The position numbers and the translations under genes are program-made. A DNA stretch of 44,691 nucleotides from Propionibacteriaceae bacterium (GTDB lineage Bacteria > Actinomycetota > Actinomycetes > Propionibacteriales > Propionibacteriaceae), in the NCBI GenBank assembly GCA_031272505.1, contig JAISTQ010000046.1, positions 1 through 44,691 of the forward strand. The letters are read 5' to 3'. Each line of letters starts with the position of its first letter. Within the stretch, counting starts at the first letter, position 1. The notes below the pieces were generated by a model, which was not told where the DNA came from, ran no database searches, and worked only from the letters and a program-made list of their open reading frames with translations. Below are positions 1 to 44,691 of this stretch, piece after piece.

Positions 1-96
1 GCCACCGTGCACATTGACGGCGGTGCCCCGGCTTGGCTAGACGGCTCCGTCGACATCGCGCCCGAAACCGTCTACTACGACGGCAAACCTGCCTGA
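1..96 (+). CDS. DUF2442-family protein, 3' end only
   Basis: The window opens inside this gene; 31 codons and the TGA are visible. The segment is almost base-for-base the same as the end of the complete DUF2442 gene at 7087-7182; differences are confined to the last two sense codons (ending KPA instead of KPV). It is therefore a second copy of that gene, about 7 kb away in the same orientation, with the large surface-protein gene between them. DUF2442 proteins are small, often paired with DUF4160 and sometimes suspected of toxin-antitoxin roles, but their function is not established. The upstream DUF4160 partner, if present, lies outside the window. Confidence 0.85.
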   Translation, partial: ATVHIDGGAPAWLDGSVDIAPETVYYDGKPA

Positions 97-141
97 AAGG
101 CGAAGCCCACCCCGGATGACGGTGTGAGGTGGTTCTTTTCT

Positions 142-228
142 CGTCATTCTCGGGCGAAGCCCGGGAATCCATCGCGCGACATGCCGGAGGCATTTGGAGC
201 GCGTCAAGAGCGCCTTAGCGAAGCGAAG
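142..228 (-). repeat. dispersed hairpin repeat, family member 1
   Basis: Read on the minus strand it contains a TGCC-TCC-GGCA stem, a GTCGCG link and a CGGGC-TTC-GCCCG stem followed by GAGAATGACG. It aligns with the elements at 6192-6279 and 16113-16200, which have the same linkers but different paired bases in the stems. It sits between the DUF2442 stop and the surface-protein start. It may act as a terminator or REP-like element. Confidence 0.7.
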
Positions 229-274
229 TCCGCTCCGGATGACGGAGAATCGGGCTAGTGGGGCACGGTTCTTT

Positions 275-304
275 TTGAAAACGGCACCCGGTTTGGCCTA
301 GTCA
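275..304 (+). promoter_or_regulatory. possible promoter of the surface-protein gene
   Basis: TTGAAA at 275-280 and TAGTCA at 299-304 are separated by 18 nt, about 46 nt before the ATG at 351. The -10 match is weak, so this is only a candidate. Confidence 0.3.
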
Positions 305-350
305 GGTAGCATCGCACGAGAGAGGACACCAAACTACGGGGGTGGTACGA

Positions 351-3300
351 ATGTCTACGCGATTCAACGCGCACAAACACTGCACATCATTGGCAATCAG
401 CCTGGCACTGGTGCTGGGATTGACAGCCGTCCAGGGGGGGGGGGACGCCAGCTAGCGCCGACACGGCCGCGCAATTGGTCACCCAGATTAACGGATGGAG
501 TGGGGGTGGAACTGGCACGCTGACCGCCGTCTCCGATGGCGACACCGTTAATGTAACCGGCACCGTCACCGGAGCCACCTCCTCACTCGCCCTGGTGCTT
601 GATCCGGGCGTGACGGTCAACTGGCAGGCCTCGCTTGATTCAACAGCACAATATGTGGTCGATGTTTCTGGCGGCACTTTTGTCGCCACTGCAGGGAGGA
701 TTGAATCCAAGTTCTTCTCCGCTAGCACATGGGGCGCTGTGATCAAAGCTGCCTCGTCTGACGTAGAAGTGACCGGAACCGCGGAAATCGTGAACGTCTT
801 AGCGGCAAATGGGCTTGGCGTGTTCATGGATAACGATGTAAACGTCCTGATGAGTGGAGGTTCAATCACTGTCACTTCGAAGTGCGCAGTCAACGCTGAT
901 CCGTGGTCCCATTCTGTGACCGCCGTAGGCGGTAGCGGTGCTACAGGCGGATCCGTCACCATGACTGGCGGCACTATCTCTGCAACAGCCGAAGAGGGCT
1001 GCGCCAGCCCCACTTTTGGGCTCTCAGCAGGAACCAATCCAGTGATAATGAGAGGCGGGACAATCATCTCGAGAACCACGGGGGTAGGAATCGGCCTTCG
1101 GAACCACACCGGGACCTTTGAAATGACGGGCGGCACCATCATCGTCGATGGCGCTACCTTCGATAACCCAGATACCGAGATTGGCGGACCGGCCGGGGTA
1201 AGCCTACTCAACAACTCTTCGGGTGTGATCTCCGGTGGTACCATCACGGCGAAAGGCTCCAGCGCAGTCGTAGTGGAGAAGACCTCCGAGACGGCTACCA
1301 GCATCCAACTGAACGGCGGCGAAATCAAGGCGGAAAGCCCAGGTACGCTGATCAACCTGAAGAACGGCAGCTTCTCCCCCATCACCTGCACGGTGAACGG
1401 CAGCATCTTCCGCACCTACTCAGGTGACACTTCGGTGGCTGACAACGGCTGCACCTATGTCGGGGGAATCCAGTTCGTAGGCAACGCTGGCACTGTCTAC
1501 GGCAATGACACTCTGCCAAGTGATTACACTATTGCAAACGGTGAGACGCTCACGATCCCAAATGGCGCTACACTAACCAATCCCGAGGGCAATGTATTGA
1601 CGGTGGCGGCGGGCGGCACTTTGGTGAACAATGGCACGCTGGTGAACAACGGGCTGTTGGTAGTTGAGGGCACCTTACAGAACAACAGCGCCTTCTCGGG
1701 CACTGGGAATTTGACGGGCGCGGGCACCATTAACGGCTCGGCAGCTACCGATCCCGACATCGCGGCGCAGCGGGTCTCAGATGCCATCGGCACGTTGCTG
1801 AAACTGCTCAATGGTTGGAATGGCGGGGGCAGCGGCAGGCTCTCAGCCACGGCCAATGGAAACACGATCACGGTGAAGGGGACAGTGACCGGCGCAGCGA
1901 ACAGCTTGGCGCTTGCCCTCGATCCAGCAATCACGGTGAACTGGCAAGCCTCGCTTGATTCAGCATCGCAGTGGGTGGTCGATGTTTCTGGTGGTGGTAC
2001 TTTTATCGCTTCAGCGGGGACAATCGACGCCAAATTCCCTGGTCCTGACTGGGGGGCAGCAATTAGAGTGCTTTCGTCCAATGTTGAGGTTACTGGAACG
2101 GCGGAAATCGTAAACGCTTTCGGGCCGGGCGGGCTTGGCGTGTACATGCTCGAAACCGCGAATGTTCTGATGAGCGGGGGTTCAGTTACCGTCATTTCAA
2201 AGTGCGCTAGCTATGCTGACCCGCTCTCCCATAGCGTGTCCGGCATCGGGAACAGCGGAGCGGCAGGTGGCTCGATCACCATGACGGGTGGAACTGTTAC
2301 AACCACCGCCGAGGAGGGCTGTGCTGCCGTCACCAATGGATTGGTATCCGGTACCAATCCAATCATCGTCCGGGGCGGAACCATCATCTCGAGGACTACG
2401 GGAGTGCTGGTGGGTGCTCGGTACCATACCGGCACTTTCGAGATGACCGGCGGCTCCATCATCGTGGATGGTGCTACCTTCGATAACCCGGATACCGAAG
2501 TCGGTGGCCCAGCCGGGGTGAGCCTGATCAACAACTCCTCGGGCGTCATCTCCGGTGGCACGATTACCGCGAAGGGCTCCAGCGCGATCGTGCTGGACAA
2601 AACTTCCAGCGCCGCCTCCAGCATCCAACTCAACGGCGGCGAGATCAAGGCGGAAAGCCCCGGTACGCTGATCAACCTGAAGAACGGCAGCTTCTCCCCC
2701 ATCACCTGCACGGTGAACGGCAGTGTTTTCCGCACCTACTCGGGCGACACTTCGGTGGCTGACAACGGCTGCACCTACACCGCCGGATTCCACTTCGTGG
2801 GCGACGACGGCACGGTGTACGGCAACGCCACATTGCCCGACGATTGGACCGTTGACAACGGTGACAAGCTCACCGTGGCCAGTGGGGCCACGTTGACCGT
2901 CCCTGATGACACCACGCTCACCGTGGCGAGTGGCGGGCAGCTTATCGTGGATGGCGATCTGGTCGTTGACGGCACCTTGGTGAACAACGGCACGCTCACC
3001 AACAATGGTGAGACCAGCGTGGGTAATGGCGGCACGCTGGACAACAACGCCAACATCACGAACGCCGGCGCGCTCACCGTCGATCAAGGCGGCACGTTGG
3101 ACAACTCGGGCACCATTGCGAACACTGGCTCCGTCACAAACAATGGCACGTTCATCAACGATGGCACGATCTCGGGCTCGGGCACTGTCTCCAGCACTGG
3201 GACGCTCTCGGGCGCGAACGCGGACAATGTGTTGATCCACCAGGCTCAGCCGCAAGCCCCGCAAGCAGCATCGGTAACGGCGACCAGTGTGGTGCTGACG

Positions 3301-6186
3301 ACACTCGCGGGCGGCGAATACTCCAAGGACGGCGGCAACACCTGGCAAAGCTCTCCGACCTTCGCCGGCTTGACCCCGAATTCGATGTATTTGTTCTACC
3401 AGCGGCTGGCTGCCGATCCGCAGCATTACGCCTCGCCGATCTCGACCGCGCAGTTGGTGGTGACGGATCGGGCGGCTCAAACGACGCCGTCCGCACCCAC
3501 CGCCCAGGAGATCAGCGCCACTCGCGTCATCTTGAACTCCATTTCCGGCGGCGAGTATTCGCTGGACGGCGTGTCCTGGCAGGATTCTCCGGTGTTCGCC
3601 GGTTTGAGCCCGGTCACCGAGTACACGTTCTACCAGCGGCTGCGGGAGAGCTATCAGAAGACCGCTTCGGCGGCTTCGGCACCACTGCGCGTCTCCACCA
3701 CGAAGGCGGCCCAGTTGGCTCCGGATGTGCCGGTCGCGGATCGGAAGGGCACCACGGAGGTGGAGCTGCGGGTAGTGCCCGGCGCGGAGTACAGCATCAA
3801 TGGTTCCGTTTGGCAAAGCTCCCCGCTGTTCACCGGCTTGGAAAAGGGTGGCTTCTACGTCTTCTACCAGCGCTACGCGGAGACGGACACTTTGGCTGCC
3901 TCGCCCGCTTCGGGCGCCTTGCTGCTGGTCACCCGCAGCGAGGAACTCGATCACCAGGATGCCCCGGCGGTGCCAGCCGGTGATCCGGTGATCACGGATC
4001 ATTCGATCACGCTGCCTGTGCGCACTGGCGGCGAGTATTCGCTGGGCGGCACGGTGTGGCAGGCAAGCCCGGTCTTTGACGACCTGGCGCCGGATACCGA
4101 GTACACCTTCTTCTATCGTTTGGCGGCCACGGACACGCTCTATGCGTCCGGCCCGTCCACCGCGGTGGTGTATCGGACGGCCACGAAGAACCACCAGGTG
4201 GCCCCGGCCGCCCCGACCGAGGCGTCGCACACGGATACCACCGTCACCCTGAACGCGATTGCGGGCGGGGAATACGCCATCGACGGCGGCGACTGGCAAG
4301 CCTCTCCGAGTTTCACCGGTTTGGAATCAGGCACCAGCTACTCGTTCACCCAGCGTTTGGCGGCCACGGAAGAGGCCTATGCTTCCGATCCGTCACCGGC
4401 GCTGCTCGTTACCACCGCCAAGACCGCGCGCAGCGCGCCTGGGGTGCCGGTGCCAGACCAGCGCACCACCACCTCGATCACGTTGATCCCGATTGATTCG
4501 GGTGAGTATTCCAAGGACGGCAGTACCTGGCAGACGGCCCCGGTCTTCGCGGGCCTCACGCCCGACACCTCGTACACGTTCTATCAGCGGCAGGCCGAAG
4601 ACGCGCACTATCTGCAATCGCCGAGCTCGGCCGCGGCGACCATCTCCACCAGGTTGACGGAGTTGGCGCCGAACAACACCGCGCCCACGCTCACTGCCGC
4701 AAGCATCTTGGTGACCGCCGATACTGTCACCCTGCCCACCATTGTGGGCGGCGAGTACTCCATGGATGGCGCGCATTGGCAATCCAGCCCGGAGTTCTCC
4801 GGATTGCAGCCGGTGACCAGCTACACCTTCTATGCCCGCTACGAAGAGACGGCCTCCAAGTATGCGTCTCCCGCGTCGACGGGCGTCACCGTGCTCACCG
4901 GCTACGTGCAGCAGGCCGCTCCGCCGAACATTGACTCCGCGGCGGTAGTGAGCACGCCCACTTCCGTCACCCTGCCTACCGTGGCTGGTGGGGAGTACTC
5001 GAAGGACGGGGTGACTTGGCAATCCAGCCCGGAGTTCCACGGCTTGATACCGGGCAACAGCTACACCTTCTATACCCGGCTCGCGGGCAACGAGACCACG
5101 GATCCGTCCCCGCCCACGGCTGGATTGACGATCACGCTGGCCAAACAGGCGCAAGAGACTCCGCTGGCCCCGGTGTTGCTGTCCAAGACCGCCATCGAGG
5201 TGGCTTTGGTGGACATCGGCGGTGCCGAGTATTCCAAGGACGGGGTGAACTGGCAGGCGAGCAGTGTCTTCACTGGTTTGAGCCCGTCGACCACCTACAC
5301 CTTCTATCAGCGGTTGGCCGAGACGCCTTCGCGGTACGCCTCGGCGGCCAGCCCGACATTGACCGTCGTCACCGACGCCAACCTGGATGACACGGGAACC
5401 AAGGTGACCGGTTTGGCGATCACCAACGCGCCTGCGATGGTGGCTTACAAGAAGAGTGGGGCGGGCAACACGTTCCCGTTGGCGGTGGCGGTCACTCCGG
5501 CGAACGCCACCAACCAGACGGTCACCTGGGCGAGTTCTGATCCGACGTTGGCGACCGTCGCGGCGGACGGCACCGTCACCTATTTGGATAAGGAGGGGGT
5601 GGTGACGATCACCGCGACCGCGAACGACGGCACTAATGTGGTCGCCAGCGCCCAAATCCAGATCGCCCGGAACGTCACCAAGATCCGCACACCGCTCACG
5701 AAGCTGTATTTGCAGAAGGGCAAGAGTTTGACGTTGCCGATCGCTTTGGATGATGCGACCGCGCCCACCCAGGCCATCACTTCCGGCCTCACCTTCAAGA
5801 GCTCGAACACGAAGGTGGTGACGGTGAACGCGAAGGGTGTGATCAAAGCGGCGAAGACCGTGAAGAAACTCACCAAGGCGACCGTCACCGTGACCGCGAC
5901 AAACGGCAAGAGCCTGACGATCACCGTCTATGTGTCACCCACGGCGACCAAGCTCGCTAAAGCTACCGTGAAGGCTCCGACGAGCTTGAAGGTCGGCAAG
6001 ACCGGCCAGCTCACCGTGAAACCCTCTGGGAAGCCCACCGGTGTGAAGGTCACCTTCAAATCCTCGAAGAGCAGCATCCTCACCGTGGACAAGGCCGGGA
6101 AACTCGTCGCCAAGAAGAAAGGCAAAGCCGTCATCACCATCAAAGTCGGCACCAAAACCACCAAAAAGACCATCACCGTGAAGTAG
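351..6186 (+). CDS. giant secreted surface repeat protein, frame interrupted at a G11 tract
   Basis: The ATG at 351 follows a GGGGGTGG ribosome site and encodes a classic signal peptide (basic start, then SLAISLALVLGLTAV). In the sequence as given this frame stops at TAG 453-455, after 34 codons. Loss of one G from the tract at 434-444 joins it to the 1.9-kaa frame that continues to 6186 and restores a PASA-DT cleavage site. Domain order: two related beta-helix-like modules (about 490-1500 and 1810-2820), each followed by NNGT-type repeats; nine fibronectin-III-like repeats of about 78 aa with the core GGEYSxDG-WQxSPxFxGL (about 3238-5375); one BIG2-like Ig domain (about 5400-5670); and lysine-rich Ig-like repeats ending ITVK. 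No LPXTG motif is seen. Likely an adhesin or glycan-binding wall protein. Without the shift, the only start in the long frame would be TTG 475, with no signal peptide or clear ribosome site. Confidence 0.85.
434..444 (+). repeat. poly-G tract (11 G) inside the signal-peptide region
   Basis: Eleven consecutive G residues fall between the hydrophobic core and the cleavage site of the signal peptide. With 11 G the frame closes after 34 codons; with 10 (or 13) it runs into the 1.9-kaa surface protein. This is the layout of slipped-strand phase-variation switches. A sequencing or assembly length error gives the same picture. Confidence 0.85.
490..2820 (+). repeat. tandem duplication of a 1-kb module within the surface-protein gene
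   Basis: Copy 1 (about 490-1500) and copy 2 (about 1810-2820) are offset by about 1,320 bp. By eye the 5' parts are near 80% identical at DNA level. The last 150 bp (about 1310-1460 against 2630-2780) are much closer, which suggests gene conversion at the 3' end. Each copy encodes repeated MTGGT/MSGGS turns typical of right-handed beta-helices. Confidence 0.8.
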
Positions 6187-6191
6187 ATCGA

Positions 6192-6279
6192 GGTCGCTTC
6201 GCTCCCACACTCTTGGTTCGCTCCAAGCACCTCCGGTGCGTCGCGAACTGGATTCCCGGGCTACGCCCGAGAATGACGG
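6192..6279 (+). repeat. dispersed hairpin repeat, family member 2
   Basis: It lies directly after the surface-protein stop. Its stems are GCACC-TCC-GGTGC and CGGGC-TAC-GCCCG, joined by GTCGCGAACTGGATTCC. The linkers match the element at 16113-16200, where the stems are TACC-TTC-GGTA and CGACC-TTC-GGTCG. It may terminate surface-protein transcription. Confidence 0.75.
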
Positions 6280-6594
6280 ACGGTAGGGTGACGGGAGACC
6301 TTTCCTCCGGGTTGCTACTCCGACCTGCGGCCAGGATGACGGCAGTGGGGTGCCAGAAGACCTTCCTGCCGAGTCAAGGTGTCACGTGACTTTTCGGGAA
6401 TACGATCCTAAAAAGTTCGACCTGATCGTCTCCGCAGCCTGGCGGGCGAAGCCGAGCGAACGGTTGCGGTGGCCGCGAGGCTCCCGCTTTGGGATGGCAA
6501 CTTATCCACACCGTCTCTATTCGCGGTCTGCCACGCGGCGAGTTATCCACAAAAGGAAAACAGTTAACCGTTCTGGCTCCGACAGCCCCAATTA
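6280..6594. other. non-coding stretch upstream of the DUF4160 gene
   Basis: No convincing gene is seen. It holds a fragment related to the dispersed repeats (around 6322-6345, CCGACCTGCGGCCAGGATGA) and two exact DnaA-box nonamers. An open frame from 6350 overlaps the DUF4160 gene and has no recognisable domain. Confidence 0.5.
6502..6551 (+). promoter_or_regulatory. two consensus DnaA-box nonamers
   Basis: TTATCCACA occurs exactly at 6502-6510 and at 6543-6551, in the same orientation and 41 bp apart. No dnaA, dnaN or rpmH is nearby, so this is not the usual oriC setting. Possible roles are DnaA titration or regulation, or chance. Confidence 0.5.
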
Positions 6595-6616
6595 CCTAAG
6601 TAGCAAGCTACCTAGG
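6595..6616 (+). promoter_or_regulatory. inverted repeat abutting the DUF4160 ribosome site (possible operator)
   Basis: CCTAAGTAGC-AA-GCTACCTAGG is a 10-bp inverted repeat with one mismatch. Its right arm runs into the AGGAGGAG ribosome site of the gene at 6624. It is placed to serve as an autoregulatory operator or as an RNA hairpin masking translation of the two-gene cassette. Confidence 0.5.
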
Positions 6617-6623
6617 AGGAGAC

Positions 6624-6890
6624 ATGCCAGAGCTATCGAGGTTCTTTGGGATCATCGTCAGAATGTACTTCGTGGATGCCAATCAGCATCACACACCGCA
6701 CATCCATGTGGAATCGAACGGAAAAACAGCATCAGTAAGCCTCGATGGGAGGGTGTTAGCCGGCCAGATCGACAAGCGTAAACTGACGGTCCTTCAGGCC
6801 TGGATGCTGCTTCACGAGGAGGAACTGAAAGCCGCCTGGCAGAGTTTGTTGAACGCTGAGCCGTTCGGTACGATTGAACCATTGAGATGA
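6624..6890 (+). CDS. DUF4160-family protein
   Basis: This is an 88-aa protein of the DUF4160 type. It begins MPELSRFFGI, carries the HHTPHIHVE segment that resembles the family's PHFHV core, then a GRVLAGQIDKRK strand and a helical tail with HEEELKAAWQ. The start is fixed by AGGAGGAG 6 nt upstream. The DUF2442 gene follows 10 bp downstream, so the two form one small operon. DUF4160/DUF2442 pairs are common, mobile-looking cassettes sometimes proposed as toxin-antitoxin systems; no activity is established and I infer none. Confidence 0.85.
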   Translation: MPELSRFFGIIVRMYFVDANQHHTPHIHVESNGKTASVSLDGRVLAGQIDKRKLTVLQAWMLLHEEELKAAWQSLLNAEPFGTIEPLR

Positions 6891-6900
6891 GGAGGTTCGG

Positions 6901-7182
6901 ATGCCTGTTGTGGACGGTGTCGTCTATGCCGACGACTTTGCGCCGGTGATCGAAGCCATCTCCGTTCAGCCGCTTGAAGGGCATCGCATCGAAGTCCGTT
7001 TTGAGGACGGGCAGGTGCGCGTCTTCGACATGAGCGGCCTCCTCAACATGGGCGATTTTCGCCGCATCGCCGATCCCGAGGCTTTCGCCACCGTGCACAT
7101 TGACGGCGGTGCCCCGGCTTGGCTAGACGGCTCCGTCGACATCGCGCCCGAAACCGTCTACTACGACGGCAAACCCGTCTGA
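6901..7182 (+). CDS. DUF2442-family protein
   Basis: This is a 93-aa protein with the DUF2442 layout: an N-terminal strand pair (AISVQPLEGHRIEVRFEDG), VRVFDMSGLL, then FRRIADPEAFATVHIDGGAPAW and a final strand. A GAGGAGG ribosome site precedes the ATG. It is the second gene of the DUF4160-DUF2442 cassette. Its last 96 bp recur almost identically at 1-96, so the cassette, or part of it, was duplicated around the surface-protein gene. Function unknown. Confidence 0.85.
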   Translation: MPVVDGVVYADDFAPVIEAISVQPLEGHRIEVRFEDGQVRVFDMSGLLNMGDFRRIADPEAFATVHIDGGAPAWLDGSVDIAPETVYYDGKPV

Positions 7183-7191
7183 CCCGTCGGA

Positions 7192-7297
7192 CTGTTCGGC
7201 TTCGCCTATCAGACTCAATCGTCACGGTCGAATGAGCTTACGCTCGCTCTCCCGCTCCTCAATCGTCTGGATCCCCGACCTTCGGTCGAGGATGACG
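7192..7297 (+). repeat. composite repeat: 75-bp unit plus 31-bp hairpin element
   Basis: Positions 7192-7266 are the exact reverse complement of a 75-bp unit present twice in tandem at 26881-27030. Positions 7267-7297 (with the stem CGACC-TTC-GGTCG) are the reverse complement of 26850-26880. The whole 106-bp composite is therefore inverted at 26850-26955. It lies between the convergent DUF2442 and clpC genes and may act as a bidirectional terminator. Confidence 0.85.
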
Positions 7298-7313
7298 GGT
7301 CGAGGTAGCTTGG

Positions 7314-9809
7314 CTACTCGGCGACGGCGGCGGGGGCGAGGGTGTCGATGTCGCCTTTGGGGACGCCGGTGAAGGTGAAGGGGGTTTCGGAGCCTTCGGG
7401 GGCGACGTCCACGACGACGATTTCGCCGGGGTTGACGTCTCCGAAGAGGATCTTCTCGGCGAGCATGTCCTCGATGTCGCGCTGGATGGCGCGGCGCAGC
7501 GGACGGGCGCCCAGGATCGGATCGAAACCACGATCGGCGATCAACTGCTTGGCGGCTTCGGTGAGCTCGATGCCCATGTCCCGCTCGCCGAGGCGCTGCT
7601 CGATCTGGCCGATCATCAGATCGACGATGCGCAGGATGTCCTCGGTCGTCAACTGGTGGAAGACGATGATCTCGTCGACGCGGTTCAGGAACTCGGGGCG
7701 GAAGTGCTGCTTCAGCTCCTCGGAAACCTTCGCCTTCATCTTCTCGTAGCTGGTGGCCTCATCCCCGCTCTGCGAGAAGCCGAGGTTCACGCTCTTGGAG
7801 ATGTCGCGCGAGCCGAGGTTCGTCGTCATCACGATGATGGTGTTCTTGAAATCCACCACACGGCCCTGCGCGTCCGTCAAACGGCCCTCGTCGAGAATCT
7901 GCAACAGGGAATTGAAGATGTCCGGGTGGGCCTTCTCGATCTCGTCGAACAGCACCACCGAGAACGGCTTGCGGCGCACCTTCTCGGTGAGCTGGCCGCC
8001 CTCTTCGTAGCCGACATACCCAGGCGGGGAGCCGAACAGCCGGGAGGCGGTGTGCTTCTCGGAATACTCGCTCATGTCGAGCGTGATCAGCGCGTCCTCG
8101 TCACCGAAAAGGAACTCGGTGAGGGCTTTCGTCAACTCCGTCTTGCCGACGCCCGAAGGCCCGGCGAAGATGAACGAGCCGGACGGACGGCGCGGATCCT
8201 TCAGACCGGCGCGGGTACGGCGGATCGAACGGGACAGCGCCTTGACGGCGTCGGTCTGCCCGATGTAGCGCTTGCCGATCTCTTCCTCCATCTTCAGCAA
8301 CCGGGCCGACTCGGCCTCGGTGAGCTTGAAGACCGGGATGCCGGTGGCATTGGAGAGCACCTCGGCGATGGCCTCTTCGTCGACCTCGGCGGGCACTGAA
8401 TCGTCGCCGGTCTTCCATTCGGATTCCTGACGGGCGCGCTCCTCGACCAGCTTGTTCTCGTCGTCGCGCAGATTCGCGGCCAACTCGAAATCCTCATTGT
8501 CGATGGCGGCTTCCTTCTGCAGCTTGACGGCGGCGATCCGCTCGTCGATGTCCCGCAGATCCGGCGGGGCCGTCATCCGGCGGATGCGCAGCCGGGCGCC
8601 CGCCTCGTCAATCAGGTCGATTGCCTTGTCGGGCAGGAAACGATCCGAAATGTAGCGATCCGCCAGCGAAGCGGCCGCCACCAGCGCCTCGTCGGTGATG
8701 GTGATCCGGTGGTGCGCCTCGTAGCGATCCCGCAGGCCCTTGAGGATTTCCACCGTCATCTCAATCGACGGCTCGGCCACCTGGATCGGCTGGAAACGAC
8801 GCTCCAACGCGGCATCCTTCTCGATGTACTTGCGGTACTCGTCCAGCGTGGTGGCGCCAATCGTCTGCAGCTCGCCGCGGGCCAGCATCGGCTTCATCAT
8901 GGACGAGGCGTCAATCGCGCCCTCGGCCGCTCCCGCGCCCACCAGGGTGTGGATTTCGTCAATGAAAAGCATCACGTCGCCGCGCGTCTGGATCTCCTTG
9001 AGCACCTTCTTCAGCCGCTCCTCGAAATCGCCGCGGTAGCGCGAACCGGCCACCATCGCGCCCAGATCGAGCGTGTAAATCTGCTTGTTGCGCAGCGTCT
9101 CCGGGACGTCGCCGCGGACAATCGCCTGCGCGAGACCCTCCACCACGGACGTCTTGCCGACGCCCGGCTCGCCGATCAGCACCGGGTTGTTCTTGGTGCG
9201 CCGACTGAGCACCGTCATCACCCGCTCGATCTCCATCTTCCGGCCGATCACCGGATCAAGCTGGTTGTCGCGGGCCAACTGGGTGAGGTTGCGGCCGAAA
9301 TTGTCGAGGATCGTCTTGCCCGTCTTCTCCGGGCCGGCCTCGGGCGCGCCAGCGGTGGCCGCCTGCTTCTCGTTGTAGCCGCTGAGCAACTGCAACACGG
9401 TGGAACGGACCCGATTCAGATCCGCGCCGAGCTTGATCAACACCTGGGCGGCGACACCCTCGCCCTCGCGGATCAGGCCCAAAAGAATATGCTCGGTGCC
9501 GATGTAGGCATGGCCGAGTTGCAAAGATTCCCGCATCGAGAACTCCAGCACCTTCTTGGCGCGGGGCGTGAACGGGATGTGTCCGGCGGGAGCGTTCTGC
9601 CCATTGCCGATCATGTCCTCCACTTGCTTGCGGACGACATCCAGCGACAAGCCGAGCTGCTCCAGGGCCTTGGCGGCGACGCCTTCACCTTCGTGGATCA
9701 GGCCAAGGAGCAGATGCTCGGTGCCGATGTAGTTCTGATTGAGCATCCGGGCCTCATCCTGCGCGAGGACGATGACCCGACGTGCCCGATCTGTAAATTT
9801 GTCAAACAA
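7314..9809 (-). CDS. clpC: ATP-dependent Clp protease ATP-binding subunit ClpC
   Basis: This is an 831-aa Hsp100 unfoldase that feeds substrates to the ClpP peptidase. Two N-terminal Clp_N repeats (about 1-145) precede AAA module D1 with Walker A GEPGVGKT and the [12 protein letters not shown] Walker B region. A UVR-type coiled segment follows (about 425-465), then D2 with [10 protein letters not shown] and [11 protein letters not shown]. The length is normal for the family. The start is TTG at 9807-9809, preceded by AGGAG at a 5-nt spacing, and gives the canonical [12 protein letters not shown] opening. It is followed by the convergent repeat at 7192-7297. A TAAAAT hexamer and a 9-bp inverted repeat lie upstream and could control expression. 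Confidence 0.97.
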
Positions 9810-9865
9810 CGCGACTCCTAACCGTAACTCCCACCTATTTTAGTAAACGTACGGCGAGTGCGTTA

Positions 9866-9891
9866 GTTTTCTGCGTTCGCTGGCAGAAAAC
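9866..9891 (-). terminator. 9-bp inverted repeat between lsr2 and clpC
   Basis: GTTTTCTGC-N8-GCAGAAAAC is a perfect dyad beginning 15 bp after the lsr2 stop and 57-82 bp before the clpC start. It may terminate lsr2. It lacks a clean U-run, so it could equally be an operator for clpC. Confidence 0.45.
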
Positions 9892-9905
9892 ACTGCAGGC
9901 AAGGC

Positions 9906-10229
9906 TCAGAGGTGCGCCTCGTCGTAGGCCTTGATGACGTCCGCCGGGATGCGGCCGCGGGACGAGAGCTTGATGCCCTGCGAGGCGGCCCAGGCGCGGA
10001 TCACCGGAGTGGCGGCGTTCAGATTCACCTTGCGGACCGGCTTGCGGGTGCCGATGGTGGCCTTGCGGGCGACCTTGATGTACGGCTCCAGCACGGCGCG
10101 GAACTTGGCGGCGTTCTTCTCGGACAGATCAATCACATATTCCTTGCCATCCAGCCCGAAATAGACTGAACCTTCAGCCTTAGAACCGTCAAGATCGTCA
10201 AAATACTCGATAATGGTGCGTTGCGCCAT
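9906..10229 (-). CDS. lsr2: Lsr2 family nucleoid-associated protein
   Basis: This is a 107-aa DNA-bridging H-NS analogue of actinobacteria that silences AT-rich and foreign DNA. The N-terminal dimerisation domain opens MAQRTIIEYFDDLDG. The C-terminal DNA-binding domain has IRAWAASQGIKLSSRGRIP with the minor-groove RGR motif, and ends in VIKAYDEAHL. An AAGGAG site precedes the ATG, and a strong SigA-type promoter lies just upstream. The length is typical. It sits between clpC and the fol operon, as in other actinobacteria. Confidence 0.96.
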   Translation of the reverse strand: MAQRTIIEYFDDLDGSKAEGSVYFGLDGKEYVIDLSEKNAAKFRAVLEPYIKVARKATIGTRKPVRKVNLNAATPVIRAWAASQGIKLSSRGRIPADVIKAYDEAHL

Positions 10230-10267
10230 GTTTACTCCTTATATCAGGGGGGTGCTTTCCGGCGATC

Positions 10268-10296
10268 ACTATATTTCATTCTGACGAGTTTGTAAA
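10268..10296 (-). promoter_or_regulatory. SigA-type promoter of lsr2
   Basis: On the minus strand, TTTACA (10296-10291) and TATAGT (10273-10268) are separated by exactly 17 nt. Each hexamer has five of six consensus bases. The -10 box ends 38 nt before the lsr2 ATG. Confidence 0.7.
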
Positions 10297-10302
10297 GCCG
10301 AT

Positions 10303-10803
10303 TCAGGCCGGTGCGCCATTTTCGTTTTCATCGTCGGGCGGGACGCGCAGCGCCAATTCCAGCGCATACCCCGCTCCAGCAAGCGCCAACGCGGTTATTG
10401 CCGTCACCAAGCCCATCCAGAAACGACTTTGCGGCAACGACGCCGCCAGCCGGGGCAACGAAAAAAAAGCCACCGCGAGATAACCGCCCGCAATAATCGA
10501 GCCGCCCAAAGTCGCCGTCTTTGCGGCCGCCAAGCGCAGCACCGCGTCTTTCGCTTCCAATTCCCCTTTTGCAACGGCTTTCGCGCTTATCCAAGCTCCG
10601 ACACCGACGAGCGCGGCCAGCACCCCGAACACGACTGGCACCGGCCACGGCACGTAGGGCAACGAGCCGCCGGAAAGCTCGATGAGCATCAGCACCACCC
10701 AGATGACGACGAAGGCCACCACCGCGGCGAGCAGCGCGACCGACAGCTTGGTGAGCCGGATCGTCCCCTTCGGCGGTTCAGGAGGTGGTTTTTTGGCTGA
10801 CAT
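10303..10803 (-). CDS. DUF3180 family membrane protein
   Basis: A roughly 166-aa membrane protein with four predicted transmembrane segments: LSVALLAAVVAFVVIWVVL, VPVVFGVLAALVGVGAWI, IIAGGYLAVAFFSL and LVTAITALALAGAGYALEL. Both tails are hydrophilic (KKPPPEPPKG and DDENENGAPA). DUF3180 genes regularly follow folK in actinobacteria; their function is unknown. I chose the ATG at 10803 (MSAKK), 4 bp after the folK stop. A TTG at 10815 would add four residues and overlap folK. Likely the last gene of the ftsH-fol transcription unit. Confidence 0.85.
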   Translation of the reverse strand: MSAKKPPPEPPKGTIRLTKLSVALLAAVVAFVVIWVVLMLIELSGGSLPYVPWPVPVVFGVLAALVGVGAWISAKAVAKGELEAKDAVLRLAAAKTATLGGSIIAGGYLAVAFFSLPRLAASLPQSRFWMGLVTAITALALAGAGYALELALRVPPDDENENGAPA

Positions 10804-10807
10804 AACC

Positions 10808-11308
10808 CTATCCAAGCACTAAATCCGGGCAACGGCGAACCCCGCTGGCGTCCACTTCCAGGTAGGCCACCTTGCCCACGCCCGGCAAGCTGGCATCCGG
10901 ATCGACCTCCAGCCACGGGACGATCACGAACGCCCGGGCGGCCGCCCGCGGATGCGGCAGCGTCAAGAACTCGCCCGCCTGGCGCAACTGCCCATAGCTG
11001 ATGATGTCGATATCCAAAGTGCGCGGCCCGCGCCGGTAAGTGCGCACCCTCCCCAGCTTGGTTTCGATTTTCAGGAGCTGAAAGAGCAAATCCGTTGGCG
11101 GGATGTCAGTTTGCCCGACGACTACGGCGTTAAGGAAATCCGCTTGCGCGTCGGTGTCGACGGGAACCGTCTCATAAACGCTGGACACGCCTGTCAGCCA
11201 AAATCCGGACAGCTTATTGACAGCCAGGAACCCTTCCTGCAGATAACCGAATCTGTCCTCGATATTTGAACCCAGGGAAAGGACGACTTCGGCGGTTTTC
11301 GCGCTCAT
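10808..11308 (-). CDS. folK: 2-amino-4-hydroxy-6-hydroxymethyldihydropteridine pyrophosphokinase
   Basis: A 166-aa HPPK, which transfers pyrophosphate from ATP to 6-hydroxymethyl-7,8-dihydropterin in folate synthesis. Visible motifs are LSLGSNIEDR near the N-terminus and the signature RRGPRTLDIDII, whose aspartates bind Mg-ATP. The ATG overlaps the folB stop by 4 bp (ATGA), consistent with translational coupling. Confidence 0.95.
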   Translation of the reverse strand: MSAKTAEVVLSLGSNIEDRFGYLQEGFLAVNKLSGFWLTGVSSVYETVPVDTDAQADFLNAVVVGQTDIPPTDLLFQLLKIETKLGRVRTYRRGPRTLDIDIISYGQLRQAGEFLTLPHPRAAARAFVIVPWLEVDPDASLPGVGKVAYLEVDASGVRRCPDLVLG

Positions 11309-11670
11309 TTTGCGACCCGCAACGCGACCGAGACATCCTCGCCGGCGCTACCGGCCTGCGGCTTATGCACCCGCACATTCACCGCCCGCACCGAATCGAC
11401 CGCTAAAAACTCATTGGCAATCCGGCCCGCCAACGTCTCGATCAGATTGAAGGAATGCTTCTTGACGATTTGCCGGACGCTGGCCGCCACCGAAGAATAA
11501 TCAAAAGTCGCCCCCAGCACGTCGGCCGCGTCGAGGCGGAACACTTCCAGCGTCACGTCGACGGTGAAAGGCTGCGGTTCTGATTTCTCGTGCGGATAGA
11601 CGCCGTGGCAGCCCGTCGCCGCGATGCCGGTGACCGCGATCTCGTAGTAGCCGGTGGGCGCGTCAGACAT
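11305..11670 (-). CDS. folB: dihydroneopterin aldolase
   Basis: A 121-aa enzyme that cleaves 7,8-dihydroneopterin to 6-hydroxymethyldihydropterin and glycolaldehyde. Seen are ITGIAATGCHGVYPHEKSEPQPF-like N-terminal strands, the catalytic-region NLIETLAGRIANEFL, and a C-terminal VRVHKPQA strand. It overlaps folP by 8 bp and folK by 4 bp, so it sits tightly inside the folate operon. Confidence 0.94.
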   Translation of the reverse strand: MSDAPTGYYEIAVTGIAATGCHGVYPHEKSEPQPFTVDVTLEVFRLDAADVLGATFDYSSVAASVRQIVKKHSFNLIETLAGRIANEFLAVDSVRAVNVRVHKPQAGSAGEDVSVALRVAK

Positions 11671-12493
11671 CTTTTGGCCTCCGCATCCGCTCCACCACCG
11701 CGATGGCCTCCCGCTGCGGCCGGACGGTGTGGGTGCGCACCGCCCAGATCTGCCGCTCGGCGAGCAGCGTCGTCAACGCGAGGGTGGCGCTGTCGAGCAT
11801 CTGGTATTCCACCGGGGAGCCGTGATATAGCTCCGCCTTGGCCGAGACTACCTTCAAAAAGCGCTTCCGGGAGCCGCCCACCAGCAACGGGTAGCCCAGC
11901 TCCTCGATCACGTCCAGCCGACGCAGCAACTCCCAGTTCTGATCCGCGTTCTTGGCGAACCCGAGGCCCGGATCGAGCACCAGGTTGTCCTTGGGGATGC
12001 CCGCCGCGAGGCAGGCGTCCACCCGCTCGAGCAGCTCGGCCGCCACGTCCTGGGCCACGTCGCCATATTCCGAATCGAGGTACATCACCCCGTTTTCGCC
12101 GCGGAAATGCTGCGCCACGTAGATGACGTTCTGCTCGGCCGCCAACTCCAGAATGAGCGGATCGGTGAGCCCGCCGGAGACGTCATTGATGATCGTCGCC
12201 CCCACCTCAATGGCCGCCGCCGCCACCGTCGCCCGCTGGGTGTCGATGCTCACCGTCACCCCCGCCTCCACCAAAGCCTCGGTGACCGGCAGGGTGCGGC
12301 TCATCTCCTGGCTCAGCGACGGCCGCTCGGAGCCGGGCCGGGTGGATTCGCCGCCCACGTCAATGATGTCCGCGCCTTCCTCCCAGAGCTGGATGCCGTA
12401 TTCAATGGCATCCGAGGTGCTGAAGTAATCGCCGCCGTCCGAAAATGAATCCGGGGTGACGTTCAGGATTCCCATCACTTTCGTCCGGCTCAT
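11663..12493 (-). CDS. folP: dihydropteroate synthase
   Basis: A TIM-barrel enzyme of about 276 aa that condenses hydroxymethyldihydropterin pyrophosphate with p-aminobenzoate; it is the sulfonamide target. Motifs are MGILNVTPDSFSDGG at the start, DIIDVGGESTRPGS, LVLDPGLGFAK and PLLVGGSRKRFL. The ATG at 12493 has AGGGGG at a 5-nt spacing. A GTG directly before it (12496) is too close to that site. Confidence 0.96.
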   Translation of the reverse strand: MSRTKVMGILNVTPDSFSDGGDYFSTSDAIEYGIQLWEEGADIIDVGGESTRPGSERPSLSQEMSRTLPVTEALVEAGVTVSIDTQRATVAAAAIEVGATIINDVSGGLTDPLILELAAEQNVIYVAQHFRGENGVMYLDSEYGDVAQDVAAELLERVDACLAAGIPKDNLVLDPGLGFAKNADQNWELLRRLDVIEELGYPLLVGGSRKRFLKVVSAKAELYHGSPVEYQMLDSATLALTTLLAERQIWAVRTHTVRPQREAIAVVERMRRPKDV

Positions 12494-12502
12494 CACGCCC
12501 CC

Positions 12503-13060
12503 CTATCCGATGATCAGGCTCATCGCCTCGGCGCGGGTGGCGGTGGAGCGCATCACGCCGCGTACCGCCGAGGTGATCGTCTTGGTGTGCGGCTTGCGGA
12601 TGCCCCGCATCGTCATGCACAGGTGCTCGCATTCGATCACCACGATCACGCCGCGGGCGTCGAGGTGTTCCACCAGCGCGTCGGCGATCTGGGTGGTGAG
12701 CTGCTCCTGCACCTGCGGACGCCGCGCGTAGACGTCCACCAGCCGGGCCAGCTTGGACAGCCCGGTGATCTTGTTCTCGGCCGGGATGTAGCCCACGTGC
12801 GCCACCCCGAAGAAGGGCAGCAGGTGGTGTTCGCACATCGAATAGACCTCGATGTCGCGCACCAGTACCAGCTCGTTGTGGCCGATCTCGAAGGTGGTGC
12901 CGAGCACGTCCTTCGGATCTTGGTCCAGGCCGGAGAAGAACTCCTTGAAGGCCAGCGCCAGCCGCTCGGGGGTGTGCTTGAGGCCTTCGCGTTCCGGGTC
13001 TTCGCCGATGCCGATGAGCAGCTCCCGCGCTGCCGCCTCGATCCGCTTTACATCTACCAT
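12503..13060 (-). CDS. folE: GTP cyclohydrolase I
   Basis: A 185-aa enzyme that opens GTP to 7,8-dihydroneopterin triphosphate, the first step of folate synthesis. The zinc and catalytic residues are in [10 protein letters not shown] and in [12 protein letters not shown]. The family signature [11 protein letters not shown] is present. It starts 4 bp after the ftsH stop and ends 9 bp before folP, so it is the first folate gene of the operon. Confidence 0.97.
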
Positions 13061-13063
13061 GGT

Positions 13064-15133
13064 TCAGCTTTCTGACTCGGGGGGCTGATAATCAGGCGGC
13101 GGCGCCGGATACCAGTACAGCTTGCCATCCGGGCCGATGATCTGATTCGGATTGTCGGTGGGCCGCGCGCCGGGGGGAAGCACGGTGGCGCCAGCCTGGG
13201 GGGCGGGTGCCCCGGTGGCGGGCGTCGGGGTGACAGGCACCTGCACCGGGGGAAGATCTGAGGGGACGCGGGTGGGCGATCCCGTCCAGGCGGGGCGTTC
13301 CGGCCAGCGTTGCAGCGGCTTGAAGATCTCCGCCACCTGGTTCTTGTCCAGCGTCTCTTTGTCCAAAAGTTGACGGACCAGCTCGTCCAACACCTCGCGG
13401 TTGGTGCTCAGCACCTCGAAGGCCTCCTGGTGGGCCGTCTCGATCAGCTTGGCCACCTCTTCGTCGATGATCGCGGCTACCGATTCCGAATAGTCGCGCA
13501 CATGGCCGTAGTCGCGGCCCAGGAACGGCTCGGAATCCGAGGTGCCCAGTTGGATCGCGCCGAGCCGGTCGCTCATGCCGTATTGGGTGACCATCGCCCG
13601 CGCCACCTTGGTGGCCTTCTCGATGTCGTTTGACGCGCCAGTCGTCGGATCGTGGAAGATCAGCTCCTCCGCGGCCCGGCCGCCCAGCATGTAGGCCAGC
13701 TCGTCGAGCAACTGGCCGCGGGTCTGCGAATGCTTGTCCGAATCGGGCAGCACCATGGTGTAGCCGAGCGCCCGTCCGCGCGGCAGGATCGTCACCTTCT
13801 GCACCGGATCGGTACCCGGCATCGCCGCCGCCACCAGCGCGTGCCCGCCCTCGTGGTAGGCCGTCACCAGCAGCTCGTGGTCGTTCATCACCCGCGAGTG
13901 CTTCTGCGGGCCGGCGATGACGCGGTCAATGGCCTCGTCCATCTGCGGCTTGCCGATCTGCTTCAGGTTCTGCCGGGCGGCCAGCAGCGCCGCCTCGTTC
14001 AGCACGTTGGCGAGATCCGCGCCGGTGAAGCCGGGGGTGCGCTGCGCGATGGCGTTCAGATCCACCTCCGGGGCAATCGGTTTGTTCGCCGCGTGGACGG
14101 TGAGGATCTGCTCGCGGCCCTTCAAGTCGGGAGCCTCCACCGGGATCTGCCGGTCGAAGCGGCCCGGACGCAGCAACGCCGGATCGAGCACGTCCGGACG
14201 GTTGGTGGCGGCGATCAGCACCACGCCGCCATGCTCGTCAAAGCCGTCCAGCTCAACGAGCAGTTGGTTCAGCGTCTGTTCGCGCTCGTCATGGCCGCCG
14301 CCGAGCCCCGCCCCGCGATGCCGGCCCACGGCGTCAATCTCGTCAATGAAGACAATCGCCGGGGCTGCCGCCTTCGCCTGGTCGAACAGGTCGCGCACCC
14401 GGGAGGCGCCCACGCCCACGAACATCTCCACGAAATCCGAGCCGGAAATCGAGAAGAACGGCACCTTCGCCTCGCCCGCCACCGCTCTCGCCAGCAGCGT
14501 CTTGCCGGTGCCCGGCGGCCCATAGAGCAGCACGCCGCGCGGAATCTTCGCGCCCATCGCCTTGAATTTGCCCGGTTCGGAGAGGAACTCCTTGATCTCC
14601 TGCAGCTCCTCGATGGCCTCCGGGACGCCCGCCACATCGGCGAACGTGGTCTGCGGGGTCTCCTTGTTGTTCAGCTTCGCCTTCGACTTGCCGAAACCCA
14701 TCATCCGGCCGCCGCCGCCGACGTTGTTCAGCATCCAGAAGAGCAGCACGCCGATCAACAGGAACGGCACCACCGAGAACAGGAAGGTGGCCCAGATGCT
14801 CTGCGTCGGGTGCTCGGCCTTCCACGTCGTCAACGTGCCCGCCTTCACCCGCGCGTCCAACTGTTTGGCCAGCTCGTCCGACTGCGCGTACACCCAGTAC
14901 GCCCGCAGCTTCTGCGGCGGGGTCGTCTTCGTGGTGACGGAGATGGTCTGCTCCCCATCGTTGAGGATCACCTCCGCGAGCGGGGTGTCCGAGTTGATGA
15001 GCGTGACGATCTCACTGGTCGGCTTCTCGGTGTACCCACCTCCGGTGTTGATCAGCATCGACACCAGCAAAAAACCAACCAGCGCCACCAAGATCCACAG
15101 GAACGGCGAGCGCACTACCTTTGTGTTTTTCAT
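13064..15133 (-). CDS. ftsH: ATP-dependent zinc metalloprotease FtsH
   Basis: A 689-aa membrane AAA protease for quality control of membrane and short-lived proteins. Two transmembrane segments (about 10-27 and 111-135) flank an extracytoplasmic domain. The AAA domain has [19 protein letters not shown] and the second region of homology (RPGRFDRQI). The zinc site is HEGGH, with Gly where Ala or Ser is commoner, which should be tolerated. The C-terminus is a proline-rich tail of about 80 aa, as in other actinobacterial FtsH. The start has AGGTGG 3 nt upstream. It heads the fol operon. In related genomes hpt usually precedes it; here hpt is 12 kb away and reversed. Confidence 0.97.
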
Positions 15134-15238
15134 ATACCACCTAAAACTCCAAGACCCTCATTCTATCCTGAAGTCACATCGTCTTCGCTACGCTCAGGGG
15201 TTTACTCGATCGTAAAGGGAGGTGGGTACGGTGGGGGT

Positions 15239-16108
15239 ATGAGTGAGCTGGTATTTGTGACGGCGGAGGAGATCGCGGCGGCGGTGTCGCCGTTGGCGGC
15301 GGTGGAGGCCGTGGCGGCGGAGTTGCGGGCCGGGCTGGACGTGGCCGCGCTGCCCCCACGGGCGGCGGTGCCGATCAGCAACGGCGAGTGGCTGATCATG
15401 CCGGCGGAGACGTCCACGGCGGTGGGCATCAAGGCGCTGACGGTGGCGCCACACAATCCGGCGCGCGGGCTGGCCCGCATCCAGGGGCTGTACATCCTCT
15501 ATGACCGGGACACCCTCGCCCCGACGGCCGTGTTGGAGGCTTCTACGTTGACGGCGATTCGCACCCCGGCGGTGTCGGTGGCCGCGATCCGCTCGCGGCT
15601 GCGCGACGGCATGAACGTGCTGGTGTTCGGCAACGGGCCGCAGGCGCTCGGGCACCTCGCGACACTGCGGGCCGTGGTCACCCTCGGCGAGGTGACGCAG
15701 GTGACCCGCTCGAATCCGGTGGCTGATCTGCCCGGCGCTTTGGCGAAAGCGGACCTGATCGTCTGCTGCACCACCGCGCGCGAGCCGATCTTCGATTCCA
15801 CGCCGGTGCGCGACGACGCCATCCTGATCGCGATTGGCTCCCACGAGGCGGCCGCCCGCGAGCTCGACTCGGCCATCATGGGACGCGCCCAGGTCGTCGT
15901 CGAAGATGCCGCCACCGCGCTGCGCGAAGCCGGCGACGTGGTTTCCGCGGTCGCCGACGGCACCCTCGACCCCGCCTCGCTCGTCAATATGAGCGACGTG
16001 GTCACCGGCCGCACTCCCCTGGCCACCGACCGGCCCGTGGTCTTCAAGTCCACCGGCATGGCCTGGGAAGACCTCGTTGTCGCCGAATTGGCCTTGCGGC
16101 TCTGCTAG
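15239..16108 (+). CDS. ornithine cyclodeaminase / mu-crystallin family protein
   Basis: A 289-aa NAD(P)-dependent enzyme of the OCD family, which includes ornithine cyclodeaminase, alanine dehydrogenase and cyclic-ketimine (delta1-pyrroline-2-carboxylate) reductases. Seen are GIKALTVAPHNPARGLARIQG in the substrate domain, LEASTLTAIRTPAVS (a typical OCD motif), the Rossmann loop VLVFGNGPQALGHL (GxGxQA type), and LIVCCTTAREPIF. It is somewhat shorter than the usual 310-350 aa. It is transcribed divergently from ftsH and convergently with the racemase-family gene. Beside RidA and a D-amino-acid dehydrogenase, a ketimine-reductase role is attractive but is inference. The ATG at 15239 follows purine-rich GGTGGGGGT. 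Confidence 0.85.
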   Translation: MSELVFVTAEEIAAAVSPLAAVEAVAAELRAGLDVAALPPRAAVPISNGEWLIMPAETSTAVGIKALTVAPHNPARGLARIQGLYILYDRDTLAPTAVLEASTLTAIRTPAVSVAAIRSRLRDGMNVLVFGNGPQALGHLATLRAVVTLGEVTQVTRSNPVADLPGALAKADLIVCCTTAREPIFDSTPVRDDAILIAIGSHEAAARELDSAIMGRAQVVVEDAATALREAGDVVSAVADGTLDPASLVNMSDVVTGRTPLATDRPVVFKSTGMAWEDLVVAELALRLC

Positions 16109-16112
16109 TAGG

Positions 16113-16200
16113 CCTCGCTGCGCTCGGGCGCTCTTTGTTCGCTCCAAATACCTTCGGTATGTCGCGAACTGGATCCCCGACCTTCGGTCGAGGATGACGA
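16113..16200 (+). repeat. dispersed hairpin repeat, family member 3
   Basis: It fills the gap between two convergent genes. Stems are TACC-TTC-GGTA and CGACC-TTC-GGTCG, joined by GTCGCGAACTGGATCC. It aligns with 6192-6279, where both stems carry different but still complementary bases. A bidirectional terminator role fits the position. Confidence 0.75.
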
Positions 16201-16210
16201 AGGGGGAGGG

Positions 16211-16984
16211 CTAAATAACTCCGGGGTAGGGGCGGTGGGAGACGGTGGTGTGGAGGTAGCGGATCAAGGTGGTGAAGTCGAAGACGGGTTTGGCGAGGGC
16301 GGATTGGAGGGCGGCGGCGTAAGGGGGCATGTCGGAGCATTCGAGCAAGATAGCGCTGACGGCGGGGTCGGCGCAGGCGGAGCGGGCGGCGGCGATGACT
16401 TCGGCTTGCACGGCTTCGTGGTCGAAGGAGCCCCGGCCTTCGAGGATGGCGCTGAACTGCGGGGCGTCTTGGAGGCCGGCGATCACCAGGTCGTCAGTGT
16501 CCGTGATGCCGCAGGCGGCGAAAAGCTCGGCGTCCAGCGATGCCGAATCGGCGGTGAGCACCGCGATCTTGCCGCCCGTGAGCGCCCGAATCCACGGAAT
16601 CTGGAGCAACGACGACAAAGCCACCGGCACCGGCAGTTGCGCGCGAATCCGGGCTTGGTACTTGCCGAAGAAGCCGCAGGCGGCGGAGATCGCCCACACC
16701 CCGTCAGCGAGCAGCCCCTCGCAAGCGGCGAGCACCGCGTCGTACACGTCCACGCTTCCCGAGCCAAACAGCTTGCCGATGCTCAGCCCGCGCACCGGGC
16801 GGTGCAGCACCGGGAAATCGAAGGTGGTGGCGTTCACGATGTTGCCCGGCAGCAGCGGATACCAGACGTCCTCGATATAGATGACGCCGATGCGGTACCC
16901 GGCGACGGACTGGCCGCGCGGCATCACCACCTCGCCCACGGGCGCGCCAGCGGCGAGGAAACCGGATGGGGTCGCGGGCGTCAT
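16211..16984 (-). CDS. aspartate/glutamate racemase family protein
   Basis: A 257-aa protein of the Asp/Glu/hydantoin racemase superfamily. The two catalytic-type cysteines are visible in AISAACGFFGKYQ and LLECSDMPPYA, one in each pseudo-symmetric half, so a two-cysteine racemase or a C-C lyase of the same fold is possible. The ATG overlaps the stop of the upstream flavoenzyme gene by 4 bp, so it is the last gene of the transporter operon. Substrate unknown; the context suggests conversion between L- and D-forms of the imported compound. Confidence 0.8.
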   Translation of the reverse strand: MTPATPSGFLAAGAPVGEVVMPRGQSVAGYRIGVIYIEDVWYPLLPGNIVNATTFDFPVLHRPVRGLSIGKLFGSGSVDVYDAVLAACEGLLADGVWAISAACGFFGKYQARIRAQLPVPVALSSLLQIPWIRALTGGKIAVLTADSASLDAELFAACGITDTDDLVIAGLQDAPQFSAILEGRGSFDHEAVQAEVIAAARSACADPAVSAILLECSDMPPYAAALQSALAKPVFDFTTLIRYLHTTVSHRPYPGVI

Positions 16985-18243
16985 TTCTTCAGCTTAAAGC
17001 GCTGCGGGCTCAAAAGCGCGTACTTCGGCAACGGCTCCCCCGCCTCGATCAGCTCGGCGAGCACCTTCGCGGTGGCGGGCGCGTACGTCAACCCGAGCAT
17101 CGCGTGGCCGGTGGCCAGGTAGGCATTCGCCACCCCCGGCACCTGCCCGATCACCGGCACGCCGTCCGCGCTCATTGGCCGCAGCCCGGCCCAGCCCGGT
17201 TGTACCTCCTGGTAGGGCACACTCGGGTAGGTCTGCTTGAGATCGACGAGCAGCTTGTCGATGAGTTTTTGCTTGACGACGGGGGCGCGCTGCCCGATCA
17301 GCATCCCGCTGGACGTGCGCAGCCCCCAATCCAAAGGCGTGACGGCAATGTGGCTGGCCGAGGTGAGCACCGACGTGTGCGGGCCGACCTCCGGATCGCC
17401 ATAGTGGATGTCGACCGAATAGCCGCCGCCGGAATACTGCGGCAGCGAGTAGCCGAGCATCGCCGCGAGCGGACGCGAACCCACCCCGGCGGCGATGATC
17501 ACCTCATCGGCCTCGTACACCCCGGCCGTGGAAACCACCGCGGAGACCTTCCCGGCCGTCTTCACAAAGCTGATCACGCCCGCGTGCTCGACCAGCTCCG
17601 CGCCCTGGGCTTTGATCGCGGCCACCAGCGCGGCCATCAAGGAATCCGGCTCCACCTGCCGATCCGTCTTCGCGTAATACCCATACGAAATCTCCGGCGC
17701 GATGGCCGGATCGACCTCGTGTACGGCCGCCGCCGAATCCAGCCCGATCACCCGCGAGCGGATCGACTCGAACGGCTCAAATACCTTCATCGCCGCCGTG
17801 TATTCGGCCTCGTTGTCAAAGACGTGCATCGAGCCGCGCTCGTGCATCTCGAACTTCAGCCCGTCAGCCACATACTCGTCGAAGCTCTCCAACACCTTCA
17901 CCGTCAGGATGTCCTGCGCCATCGTCCCCACCGCGAACGCGCGGGACCGGGTGGCCGCCGCCATCCGCAGCAAAAACGTGACGTAGGCGGGCGAGAAACG
18001 CGGCACCAGCGTGATCGCCTGGCCGGATTTCAACAGCGACTTCGCCGCCACCGGGATGGTGCCGGGCGCCGGGACGGGAAAGGACAGCACCCCCGTCACC
18101 AAAGCCGCGTTGCCATGCGAGGGCCCTTGGCCGTACTCGTCTTTTTCCAACAGGGTGACGCTGTGGCCGCGCTTGCCCAGCTCGTAGGCTGCCGCGAGGC
18201 CGACCACCCCCGCCCCCACAATTACGATCTTGCTCATGCTCAT
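16981..18243 (-). CDS. FAD-dependent D-amino-acid dehydrogenase-like oxidoreductase
   Basis: A 420-aa DadA/DAO-type flavoprotein. It starts with the dinucleotide-binding fold IVIVGAGVVGLAAAYELGKRG and an acidic strand end (LLEKD). The C-terminal DadA signatures are GLRPMSADGVPVIGQ and ATGHAMLGLTYAPATAK. Such enzymes oxidise D-amino acids or cyclic imino acids to imines. The gene overlaps ridA and the racemase-family gene by 4 bp on each side, so all three are probably translationally coupled. RidA would hydrolyse its imine product. Glycine, proline or hydroxyproline-type substrates cannot be excluded. Confidence 0.88.
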   Translation of the reverse strand: MSMSKIVIVGAGVVGLAAAYELGKRGHSVTLLEKDEYGQGPSHGNAALVTGVLSFPVPAPGTIPVAAKSLLKSGQAITLVPRFSPAYVTFLLRMAAATRSRAFAVGTMAQDILTVKVLESFDEYVADGLKFEMHERGSMHVFDNEAEYTAAMKVFEPFESIRSRVIGLDSAAAVHEVDPAIAPEISYGYYAKTDRQVEPDSLMAALVAAIKAQGAELVEHAGVISFVKTAGKVSAVVSTAGVYEADEVIIAAGVGSRPLAAMLGYSLPQYSGGGYSVDIHYGDPEVGPHTSVLTSASHIAVTPLDWGLRTSSGMLIGQRAPVVKQKLIDKLLVDLKQTYPSVPYQEVQPGWAGLRPMSADGVPVIGQVPGVANAYLATGHAMLGLTYAPATAKVLAELIEAGEPLPKYALLSPQRFKLKK

Positions 18244-18617
18244 GCCTCCGGTACCGCTGCCGTCACCAGCATCTCAATGCGATAGCCGGGCAGCACTGCA
18301 CCTACGGTAGCCCGCGGCGGGTAGGGCGCGGGGACGATCTTCTTATATGTTTCGTCAAACCCGGTGAAATCCCCGTGGATGTCGTTCAAGAACACCTGCA
18401 CTTGCAGCAGGTCGGCCAGGGTGGCCCCGGCCTCGGCCAGGATGGCCTCCAACAGCTCGAACGAGTAGATCGTCTGCTCCTGGATGGTGGCGCCGCGCAC
18501 CGCGCCCGTCAGTGGGTCGTGCGAGGTGATGCCGGAAGTGAACAGCAAGCCGTTCACGATCTTGCCGTGGCTGTAGGCGGCGACGGATTCGCCGACGGAT
18601 ACTGTGGTGACGCTCAT
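18240..18617 (-). CDS. RidA family reactive-imine deaminase
   Basis: A 125-aa YjgF/YER057c/UK114 protein that hydrolyses 2-imino acids released by amino-acid oxidising enzymes. It has GLLFTSGITSHDP at the N-terminal strand, the active-site arginine in YPPRATVGA, and the glutamate in YRIEMLVTAA. An AGGAG site lies 6 nt upstream. It sits between the ABC ATPase gene (9 bp) and the flavoenzyme gene (4-bp overlap), which supports a shared pathway. Confidence 0.92.
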   Translation of the reverse strand: MSVTTVSVGESVAAYSHGKIVNGLLFTSGITSHDPLTGAVRGATIQEQTIYSFELLEAILAEAGATLADLLQVQVFLNDIHGDFTGFDETYKKIVPAPYPPRATVGAVLPGYRIEMLVTAAVPEA

Positions 18618-18626
18618 GGTCTGCTC

Positions 18627-19460
18627 CTAATGGTTGATGACAGCCGCCAGGAATTGGCGGGTACGTTCTTGCGCGGGATCGGACATGATCTGCTCCGGAT
18701 CCCCCTCCTCGATGATCGCGCCATCCTCCATCACGACCAGATGGTCGCCGACGTTGCGGGCGAAGTTCATCTCGTGGGTGACGACCAGCATCGTCATGCC
18801 GGACGACGCCACCTCCTTCATCACGGTGAGCACCTCCTGGGCCAGCTCCGGGTCGAGCGCCGAGGTGGGCTCGTCAAACAGCATCGCCTTGGGCTCCAAG
18901 GCCAACGCGCGGGCGATCGCCACCCGTTGCTGCTGGCCGCCGGAAATCTTCGCCGGGTAGGAATCGGCCTTGTCCGCCAACCCGACCCGTTCCAAAAGCT
19001 CCATGCCGTGCTCCTTGGCTTCCGCCTCGGTGCGCTTCAGCACCCGCCGCTGCGGCAACGCGATGTTGTCCATCACGGTGAGGTGCGGGAAGAGGTTGAA
19101 CGACTGGAACACCATGCCCACGTTGCGGCGCAGGCTGAGCAGCGCGCGGCGATCCTGCGGTTTGCCCAGATCGACGTATTGGCCGGCCACCACCATGTTG
19201 CCCGAGTCGGGCGTCTCCAGCAGGTTGATGCAACGCAGCAGGGTGCTCTTCCCGGCGCCGCTGGGCCCGATGATCGAGCAGACCTCGCCCGGCTTCACCC
19301 GCAGCGAGACCCCCTTGAGCACATGGTTCGACCCGAAATGCTTGGAGACCTGGGCCAGCTCGACCAGGTATTTCGGGGTCTTCAGGCCAATGTCCACCTT
19401 GCCCGAATAGCGGCCTTTGGGGACGGTCTCGGTCTGCGTCTCGGCAATGGTTTCAGTCAT
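18627..19460 (-). CDS. polar amino acid ABC transporter ATP-binding protein
   Basis: An ATPase of about 277 aa of the GlnQ/HisP type. Walker A is GPSGAGKST, the ABC signature ISGGQQQRV, and Walker B MLFDEPTSALDPEL. The D-loop and switch histidine (VVTHEM) are present. An N-terminal extension of about 30 aa precedes the ABC core. I chose the ATG at 19460 because AAAGGA lies 6 nt upstream; an in-frame ATG at 19466 would be only 1 nt from that site. A strong hairpin separates it from the binding-protein gene. Confidence 0.93.
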   Translation of the reverse strand: MTETIAETQTETVPKGRYSGKVDIGLKTPKYLVELAQVSKHFGSNHVLKGVSLRVKPGEVCSIIGPSGAGKSTLLRCINLLETPDSGNMVVAGQYVDLGKPQDRRALLSLRRNVGMVFQSFNLFPHLTVMDNIALPQRRVLKRTEAEAKEHGMELLERVGLADKADSYPAKISGGQQQRVAIARALALEPKAMLFDEPTSALDPELAQEVLTVMKEVASSGMTMLVVTHEMNFARNVGDHLVVMEDGAIIEEGDPEQIMSDPAQERTRQFLAAVINH

Positions 19461-19481
19461 GATCATTCCTTTGGTTCGGAG

Positions 19482-19510
19482 GGTGGGGGCGGGATGGGAC
19501 CGCCCCCACC
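19482..19510 (-). promoter_or_regulatory. intra-operon stem-loop after the binding-protein gene
   Basis: A perfect 11-bp GC-rich stem, GGTGGGGGCGG / CCGCCCCCACC, with a 7-nt loop lies between the binding-protein stop and the ATPase start. There is no U-run, so it looks more like a 3'-stabilising or processing hairpin, the kind that lets binding proteins be made in excess over the other transporter subunits. Confidence 0.65.
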
Positions 19511-19516
19511 AATGGC

Positions 19517-20380
19517 TTACTCTCCGATCAGGTAGTTGTCGCCAACGTCGAGCAGCGTGGTGTCCACACCGTACTTCTCGAAGATGGCCTTGAGGGTGCC
19601 GTTGTCGCGGAGGGTCTTGATGTCCTCGTTCACGGCGGTGAGCAACTCGGCGTTGCCCTTGGTGAGCGGCAGGCCGATCTGGGCGGCCTTCACGGAGGCG
19701 GCGACCCGGTCGTCAGGCTCAGCGACGGTCACCACGAAGTCGGTGCCCTTGGCCTTGTCCTGCGAGACGGCCACGGAGTCGAAGCCGAGGTCGATGCGCC
19801 CGGCCTGCAGGTCGGCCCACATCTCCACGTTTGACGGATAGATCTTCATCTTCCCGTCCATCAGCGTCTGCATATCCTCATTCCACAGGTAGCCGTCGAC
19901 GGAACCGACGTTCTTGGTCAGCATCTCCGGAATGGAGGTGATGCCGTCCTTGGAGACCACGCCCATGCCGTCCAGGTAGATGGCATCGGACAGGTCGACG
20001 ATTTCCGCGCGCTCGGCGGTGCGGTAGTAGCAGCCCACGGCCATGTCGGTGCGGCCGGTCTGCACGGAAGGCACGGCGGCCGAGTAGGCCACTTCCGTCA
20101 ACTCGACTTCCAGGCATTCCATGGCGGCGATCGCCTGCGCGATCTCGGTGTCGATGCCGGCGGGCGAATCCGGGACCATCGACGAGAACGGCGGGAATTC
20201 GGGGACGGCGATGCTCAGCTTGCCTTCGGTGATGGTGCTGAAGGTGTGGGCTGGGGTGCAACCCTCAGCGACGGCGCCTCCAGTGCTGCTTTCAGCCGGC
20301 TCTGAGCCACCTGACGAACAACCGGCCAATAGGGCGGCCACCAAGATGGCGGCGACGGCGGCGGTTACTGGTTTTTTCAT
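19517..20380 (-). CDS. amino acid ABC transporter substrate-binding lipoprotein (SBP family 3)
   Basis: A 287-aa lipoprotein. The signal peptide ends in the lipobox ALLAGC, followed by a serine-glycine linker. The mature part is a family 3 solute-binding fold: LSIAVPEFPPFSSMV, GIDTEIAQAIAAME, and TGRTDMAVGC in place of the common GR-D-- segment, ending in LKAIFEKYGVD. It has AGGAG upstream. It lies between the two permease genes and the ATPase gene. Ligand unknown, probably an amino or imino acid. Confidence 0.92.
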   Translation of the reverse strand: MKKPVTAAVAAILVAALLAGCSSGGSEPAESSTGGAVAEGCTPAHTFSTITEGKLSIAVPEFPPFSSMVPDSPAGIDTEIAQAIAAMECLEVELTEVAYSAAVPSVQTGRTDMAVGCYYRTAERAEIVDLSDAIYLDGMGVVSKDGITSIPEMLTKNVGSVDGYLWNEDMQTLMDGKMKIYPSNVEMWADLQAGRIDLGFDSVAVSQDKAKGTDFVVTVAEPDDRVAASVKAAQIGLPLTKGNAELLTAVNEDIKTLRDNGTLKAIFEKYGVDTTLLDVGDNYLIGE

Positions 20381-20411
20381 TTCTCTCTCCTAGTGTTGGG
20401 TGTTGGGTGTC

Positions 20412-21065
20412 TCAGTGCCGGAGCGTGAGACGTTGTTCGACCTTGTTGGTGAGCCAACTGGCCGGGATTGTGATGATTGCGTACATGATGCCCGCGAGGG
20501 TGAAAATCTCCAGGGCACGGAAGGTTTGGGAGGCGACGGAGTACGAGACGGCGGTCACCTCGCGGACGGTAATCGAATAGGTAAGGCTGGTGGCCTGGAA
20601 AATCTGGATCGCGAACCCCATCAAAGAGGGGATCGCCACCCGCAGGCCTTGGGGAATGATGATGAAGCGCAGCACATCCAAACCGGGCATCGCGAGCGCG
20701 TGTGCCGCCTCAATCGACCCCGGGCTGACGGACTTCAGGCCACCGCGGATATATTCAGAGGTGTAGGCGCAGGTGGTGTACGTCAGGCCGATGTAGGCGC
20801 AAGTCATCGCCTCCGGCGAGAGCTTGAGCACCGGCAGGCCGTAGTAGACCACGTAGAGCACCACCAGGGCGGGCGCGCCGCGTCCCACCTCGACCAAGGC
20901 GAGGCAGACCCAGCGCAGCAGCCGGAGCTTCGAGGAGACCCCGAGCGCCAACAGCAGGCCGAGCGGAATGCCCATCACCAACGCCCCGAGCGTCAACTGT
21001 AGGGAAACCCCCATGCCAGCCAACATCTGCGGGAAGTTGTCGCCCCAGAATTCAAAGGTATTCAT
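20412..21065 (-). CDS. polar amino acid ABC transporter permease 1
   Basis: A 217-aa HisM/GlnP-type inner-membrane permease that starts MNTFEFWGDNFPQMLAG. It carries hydrophobic helices (LQLTLGALVMGIPLGLLLAL and others) and the cytoplasmic EAA-type loop GSIEAAHALAMPGLDVLRFIIIP, which contacts the ATPase. The ATG overlaps the stop of permease 2 by 4 bp (21062-21065), which fixes the start; longer frames upstream are out of the family pattern. Confidence 0.92.
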   Translation of the reverse strand: MNTFEFWGDNFPQMLAGMGVSLQLTLGALVMGIPLGLLLALGVSSKLRLLRWVCLALVEVGRGAPALVVLYVVYYGLPVLKLSPEAMTCAYIGLTYTTCAYTSEYIRGGLKSVSPGSIEAAHALAMPGLDVLRFIIIPQGLRVAIPSLMGFAIQIFQATSLTYSITVREVTAVSYSVASQTFRALEIFTLAGIMYAIITIPASWLTNKVEQRLTLRH

Positions 21066-21703
21066 CGGGCACCTGATTCCTGCAGTTTCGACTCCATCCG
21101 GCGGGCGACGACCGCGAACGGGATCGAGACGGCGATATAGATGACCGCAGCCAGGAAGAAGGTGTAGATGCCGGTTTCCGCGTCCTGACGGGCGTACTGG
21201 TTGGCGGTGAACACCATCTCTTTGACGCCGATCACGGAGGCGATGGACGAATCCTTCACCAAGCCGATGAAATAGGTGGCCATCGCGGGCAGCATGGCCT
21301 TGAAGGCCTGCGGCGCGATGATCTTGGAGTAACGGGTCCACGCGGAGAGGCCGAGGGCCTCACCCGCCTCATACTGTCCCCGATGCACGGCGAGCAGCCC
21401 ACCGCGGAAGATCTCCGCCAGATAACCGGAGGAGACCACGCCCAGCCCGAGGATGCCGGCTTGCAGCGCGTCCAGTTTGATCGCCCCCATGGAGAGGCCG
21501 AAGAACAGGAAGAACAGCCAGACGATCGGTGGGATGCCCCGGGCCAGATCGATGAAGGCGCGGGCCGGGAAGCTCAGCCAGCGGTGCTTGGAGCGGCGCA
21601 TCAGCACCAGCCCGAGCGCCAGGATGAACCCGACGATGAACGCCCCTACGGTGACGAGCAGGGTGATCGGAATCGCGGCCAGGACCGCCAAGAACCCGCT
21701 CAT
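21062..21703 (-). CDS. polar amino acid ABC transporter permease 2
   Basis: A 213-aa permease of the same family as the one at 20412. The start at 21703 (MSGFLAVLAAIPITLL) is set by AAGGAG 4 nt upstream; the open frame extends 26 codons further but without a ribosome site. The EAA loop is QYEAGEALGLSAWTRYSKIIAPQ. It is the first gene of a seven-gene operon: permease, permease, binding protein, ATPase, RidA, flavoenzyme, racemase-family. Confidence 0.92.
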   Translation of the reverse strand: MSGFLAVLAAIPITLLVTVGAFIVGFILALGLVLMRRSKHRWLSFPARAFIDLARGIPPIVWLFFLFFGLSMGAIKLDALQAGILGLGVVSSGYLAEIFRGGLLAVHRGQYEAGEALGLSAWTRYSKIIAPQAFKAMLPAMATYFIGLVKDSSIASVIGVKEMVFTANQYARQDAETGIYTFFLAAVIYIAVSIPFAVVARRMESKLQESGAR

Positions 21704-21723
21704 CTTGCTCCTTATATAGATAA

Positions 21724-21751
21724 GGGACTGCCGGCCGCAGCCGACTGTCCC
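21724..21751 (-). promoter_or_regulatory. leader hairpin before the ABC operon
   Basis: GGGAC-A-GT-CGGC-TGCG-GCCG-GC-A-GTCCC folds into a stem of about 11 pairs (one G-U) with a single A-A mismatch and a 4-nt loop. It ends about 10 nt before the AAGGAG of the first permease gene. It has no U-run; it may regulate translation or mRNA stability. Confidence 0.5.
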
Positions 21752-21867
21752 CGTTAACAACCTTGACGATATGAGCCGCATATTTCACTAAGCTCAACGT
21801 CCAGTAACCGTAAAGTTTCTTTTCGTTACATTGTCATTACGCATTTTGATTTCGGGCAACACAAATC

Positions 21868-21896
21868 GGCTAATGTGAAAACGGTTTCCATTAGCC
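21868..21896 (-). terminator. 29-bp dyad after the alcohol dehydrogenase operon
   Basis: GGCTAATG and CATTAGCC form a perfect 8-bp outer stem; inside it GAAA-ACGG-TTTC forms a second stem. It lies 18 bp beyond the dehydrogenase stop, so a terminator is the simplest reading. The core TGAAAACGGTTTCCA also resembles a LacI-family operator and could control the downstream ABC operon. Confidence 0.6.
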
Positions 21897-21914
21897 TGCG
21901 GATGCTGTTTGGTT

Positions 21915-22946
21915 TTACGGCGTGACGAGCACCTTGATTGTCTCGCGTTTATCCATTTGACGGTAAGCCTCAGAAATATCGGCGAGCGGAAGTCGGGTGG
22001 TGAACACCTCCCCCGGATGAATATCGCCGGCCAGCACCTTGGGCAGCAGCGGCTCGATGTAACGCCGGGCCGGGCAGAGCCCCCCGGCGACGGTGACATT
22101 GGTGCGGAAGAGCTTCGCGATGTCGACGCTCACCCCATGCGGCAGCCCGACGTAGGCGAGCCGGCCGCCCGGATGGGCGAGGGTGAGCGCGGTGGCGAAC
22201 GAGGTGGCCGAGCCGACGCACTCCAAAACCACGTCGGCGCCGAAGCCGCCGGTGAGCTCCTGGACGGTGGCGGTGGCCTCCTCGCCCCGCGCGCTATACA
22301 CTTCGTCGGCCCCAAATTGCTTCGCCAAAGCCTGGCGATCAGGGTGTTTTCCGCCGAAAACGATGATCCGGCCAGCCCCGAGCAGCTTCGCGCCGATCAC
22401 CGCGCACTGCCCCACAGCCCCGTCGCCAACCACCACCACGGTGTCGCCGGGGACGATCTTGGCGCTCGACGCGGCGTGCATTCCGGTGCTCATCACGTCG
22501 GTGAGCGTGAGCAGATCCGGGACGGCCGCGGCCGCGGGCGGCTCGTCCAGCTTGACGAGGGTGGCCTGCGCATAGGGGACGCGCACGTACTCCCCTTGGC
22601 CGCCGTCGGAATCCCAACCCCAGAAGCCGCCGTGCGCGCACGAGCTCTGCCAGCCCGCTTTGCAGGCAGCGCATTCGCCGTCAGAATATCTGAACGGGGT
22701 GATTACCCAATCGCCAACGCTGAGGTTTTCCACCTCATTTCCGATTTCGACGATCTCCCCCACGAATTCATGGCCGATGCGGCTTTCCAACGCTGCCGCA
22801 GATTCCCCTCGGTACGTCCACAGATCGGAGCCGCAAACCGCTCCGGCAAGCACTTTTACGATGACCTCATGCGGGGCTTTGATCTTCGGATCGTCAACGT
22901 TATCGGCCGTGATATTGAACGGGCCGTGAAATACTGCCGCTTTCAT
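21915..22946 (-). CDS. zinc-dependent alcohol dehydrogenase family protein
   Basis: A 343-aa medium-chain dehydrogenase. Zinc ligands are in AVCGSDLW and GHEFVGEIVEIG, and the structural zinc site is in ECAACKAGWQSSC. The Rossmann segment is VVVVGDGAVGQCAVIGAKLLG. Substrate unknown. The ATG at 22946 overlaps the stop of the 2-hydroxyacid dehydrogenase gene by 4 bp and has AAAGGG upstream; the open frame runs much further back but lies inside that gene. Last gene of the aminotransferase operon. Confidence 0.9.
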   Translation of the reverse strand: MKAAVFHGPFNITADNVDDPKIKAPHEVIVKVLAGAVCGSDLWTYRGESAAALESRIGHEFVGEIVEIGNEVENLSVGDWVITPFRYSDGECAACKAGWQSSCAHGGFWGWDSDGGQGEYVRVPYAQATLVKLDEPPAAAAVPDLLTLTDVMSTGMHAASSAKIVPGDTVVVVGDGAVGQCAVIGAKLLGAGRIIVFGGKHPDRQALAKQFGADEVYSARGEEATATVQELTGGFGADVVLECVGSATSFATALTLAHPGGRLAYVGLPHGVSVDIAKLFRTNVTVAGGLCPARRYIEPLLPKVLAGDIHPGEVFTTRLPLADISEAYRQMDKRETIKVLVTP

Positions 22947-23944
22947 CCGATTCCCTTTATCTTCACGTCGGTATTCACCAAATAATCCGGACGGCGTTTC
23001 TCCACCAGCACTTGCACCAGTTGGCTGAGCGCCATCTCCCTGGCCTGGGCGAACGACTGCTCGGAGACGAAGGCCGCGTGCGGGGTGATCACCACGTTTT
23101 CCAGCCCGAACAGCTCGGATTGCTCGGTGTCCTCGTCCTCGATGACGTCGATGCCGGCCCCGGCGATCTGCCCGGATTTCAGCGCCGCCACCAAAGCCGC
23201 CTCGTCCACCACCGCGCCGCGGGCGGTGTTCAAGAAGAAGGCGCTGGGCTTCATCAAGGCGAATTCGCGCGCCCCGATCAAATGCCGGGTTTCGGCCTTC
23301 AGCGGGGTGTGCATGGAGATGAAATCGGAGGTGGCCAGCAACTCGTCCAGCGTCTCCACCTTGACCACGCCAAACTCGTCCAAATACGCGGCCGTCTTGG
23401 TGGGCGCGTAGGCGGCCACTTCCAGCCCAATCGCCTTGAGTATCGGCACCATCTTTTTCGGAATGCTGCCGAAGAACACCAGGCCGATCCGCTTTCCGGT
23501 GATCCGCTGCGGCATCGGGCCGAGGATCGGATCCCATTTGCCCGCCCGCACCGAACGGTCCAGGAAGGAGAGCTTGCGCACCAGGTCGATGAGCAGCCCG
23601 ACGGTGTGCAGCGCCACCTCCTCGGAGCAGAACCCCGGGGAGTTGGTGAGCGCGACGCCGTATTTGGTGGCCGCGGCCGCGTCCACGTTGGAGTAGCCGA
23701 TGGCCTGCAGCGAGACCACCTGCAAATCCGGCAGCGCGGCGAGCACTGGCTCCGTCACCTCAAAGTACTCGACCACCGAGCCTTGCGCGCCCTGCATCGC
23801 CTCGATGTAGGCCGCGTCGGAATTGCTGCCGGGCTTGGCTTCCACCAGTTCCAACTGCCCGGCCACGCCCCACTTTTCGAGCAGGGAATTCTCATATTCA
23901 AGCGTGTCGTCCACATTGAAATAGACCGCTTTGGGAATGCTCAT
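22943..23944 (-). CDS. D-isomer-specific 2-hydroxyacid dehydrogenase family protein
   Basis: A 333-aa protein of the formate/glycerate dehydrogenase superfamily. Catalytic regions are present: the arginine in FFLNTARGAVVDE, the glutamate region GAGIDVIEDEDTEQ and the histidine in VITPHAAFVSE. The usual GxGxxG nucleotide loop is altered: IGLVFFGSIPKK has Phe and Pro at the first and third glycine positions. NAD binding may be weakened or changed. It sits between the aminotransferase gene (1-bp overlap) and the alcohol dehydrogenase gene (4-bp overlap). Confidence 0.88.
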   Translation of the reverse strand: MSIPKAVYFNVDDTLEYENSLLEKWGVAGQLELVEAKPGSNSDAAYIEAMQGAQGSVVEYFEVTEPVLAALPDLQVVSLQAIGYSNVDAAAATKYGVALTNSPGFCSEEVALHTVGLLIDLVRKLSFLDRSVRAGKWDPILGPMPQRITGKRIGLVFFGSIPKKMVPILKAIGLEVAAYAPTKTAAYLDEFGVVKVETLDELLATSDFISMHTPLKAETRHLIGAREFALMKPSAFFLNTARGAVVDEAALVAALKSGQIAGAGIDVIEDEDTEQSELFGLENVVITPHAAFVSEQSFAQAREMALSQLVQVLVEKRRPDYLVNTDVKIKGIG

Positions 23945-25233
23945 TATGCCTCCGTCTCGCTTACTGCCGCCAGCGCGCCATCGAGGATCGCCAGCCCCTC
24001 GTCAAGCACCTCTTGGGTGACGTTCAGCGGGGTGGCGAAGCGCAAGCCATTGCCTTTCACCCCGCAGGCGAGCGTCAGCAGCCCGCCTTCCAAACACTTC
24101 TTGCGCACCGCCTCCAGCAGGTCTCCGCCGGGACGGCCGTCCACATGGTTCAGCTCGATGGCTCGCATCAAGCCTAAGCCGCGCGCGTCGGTGACGATCG
24201 GGTATTTCGCCACAAACTCCTTCGTCTTCGCGGCCAGGTATTCGCCCTGTTTGACGACGTTGTCGAGCAGCTTCGTCTCGGCGTATTCCTCCAGCAAGGC
24301 CAGCCCCGCCGCCGCCACCACCGGGTTGCCGCCGAAGGTGCCGCCGTGCCGTCCGGGCGCCCACTTGGCCATGATCTCCTCAGTGGACACAATGCCGCTG
24401 GCGGGCAGGCCCCCAGCCATCGCCTTCCCGATGGTCATGATGTCCGGCACCACGCCGAAATGCTCGGAAGCGAACATCTTGCCCGTACGTCCGTACCCCG
24501 CCTGGATTTCGTCAAAGATGAGCAAAATGCCATGCTCGTCACAGAGTTCCCGCAGTTTGATGACGAACTTGGCTGGCGGCACCACGTAGCCGCCCTCCCC
24601 CTGGACAGGCTCGAAGAGGATCGCCGCCACCGTTTGCGGGGCACGGACGTAGTTGAACAGCTCCTGCAACCGAAAGAGCGCGTAGTCGGCCACGCCGTCC
24701 GCGTCCAAGCCGGCGGGGCATTGTCCCGCGCTCGGGTAGGCGGTGGTCTCGATGCCGCCAACCAGCGGATCGTAGCCCGCCCGATACTTCGAGTTGGAGC
24801 TGGTCACTGAGGTGCCGCCGAAAGTGCGGCCATGGAATGAGCCGATGAAGGAGATGATGCCGGGGCGGCCAGTCACCGCGCGGGCCAGCTTCAGCGCCCC
24901 GTCCACGGCCTCGGCACCCCCGTTGGAGAAGAAGGTGGAGCCCAACTGGCCGGGAGCCGCGTCCGCGATGGCCTTCGCCCACTTCAGCGTCGATTCGTAG
25001 TTGACCATGTTGAAGCTGGCGGTGAGCAGCTTGCCCACCTGTTCCTTGATGGCGGCCACCACCCGTGGGTTGCAGTGGCCGAGCGCGTTCACCGCGATGC
25101 CCTGCACCCAGTCGATGTAACGCCGTCCGTCCACGTCCCAGACGTATGAGCCTTCGCCGCGGGCCATCACCAGCTCGGTGGTCTTCGCCAACGCCGGGCT
25201 GAGGTATCGCTGGTAGTCACTAAACCGAATCAT
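23944..25233 (-). CDS. class III (omega/GABA-type) aminotransferase
   Basis: A 429-aa PLP enzyme. Family features are [36 protein letters not shown], the PLP-aspartate region [18 protein letters not shown], and the lysine in [15 protein letters not shown]. It transfers an amino group from an omega- or alpha-amino donor; substrate unknown. The start at 25233 ([10 protein letters not shown]) has AGGAG 6 nt upstream; the frame extends 17 codons further into the regulatory region. First gene of a three-gene operon divergent from pucR. Confidence 0.93.
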
Positions 25234-25250
25234 CTGCTCTCCTAAACGAA

Positions 25251-25272
25251 AAAGGAGCGTTGCCACTCCTTT
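25251..25272 (-). terminator. attenuator-like intrinsic terminator in the aminotransferase operon leader
   Basis: On the minus strand AAAGGAGTG-GCAA-CGCTCCTTT gives a 9-bp stem with one G-U pair and a GNRA tetraloop, followed directly by a T run (CTCCTTTTTCG). It lies 17 nt before the aminotransferase ATG, inside the only space available for its leader. That is the layout of a transcription attenuator. Confidence 0.65.
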
Positions 25273-25279
25273 GCTGCCC

Positions 25280-25290
25280 ACCATTATGGT
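25280..25290. promoter_or_regulatory. 11-bp palindrome in the divergent promoter region
   Basis: ACCAT-T-ATGGT is a perfect palindrome midway between the aminotransferase and pucR starts. On the minus strand it includes CATAAT, a plausible -10 box for the aminotransferase operon. It is a candidate PucR operator. Confidence 0.45.
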
Positions 25291-25308
25291 CGGCGCGCGA
25301 AGGACGAT

Positions 25309-26829
25309 TTGTTACAGTTTGTACCTTTTGACGAAATGGGCGCTCCACTGTGGAGCAAATGGGCCAAAATGGAGTTCGTGGCGTTTGATTTGAAGTGGCT
25401 GCTCGGCCAAGACGAGCTGGGGCTCGGGCTGGTTTATGACGGCGGCGAACACGGGCTGAATTCCACCGTAACTTGGGTGCATCAAAGCGAATTGAACGAC
25501 TCCACGCTGTTCTCGGAGCCCGGCGAGGTGCTGATCACCACCGGCTCGAACATCCCGCTGGAAGGCAACTTGGAAAATTTGTGTAACAGTTACGTGAAGC
25601 GGCTGAGAGACTCCGGCGTAGTGGGGCTGGGGTTCGGCCTCGGCGTCCACCATGACGAGGTGCCGCCGGATCTGGTGGCGGCCGCGCAGCGGCACCGGCT
25701 GCCGGTGTTCACCATCCCGTATGAGACGCCGTTCTCGGCCGTGATCAAGGCGGTGTCGCATTCGCGTTCGGCGGCCGAGCAATCCTTCCTGCGGCAGGCG
25801 AACTCGGCGCAGCGGCGGCTGATCGCGGCGGTGGGCGGCAAAGACCCGATCCCGGCCATCTTGACGCGCACCGCGCAGACGATTGACGGCTGGGCCGCCT
25901 TGGCCAACCCGTCCGGGCTGGGGGTGCGGGAGATCACCCATCCCGGCAATACCGCGCTGGCTTTGGATCTGGCGCAGCAGCATGTGGCGGCGGGCCGGGG
26001 GGCGACGTTCACCCGGGCGGCGGGGGCGCATCTGGCCGCCTTTTCCATCGCCTCGGGGACGGTGCGGCAAGGGATCTTGCTCTGCGGCAGCCGCAATGAG
26101 TTCGATTCGGTCTCGAACTCGATCTGCGTGCTGGCGACCACGTTGCTGGGCTCGCAGTTGACGGTGAGCGCCAGGTTGGACGCCGCGTTCGCCGAGCTGC
26201 GCCCGCTCGTCATGGAGGATTTGTTGACGGGCCACGGGGATCCGCGCCTGGCGGCGAGCCTGTGGCCGAGTGTGCCCGAAGAGCCGCTGGCGCTGCTCTG
26301 CGCCACCCCCGCGTCAAAACGAAAGGAGGGCGGATTGCCGACGCTGCCCGCTGGCACGATCCAGGCGCTGGTCGCCGATCAGCTCATCGTGGTCACCGAG
26401 GCGCTGCGGGCCGAGGCGGTCGAAAAGGAGTTGGCCGCCCAAGGGTATTTCGCGGGGTCAGCCGCCGCCGACACCTGGGCCGCCCTCAAAGACGCCCGGC
26501 CGCTGGCCGAACAGGCGATGCTCGCCGCGCGCCTCAACCAAGCTGACGAACCCGCCTCCCTGCTCTCCTTCCTCGATCCCACCCAGGCGCTCTCCTACGC
26601 CCACGGGGCGCTCGGGGCGCTCACCGACCCGCGCCACGCCGAGCTGCGCCACACCCTGAAGACCTGGCTCGAATCGTCCGGCTCGAATGAGCAGACCGCC
26701 GCCCTGTTGGACGTCCACCGCCACACCGTCCGCCGCCGCCTGGAACGCATCGCCGACCTCCTCAACGTCGACCTCTCCCACCCCCAAACCCGCAACGACC
26801 TCTACTTCGCCCTCCGCATCCTCGGGTAG
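25309..26829 (+). CDS. PucR family transcriptional regulator
   Basis: A 506-aa regulator. The N-terminal PucR ligand-type domain covers about 20-150, with TVTWVHQSELNDSTLFSEPGEVLITTG. A central region follows. The C-terminal PucR helix-turn-helix is in TLKTWLESSGSNEQTAALLDVHRHTVRRRLERI, ending DLYFALRIL. It is divergent from the aminotransferase operon with 75 bp between, so it probably controls that operon and perhaps the ABC operon. The start is TTG 25309 with AAGGA 4 nt upstream; ATG 25336 or 25369 are alternatives. The gene ends in a hairpin overlapping its stop. Confidence 0.9.
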   Translation: MLQFVPFDEMGAPLWSKWAKMEFVAFDLKWLLGQDELGLGLVYDGGEHGLNSTVTWVHQSELNDSTLFSEPGEVLITTGSNIPLEGNLENLCNSYVKRLRDSGVVGLGFGLGVHHDEVPPDLVAAAQRHRLPVFTIPYETPFSAVIKAVSHSRSAAEQSFLRQANSAQRRLIAAVGGKDPIPAILTRTAQTIDGWAALANPSGLGVREITHPGNTALALDLAQQHVAAGRGATFTRAAGAHLAAFSIASGTVRQGILLCGSRNEFDSVSNSICVLATTLLGSQLTVSARLDAAFAELRPLVMEDLLTGHGDPRLAASLWPSVPEEPLALLCATPASKRKEGGLPTLPAGTIQALVADQLIVVTEALRAEAVEKELAAQGYFAGSAAADTWAALKDARPLAEQAMLAARLNQADEPASLLSFLDPTQALSYAHGALGALTDPRHAELRHTLKTWLESSGSNEQTAALLDVHRHTVRRRLERIADLLNVDLSHPQTRNDLYFALRILG

Positions 26830-26850
26830 GAGATGGTGCGAACCATCTCC
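26829..26850 (+). terminator. GNRA-capped hairpin at the end of pucR
   Basis: GGAGATGGT-GCGA-ACCATCTCC is a perfect 9-bp stem with a GNRA tetraloop. It begins at the last base of the stop codon. No U-run follows, so it would be a non-classical terminator or a 3'-end stabiliser. Confidence 0.6.
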
Positions 26851-27110
26851 GTCATCCTCGACCGAAGGTCGGGGATCCAGACGATTGAGGAGCGGGAGAG
26901 CGAGCGTAAGCTCATTCGACCGTGACGATTGAGTCTGATAGGCGAAGCCGAACAGACGATTGAGGAGCGGGAGAGCGAGCGTAAGCTCATTCGACCGTGA
27001 CGATTGAGTCTGATAGGCGAAGCCGAACAGTGAGGAGGAGCCGAAGGCACTCCGACGAACAAAGAACGCCTGAGCGAAGCGAAGACGACCCGCAGGAGCG
27101 AAGCGAAGGC
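26850..27110 (-). repeat. repeat cluster: hairpin element, 75-bp unit in tandem twice, and related fragments
   Basis: 26850-26880 is the 31-bp hairpin element. 26881-26955 and 26956-27030 are two identical 75-bp units. Both parts recur in inverted orientation at 7192-7297. 27031-27084 resembles the outer part of the dispersed repeats (CCGAAGGCACTCC, ACAAAGAACGCC, GAGCGAAGCGAAG). The cluster fills the gap between pucR and hpt; no gene is seen in it. Confidence 0.85.
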
Positions 27111-27112
27111 GA

Positions 27113-27118
27113 TAGAGT
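27113..27118 (+). promoter_or_regulatory. -10 hexamer of hpt (leaderless candidate)
   Basis: TAGAGT (TANNNT type) ends exactly 6 nt before the hpt ATG, and no Shine-Dalgarno sequence is present. This spacing would place the transcription start on or next to the ATG. Confidence 0.5.
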
Positions 27119-27124
27119 TGCGCC

Positions 27125-27676
27125 ATGTACGCAACTGATGTCGCTGATGATCTTTCTGAAGTCCTCTACACCGAAGCGCAGATCCAGGCGCGGGTGAAGG
27201 AACTGGCCGCCCAAATCGACGTGGACTACGCCGGCAAAGAGCCTTTGCTGGTGGGGGTGCTGAACGGCGCGGTGATGGTGATGGCCGATCTCTTCCGGGA
27301 GCTGACGATCCACGCGATGATGGACTGGATGGCCGTCTCGTCATACGGCTCCGGCACCCAGTCCTCCGGCGTGGTGCGCATCCTCAAGGATCTCTCCACC
27401 GACATCGTGGGCCGCCACGTGCTGGTAGTCGAAGACATCGTAGACACCGGCCTGACGCTCACCTACCTGCTCGAAAACCTCGCCTCGCGCAACCCAGCCA
27501 GCCTGAAACTGGCCGCGATGTTCCGCAAGCCCGAAGCCAACAAAGTCCACATCGACATGGCCTACGTCGGCTTCGACATCCCCAACAAATTCGTCGTCGG
27601 CTACGGCCTCGACTACGACGGCCGCTACCGCAACCTCAAAGACGTCGCCGTCCTCAACCCCGGCGTCTACGCGTAA
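27125..27676 (+). CDS. hpt: hypoxanthine phosphoribosyltransferase
   Basis: A 183-aa purine salvage enzyme that makes IMP or GMP from hypoxanthine or guanine and PRPP. Motifs are LVGVLNGAVMVMADL, the PRPP loop LVVEDIVDTGLTL, VGFDIPNKFVVGYGLDYD and a YRNLKDVAVL tail. In most actinobacteria it lies between tilS and ftsH on their strand; here it is on the opposite strand, with repeats immediately upstream. A strong hairpin follows the stop. Confidence 0.96.
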   Translation: MYATDVADDLSEVLYTEAQIQARVKELAAQIDVDYAGKEPLLVGVLNGAVMVMADLFRELTIHAMMDWMAVSSYGSGTQSSGVVRILKDLSTDIVGRHVLVVEDIVDTGLTLTYLLENLASRNPASLKLAAMFRKPEANKVHIDMAYVGFDIPNKFVVGYGLDYDGRYRNLKDVAVLNPGVYA

Positions 27677-27680
27677 GTGG

Positions 27681-27715
27681 CTGGTGGTCCGAGAGCAAGC
27701 GTCCCGGACCACCGG
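27681..27715. terminator. bidirectional terminator between hpt and the esterase gene
   Basis: GGTGGTCCG (27683-27691) and CGGACCACC (27705-27713) form a perfect 9-bp stem with a 13-nt loop; it extends to 11 pairs with one wobble. It lies between two convergent genes. Confidence 0.7.
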
Positions 27716-27738
27716 CCCCATCTCATATCAGGTTTTGT

Positions 27739-30700
27739 TTATTTGACCTTGATGGTCTTGGCCGCGGAGTATTTCAGGGTGCCGTAGTCGGCCTTTATCG
27801 GGTTGTACTTGGCTTTCACCTTGATGGCTTTGGCGTACTTCTTCGGCAGGGTGATGGTGGTCTTCGTCTTGATGGCGTTGAACACCTTCACTTTCTTGCT
27901 GCCCACGAAGATCGCGACCCGGCCCTTCACCGACGAGCTGCCATCGGACAGCTTGATGGTGACGGTGATCTTCGGCTTGGAGTTCTTCTTGAACGCCGAA
28001 CCGGTCACAGTGACCGACTTAGTGGTCGGGTTCACCTTCGTCGGCGTTTCCGCCTTCGCGGGCAGCACCAGGCCAGCCACCGCCGATTTCACCGCGGTGA
28101 TCGCGTCCCGCAACTGCACCGCGGTCGAAGCCGGATTCGCGATCGCCGCCTTCGCCGCCGCAACCGCCGCGCTCAACACCGCATACGAAGCCGGCGTATA
28201 CGCGTCCGCGTTGATCGTCTCCGCGTTCGCAACCACCGCTTCCGCGGCCGCCCGCGCCTCAGCCTTCGCCTGCGCGGTCGCCGGGCTGTCTGCCTCCGCG
28301 ACCGTCACCGCCAACGGCTCCGCCGAAGACGCGCTCGCATACGAGCTACCGGAATACACCGCCACGATCTGCTGGGCGCCACCCTCGGTGATCACCACCG
28401 AAGTGGTGGCCTTCCCAGTGGAATCCAAAACTGCCTCGCCGAGCTTCTCGCCATCAGCCGAGCCAAGATAGAACTCCACCTTGCCGGTCGGCACCGCATT
28501 CGACGTGCCCTTCGGGGTGACCGTCGCCGATACCTCCGTCAAACCCCACGCCTTCGCGTTGCTGACCGGATTCATCGTGACCTCCACCGCCGAGAAAATG
28601 ATGTCCGAAGCGAAATCGTTCAGCAGGCTCCGCCAAACATCCCAAGAATGGACACCCGACTTATAGTTCTCGACAACATTGCCGCCCAAAGCGCGGAACT
28701 TCTCCGCCAACTGCGGGCCGACCACACCCGGACCAGGATAAGTAGCCGGCTGGGTGCGCTTGTCATACAAGCCCGCGCCCACCTGGATGATGATCGGGGA
28801 ACGGATACCCGCGCCATTGTCAGCCTCGGTGAGATCATACAAAGCCGTGCCGCCAACCGCCGTGTTCGGATCATCCTTCGGCGACCAAACGGCGATATAG
28901 CCGGCCAAATCCACCACCGTCGAGAACGACGCGGTAACCGCCATGCCGCCCTGCGACAAGCCAGCCAACGCCCGGTCCTCAACCTTGGTGGAAACGTTGT
29001 AGTTCGCCTCCATCCACGGAATCAGCGAATCCTTGAGCTCTCGGCCCAGCAGAATCGCCGACTGATCAGCGTGCCCGGACGTCAAACTGCCATAGGTGAC
29101 CATCACGATCACCATCGGCTGCGCCTTCCCGGCGGCAATCGCGTTCGCGACGATATTCTGCGCCACACCCTGGGTGGCCCAGTCCGTCTCGTTACCGCCA
29201 CCACCATGCGAGATATACAGTGTCGGATACGGAGTCGCCCGCGTCGGGCTATAGCCCGCCGGCGTCCACACCGTGATATGCCGGGTCCCGCCCGTCAACG
29301 CCGAAGGATAACTCCGCGACGTCAACGTGCCCGCATTCGCCGAAGTCGGCGGGGCCTGGAACGAATTGTCATACGACGGATACTTCGTCGACTGCGGCAC
29401 ATACACCTGCGACAACGTCTGCTGGCTTGCCCCAGCCGCCACCTGCGCCGCCTGATTCGACCACGGCAGATTATACGGATCAGTCGCGTTCACACAGCCA
29501 GTGCCGCCAGCGCCAGTACACACCGAATAACGGTAAGAGAAAGTACCCGACGGCAACGGCGTCGTATACTCCCAAACCCGATTCTTGGCATCCACCAACG
29601 TCATATCAACCGTAGGCCAACCGCCATTCCAGCCCGTACCCGCCACAATGTCACCAGAACGCCAATCCTTGCCCATCCGCATCTCCCCGACGAAATTATT
29701 CGCCAGGAAAGTATTCGGATTCGAGAACGTCCACTCACCATAAATCCGCGCCAAAGCAACACCCGGATCCGCCTGATAACGGAACGTCACCGTATAACCA
29801 GTCGGCGACGCATCCGTCTTATTCACCGTCGGACCCAACCGCAGCGGATTGTCCACTTCCTCGACCGTCACCGCGAGCGGCTCCGCCGCAGTGGCGCTCT
29901 GGTAGGCATCGCCGGAATAGACGGCCACGATCTGCTGGGCGCCGCCCTCGGTGATCACCACGGAAGCGGTGGCCTTGCCGGTAGCGTCCAGCGTGGCTTC
30001 ACCGAGCTTCTCGCCGGTGGCCGACCCGAGGAAGAACTCCACCTTGCCGGTCGGCACCGTGTTCGACGTCCCCTTCGGGGTGACCGTGGCGGAAACCTCC
30101 GTCACACTCCACGCCTTCGCGCTGGTGATCGGATCCATGGTGACGTCGACCTCCGAGAAAATGATGTCGGAGGCGAAGATGTTGAGCAGTCTGCGCCAGA
30201 CATCCCAACAGTGCACGCCCGGCATGTAATTCTCGACGACATTGCCGCCCAAGGCGCGGAACTTCTCCGCCAACTGCGGGGAGAAGGTGCCGATGCCGGT
30301 GCCGCTGGTCGAAATGTCCTGCTGGCCCACGCCCACCTGAATGACGAGCGGGGAACGAATGGCCGCGCCGTTATCTTCCTCGGTGAAATCGTATAGGGCG
30401 GTGCCGCCGACAGCCGCGTTCGGAGTGTTCTTCGGCGACCAGACACCCACGTATCCGACCAAATCCACCACGGTCGCGAACGACGCGGTGACTCCCATGC
30501 CGCCTTGCGAAAGGCCGGACAGCGCCCGGTCCTCAACCTTGGTGGAAACGTTGTAGTTGGCCTCCACCCAAGGAATCAGGGAATCCTTCATCTCGCGGCC
30601 CAGCAGGATCGCCGAAGCGTCCGCGTTGCCAGACGTCAAGCTGCCGTAAGTGACCATCACGATCACCATCGGCTGCGCCTTCCCGGCGGCGATCGCGTTG

Positions 30701-31506
30701 GCGACGATGTTCTGCGCCACACCCTGCGTAGCCCAGTCCGTCTCATTGCCGCCACCACCATGCGAGATATACAGCGTCGGATACGGAGTCTCCCGCGTCG
30801 GGTCATAGCCTGCGGGCGTCCACACGGTGATCGGCCGGTTTCCGCCAGTCATCGCGGACGGATAGCTGCGCGGGGTGAGCGTCCCCTCGTTGCCCAGGGC
30901 CGGTGGAGCCTGGTAGGAGTTGTCGTACGTCAGGTACTTCGTGGATTGCGGCACGTACACCTGCGACAACGTCTGCTGGGTGGAACCGGCGGCCACCTGG
31001 GCAGCCTGGTTCGACCACGGCACATTCACTGGATCAACCGTGTCGGTGCAGTTGGTGCCGCCAGCGCCGGTACACACGGAGTAGCGGTAGGAGAAAGTGC
31101 CGGAGGGCAGTGGTGTGGTGTACTCCCAAATCAAGTTGGTCGTGTCAACCAGCGTCATGGGGACCGTCGGCCAGCCGCCATTCCAGCCGGACCCGGCGAC
31201 AATATCTCCCGCCTGCCAATTCGCGCCGGTGCGCATCTCCCCAACGTAGCCGTTGGTCGCGAAAGTGTCCGGGTTGGAGAACGACCACTCGCCATAGATC
31301 TGCACCAAGGTGACGCTTGAATCCGCCTGGTAACGAAAGGTCACGGTGTAGCCGGTGGGCGAATCATCCGTCTTGTTCACCGTCGGGCCCAGCCGAAGCG
31401 GGTCCGCGACAGCCTGCGGTGACTGCGCAGCTAGCAGTGAGGTAGCGCTCAGTACCATCCCCAAGGTGACGGCAATGAACGCCCGTAGTCGGTGATGTGT
31501 CATCAT
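27739..31506 (-). CDS. secreted double-headed esterase (feruloyl/acetyl esterase-like) with Ig and FIVAR domains
   Basis: A secreted protein of about 1,255 aa. The signal peptide (to about residue 35) ends AQAVA-DP style. Two tandem modules follow (about 36-550 and 552-1070). Each has a CBM48-like N-terminal Ig domain (LRLGPTVNKT, YSVCTGAGG), an esterase-D-type alpha/beta hydrolase domain (LYISHGGGGNETDW oxyanion region, nucleophile elbow GLSQGG near 330 and 850, catalytic His in GVHCWDVW and GVHSWDVW), and a bacterial Ig3-like domain (VPTGKVEF). Then comes a FIVAR-type helical segment (about 1072-1145) and a lysine-rich Ig-like tail ending KTIKVK. Likely an esterase acting on plant or mucin glycan esters outside the cell. 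The start ATG 31506 has AGGAG 8 nt upstream; ATG 31503 is equally possible. It sits inside the otherwise conserved tilS-hpt interval. Confidence 0.85.
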   Translation of the reverse strand: MMTHHRLRAFIAVTLGMVLSATSLLAAQSPQAVADPLRLGPTVNKTDDSPTGYTVTFRYQADSSVTLVQIYGEWSFSNPDTFATNGYVGEMRTGANWQAGDIVAGSGWNGGWPTVPMTLVDTTNLIWEYTTPLPSGTFSYRYSVCTGAGGTNCTDTVDPVNVPWSNQAAQVAAGSTQQTLSQVYVPQSTKYLTYDNSYQAPPALGNEGTLTPRSYPSAMTGGNRPITVWTPAGYDPTRETPYPTLYISHGGGGNETDWATQGVAQNIVANAIAAGKAQPMVIVMVTYGSLTSGNADASAILLGREMKDSLIPWVEANYNVSTKVEDRALSGLSQGGMGVTASFATVVDLVGYVGVWSPKNTPNAAVGGTALYDFTEEDNGAAIRSPLVIQVGVGQQDISTSGTGIGTFSPQLAEKFRALGGNVVENYMPGVHCWDVWRRLLNIFASDIIFSEVDVTMDPITSAKAWSVTEVSATVTPKGTSNTVPTGKVEFFLGSATGEKLGEATLDATGKATASVVITEGGAQQIVAVYSGDAYQSATAAEPLAVTVEEVDNPLRLGPTVNKTDASPTGYTVTFRYQADPGVALARIYGEWTFSNPNTFLANNFVGEMRMGKDWRSGDIVAGTGWNGGWPTVDMTLVDAKNRVWEYTTPLPSGTFSYRYSVCTGAGGTGCVNATDPYNLPWSNQAAQVAAGASQQTLSQVYVPQSTKYPSYDNSFQAPPTSANAGTLTSRSYPSALTGGTRHITVWTPAGYSPTRATPYPTLYISHGGGGNETDWATQGVAQNIVANAIAAGKAQPMVIVMVTYGSLTSGHADQSAILLGRELKDSLIPWMEANYNVSTKVEDRALAGLSQGGMAVTASFSTVVDLAGYIAVWSPKDDPNTAVGGTALYDLTEADNGAGIRSPIIIQVGAGLYDKRTQPATYPGPGVVGPQLAEKFRALGGNVVENYKSGVHSWDVWRSLLNDFASDIIFSAVEVTMNPVSNAKAWGLTEVSATVTPKGTSNAVPTGKVEFYLGSADGEKLGEAVLDSTGKATTSVVITEGGAQQIVAVYSGSSYASASSAEPLAVTVAEADSPATAQAKAEARAAAEAVVANAETINADAYTPASYAVLSAAVAAAKAAIANPASTAVQLRDAITAVKSAVAGLVLPAKAETPTKVNPTTKSVTVTGSAFKKNSKPKITVTIKLSDGSSSVKGRVAIFVGSKKVKVFNAIKTKTTITLPKKYAKAIKVKAKYNPIKADYGTLKYSAAKTIKVK
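28285..31405 (-). repeat. tandem 1.56-kb duplication inside the esterase gene
   Basis: The two esterase modules (about 29850-31405 and 28285-29848) are highly similar at DNA level. Long blocks are nearly unchanged, for example around 30655-30790 and 29095-29230. This suggests recent duplication or ongoing gene conversion. Confidence 0.85.
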
Positions 31507-31543
31507 TTCGATGACTCCTTTCTGATATGGGCTGCATCGGTGG

Positions 31544-31600
31544 CACCCGCACCGATGCGGGTGGGATGTCGGCGACATCGCCGAACGAAAAACTTTCGTT
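31544..31600 (-). promoter_or_regulatory. three consecutive hairpins between tilS and the esterase gene
   Basis: Three perfect stem-loops lie within 57 bp: CACCCGCA-CCGA-TGCGGGTG (31544-31563), GATGTC-GGC-GACATC (31565-31579) and AACGAAA-AAC-TTTCGTT (31584-31600). They lie 38 to 94 nt before the esterase ATG and 88 nt or more after the tilS stop. They may terminate tilS or form a structured leader for the esterase mRNA. Confidence 0.65.
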
Positions 31601-31687
31601 AGGTGCTACGCTTATCCTCTCAGCCCCGCCACCCGCTCCCAGGGCATTTGGACTAGCACTAGGGAAGATAGTAAAAAGAGAAGTAGT

Positions 31688-32698
31688 TTACGGGTGGAGG
31701 AGGTTGTGGTGGCGGTGGATGGTGAGGCCGGGGATGGTGATGCCTTTTTGGCCGTGCCAGTCGGTGATGAGGGTGTCGACGGCTTGGAGGTGGGTGTAGC
31801 TGAGGTCGGTGGCGCCTTGGGCGCGGAGCCAGTCGCGGAGCACGCGGAGCCGGATCGGGGTGGGGAGCGGGGCCAGAACGTCGACGGGGAGTCGGCTGGT
31901 CGAAATACCCACCTGATCGGGAGCCGGGCTGTGCGAGTCGTGCGCTTGAGCGGCCGATGGGTTGGCCGGATCGGGGTTGGGGGAGACGGCTGCTTGGGCG
32001 GCGAGTTCGTCGAGGTAGTCGGCGTCTTGGGTGGCGAGTTGGGCGGTGCGGGCGAGGGCCTCGGCGATGCCGGGGCCGAGTTGCGCTTCGAGCATCGGCA
32101 GCACGGTCTGCCGGACGCGCACCCTGGCAAAGCGCTCATCGGCGTTGAGCGGATCGTCCCACCAGGTGATGCCCATTTCAAGGCAGCATTGCCGGGTGGT
32201 CGCGCGGCGAATGCCCAACAGGGGCCGCACAAAACCACCGCGCACGGCGGGCATCCCGGCCAGCGAGCGGGTGCCGGAGCCCCGGGCCAAGCCGAGCAGC
32301 ACCGTCTCCGCCTGGTCGTCCAAAGTGTGGCCGAGCAACACTACTTCGCCGGGCTGGGCGCAAGCGGCCAAAGCGTCATAGCGGGCTTGTCGGGCGGCCG
32401 CCTCCAACCCGTCGCCGGATTCAACCACGTCAACCGCCACCACCTCGGCGGGAACACCTAGCTCGGCGAGCTTCGCCACGGTAGCCGCCGCGACGGCAGC
32501 GGAATCAGGCTGCAACTGATGATCGACGACCACCGCGCGCACCAGCAGCGAACCCCGTCGCCCCGCAATCGCCGCCCCGGCGGCCAAAGCCAGAGAATCG
32601 GCCCCACCGGAGACGGCCACCAGCATCGGCGCGTGGACGTGAGCCGCAATCGCCTGCACCACCGCCAACGTGGCTGGCTGCAGCGCCTTCTTCGCCAT
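31688..32698 (-). CDS. tilS: tRNA(Ile)-lysidine synthetase
   Basis: A 336-aa N-type ATP pyrophosphatase that converts the wobble cytidine of tRNA-Ile(CAU) to lysidine. The PP-loop SGGADSLAL lies near the N-terminus, followed by GHTLDDQAETVLLGLARGSG and RPLLGIRR, which are typical for TilS. The length is normal for the actinobacterial form with one C-terminal domain. It starts 9 bp after the dacB-type gene stop, in the same direction. Confidence 0.95.
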   Translation of the reverse strand: MAKKALQPATLAVVQAIAAHVHAPMLVAVSGGADSLALAAGAAIAGRRGSLLVRAVVVDHQLQPDSAAVAAATVAKLAELGVPAEVVAVDVVESGDGLEAAARQARYDALAACAQPGEVVLLGHTLDDQAETVLLGLARGSGTRSLAGMPAVRGGFVRPLLGIRRATTRQCCLEMGITWWDDPLNADERFARVRVRQTVLPMLEAQLGPGIAEALARTAQLATQDADYLDELAAQAAVSPNPDPANPSAAQAHDSHSPAPDQVGISTSRLPVDVLAPLPTPIRLRVLRDWLRAQGATDLSYTHLQAVDTLITDWHGQKGITIPGLTIHRHHNLLHP

Positions 32699-32707
32699 TA
32701 CGAATAC

Positions 32708-34039
32708 CTAGCGGCAGCCGCATTTGGCGAGCACGGACGCCGACCGGTCGATCCAGTTCACCGCCGCTTTGGCCTTCGAGCTGGCATGGCTGGACATGAA
32801 CGCGAAGGTGAGCGTGACGCCGTCTGCCGTCGTCACATAGCCGGCCAAGGTATCCACTTCCTTCAAAGAGCCGGTCTTCGCGTGCACCACCTTGCGGCCC
32901 GCCGCCTCCGACTTGTCGTTGAAACGCTTCTTCAGGGTGCCGTCCACCCCGGCGGTGGGCAACCCGGCGATCACGTCGTAATAAGTGTTGTCGTCCAAAG
33001 AGATGAGCACCAGCTTGGCCAGCACCGAGGGCTTCAGCTTCGTCTTCGAAGACAGGCCGGAGCCGCCGTCAATCTTCTGGCCGGTCTCCCACAGGCCCTT
33101 CTCCTGCATCCAGGCCTTCAGCGCCTTGTTCGCCCCGGAGAACGAGCCGGGCAGCCCCTTCGCGATGGCGACCTGCCGCGCGAGCACCTCGGCGGCGACG
33201 TTGTCCGAGTACTTGAGCATCCGGCGCACCTGCACCCCGACGGTGGCGCTCTGCACGGCGGCGACCTCGACCGCCCCTTCGGGAGCCGCGCCCGCTTTGG
33301 TGGACGATACCTTGATGCCGTTCTTCTTCAAACGGTCGGCGAACGCCTTCGCGGTGGCCAGGGCCGGATCTTTGTCGGCGGCCCAGCCGGTGGACTTGCC
33401 GCCGTTCACCACCAGCGCCTTGATGCGCGGCGTGTACGAGGCCCACGACTTCTTCCAGCTTGACGAGTAGGCGGAGCCGGAGAACAGCGAGGCGTCATAG
33501 GTGAGCTTGACGCTCGTCACCCCGGCGGCCGTCAACGCGGCAGCCGTCGCGGCGGCCAGATCGTCCAAGTTGGCCCGCCGCGCGGAGACCGACGACTTGC
33601 CCTTCCACAGGAACGGATCGCCCCCGCCCACCAAAGTGATCTTGCCGGCCTCGGCGGAGACCACCGAGGTGCTGAAGCGGGTATCGCGGCCGAGCACGTC
33701 GATGGCGGCCAGCGCCGTCACCAATTTCATGGTGGAGGCGGGCACCATGCCGTAATCGTTGCGGTAGGCGAGCACCGTGCCATCGGGCGCCAGCACCGCA
33801 AAGCCGGTCGTCAAAGACTTGCGGGAGATCTTGTTCAGCGCCTTGGCGAGCACCTCGGAATCGGGCAGCACCGGCTCCTCGGGCTCCCAGCCATTCTCGT
33901 CCCCCGGATCGGGCGTCTCCAGCCCGACGGCGGTGGCGAGCGCGCTGAGATCGGACTCGGAGACCGTCGGATCGGCGACCGCGCAGCCGCTGAAGACCAG
34001 CGAGCCCGCGAGGATCAGCCCCAACAGCTTGAATTTCAT
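32708..34039 (-). CDS. dacB: D-alanyl-D-alanine carboxypeptidase/endopeptidase (PBP4, S13 family), lipoprotein
   Basis: A 443-aa cell-wall enzyme. The signal peptide ends SLVFSGC, a slightly unusual lipobox with Phe at -3. An acidic linker leads to the S13 catalytic domain. Active-site motifs are SxxK as STMK (Ser102, Lys105), SxN as SDN in LKYSDNVAAE, and KTG in HAKTGSLKEV. It trims or cleaves peptidoglycan peptides outside the membrane. The ATG at 34039 has GAGGTG upstream; the frame stays open much further upstream, but that is antisense to ppa. It is divergent from ppa, as is usual in actinobacteria. Confidence 0.93.
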   Translation of the reverse strand: MKFKLLGLILAGSLVFSGCAVADPTVSESDLSALATAVGLETPDPGDENGWEPEEPVLPDSEVLAKALNKISRKSLTTGFAVLAPDGTVLAYRNDYGMVPASTMKLVTALAAIDVLGRDTRFSTSVVSAEAGKITLVGGGDPFLWKGKSSVSARRANLDDLAAATAAALTAAGVTSVKLTYDASLFSGSAYSSSWKKSWASYTPRIKALVVNGGKSTGWAADKDPALATAKAFADRLKKNGIKVSSTKAGAAPEGAVEVAAVQSATVGVQVRRMLKYSDNVAAEVLARQVAIAKGLPGSFSGANKALKAWMQEKGLWETGQKIDGGSGLSSKTKLKPSVLAKLVLISLDDNTYYDVIAGLPTAGVDGTLKKRFNDKSEAAGRKVVHAKTGSLKEVDTLAGYVTTADGVTLTFAFMSSHASSKAKAAVNWIDRSASVLAKCGCR

Positions 34040-34129
34040 CGCACCTCGTTTCTCTTCCTGCCTTCTAACGTTACCCGCTCGTGCTAAGTTTCTTGGTGTC
34101 AACTCTCCGAGCGATGAAGAGGAATCGCC

Positions 34130-34678
34130 ATGGCCACACCGTCTTTCGCCGCCCCGCACATCCAGCCGTATCTGCATTTCGACGTCACGATTGAGATTCC
34201 GAAAGGCACCAAGAACAAGTACGAGATGGATCACCACACCGGTCGCATCCGCTTGGACCGCACTCTGTTCACCGCCACCCAATACCCGAACGACTACGGC
34301 TTCATCGAGGGCACGCTCGGCCAGGACGGCGATCCGCTGGACGCCATGGTGCTGGTGCCCGAGGCCACCTTCCCGGGCGCGCTGATCGAATGCCGCGCCA
34401 TCGGGATGTTCCGGATGAGTGACGAGAATGGCGGTGACGACAAAGTGCTCGCCATCCCGGTGGCCGACCAGCGGCAATCGAACATCAAGGAACTCACCGA
34501 TCTGCCCGATCTCACTCTGCTGGAGATCGAGCATTTCTTCACCGTATATAAGGATTTGGAGCCCGGCAAGAGCGTCGAAGGGGCCGTCTGGGTGGGCCGC
34601 GCGGAGGCCGAGATGGAAATCCGCAGCTCCTGGGATCGCGCCAAAGGCACCTCGTACCAGAACGACTTCACCCAATAA
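34130..34678 (+). CDS. ppa: inorganic pyrophosphatase (family I)
   Basis: A 182-aa soluble pyrophosphatase that hydrolyses PPi to phosphate and drives biosynthesis forward. The Mg-binding signature is [10 protein letters not shown], with [12 protein letters not shown] before it and GDDKVLAIP after it. The AGAGGA ribosome site precedes the ATG. It is slightly longer than typical actinobacterial forms. A membrane-protein gene follows 9 bp downstream. Confidence 0.96.
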
Positions 34679-34687
34679 GGAGGTAAG

Positions 34688-35755
34688 TTGAGCCAGCCAC
34701 CTGTACCCCCTCCCCCACCGGCAAACCAGCCGTACCCGCCGCAGCCGCCGCAGCCGACGCAGCCGACGCAACCCTACCCGGCCCAGCAGCCGACCCAACA
34801 GTATCCGACGGTGCTGCGCGGGCCGCAACCACAACCGGGCGCCGGGCAGGTGCCGCCGCAATACCCGCCGCAGTATCCGCCGCAACCCGGCTCACCGCAG
34901 CCACCCAAAGACAACCGCAAGCCGCTGATCATCGCGTTGACGGTGGCCTTGGTCGTCATCGGCGGCGGAGTCGGCCTGCTGTTCGGGACGAATTTCTTCA
35001 AGGGCTGGGGCACCCCGTCCGCCAGCCCCTCGTTCAGTGAGTCTCCCTACGTCATCCCGACCATGAGCGAAGAGCCGTCCGCCGATCCGAGCCTCCCCAC
35101 CGAGCCGAGCACCGAACCCGCCGTACCGAGCGAGACTCCGGTCGTCGAGCCGACGCCCACCCCCGAAGCGGCAGCCTTCACCTGCTGGTCGGGCGACACC
35201 GTCAACGACCTCTCCAAATGCCCCGCCGTCAGCACCAAGGATGACGCGGTGAACTACCTGTACTACGTCTTCCCGGAGTTGGGCGAGGTGTCGGAGTCGA
35301 TACCGAACGGCTGCGAAGTGAAGAACCCGAAGACCAGCGGCGACATGGACGGCAAAGCCTACCGGGCGCTGAACGTCTACTTGTGGTGCAACATAGCCGA
35401 TGACACCTGGGTGAGCTACCGCTACTGGGCTGACCCGGCAGATTCAGACGAGCTGTTCAGCTATCGTTTCAAGAACAACACCAGGGCCAGCTATGACGTC
35501 TATCTCGTCGGGAGCGAAGACATCATCGGCTGGGGGAAATCCATCAAGAAGCGCGATTCGAACAACTACAACCTGCTGAACACCGCGGTCATCTTCGGAG
35601 ACGGACACCTCTCCGTCTCGGTCTTTGCCGACAACCTGGCCGACATCAGCAGCACGTTCGCAAGCATTGCAGCGCACTACCCCAGCCACTTCACCGGGTA
35701 CAGCGGCAACGTCGAGCCTCCCTACGGTTACTTCGACCTGATCGAGCTCGACTGA
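34688..35755 (+). CDS. proline-rich single-pass membrane protein of unknown function
   Basis: A 355-aa protein. The N-terminal 78 residues are cytoplasmic and rich in PQP/PYPPQ repeats. One transmembrane helix follows (about 79-102, LIIALTVALVVIGGGVGLLF). Then come a Ser/Pro/Glu/Thr-rich linker (about 110-165) and an extracellular domain of about 190 aa with four visible cysteines (CWSG, KCPAV, GCEV, WCNI) that may form disulfides. The fold is not recognised. The start is TTG with a perfect AAGGAGGT upstream, 9 bp after ppa, so the two may be co-transcribed. Confidence 0.8.
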   Translation: MSQPPVPPPPPANQPYPPQPPQPTQPTQPYPAQQPTQQYPTVLRGPQPQPGAGQVPPQYPPQYPPQPGSPQPPKDNRKPLIIALTVALVVIGGGVGLLFGTNFFKGWGTPSASPSFSESPYVIPTMSEEPSADPSLPTEPSTEPAVPSETPVVEPTPTPEAAAFTCWSGDTVNDLSKCPAVSTKDDAVNYLYYVFPELGEVSESIPNGCEVKNPKTSGDMDGKAYRALNVYLWCNIADDTWVSYRYWADPADSDELFSYRFKNNTRASYDVYLVGSEDIIGWGKSIKKRDSNNYNLLNTAVIFGDGHLSVSVFADNLADISSTFASIAAHYPSHFTGYSGNVEPPYGYFDLIELD

Positions 35756-35765
35756 CGGCTGTCAG

Positions 35766-36173
35766 CTACTGCGCGATGATCGTGTCGATCGCGTTCTCCC
35801 AACGGGAGGCGATCTTCGCGGTGTCGAAGTAGGCCGGAACCCGCTCGTGATTGATCGTGATGCGGGTGCCCTCCCCCTCGGGGGCGATGAGCACGTCCAC
35901 CACCGTCTTCGGCGCGCCTTCGGCGGCGTACCAGTAGAAGCGGATCTGCTCCAGCGGATGATAAGAGCGGATTACCCCAAAGGTGCCCTCTTCGGAACGC
36001 CAGGAATCGCCTTTGTCGCCGACTACCCCACCCTTGCCCAACAGGGCTTCATTGCCCGCCTGGGTGTTCAGCAGCTTCCACGTCTCTTTCAATGATGTAG
36101 ACACCACCCGGCTGACGCTCACGGTGGTGTCGGTGACGTTCGGGAGCGGTCCGCTCCCATTCAAATCTGTCAT
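35766..36173 (-). CDS. SRPBCC (START/Bet v1-like) domain protein
   Basis: A 135-aa small soluble protein with the polyketide-cyclase/START-like pattern: TVSVSRVVSTSLKETWKLL at the start, a central strand set (EGTFGVIRSYHPLEQIRFYWY) and a C-terminal helix FDTAKIASRWENAIDTI. The ligand is unknown. The ATG at 36173 has GAGG 6 nt upstream; an ATG at 36185 would add four residues. It converges with the proline-rich membrane gene and diverges from the EEP lipoprotein gene. Confidence 0.75.
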   Translation of the reverse strand: MTDLNGSGPLPNVTDTTVSVSRVVSTSLKETWKLLNTQAGNEALLGKGGVVGDKGDSWRSEEGTFGVIRSYHPLEQIRFYWYAAEGAPKTVVDVLIAPEGEGTRITINHERVPAYFDTAKIASRWENAIDTIIAQ

Positions 36174-36266
36174 AGCAAACCTCATTCAAAATCGAGAGCC
36201 CGGCCGCCCTACGGCCAGACGGTTATCATCAGCCTATCGTGAATCGCTGTGAGCTTGCTGGGAGTC

Positions 36267-36300
36267 CGTCAATACCAAGAAGATGATGGAATAATTGACG
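36267..36300 (+). promoter_or_regulatory. 7-bp inverted repeat upstream of the first EEP lipoprotein gene
   Basis: CGTCAAT and ATTGACG are perfect inverted arms separated by 20 nt, ending 22 nt before the GTG start. A dimeric regulator site is possible. Confidence 0.35.
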
Positions 36301-36322
36301 CACGCTCTAGGGAAGGGAACTC

Positions 36323-38800
36323 GTGAAGCCAAAAGCGGTGTGCGTGCTCGCGTACTTCCTTGCCGCCGTGCTGCTGTCCGGCTGCGTGGTCGTCACCGAG
36401 GACACCCCGGAGATGGTGGACGTGGAGAGCGTGCAAGTGGCCCCGCGCGAAAACTCCGCGCTGATCACCTGGACGGGCAATTCGCCGGGTTACCTGATCG
36501 AGATCGCGGACTCCGAGGATTTCGCCATGCCCACCCAGCACGAGACGGAACAGCCCAGCCTCACCCTCTCGGGCCTGCAGCCGGGCACCACCTATTATGT
36601 GCGGGTCTACAACGTGACGCTCTCGGGGCTGCTCTCCCCCGCCTCCCCGGTGATGCAGTTCACCACCGAGGATTCGCGCTACCCGCTGCCCGCCCCAGAG
36701 CTGAAGACAAAGGTGACCAGTTTTTCGTCAATCCAAACCAACTGGGAACTGGTCGGCCAGGATTTGACGTACCTGCTGGAAATCGCCAAGGACGCCAACT
36801 TCACCACCGTCACCAAACGCACCACCACCGCCAAGAAGCTCAGCTTTTCCAAGCTGAAGGCGGGCCGCACCTACTACATCCGGGCGCGGCTGGTGGACGG
36901 CACCGGCACCGAGATGTCCGACTGGTCGGCGACGGCGACGGCCACCATCCCGAAGAAGGCGGGGCTGCGGGTGGCCAGCTACAACGTGTTCTGCGCGTCG
37001 TGCACCATGAAGGGCGACGCCTCCTGGGAGAAGCGGCGGGACGGCGTGATCGCGAACATCTTGGCCCAAGACCCGGACATCATCGGGCTGCAGGAGGTGA
37101 ACCGCACCTACGTCTCCACCAACGGCACCCGCGAGCCGCAGTACCTCGACCTGCTGCACCGGCTCGGCTCCCCATATCGCTACGCCGACCAGAACCCGTC
37201 GGTCTCCCGCGACAACCGGATTCTGTACAACTCGGAGCGGCTGCAACTGGACGACGCCGGGATGGAGCAGATTCCGGGCCGCGACTACCGGCCGCTGGTG
37301 TGGGCGAAGGTCACCCAGCTCGCCACCGGGATGCAGTTCTATTTCGTCAACCTGCATTTAGAACCGGGCAACGACGCGAAGGACGACAAGGCGAACAAGA
37401 AGACCGCCCTGCGCCGCCAGCAGGCCACCGCGGCCGTCGAGATCATCAAGGAGCTGAACACCGAGGGGCTGCCGGTGATCGTGGTGGGCGATCTCAACTC
37501 GTCACGCACCGAATACCCGTCGAACACCCCCTACAACGTGCTCACCGCGGCCGGGTATCTCGATCCGCTGGGGAATTCCACCAAGAATGGCCGGGCGGTC
37601 GACGCCTTCGTGGAGACCCGCATCCACACCGAGTACAACTCGTACAACTGGTTCCGCCGCAAGCCGCCGAAGAGCAAGACCGTCAACGGAGCGAACATCG
37701 ACTACATCCTGGTGACGCCAATGCAGGTAAGCGAGTTTGAGACGGTGGTGAACGTCAACTCCAAGGGCGAACTGGTGGGGCAGATCCCGTCCGACCACAA
37801 CATGCTGCGGGCGACGGTCTGGCTGCTGCCGCAGGCCCCGGAGGGCGAGGAGGCGCCCGAAGAGGCGAGCCAGGAGGCCGTCGAGAAGTCGGTGGGCAAG
37901 AAGCTGTTGACGTTAAAGGCCCCCGAGGAGTTCACCGGCAAGCAGTCCGGCGGGTTGTACAACGCGCAGAATTTCTCGTTCAGCCCCGATGGCCGCTACG
38001 TGTATGTGGTTTACAACGACGCCTCGGATCACATCATCTCGCTGCTGCGCTATGCGCGGGCGACCGGGGCGTTCGAGCAGCGGGTGACGCTGCCCAAGGA
38101 CATCGGCCACGGCACCATGTTCCTTTTCGAGTATGCCGGCGACACCGTCTCGGTGTGGTCGGGCGGCGCGGACGGCACCGAGTATGCGAAGAGCGACGCG
38201 AAATACGGGCCGGACAACCTGCCGTACCTCTTCCATGTGACGGACGTGTTCGGCAAGCAGACGCTGACCCGCTACACCATGCCCAGCGGCTACGAGGGGG
38301 CCTACCTGGTGAACGCCGGCTCCGGCGCGGACGCGCAAATCGGCCTGGTGAAACGCTGCAAGAAGCAGCTCAGCTGCGAGATGAAGACGTACTTCGTCTC
38401 CGATCTGGTGGACGACGCGGGGGGCCAGCGGCGCGACCTGCCCGAGGTGTCGCTGGAGAAGGTGCAGACCTTCGAGCTGCAATACCCGGACACCGGCACC
38501 CACGCCAAGGAGTTCTTGCAGATCGGCCAGCCGTACAGCGAATACACCGAGCAGGGCATGGCCTGGGATGGCGAGCGGCTCTACATCGCCACCGGCATGG
38601 AGCAGACGAACAAGTACCTGTTGAAGCTCGCCTTAGATGTCGACATTTACGAGGTGGCCGGGCTGGAGGCGCGCACCAAGATCAGCGGCGAGCCCGAAGG
38701 GATCGTGATCAGCGGCGGCACCCTCTATTCGGGGGTGCGCACCGGCGCCACCGGCTCCGACTCGCTGGCGTTCGTCATCTATTCTCGAACGTTAACGTGA
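36323..38800 (+). CDS. lipoprotein: two Fn3 domains, EEP nuclease/phosphatase domain, and an uncharacterised C-terminal domain
   Basis: An 825-aa lipoprotein. The lipobox is AVLLSGC. Two fibronectin-III-like repeats cover about 35-215. The endonuclease/exonuclease/phosphatase domain (about 215-500) shows VASYNVF, LQEVNR, VNLHLEPGN, VVGDLNSS, NIDYILVT and PSDHNML, which match the metal and catalytic sites of the fold. An acidic linker leads to a domain of about 280 aa (NFSFSPDGRYVYVVYND and similar) that looks beta-rich, possibly propeller-like. It may act on extracellular DNA, phospholipid or phosphoesters. The start is GTG with GGGAAGGGAA upstream. Its 3' end overlaps the convergent EEP gene by 26 bp. 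Confidence 0.88.
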   Translation: MKPKAVCVLAYFLAAVLLSGCVVVTEDTPEMVDVESVQVAPRENSALITWTGNSPGYLIEIADSEDFAMPTQHETEQPSLTLSGLQPGTTYYVRVYNVTLSGLLSPASPVMQFTTEDSRYPLPAPELKTKVTSFSSIQTNWELVGQDLTYLLEIAKDANFTTVTKRTTTAKKLSFSKLKAGRTYYIRARLVDGTGTEMSDWSATATATIPKKAGLRVASYNVFCASCTMKGDASWEKRRDGVIANILAQDPDIIGLQEVNRTYVSTNGTREPQYLDLLHRLGSPYRYADQNPSVSRDNRILYNSERLQLDDAGMEQIPGRDYRPLVWAKVTQLATGMQFYFVNLHLEPGNDAKDDKANKKTALRRQQATAAVEIIKELNTEGLPVIVVGDLNSSRTEYPSNTPYNVLTAAGYLDPLGNSTKNGRAVDAFVETRIHTEYNSYNWFRRKPPKSKTVNGANIDYILVTPMQVSEFETVVNVNSKGELVGQIPSDHNMLRATVWLLPQAPEGEEAPEEASQEAVEKSVGKKLLTLKAPEEFTGKQSGGLYNAQNFSFSPDGRYVYVVYNDASDHIISLLRYARATGAFEQRVTLPKDIGHGTMFLFEYAGDTVSVWSGGADGTEYAKSDAKYGPDNLPYLFHVTDVFGKQTLTRYTMPSGYEGAYLVNAGSGADAQIGLVKRCKKQLSCEMKTYFVSDLVDDAGGQRRDLPEVSLEKVQTFELQYPDTGTHAKEFLQIGQPYSEYTEQGMAWDGERLYIATGMEQTNKYLLKLALDVDIYEVAGLEARTKISGEPEGIVISGGTLYSGVRTGATGSDSLAFVIYSRTLT

Positions 38801-39860
38801 CGTCGGCGATGACGGGCGAGTGGTCGGAGGGCAGCACGCCCGCGAAGAAGGGGACGGTCTGCCCTTCCACGTCGCGGTAGTCGATTTCGGGCCCGCTGAA
38901 CACCATCCAGGAAGTCACCAGCGCGGAATCGCGCAGCCAGATGTAATCAATGTGGGTGTGGTTGGTGGAGATGGCCTTGGCGTATTCGACGCCGTCAATC
39001 TCGGCTTTCATCCAGTTCGCGGAATCGGCCTCTTCCACGTCGGAGAGGTCGGCGTCAGCCAGATCAAAGGCGTCCACCAGCTCGGCGGCCCACATTTTGT
39101 CGAGTGGATCGACGTAGCCTTCGCGTTCCTCGCCGTGCAGGGTGTTGAAATCCCCGGTGACGATGATGGGCAGCCCGGCCGGGTTCACCTCGTCGATGAG
39201 CGCGCGGATCTTGGTGATCGACTCAGCGCGCAGCGCGGCGCATTCGGTGGAGTCGCCGGGGTGCAGGTGGGTGTTCAGCACCACGATCTCGCCGCCGGTC
39301 TCCAGGTGCTGCAGCTTGGCCCAAGAGACGTAGCGGCCGGCGGTCTTGTCGCTCTGGTAGCAGGTGACGCCGGGCTTCTCCAAGGTGGCGAAACCGGAAT
39401 CGACCAGCGTGAACAGCGACTCCAGATACAGGATCGGCACGGATTTCTTCGCGTTGACGGCGGCGTAGCCGGGCAGCTCGGGCAGCAGATAGGTGAGCGG
39501 CAGCTTGCCGTCGTTCTCGTTCTCCTGGATGCCGACGATGGCGGGCCCGGTGTAGGCGATCTTCGCGGCGGCGGCGGGCATCCGCACCTTGAGGTCCAGC
39601 TCGTCGGCGTAACCGGCCTTTTTCATGGCGGCGCAGCCGGGGCAACTGGTGCCGCCTTTGAGGATGTTGTACGTCATCACCGCGAAGCGGGCGGAGGGGG
39701 CGGCGGCTGGGGTGGGCGTGGGGGACGAGGTCGGAGTGGCGCTCGGGGTGGGAGAGGTGCTGGGCGCGGTGGTGCTGGGCTCAATGGTGGGGGTGGTGCC
39801 GGGGGCGGCACAGGACGTCAAGAACAGGGCTAAGGCGACGATGGCAAAGCGGCGGAACAT
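38775..39860 (-). CDS. EEP-family (endonuclease/exonuclease/phosphatase) lipoprotein
   Basis: A 361-aa lipoprotein. Lipobox LFLTSC, then a Thr/Ser/Pro linker of about 40 aa. The EEP domain has VMTYNILKGG, VGIQENEND, LNTHLHPGD, VTGDFNTLHG, HIDYIWLRD and LPSDHSPV. Like the neighbouring EEP lipoprotein, it carries a CxxC pair just after the first strand (SCPGC here, FCASC there). There is no Shine-Dalgarno; TACAAT lies 6 nt before the ATG, suggesting a leaderless message. It follows the glycosyltransferase gene on the same strand, 34 bp away. Confidence 0.9.
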   Translation of the reverse strand: MFRRFAIVALALFLTSCAAPGTTPTIEPSTTAPSTSPTPSATPTSSPTPTPAAAPSARFAVMTYNILKGGTSCPGCAAMKKAGYADELDLKVRMPAAAAKIAYTGPAIVGIQENENDGKLPLTYLLPELPGYAAVNAKKSVPILYLESLFTLVDSGFATLEKPGVTCYQSDKTAGRYVSWAKLQHLETGGEIVVLNTHLHPGDSTECAALRAESITKIRALIDEVNPAGLPIIVTGDFNTLHGEEREGYVDPLDKMWAAELVDAFDLADADLSDVEEADSANWMKAEIDGVEYAKAISTNHTHIDYIWLRDSALVTSWMVFSGPEIDYRDVEGQTVPFFAGVLPSDHSPVIADVTLTFENR

Positions 39861-39866
39861 AGGGCG

Positions 39867-39872
39867 ATTGTA
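39867..39872 (-). promoter_or_regulatory. -10 hexamer of the EEP lipoprotein gene (leaderless candidate)
   Basis: TACAAT on the minus strand is five of six to consensus and ends 6 nt before the ATG at 39860. No ribosome site is present. Confidence 0.5.
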
Positions 39873-39894
39873 GCGGCACCGCCTAACGGCCGGC

Positions 39895-40932
39895 TCAAGC
39901 GCGCGACTTGTCCACGGTGCTGCCCGCGCCGCGCAGCAGGCCGCGCAGGAAGCCCAGCCCCCAGGAGATGTGGATCACCGCGAGGGTGAGCACGTTGAGC
40001 ACTTTCCCGAAGGGAGAGCGGCCGGGCATGGTGAACGAAACCCCCGTCAACCCCAATATGTATAGTGCGGGCAGGCAGCCGGCCAGCCAGCGCCGTCCCC
40101 CCGCCCCGGTGAGCGCGATGCCCAGCGAGGCCAACAGCCCCAACACCAGCAGCGGCGGGGCCAGGTAGCGCAGCGGCGTCTTGCCTTGGCGGCGGACCAG
40201 CGCCCCCCGCCACACGCCGGTGGCGTACATCTGCTTGCGCAGCGCGCCGAAGGAGGCGCGCGGCCAGTAGCCGACCTCCACGCCCGGATCAAAGAGGATG
40301 ACGTACCCCTGCTGGCGGATGCGGTAGTTCAGCTCCCAGTCTTGGGCGCGGCGCATCGACTCGTCAAAGTAGCCCACCTCGTCAAAGATTTCGCGGCGAT
40401 AGACGCCCAAGTAGGCCGATTCGGCTGCCATGGGCACGTCCGTCCGGCCGCCGTGGTAGGCCGCCCCGCCGAGGCCGAACGGCGAGTTGTACGCCCGCGC
40501 GATCGCCTCCTGGACTGGCCCGTCACCCTTGGCGAGCATCACCCCGCCAACGTTCACCGCGTCCGTCGAGGCGAGCACCCCGACCAGCTCGGCGGTGTAA
40601 TCGGGGGGCAGCTCCGAGTGCGCGTCCACCCGGATGATCACCGGATATTTGGAGGCCCGGATCGCCAAGTTCAAGCCGATGGGCACGTCGTTGGCCGGGT
40701 TGCGCACCAACTGGATGCGCGGATCGGCCGCCGCCAGCGATTCGGCCAGCTCGCTCGTCCCGTCCGTGGAATTGCCCAGCGCCAAGATGACCTCAGCTTC
40801 ACCGTCATACTTTTGCGCCAGAATGCCCGCCACCGCCGCCTCCAGGTGCTCGGCTTCGTTGAGCACCGGCATGATGTAGGAGACGCCGGGATGCTTGGGC
40901 AGTGGCAACACCCTTATATTGTCGCATCTCAT
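39895..40932 (-). CDS. glycosyltransferase family 2 membrane protein
   Basis: A 345-aa GT-A enzyme. It has VSYIMPVLNEAEHLEAAV at the start, the DxD-like metal site in IRVDAHSELP, and RRAQDWELNYRIRQQGY as the acceptor and base region, followed by three C-terminal transmembrane segments. It resembles exopolysaccharide transferases of the ExoA type. The start is uncertain: ATG 40932 has no ribosome site, and an in-frame TTG that would begin PLPKHPG lies 24 nt in, shortly after an AATATA hexamer. It is divergent from purU. Confidence 0.9.
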   Translation of the reverse strand: MRCDNIRVLPLPKHPGVSYIMPVLNEAEHLEAAVAGILAQKYDGEAEVILALGNSTDGTSELAESLAAADPRIQLVRNPANDVPIGLNLAIRASKYPVIIRVDAHSELPPDYTAELVGVLASTDAVNVGGVMLAKGDGPVQEAIARAYNSPFGLGGAAYHGGRTDVPMAAESAYLGVYRREIFDEVGYFDESMRRAQDWELNYRIRQQGYVILFDPGVEVGYWPRASFGALRKQMYATGVWRGALVRRQGKTPLRYLAPPLLVLGLLASLGIALTGAGGRRWLAGCLPALYILGLTGVSFTMPGRSPFGKVLNVLTLAVIHISWGLGFLRGLLRGAGSTVDKSRA

Positions 40933-40958
40933 CAGCGCGGTGAGCGCATCGCCTCGGG

Positions 40959-40964
40959 TATTCT
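40959..40964 (+). promoter_or_regulatory. -10 hexamer of purU (leaderless candidate)
   Basis: TATTCT ends exactly 6 nt before the GTG start at 40971. No Shine-Dalgarno is visible in the short gap from the divergent glycosyltransferase gene. Confidence 0.5.
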
Positions 40965-40970
40965 TTTCCC

Positions 40971-41822
40971 GTGATCGATTCCAACCACTGGCTGCTCACC
41001 CTCGCCTGCCCGGATCGGCCCGGCATCGTGAATGGGGTGACGGGGGCGATTCTGGCCGCGCAGGGCAACATCACCGAGTTGCAGCAGTTCACCTCCACGG
41101 ATTCCGGTCAGTTTTTCATGCGGGTGCAGGTGCAATCCGGTTTTGACCGTTCCATCTTCGAGGAGGCGGTGCTGCCGCTGGCGAAGGAGTTGGACGCCGA
41201 GTGGACGATCGACTATGTGGGGCGGCGGCGGCGCACTTTGGTGCTGGTGAGCAAGGAGGGGCACGTCCTCAACGATCTGCTGTTCCGGGCGCGCTCGGGG
41301 TACCTGCCCGTCAACATTCCGCTGATCATCGGCAACCACCCGGATTTGGGCGAGTTGGCGTCGTTCTATTCGGTGCCGTTCGAGCACCATGTGGTGACGC
41401 CGGAGACGAAGGCCGACGTGGAGAAGCGGATTCTGAACGCGGTGGCCGAGCATGACATCGAGCTGGTGGTGCTGGCCCGCTACATGCAGATTCTCTCGCC
41501 GGAGCTGTGCCAGGCGCTGGAGGGCAAGGCGATCAACATCCACCATTCGTTCCTGCCGGGTTTCAAGGGCGCGAATCCGTACCGGCAGGCGCACGAGCGC
41601 GGGGTGAAGCTGATCGGGGCGACGGCCCATTTCGTCACTTCGGCGCTGGACGAGGGGCCGATCATCGAGCAGAACGTGCGGCGGGTGGATCACACCATGG
41701 ATGTGCCGCAGTTGATCGCCATCGGCCAGGAGCAGGAGACGCACACGCTCACCGAGGCGGTGAAGCTGTTCGCGGAGCATCGGGTGCTGCTGGATGGCCA
41801 ACGCACCGTCGTCTTCCGTTAG
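40971..41822 (+). CDS. purU: formyltetrahydrofolate deformylase
   Basis: A 283-aa enzyme that releases formate from 10-formyl-tetrahydrofolate and so balances one-carbon pools. The N-terminal ACT domain has LACPDRPGIVNGVTGAI. The formyltransferase-like domain has NHPDLGELA, LARYMQILSPEL, INIHHSFLPGFKGANPY and GATAHFVTSALDEGPII, with the catalytic Asn, His and Asp in place. The start is GTG. Confidence 0.96.
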   Translation: MIDSNHWLLTLACPDRPGIVNGVTGAILAAQGNITELQQFTSTDSGQFFMRVQVQSGFDRSIFEEAVLPLAKELDAEWTIDYVGRRRRTLVLVSKEGHVLNDLLFRARSGYLPVNIPLIIGNHPDLGELASFYSVPFEHHVVTPETKADVEKRILNAVAEHDIELVVLARYMQILSPELCQALEGKAINIHHSFLPGFKGANPYRQAHERGVKLIGATAHFVTSALDEGPIIEQNVRRVDHTMDVPQLIAIGQEQETHTLTEAVKLFAEHRVLLDGQRTVVFR

Positions 41823-41895
41823 TGTGCTCCCAACACGGCCCGCGAAGTGATAGCGTGATGGCAGTTTATTTCGGCCTTGGAAAAGGAGTATTTTC

Positions 41896-42882
41896 GTGAG
41901 CAACACCCCCATAAAGATTGCCGTCACCGGTGCCGCCGGGCAGATCGGCTACAGCCTGCTATTCCGGATCGCCTCGGGTGCGATCTACGGGCCAGATCAG
42001 CCGATCGAGTTGCGGCTGCTGGAGATCGCCCCGGCGTTGAAGCCGCTGGAGGGCGTCGTCATGGAGCTTGACGACTGCGCTTTCCCGAATCTGGTCGGCA
42101 TCGAGATCGGTGACGATCCGGAGACGATCTTCAATGGCTGCTCGCTGGCGCTGCTGGTGGGCGCGTTCCCGCGCAAGGCGGGCATGGAGCGTGGCGATCT
42201 GCTGAGCAAGAACGGCGGCATCTTCGCGCCGCAGGGCAAGGCGCTGAACAAGGTGGCCGCGTCGGACATCAAGGTGCTGGTGACGGGCAACCCGGCCAAC
42301 ACCAACGCGCTGATCGCCGCCTCGAACGCCCCGGACATCCCGAAGGATCGCTTCCAGGCGTTGACGCGCCTCGATCACAACCGGGCGCTCACCCAATTGG
42401 CGAAGAAGACCGGCGTGGGCGTCGGCGAAGTGAAGAAGATGACGATCTGGGGCAACCACTCGTCCACTCAGTATCCGGACGTCTTCCACGCGGAGGTGGC
42501 GGGCAAGCCGGCCATCGATTTGGTGGACGAGGCCTGGATCGAAGGCGAGTTCATCCCCACAGTGGCCAAGCGCGGCGCCGCGATCATTGACGCGCGGGGG
42601 CTCTCCAGCGCGGCCTCGGCCGCGAACGCCACCTGCGAGGCGGCGAAGAGCTGGACGCATTCCACTCCGGCGGGCGACTGGGTGTCCGCCGCAGTGTGGA
42701 CGCAAGGCGCCTACGGCATCCCCGAGGGCCTGGTCTCCTCCTTCCCGGTGACGGTCGCCGACGGCGTGGTCTCCATCGTGGAGGGCCTGGAGCTGGATCC
42801 GTTCTCGAAGGCGAAGATCGACGCCTCGATCGCGGAGCTCGAGGACGAGCGCGCCGCGGTGAAGGAACTTGGCCTCATCTAG
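41896..42882 (+). CDS. mdh: malate dehydrogenase
   Basis: A 328-aa NAD-dependent enzyme of the actinobacterial/cytosolic type. It has [19 protein letters not shown] as nucleotide loop, [16 protein letters not shown] as active-site loop, [10 protein letters not shown], the proton-relay region LTRLDHNRA, and the catalytic histidine in [12 protein letters not shown]. The GTG start has AGGAG 8 nt upstream. The 3' end overlaps ung by 14 bp. Confidence 0.97.
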
Positions 42883-43549
42883 ACAGCCGCTGGCCCAGTT
42901 GGTCGCCCCCGACTGGGCCGCCGCGCTGGCTCCGGTGGCGGAAAACGTCACCGCCATGGGCGATTTCCTGCGCGCCGAGTTGGCGGCGGGACGCGGCTAT
43001 CTGCCCGCTGGGCCAAATGTGCTGCGCGCGTTCACCCGGCCGCTGGCGCAGGTGCGGGTGTTGATCGTCGGGCAGGATCCGTACCCGACCCCCGGCCACG
43101 CGGTGGGCCTGTCGTTCTCGGTGGCCGCCGAGGTGCGGCCGCTGCCCGGATCGCTGGTGAACATCTTCAAGGAACTGGTGGACGACCTGGGCGTAGCCCC
43201 GCCGCCGAATGGCGATTTGTCCCCGTGGTTCGAGCGCGGCGTGCTGCTGCTGAACCGGGTGCTCACCGTGCAACCCGGCCACCCCAACTCCCACCAAGGC
43301 AAAGGCTGGGAGCCGGTGACCGACCGGGCCATCGACGCCCTGGTGGAACGCGGCGGCCCGCTGGTCGCCATCCTCTGGGGCCGCAACGCCCAAACCCTCA
43401 CCCCCCGCCTCGGCCCCGTCCCCATCATCTCCAGCCCCCACCCCTCCCCCCTCTCCGCCCACTCCGGCTTTTTCGGCTCCCGCCCCTTCTCCCGCGCCAA
43501 CGCCGCCCTCATTTCCCAAGGCGCCGCCCCGGTGAACTGGACGCTGTAG
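42869..43549 (+). CDS. ung: uracil-DNA glycosylase
   Basis: A 226-aa family 1 UDG that removes uracil from DNA. Motif A is [21 protein letters not shown] (catalytic Asp). Motif B is [21 protein letters not shown] (leucine loop and His). The likely start is TTG 42869 with AAGGA just upstream, inside the end of mdh, which suggests coupled translation. Confidence 0.95.
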
Positions 43550-43572
43550 CTGGCTGGTGCCCGCATCCGGAT

Positions 43573-43586
43573 GGGGATTTTTCCCC
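43573..43586 (+). terminator. small hairpin after ung
   Basis: GGGGA-TTTT-TCCCC gives a 5-bp stem beginning 23 bp after the ung stop. It is weak; termination here is only a possibility. Confidence 0.35.
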
Positions 43587-43648
43587 GTTGTGGCGACGGC
43601 CTATGCTTGTAGTGAGGCTTTTTAGGGCCGGACCCCGAGGAAGAGATC

Positions 43649-44691
43649 ATGGATTCACGACGATTGCGCTTTGTGGTGGCGACGCTGGTGAGCGTGTCGC
43701 TGCTGGGTGGCCTGCTGGCTTCGGTGCCGCAGTTCAGTAGCGCGGCCACCACGCTGGACGGGAAGAAGGAGCGGGTCAGTGTGTTTGGGGAGAACGGAGA
43801 AGACGAGTTTCGGTCAATTGTGAAGGCATCCGATGGCACCCTTGTCGCAGCGGGGATAACCACCACAAACACCATCGGCGACTACGGGGGATCTGACGGT
43901 TTCGTCACCAAAATCAACCAAGATGCAGTTGGACTTTGGTCCACGAACATCGGCGGTACCAGCTTTGATGCGTTCTATTCGATTACCGAGGCGAGCGACG
44001 GCGGCTTCGTGATGGCGGGCGGTACGACGTCTTTGGACTTCACGGGTTCACTGGACCCGAATCGGAAGAGTCGGGATGCGGCCATCGCGAAAATCGGCCC
44101 CCTCAACAACCAACTCTGGGCGCAGGCCACCGGAGGAGGTGGCGATGATTTCTTCAACGGAGTTGCCGCTTGCCCAGATACGGGGTTCATCGCTGTCGGT
44201 TGGTCTGATTCATTAGATGGTGACATCTGGGACCCCATCAACCCCGATGGCGGCCAAGACGGCATCATCGTCAAATACGACAAAGACGGCACCAAAAAGT
44301 GGCTCAGAAGCACCGGCGGCACCAATGATGACGGGCTGCTGTCCGTCGCCGTAGCTGCCGATGGCGGTTTCGTGGTGGCTGGGTACACCTCTTCCACCAA
44401 TAAGGACATCAGCACGAACAGCAAGAGCGCGCCCAAGGGTGGGCAAGACGGCTTCATCATCCGCTTCGATAAATGGACGAACATCCTCTGGGAGGCGAAC
44501 GTCGGCGGCTCGGCGCTGGACAATCTGCAGACCGTCGCTTTTACGTCCGACGGCGGGGTGGTCGCGGTTGGGGTGACGTATTCCACCGATGGAGATGCCG
44601 TCAAGAACAAGGGCGGTATGGACGGGCTGATGATCAAGCTCGACAAAAACGGCAACAAGCAGTGGAGCCGGACCTTTGGCGGGGCGGGCAA
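43649..44691 (+). CDS. secreted repeat protein (propeller-like), 3' end outside the window
   Basis: The frame is open from ATG 43649 to the window end (347 codons). GAGGAAGAG lies just upstream. A signal peptide (RRLRFVVATLVSVSLLGGLL) with a likely cleavage after SSA is followed by about five repeats of about 65-70 aa. The pattern is DGGFVVAGxTxS, then GGxDGFIxKxDKxGN--W, then a GG-xxD-xxS/Q turn. This resembles the SBBP/delta-60 class of bacterial propeller repeats on surface proteins. No catalytic motif is visible. The C-terminal anchoring region, if any, is not in the window. Confidence 0.8.
   Translation, partial: MDSRRLRFVVATLVSVSLLGGLLASVPQFSSAATTLDGKKERVSVFGENGEDEFRSIVKASDGTLVAAGITTTNTIGDYGGSDGFVTKINQDAVGLWSTNIGGTSFDAFYSITEASDGGFVMAGGTTSLDFTGSLDPNRKSRDAAIAKIGPLNNQLWAQATGGGGDDFFNGVAACPDTGFIAVGWSDSLDGDIWDPINPDGGQDGIIVKYDKDGTKKWLRSTGGTNDDGLLSVAVAADGGFVVAGYTSSTNKDISTNSKSAPKGGQDGFIIRFDKWTNILWEANVGGSALDNLQTVAFTSDGGVVAVGVTYSTDGDAVKNKGGMDGLMIKLDKNGNKQWSRTFGGAG

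Follow-up and report, generated by a model that had tools for sequence, protein, structure and literature searches.

A G11 run between the signal peptide and the body of a giant Fn3/Ig-like protein as a candidate phase-variation locus in an uncultured Propionibacteriaceae bacterium

Introduction

Slippage switches, in which a change in the length of a simple repeat turns a gene on or off, are best known from pathogens. Among the closest described systems are the G-tract switches of the sortase-pilus genes bbr_0113 and bbr_1889 in B. breve UCC2003, which operate by replication slippage and which, in the case of bbr_0113, were recorded in one culture as 37% G11, 59% G12, and 3% G10 (PMC9187656, available text). 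Within the Propionibacteriaceae, the tract lengths of PPA2127, a dermatan-sulphate-binding protein of C. acnes, and of PPA1880 differ between strains along with secretion, as described in the accessible part of PMC3224659. In a further C. acnes study, the variable tracts for the most part follow clades, and the conclusion drawn by the authors, in the text available from that source, is one of slow accumulation and not of active modification (PMC4746626). In C. jejuni, a Type IIG enzyme is described as phase-variable in the excerpted text of PMC4889913. An initial annotation of the DNA discussed here had invoked homopolymer slippage in surface-protein genes as an established mechanism, and it is indeed described both in the same family and in bifidobacteria.

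Here we analyze a G11 run at the 5' end of a gene for a giant Fn3/Ig-like protein. The window, that is, the whole stretch of 44,691 nucleotides under analysis, is the complete contig C67 of a draft genome (2.23 Mb in 67 contigs) from an uncultured member of the Propionibacteriaceae. Judged by one aminotransferase (83% identity), the closest named relative is the Propionibacteriaceae metagenome-assembled genome isolate Md513_bin123.

Results

The start region and its two reading frames

The features of the locus are collected in Table 1. The frame that opens at ATG351 translates as MSTRFNAHKHCTSLAISLALVLGLTAVQGGGDAS, specifying a Sec-type signal peptide in which a basic n-region leads into a hydrophobic core and then into the first part of a c-region; the G11 run comes next, and after it the TAG codon that closes the frame. 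The body frame, blocked on its upstream side by TGA 421-423, stays open over 424-6183 and ends at TAG 6184-6186; the 1,913 codons of body behind the run hold no stop where base composition predicts about 57, and an open frame of this length is far from chance. This frame contains no ATG, GTG, or TTG before TTG475, and translation from TTG475 would yield a protein without a signal peptide, leaving the body with no start of its own that carries an export signal. By frame arithmetic, one length class of the run in three joins the signal peptide to the body. The locus has a long mononucleotide run within the coding start, as do homopolymeric-tract phase-variable loci, and the length of this run sets the reading frame of a gene that is otherwise intact behind it, as in a contingency locus. 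The initial annotation had described the ATG, its ribosome site, the signal peptide, and the TAG, had placed the run between the hydrophobic core and a cleavage site, and had noted that a run shorter by one base restores the frame; every coordinate that we checked is correct, translation agrees with the placement, and the arithmetic is right. A scan of positions 97-700 for sigma-70 promoters and terminators returned neither.

Table 1 Features of the giant gene and its start region in the window
Feature	Coordinates	Strand	Evidence or remark
Leader also present at the C4 paralogue, with its 26-base motif at 307-332; GGGGGTGG at 338-345 as ribosome-binding site	307..345	+	Motif search, alignment
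Signal-peptide frame, closed by TAG 453-455	351..455	+	Translation
Body frame of the giant protein	424..6186	+	First listed start TTG475, 1,903 aa; off-frame relative to the signal peptide in the assembly
G11 run, candidate slippage site	434..444	+	Between hydrophobic core and cleavage-like site
First all-beta repeat, beta-helix-like	475..1764	+	71% identity to second; pLDDT 69.9; weak Foldseek matches
Second all-beta repeat	1795..3108	+	Repeat alignment; dN/dS
Nine Fn3-like repeats	3253..5400	+	Alignment, model pLDDT 92.5, Foldseek
C-terminal Ig-like region (Big_2), no LPXTG	5398..6183	+	Pfam

The G11 (434-444) is the sole G/C run of at least seven within the window. Dinucleotide shuffles of the window contain a mean of 0.11 G11 runs, and since 9 of 100 shuffles have at least one, the run by itself is just mildly unusual. 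The genome as a whole holds three runs of G10 or longer and 11 of G8 or longer; of the other two of at least 10, one comes directly behind the stop codon of a gene for a secreted protein and the other is intergenic. Among the 11, only that of the window was found to split an export signal from a long body, three of them (one on contig C9 and two on C31) being seen in short context, within about 100 bases of a contig end. What is unusual about the G11 is its place, not its mere occurrence. The other long runs of this genome were also considered as switches and were rejected: they fall in spacers, repeats, a proline-rich tail, at contig ends, or after a stop, and no signal-peptide split was found among them. 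A second G11 of the same genome (locus L169, 3302-3312) directly follows the stop codon of a 317-aa secreted-protein gene and precedes an apparent hairpin.

A run-free paralogue joins signal peptide and body

The genome encodes a paralogue on contig C4 that is 44% identical across body residues 1-409. The 26-base leader motif is present in this genome at these two loci only, with both copies exact in a search permitting up to three mismatches. The C4 gene specifies a related signal peptide and reads without interruption into the body, with no run; the alignment makes the window 4 nt longer at the run site. The paralogue runs off the contig end, and its C-terminus lies outside the assembled sequence. 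Because a paralogue with the same leader reads straight through, signal peptide and body are parts of one gene, for which these alignments provide good evidence. The claim that the run sits within the coding start of a single gene and alone parts signal from body is supported further by similar splits elsewhere in the genus (see below).

Searches for relatives place the giant protein, as far as they reached, as lineage-specific. With the 218-aa N-terminal part of the paralogue as query against 147 genomes of the family, strong matches were confined to its own genome, and weak ones were found in five other family genomes (E 1.5e-5 to 9.2e-4). A scan of genome contigs with the body of the giant protein returned no relative, and a search of four named relatives with the giant protein gave C-terminal Ig-like matches only, in one of them. 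Md513_bin123 has four matches to the protein, which agree in position and score with those in G028, a member of the same genus as the window, and we regard these two as one genome. No orthologue of the giant gene with another run length was found in the 147 family genomes and the four named relatives; in a synteny comparison of the position downstream of clpC, three relatives have no such gene, and in a fourth the contig ends there. Phage sequences gave matches in 66 records, which among the 20 records listed involve the Ig region and at most 10% of the protein, and plasmid sequences gave no match to the N-terminal 430 aa.

Architecture of the giant protein

The N-terminal part of the protein consists of two tandem all-beta repeats of about 430 residues each with 71% mutual identity. 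The dN/dS between them is 0.17 over 385 aligned codons, a value that speaks for past selection on the protein. The top Foldseek matches of the first repeat are EtpA and antigen 43 at TM-scores of 0.13-0.21, with a model of pLDDT 69.9, which is only suggestive of a beta-helix. The model of one Fn3-like repeat has a pLDDT of 92.5, and its Foldseek list is made up mostly of Fn3-containing chains at probabilities of 0.99-1.00 with a best E of 3.8e-3, none being at or below 0.001; Pfam returned no Fn3 match at E 0.01. Judged by the quality of the model the assignment of an Fn3 beta-sandwich is firm, and its search scores are modest. Of the beta-helix/Fn3/Ig architecture initially put forward, the nine Fn3-like repeats and the Big_2 region are supported, and the N-terminal beta-helix is plausible but weak. 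The protein has neither an LPXTG motif nor a hydrophobic C-terminal segment, and no PT repeats, a trait of PPA2127 against which it was checked. The label "adhesin" is one that we infer from architecture only, and a role in surface or glycan binding would be a guess. A C-terminal Ig-like stretch (5600-6183) recurs at eight other places in the same genome, each matching to residue 1902-1903, and is perhaps a shared wall-binding or sorting module.

Surroundings of the giant gene

The first 96 bases of the window are the 3' end of a DUF2442-type gene and are 97.9% identical to part of a second DUF2442 gene at 6901-7182, which is preceded by a DUF4160 gene (6624-6890). These near-identical direct repeats (1-96 and 7087-7182) bracket the giant gene and may represent either a duplication through which recombination could excise the gene or a repeat at which the assembly broke off. 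Dispersed spacer repeats are found at 142-226, 6194-6278, 7192-7298, 16115-16199, and 26849-27031; they include an inverted pair (85 nt, 79%) that flanks the giant gene and a 107-nt stretch present twice with 0 mismatches. Farther downstream, a 1,279-aa gene (27739-31578) combines two esterase stretches with Big_3_5 domains and contains a tandem repeat of about 1.56 kb (79%).

Long G/C runs across the genus

We surveyed G/C runs of at least nine, together with their surroundings, in 30 genomes of the genus, 29 of which have one. This gave 139 distinct long runs, of which 89 were tested; the 50 left out lie within 150 bases of the start of a stretch or 400 of its end. A run was scored as splitting an export signal when a start codon with a ribosome site and a hydrophobic N-terminus was parted from a long body in another frame. 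Such splits were found at six of the 89 long runs and at six of 1,721 runs of four to five at the same loci (Fisher p 9e-6; 5/88 and p 9e-5 when the window is omitted), with 0/47 and 1/7 at the intermediate lengths of 6 and 7-8, respectively; the rule was set after examples had been seen and long runs are more prone to errors and frameshifts, so that this is not a clean test of placement, and the p-values of the survey describe and do not prove. With all classes pooled, 12 of the 89 long runs scored versus 70 of 1,721 (p 5e-4), a count that retains three runs (L055, L170, and L171) that look spurious. The in-frame class (3/89 versus 42 of 1,768 runs of four to six) and the 5'-UTR class (4/89 versus 32/1,768) are not clearly enriched, and the signal therefore lies in the frame-breaking runs. 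When a signal peptide was not required, eight of 89 runs scored, against 18/1,373, 7/348, and 0/47 in the controls; six of the eight are identical to the export-signal splits, and the remaining pair consists of L211, an interior split, and the doubtful L250, which looks spurious but remains counted. A C11 within an in-frame signal peptide (L058) was missed by the split rule and is left out of the counts. Interior frame splits amount to two records among 92 long runs (controls 11/1,520, 6/384, and 0/50), of which L211 is convincing and L255 probably spurious. A crude placement of the 89 runs puts 32 near the 5' end of a frame, 38 between frames, 18 in interiors, and one near a 3' end; as it was made without calling gene starts, it carries no weight here.

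The six export-signal splits come from four of the 30 genomes: that of the window, L220 and L225 in G023, L232 and L233 in G024, and L253 in G027. Apart from that of the window, the bodies have matches to CBM_11 (slightly above the cut-off), SBP_bac_5, GH3, Sortilin-Vps10 (below the cut-off), and Big_2. At L211 in G020, a Type IIG restriction-methylation gene is broken into two open pieces by a G12 (1502-1513); genes of this class are known to phase-vary, and such a site is a classical one. Two further runs stand before genes of secreted proteins, a C11 directly before the ATG of a subtilase-like protein (L179, 1499-1509) and a G/C run some 50 bases before an alpha-galactosidase-like one (L244, 1502-1511), and could tune translation or transcription. 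Finally, L202, L206, L207, L209, and L210 (G015 and G019) are clusters in which long runs of G alternate with long runs of C. Most are located at contig ends; they look like assembly artefacts and call for caution when homopolymers are surveyed automatically in draft genomes.

Run-free relatives of the split genes

The split gene at L233 has an 83% identical orthologue in G029 with its signal peptide in frame and no run. The GH3 gene of L232 has two relatives (69-70%) in the genome of the window, both in frame with run-free signal peptides, one of which is preceded by a G7 some 70 bases before the start. Together with the C4 paralogue, these genes provide three cases of a run that is a local, derived change within an export signal, one that stays intact in relatives. 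The genome of the window gives 18 matches to a secreted GH3 protein of a relative, several of them in frames of 1,300-2,400 aa, and this lineage seems rich in giant secreted glycosidases.

Discussion

The G11 is best explained as a contingency locus that probably varies by slipped-strand mispairing. Replication slippage would alter the length of the run; in one of every three length classes, translation would run from the signal peptide on into the 1.9-kaa body, with export of this giant Fn3/Ig-like protein, and in the other two, translation would end shortly after the run, leaving a body without a start that carries an export signal. The assembled sequence would represent the OFF state. The run, the two frames, the open body, the run-free paralogue, and the repeated placement of such runs in export signals across the genus all speak for this switch, and we infer that run length differs between cells and that export follows it. 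The phase-variable switch put forward in the initial annotation is partly supported. The slow change of tracts in C. acnes, as concluded in the available text of PMC4746626, counts against a switch that is fast.

Other explanations of the same sequence were weighed. Long homopolymers are prone to sequencing error, and if the G11 were an error of sequencing or assembly, the true run would be in frame and the gene plainly ON, with no switching. The draft state of the genome, in 67 contigs, would accommodate this, as would the clearly artefact-like long G/C runs elsewhere in the genus, in alternating clusters mostly at contig ends, and homopolymer error is a concern also in the accessible part of PMC4746626. 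We nevertheless judge an error to be unlikely: the G11 lies inside its contig with ordinary sequence on both sides, and random errors should strike gene interiors equally or more, whereas 92 long runs yielded a single convincing split in an interior (L211), against six at export signals.

A fixed, recent frameshift in a gene on its way to becoming a pseudogene would show the same OFF state, which counts against the switch, and would agree with the derived nature of the run, given that the paralogue and the sister-species orthologue of another split gene are run-free and in frame. The absence of any other stop from the 1,913-codon body and the recurrence of runs at this kind of site, in four genomes and in exported genes that are unrelated, make simple inactivation distinctly improbable.

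RNA polymerases are prone to slip on long G runs. DNA of fixed length could then give mixed products, with some protein always made, by slippage in transcription or by frameshifting of ribosomes, an alternative that is equally improbable in our view. B. breve expression is attributed to replication slippage in the text available from PMC9187656, in which the term "transcriptional slippage" does occur twice.

With a phase-variable G11 retained as the leading explanation, a wider possibility can be put forward tentatively, namely that the genus has a phase-variable secretome, in which G/C runs arise repeatedly in export signals of unrelated proteins and single cells stochastically choose the proteins that they export. 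The runs would then be sited immediately behind the start codon, within the n-region or the c-region, or just past a lipobox, and the proteins would include carbohydrate-binding and glycosidase-like ones, a solute-binding lipoprotein, and giant Fn3/Ig-like ones. We found no description of signal-peptide-targeted runs in this genus among the open-access papers listed by our searches, which is not to claim their absence from print. If real, the switch adds an uncultured relative of Cutibacterium to the carriers of slippage switches and suggests the export signal, not the promoter or the body, as a favoured switch site in the genus. As the affected genes seem to include those for secreted carbohydrate-active enzymes and for a transport lipoprotein, it would also offer a testable case for a stochastic division of labour in feeding, and not for immune evasion alone.

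Comparison with described systems brings out both likenesses and differences. The Type IIG switch of C. jejuni (PMC4889913, excerpted text) may have a counterpart in the genus, where the G12 of L211 splits such a gene. It is unlike the G11 locus in that it concerns a cytoplasmic enzyme and a run deep in the gene, not at an export signal. The C. acnes genes share with the giant gene the family Propionibacteriaceae and a run of C or G situated at, or close to, the 5' end of a gene for a surface protein; they differ, in the parts available from PMC3224659, in that their proteins carry PT repeats, which the giant protein lacks, in that a mutated start codon contributes in PPA2127, and in that the main reading places the PPA1880 tract in the promoter. 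As far as the available text of PMC9187656 goes, the B. breve pilins are LPXTG proteins encoded in sortase clusters, whereas the giant protein has no LPXTG; no sortase was found among the 18 ORFs of the window scanned with Pfam (two without a match), the upstream gene being cut by the contig end. The pilin genes and the giant gene are alike, from the same text, in that a Sec signal and a body lie in two frames parted by a G run, and in that the annotated genome is off-frame, with a body lacking a start that carries an export signal. Taken together, the anatomy of the locus is best explained as that of a known kind of switch, for which C. acnes and B. breve provide close precedents.
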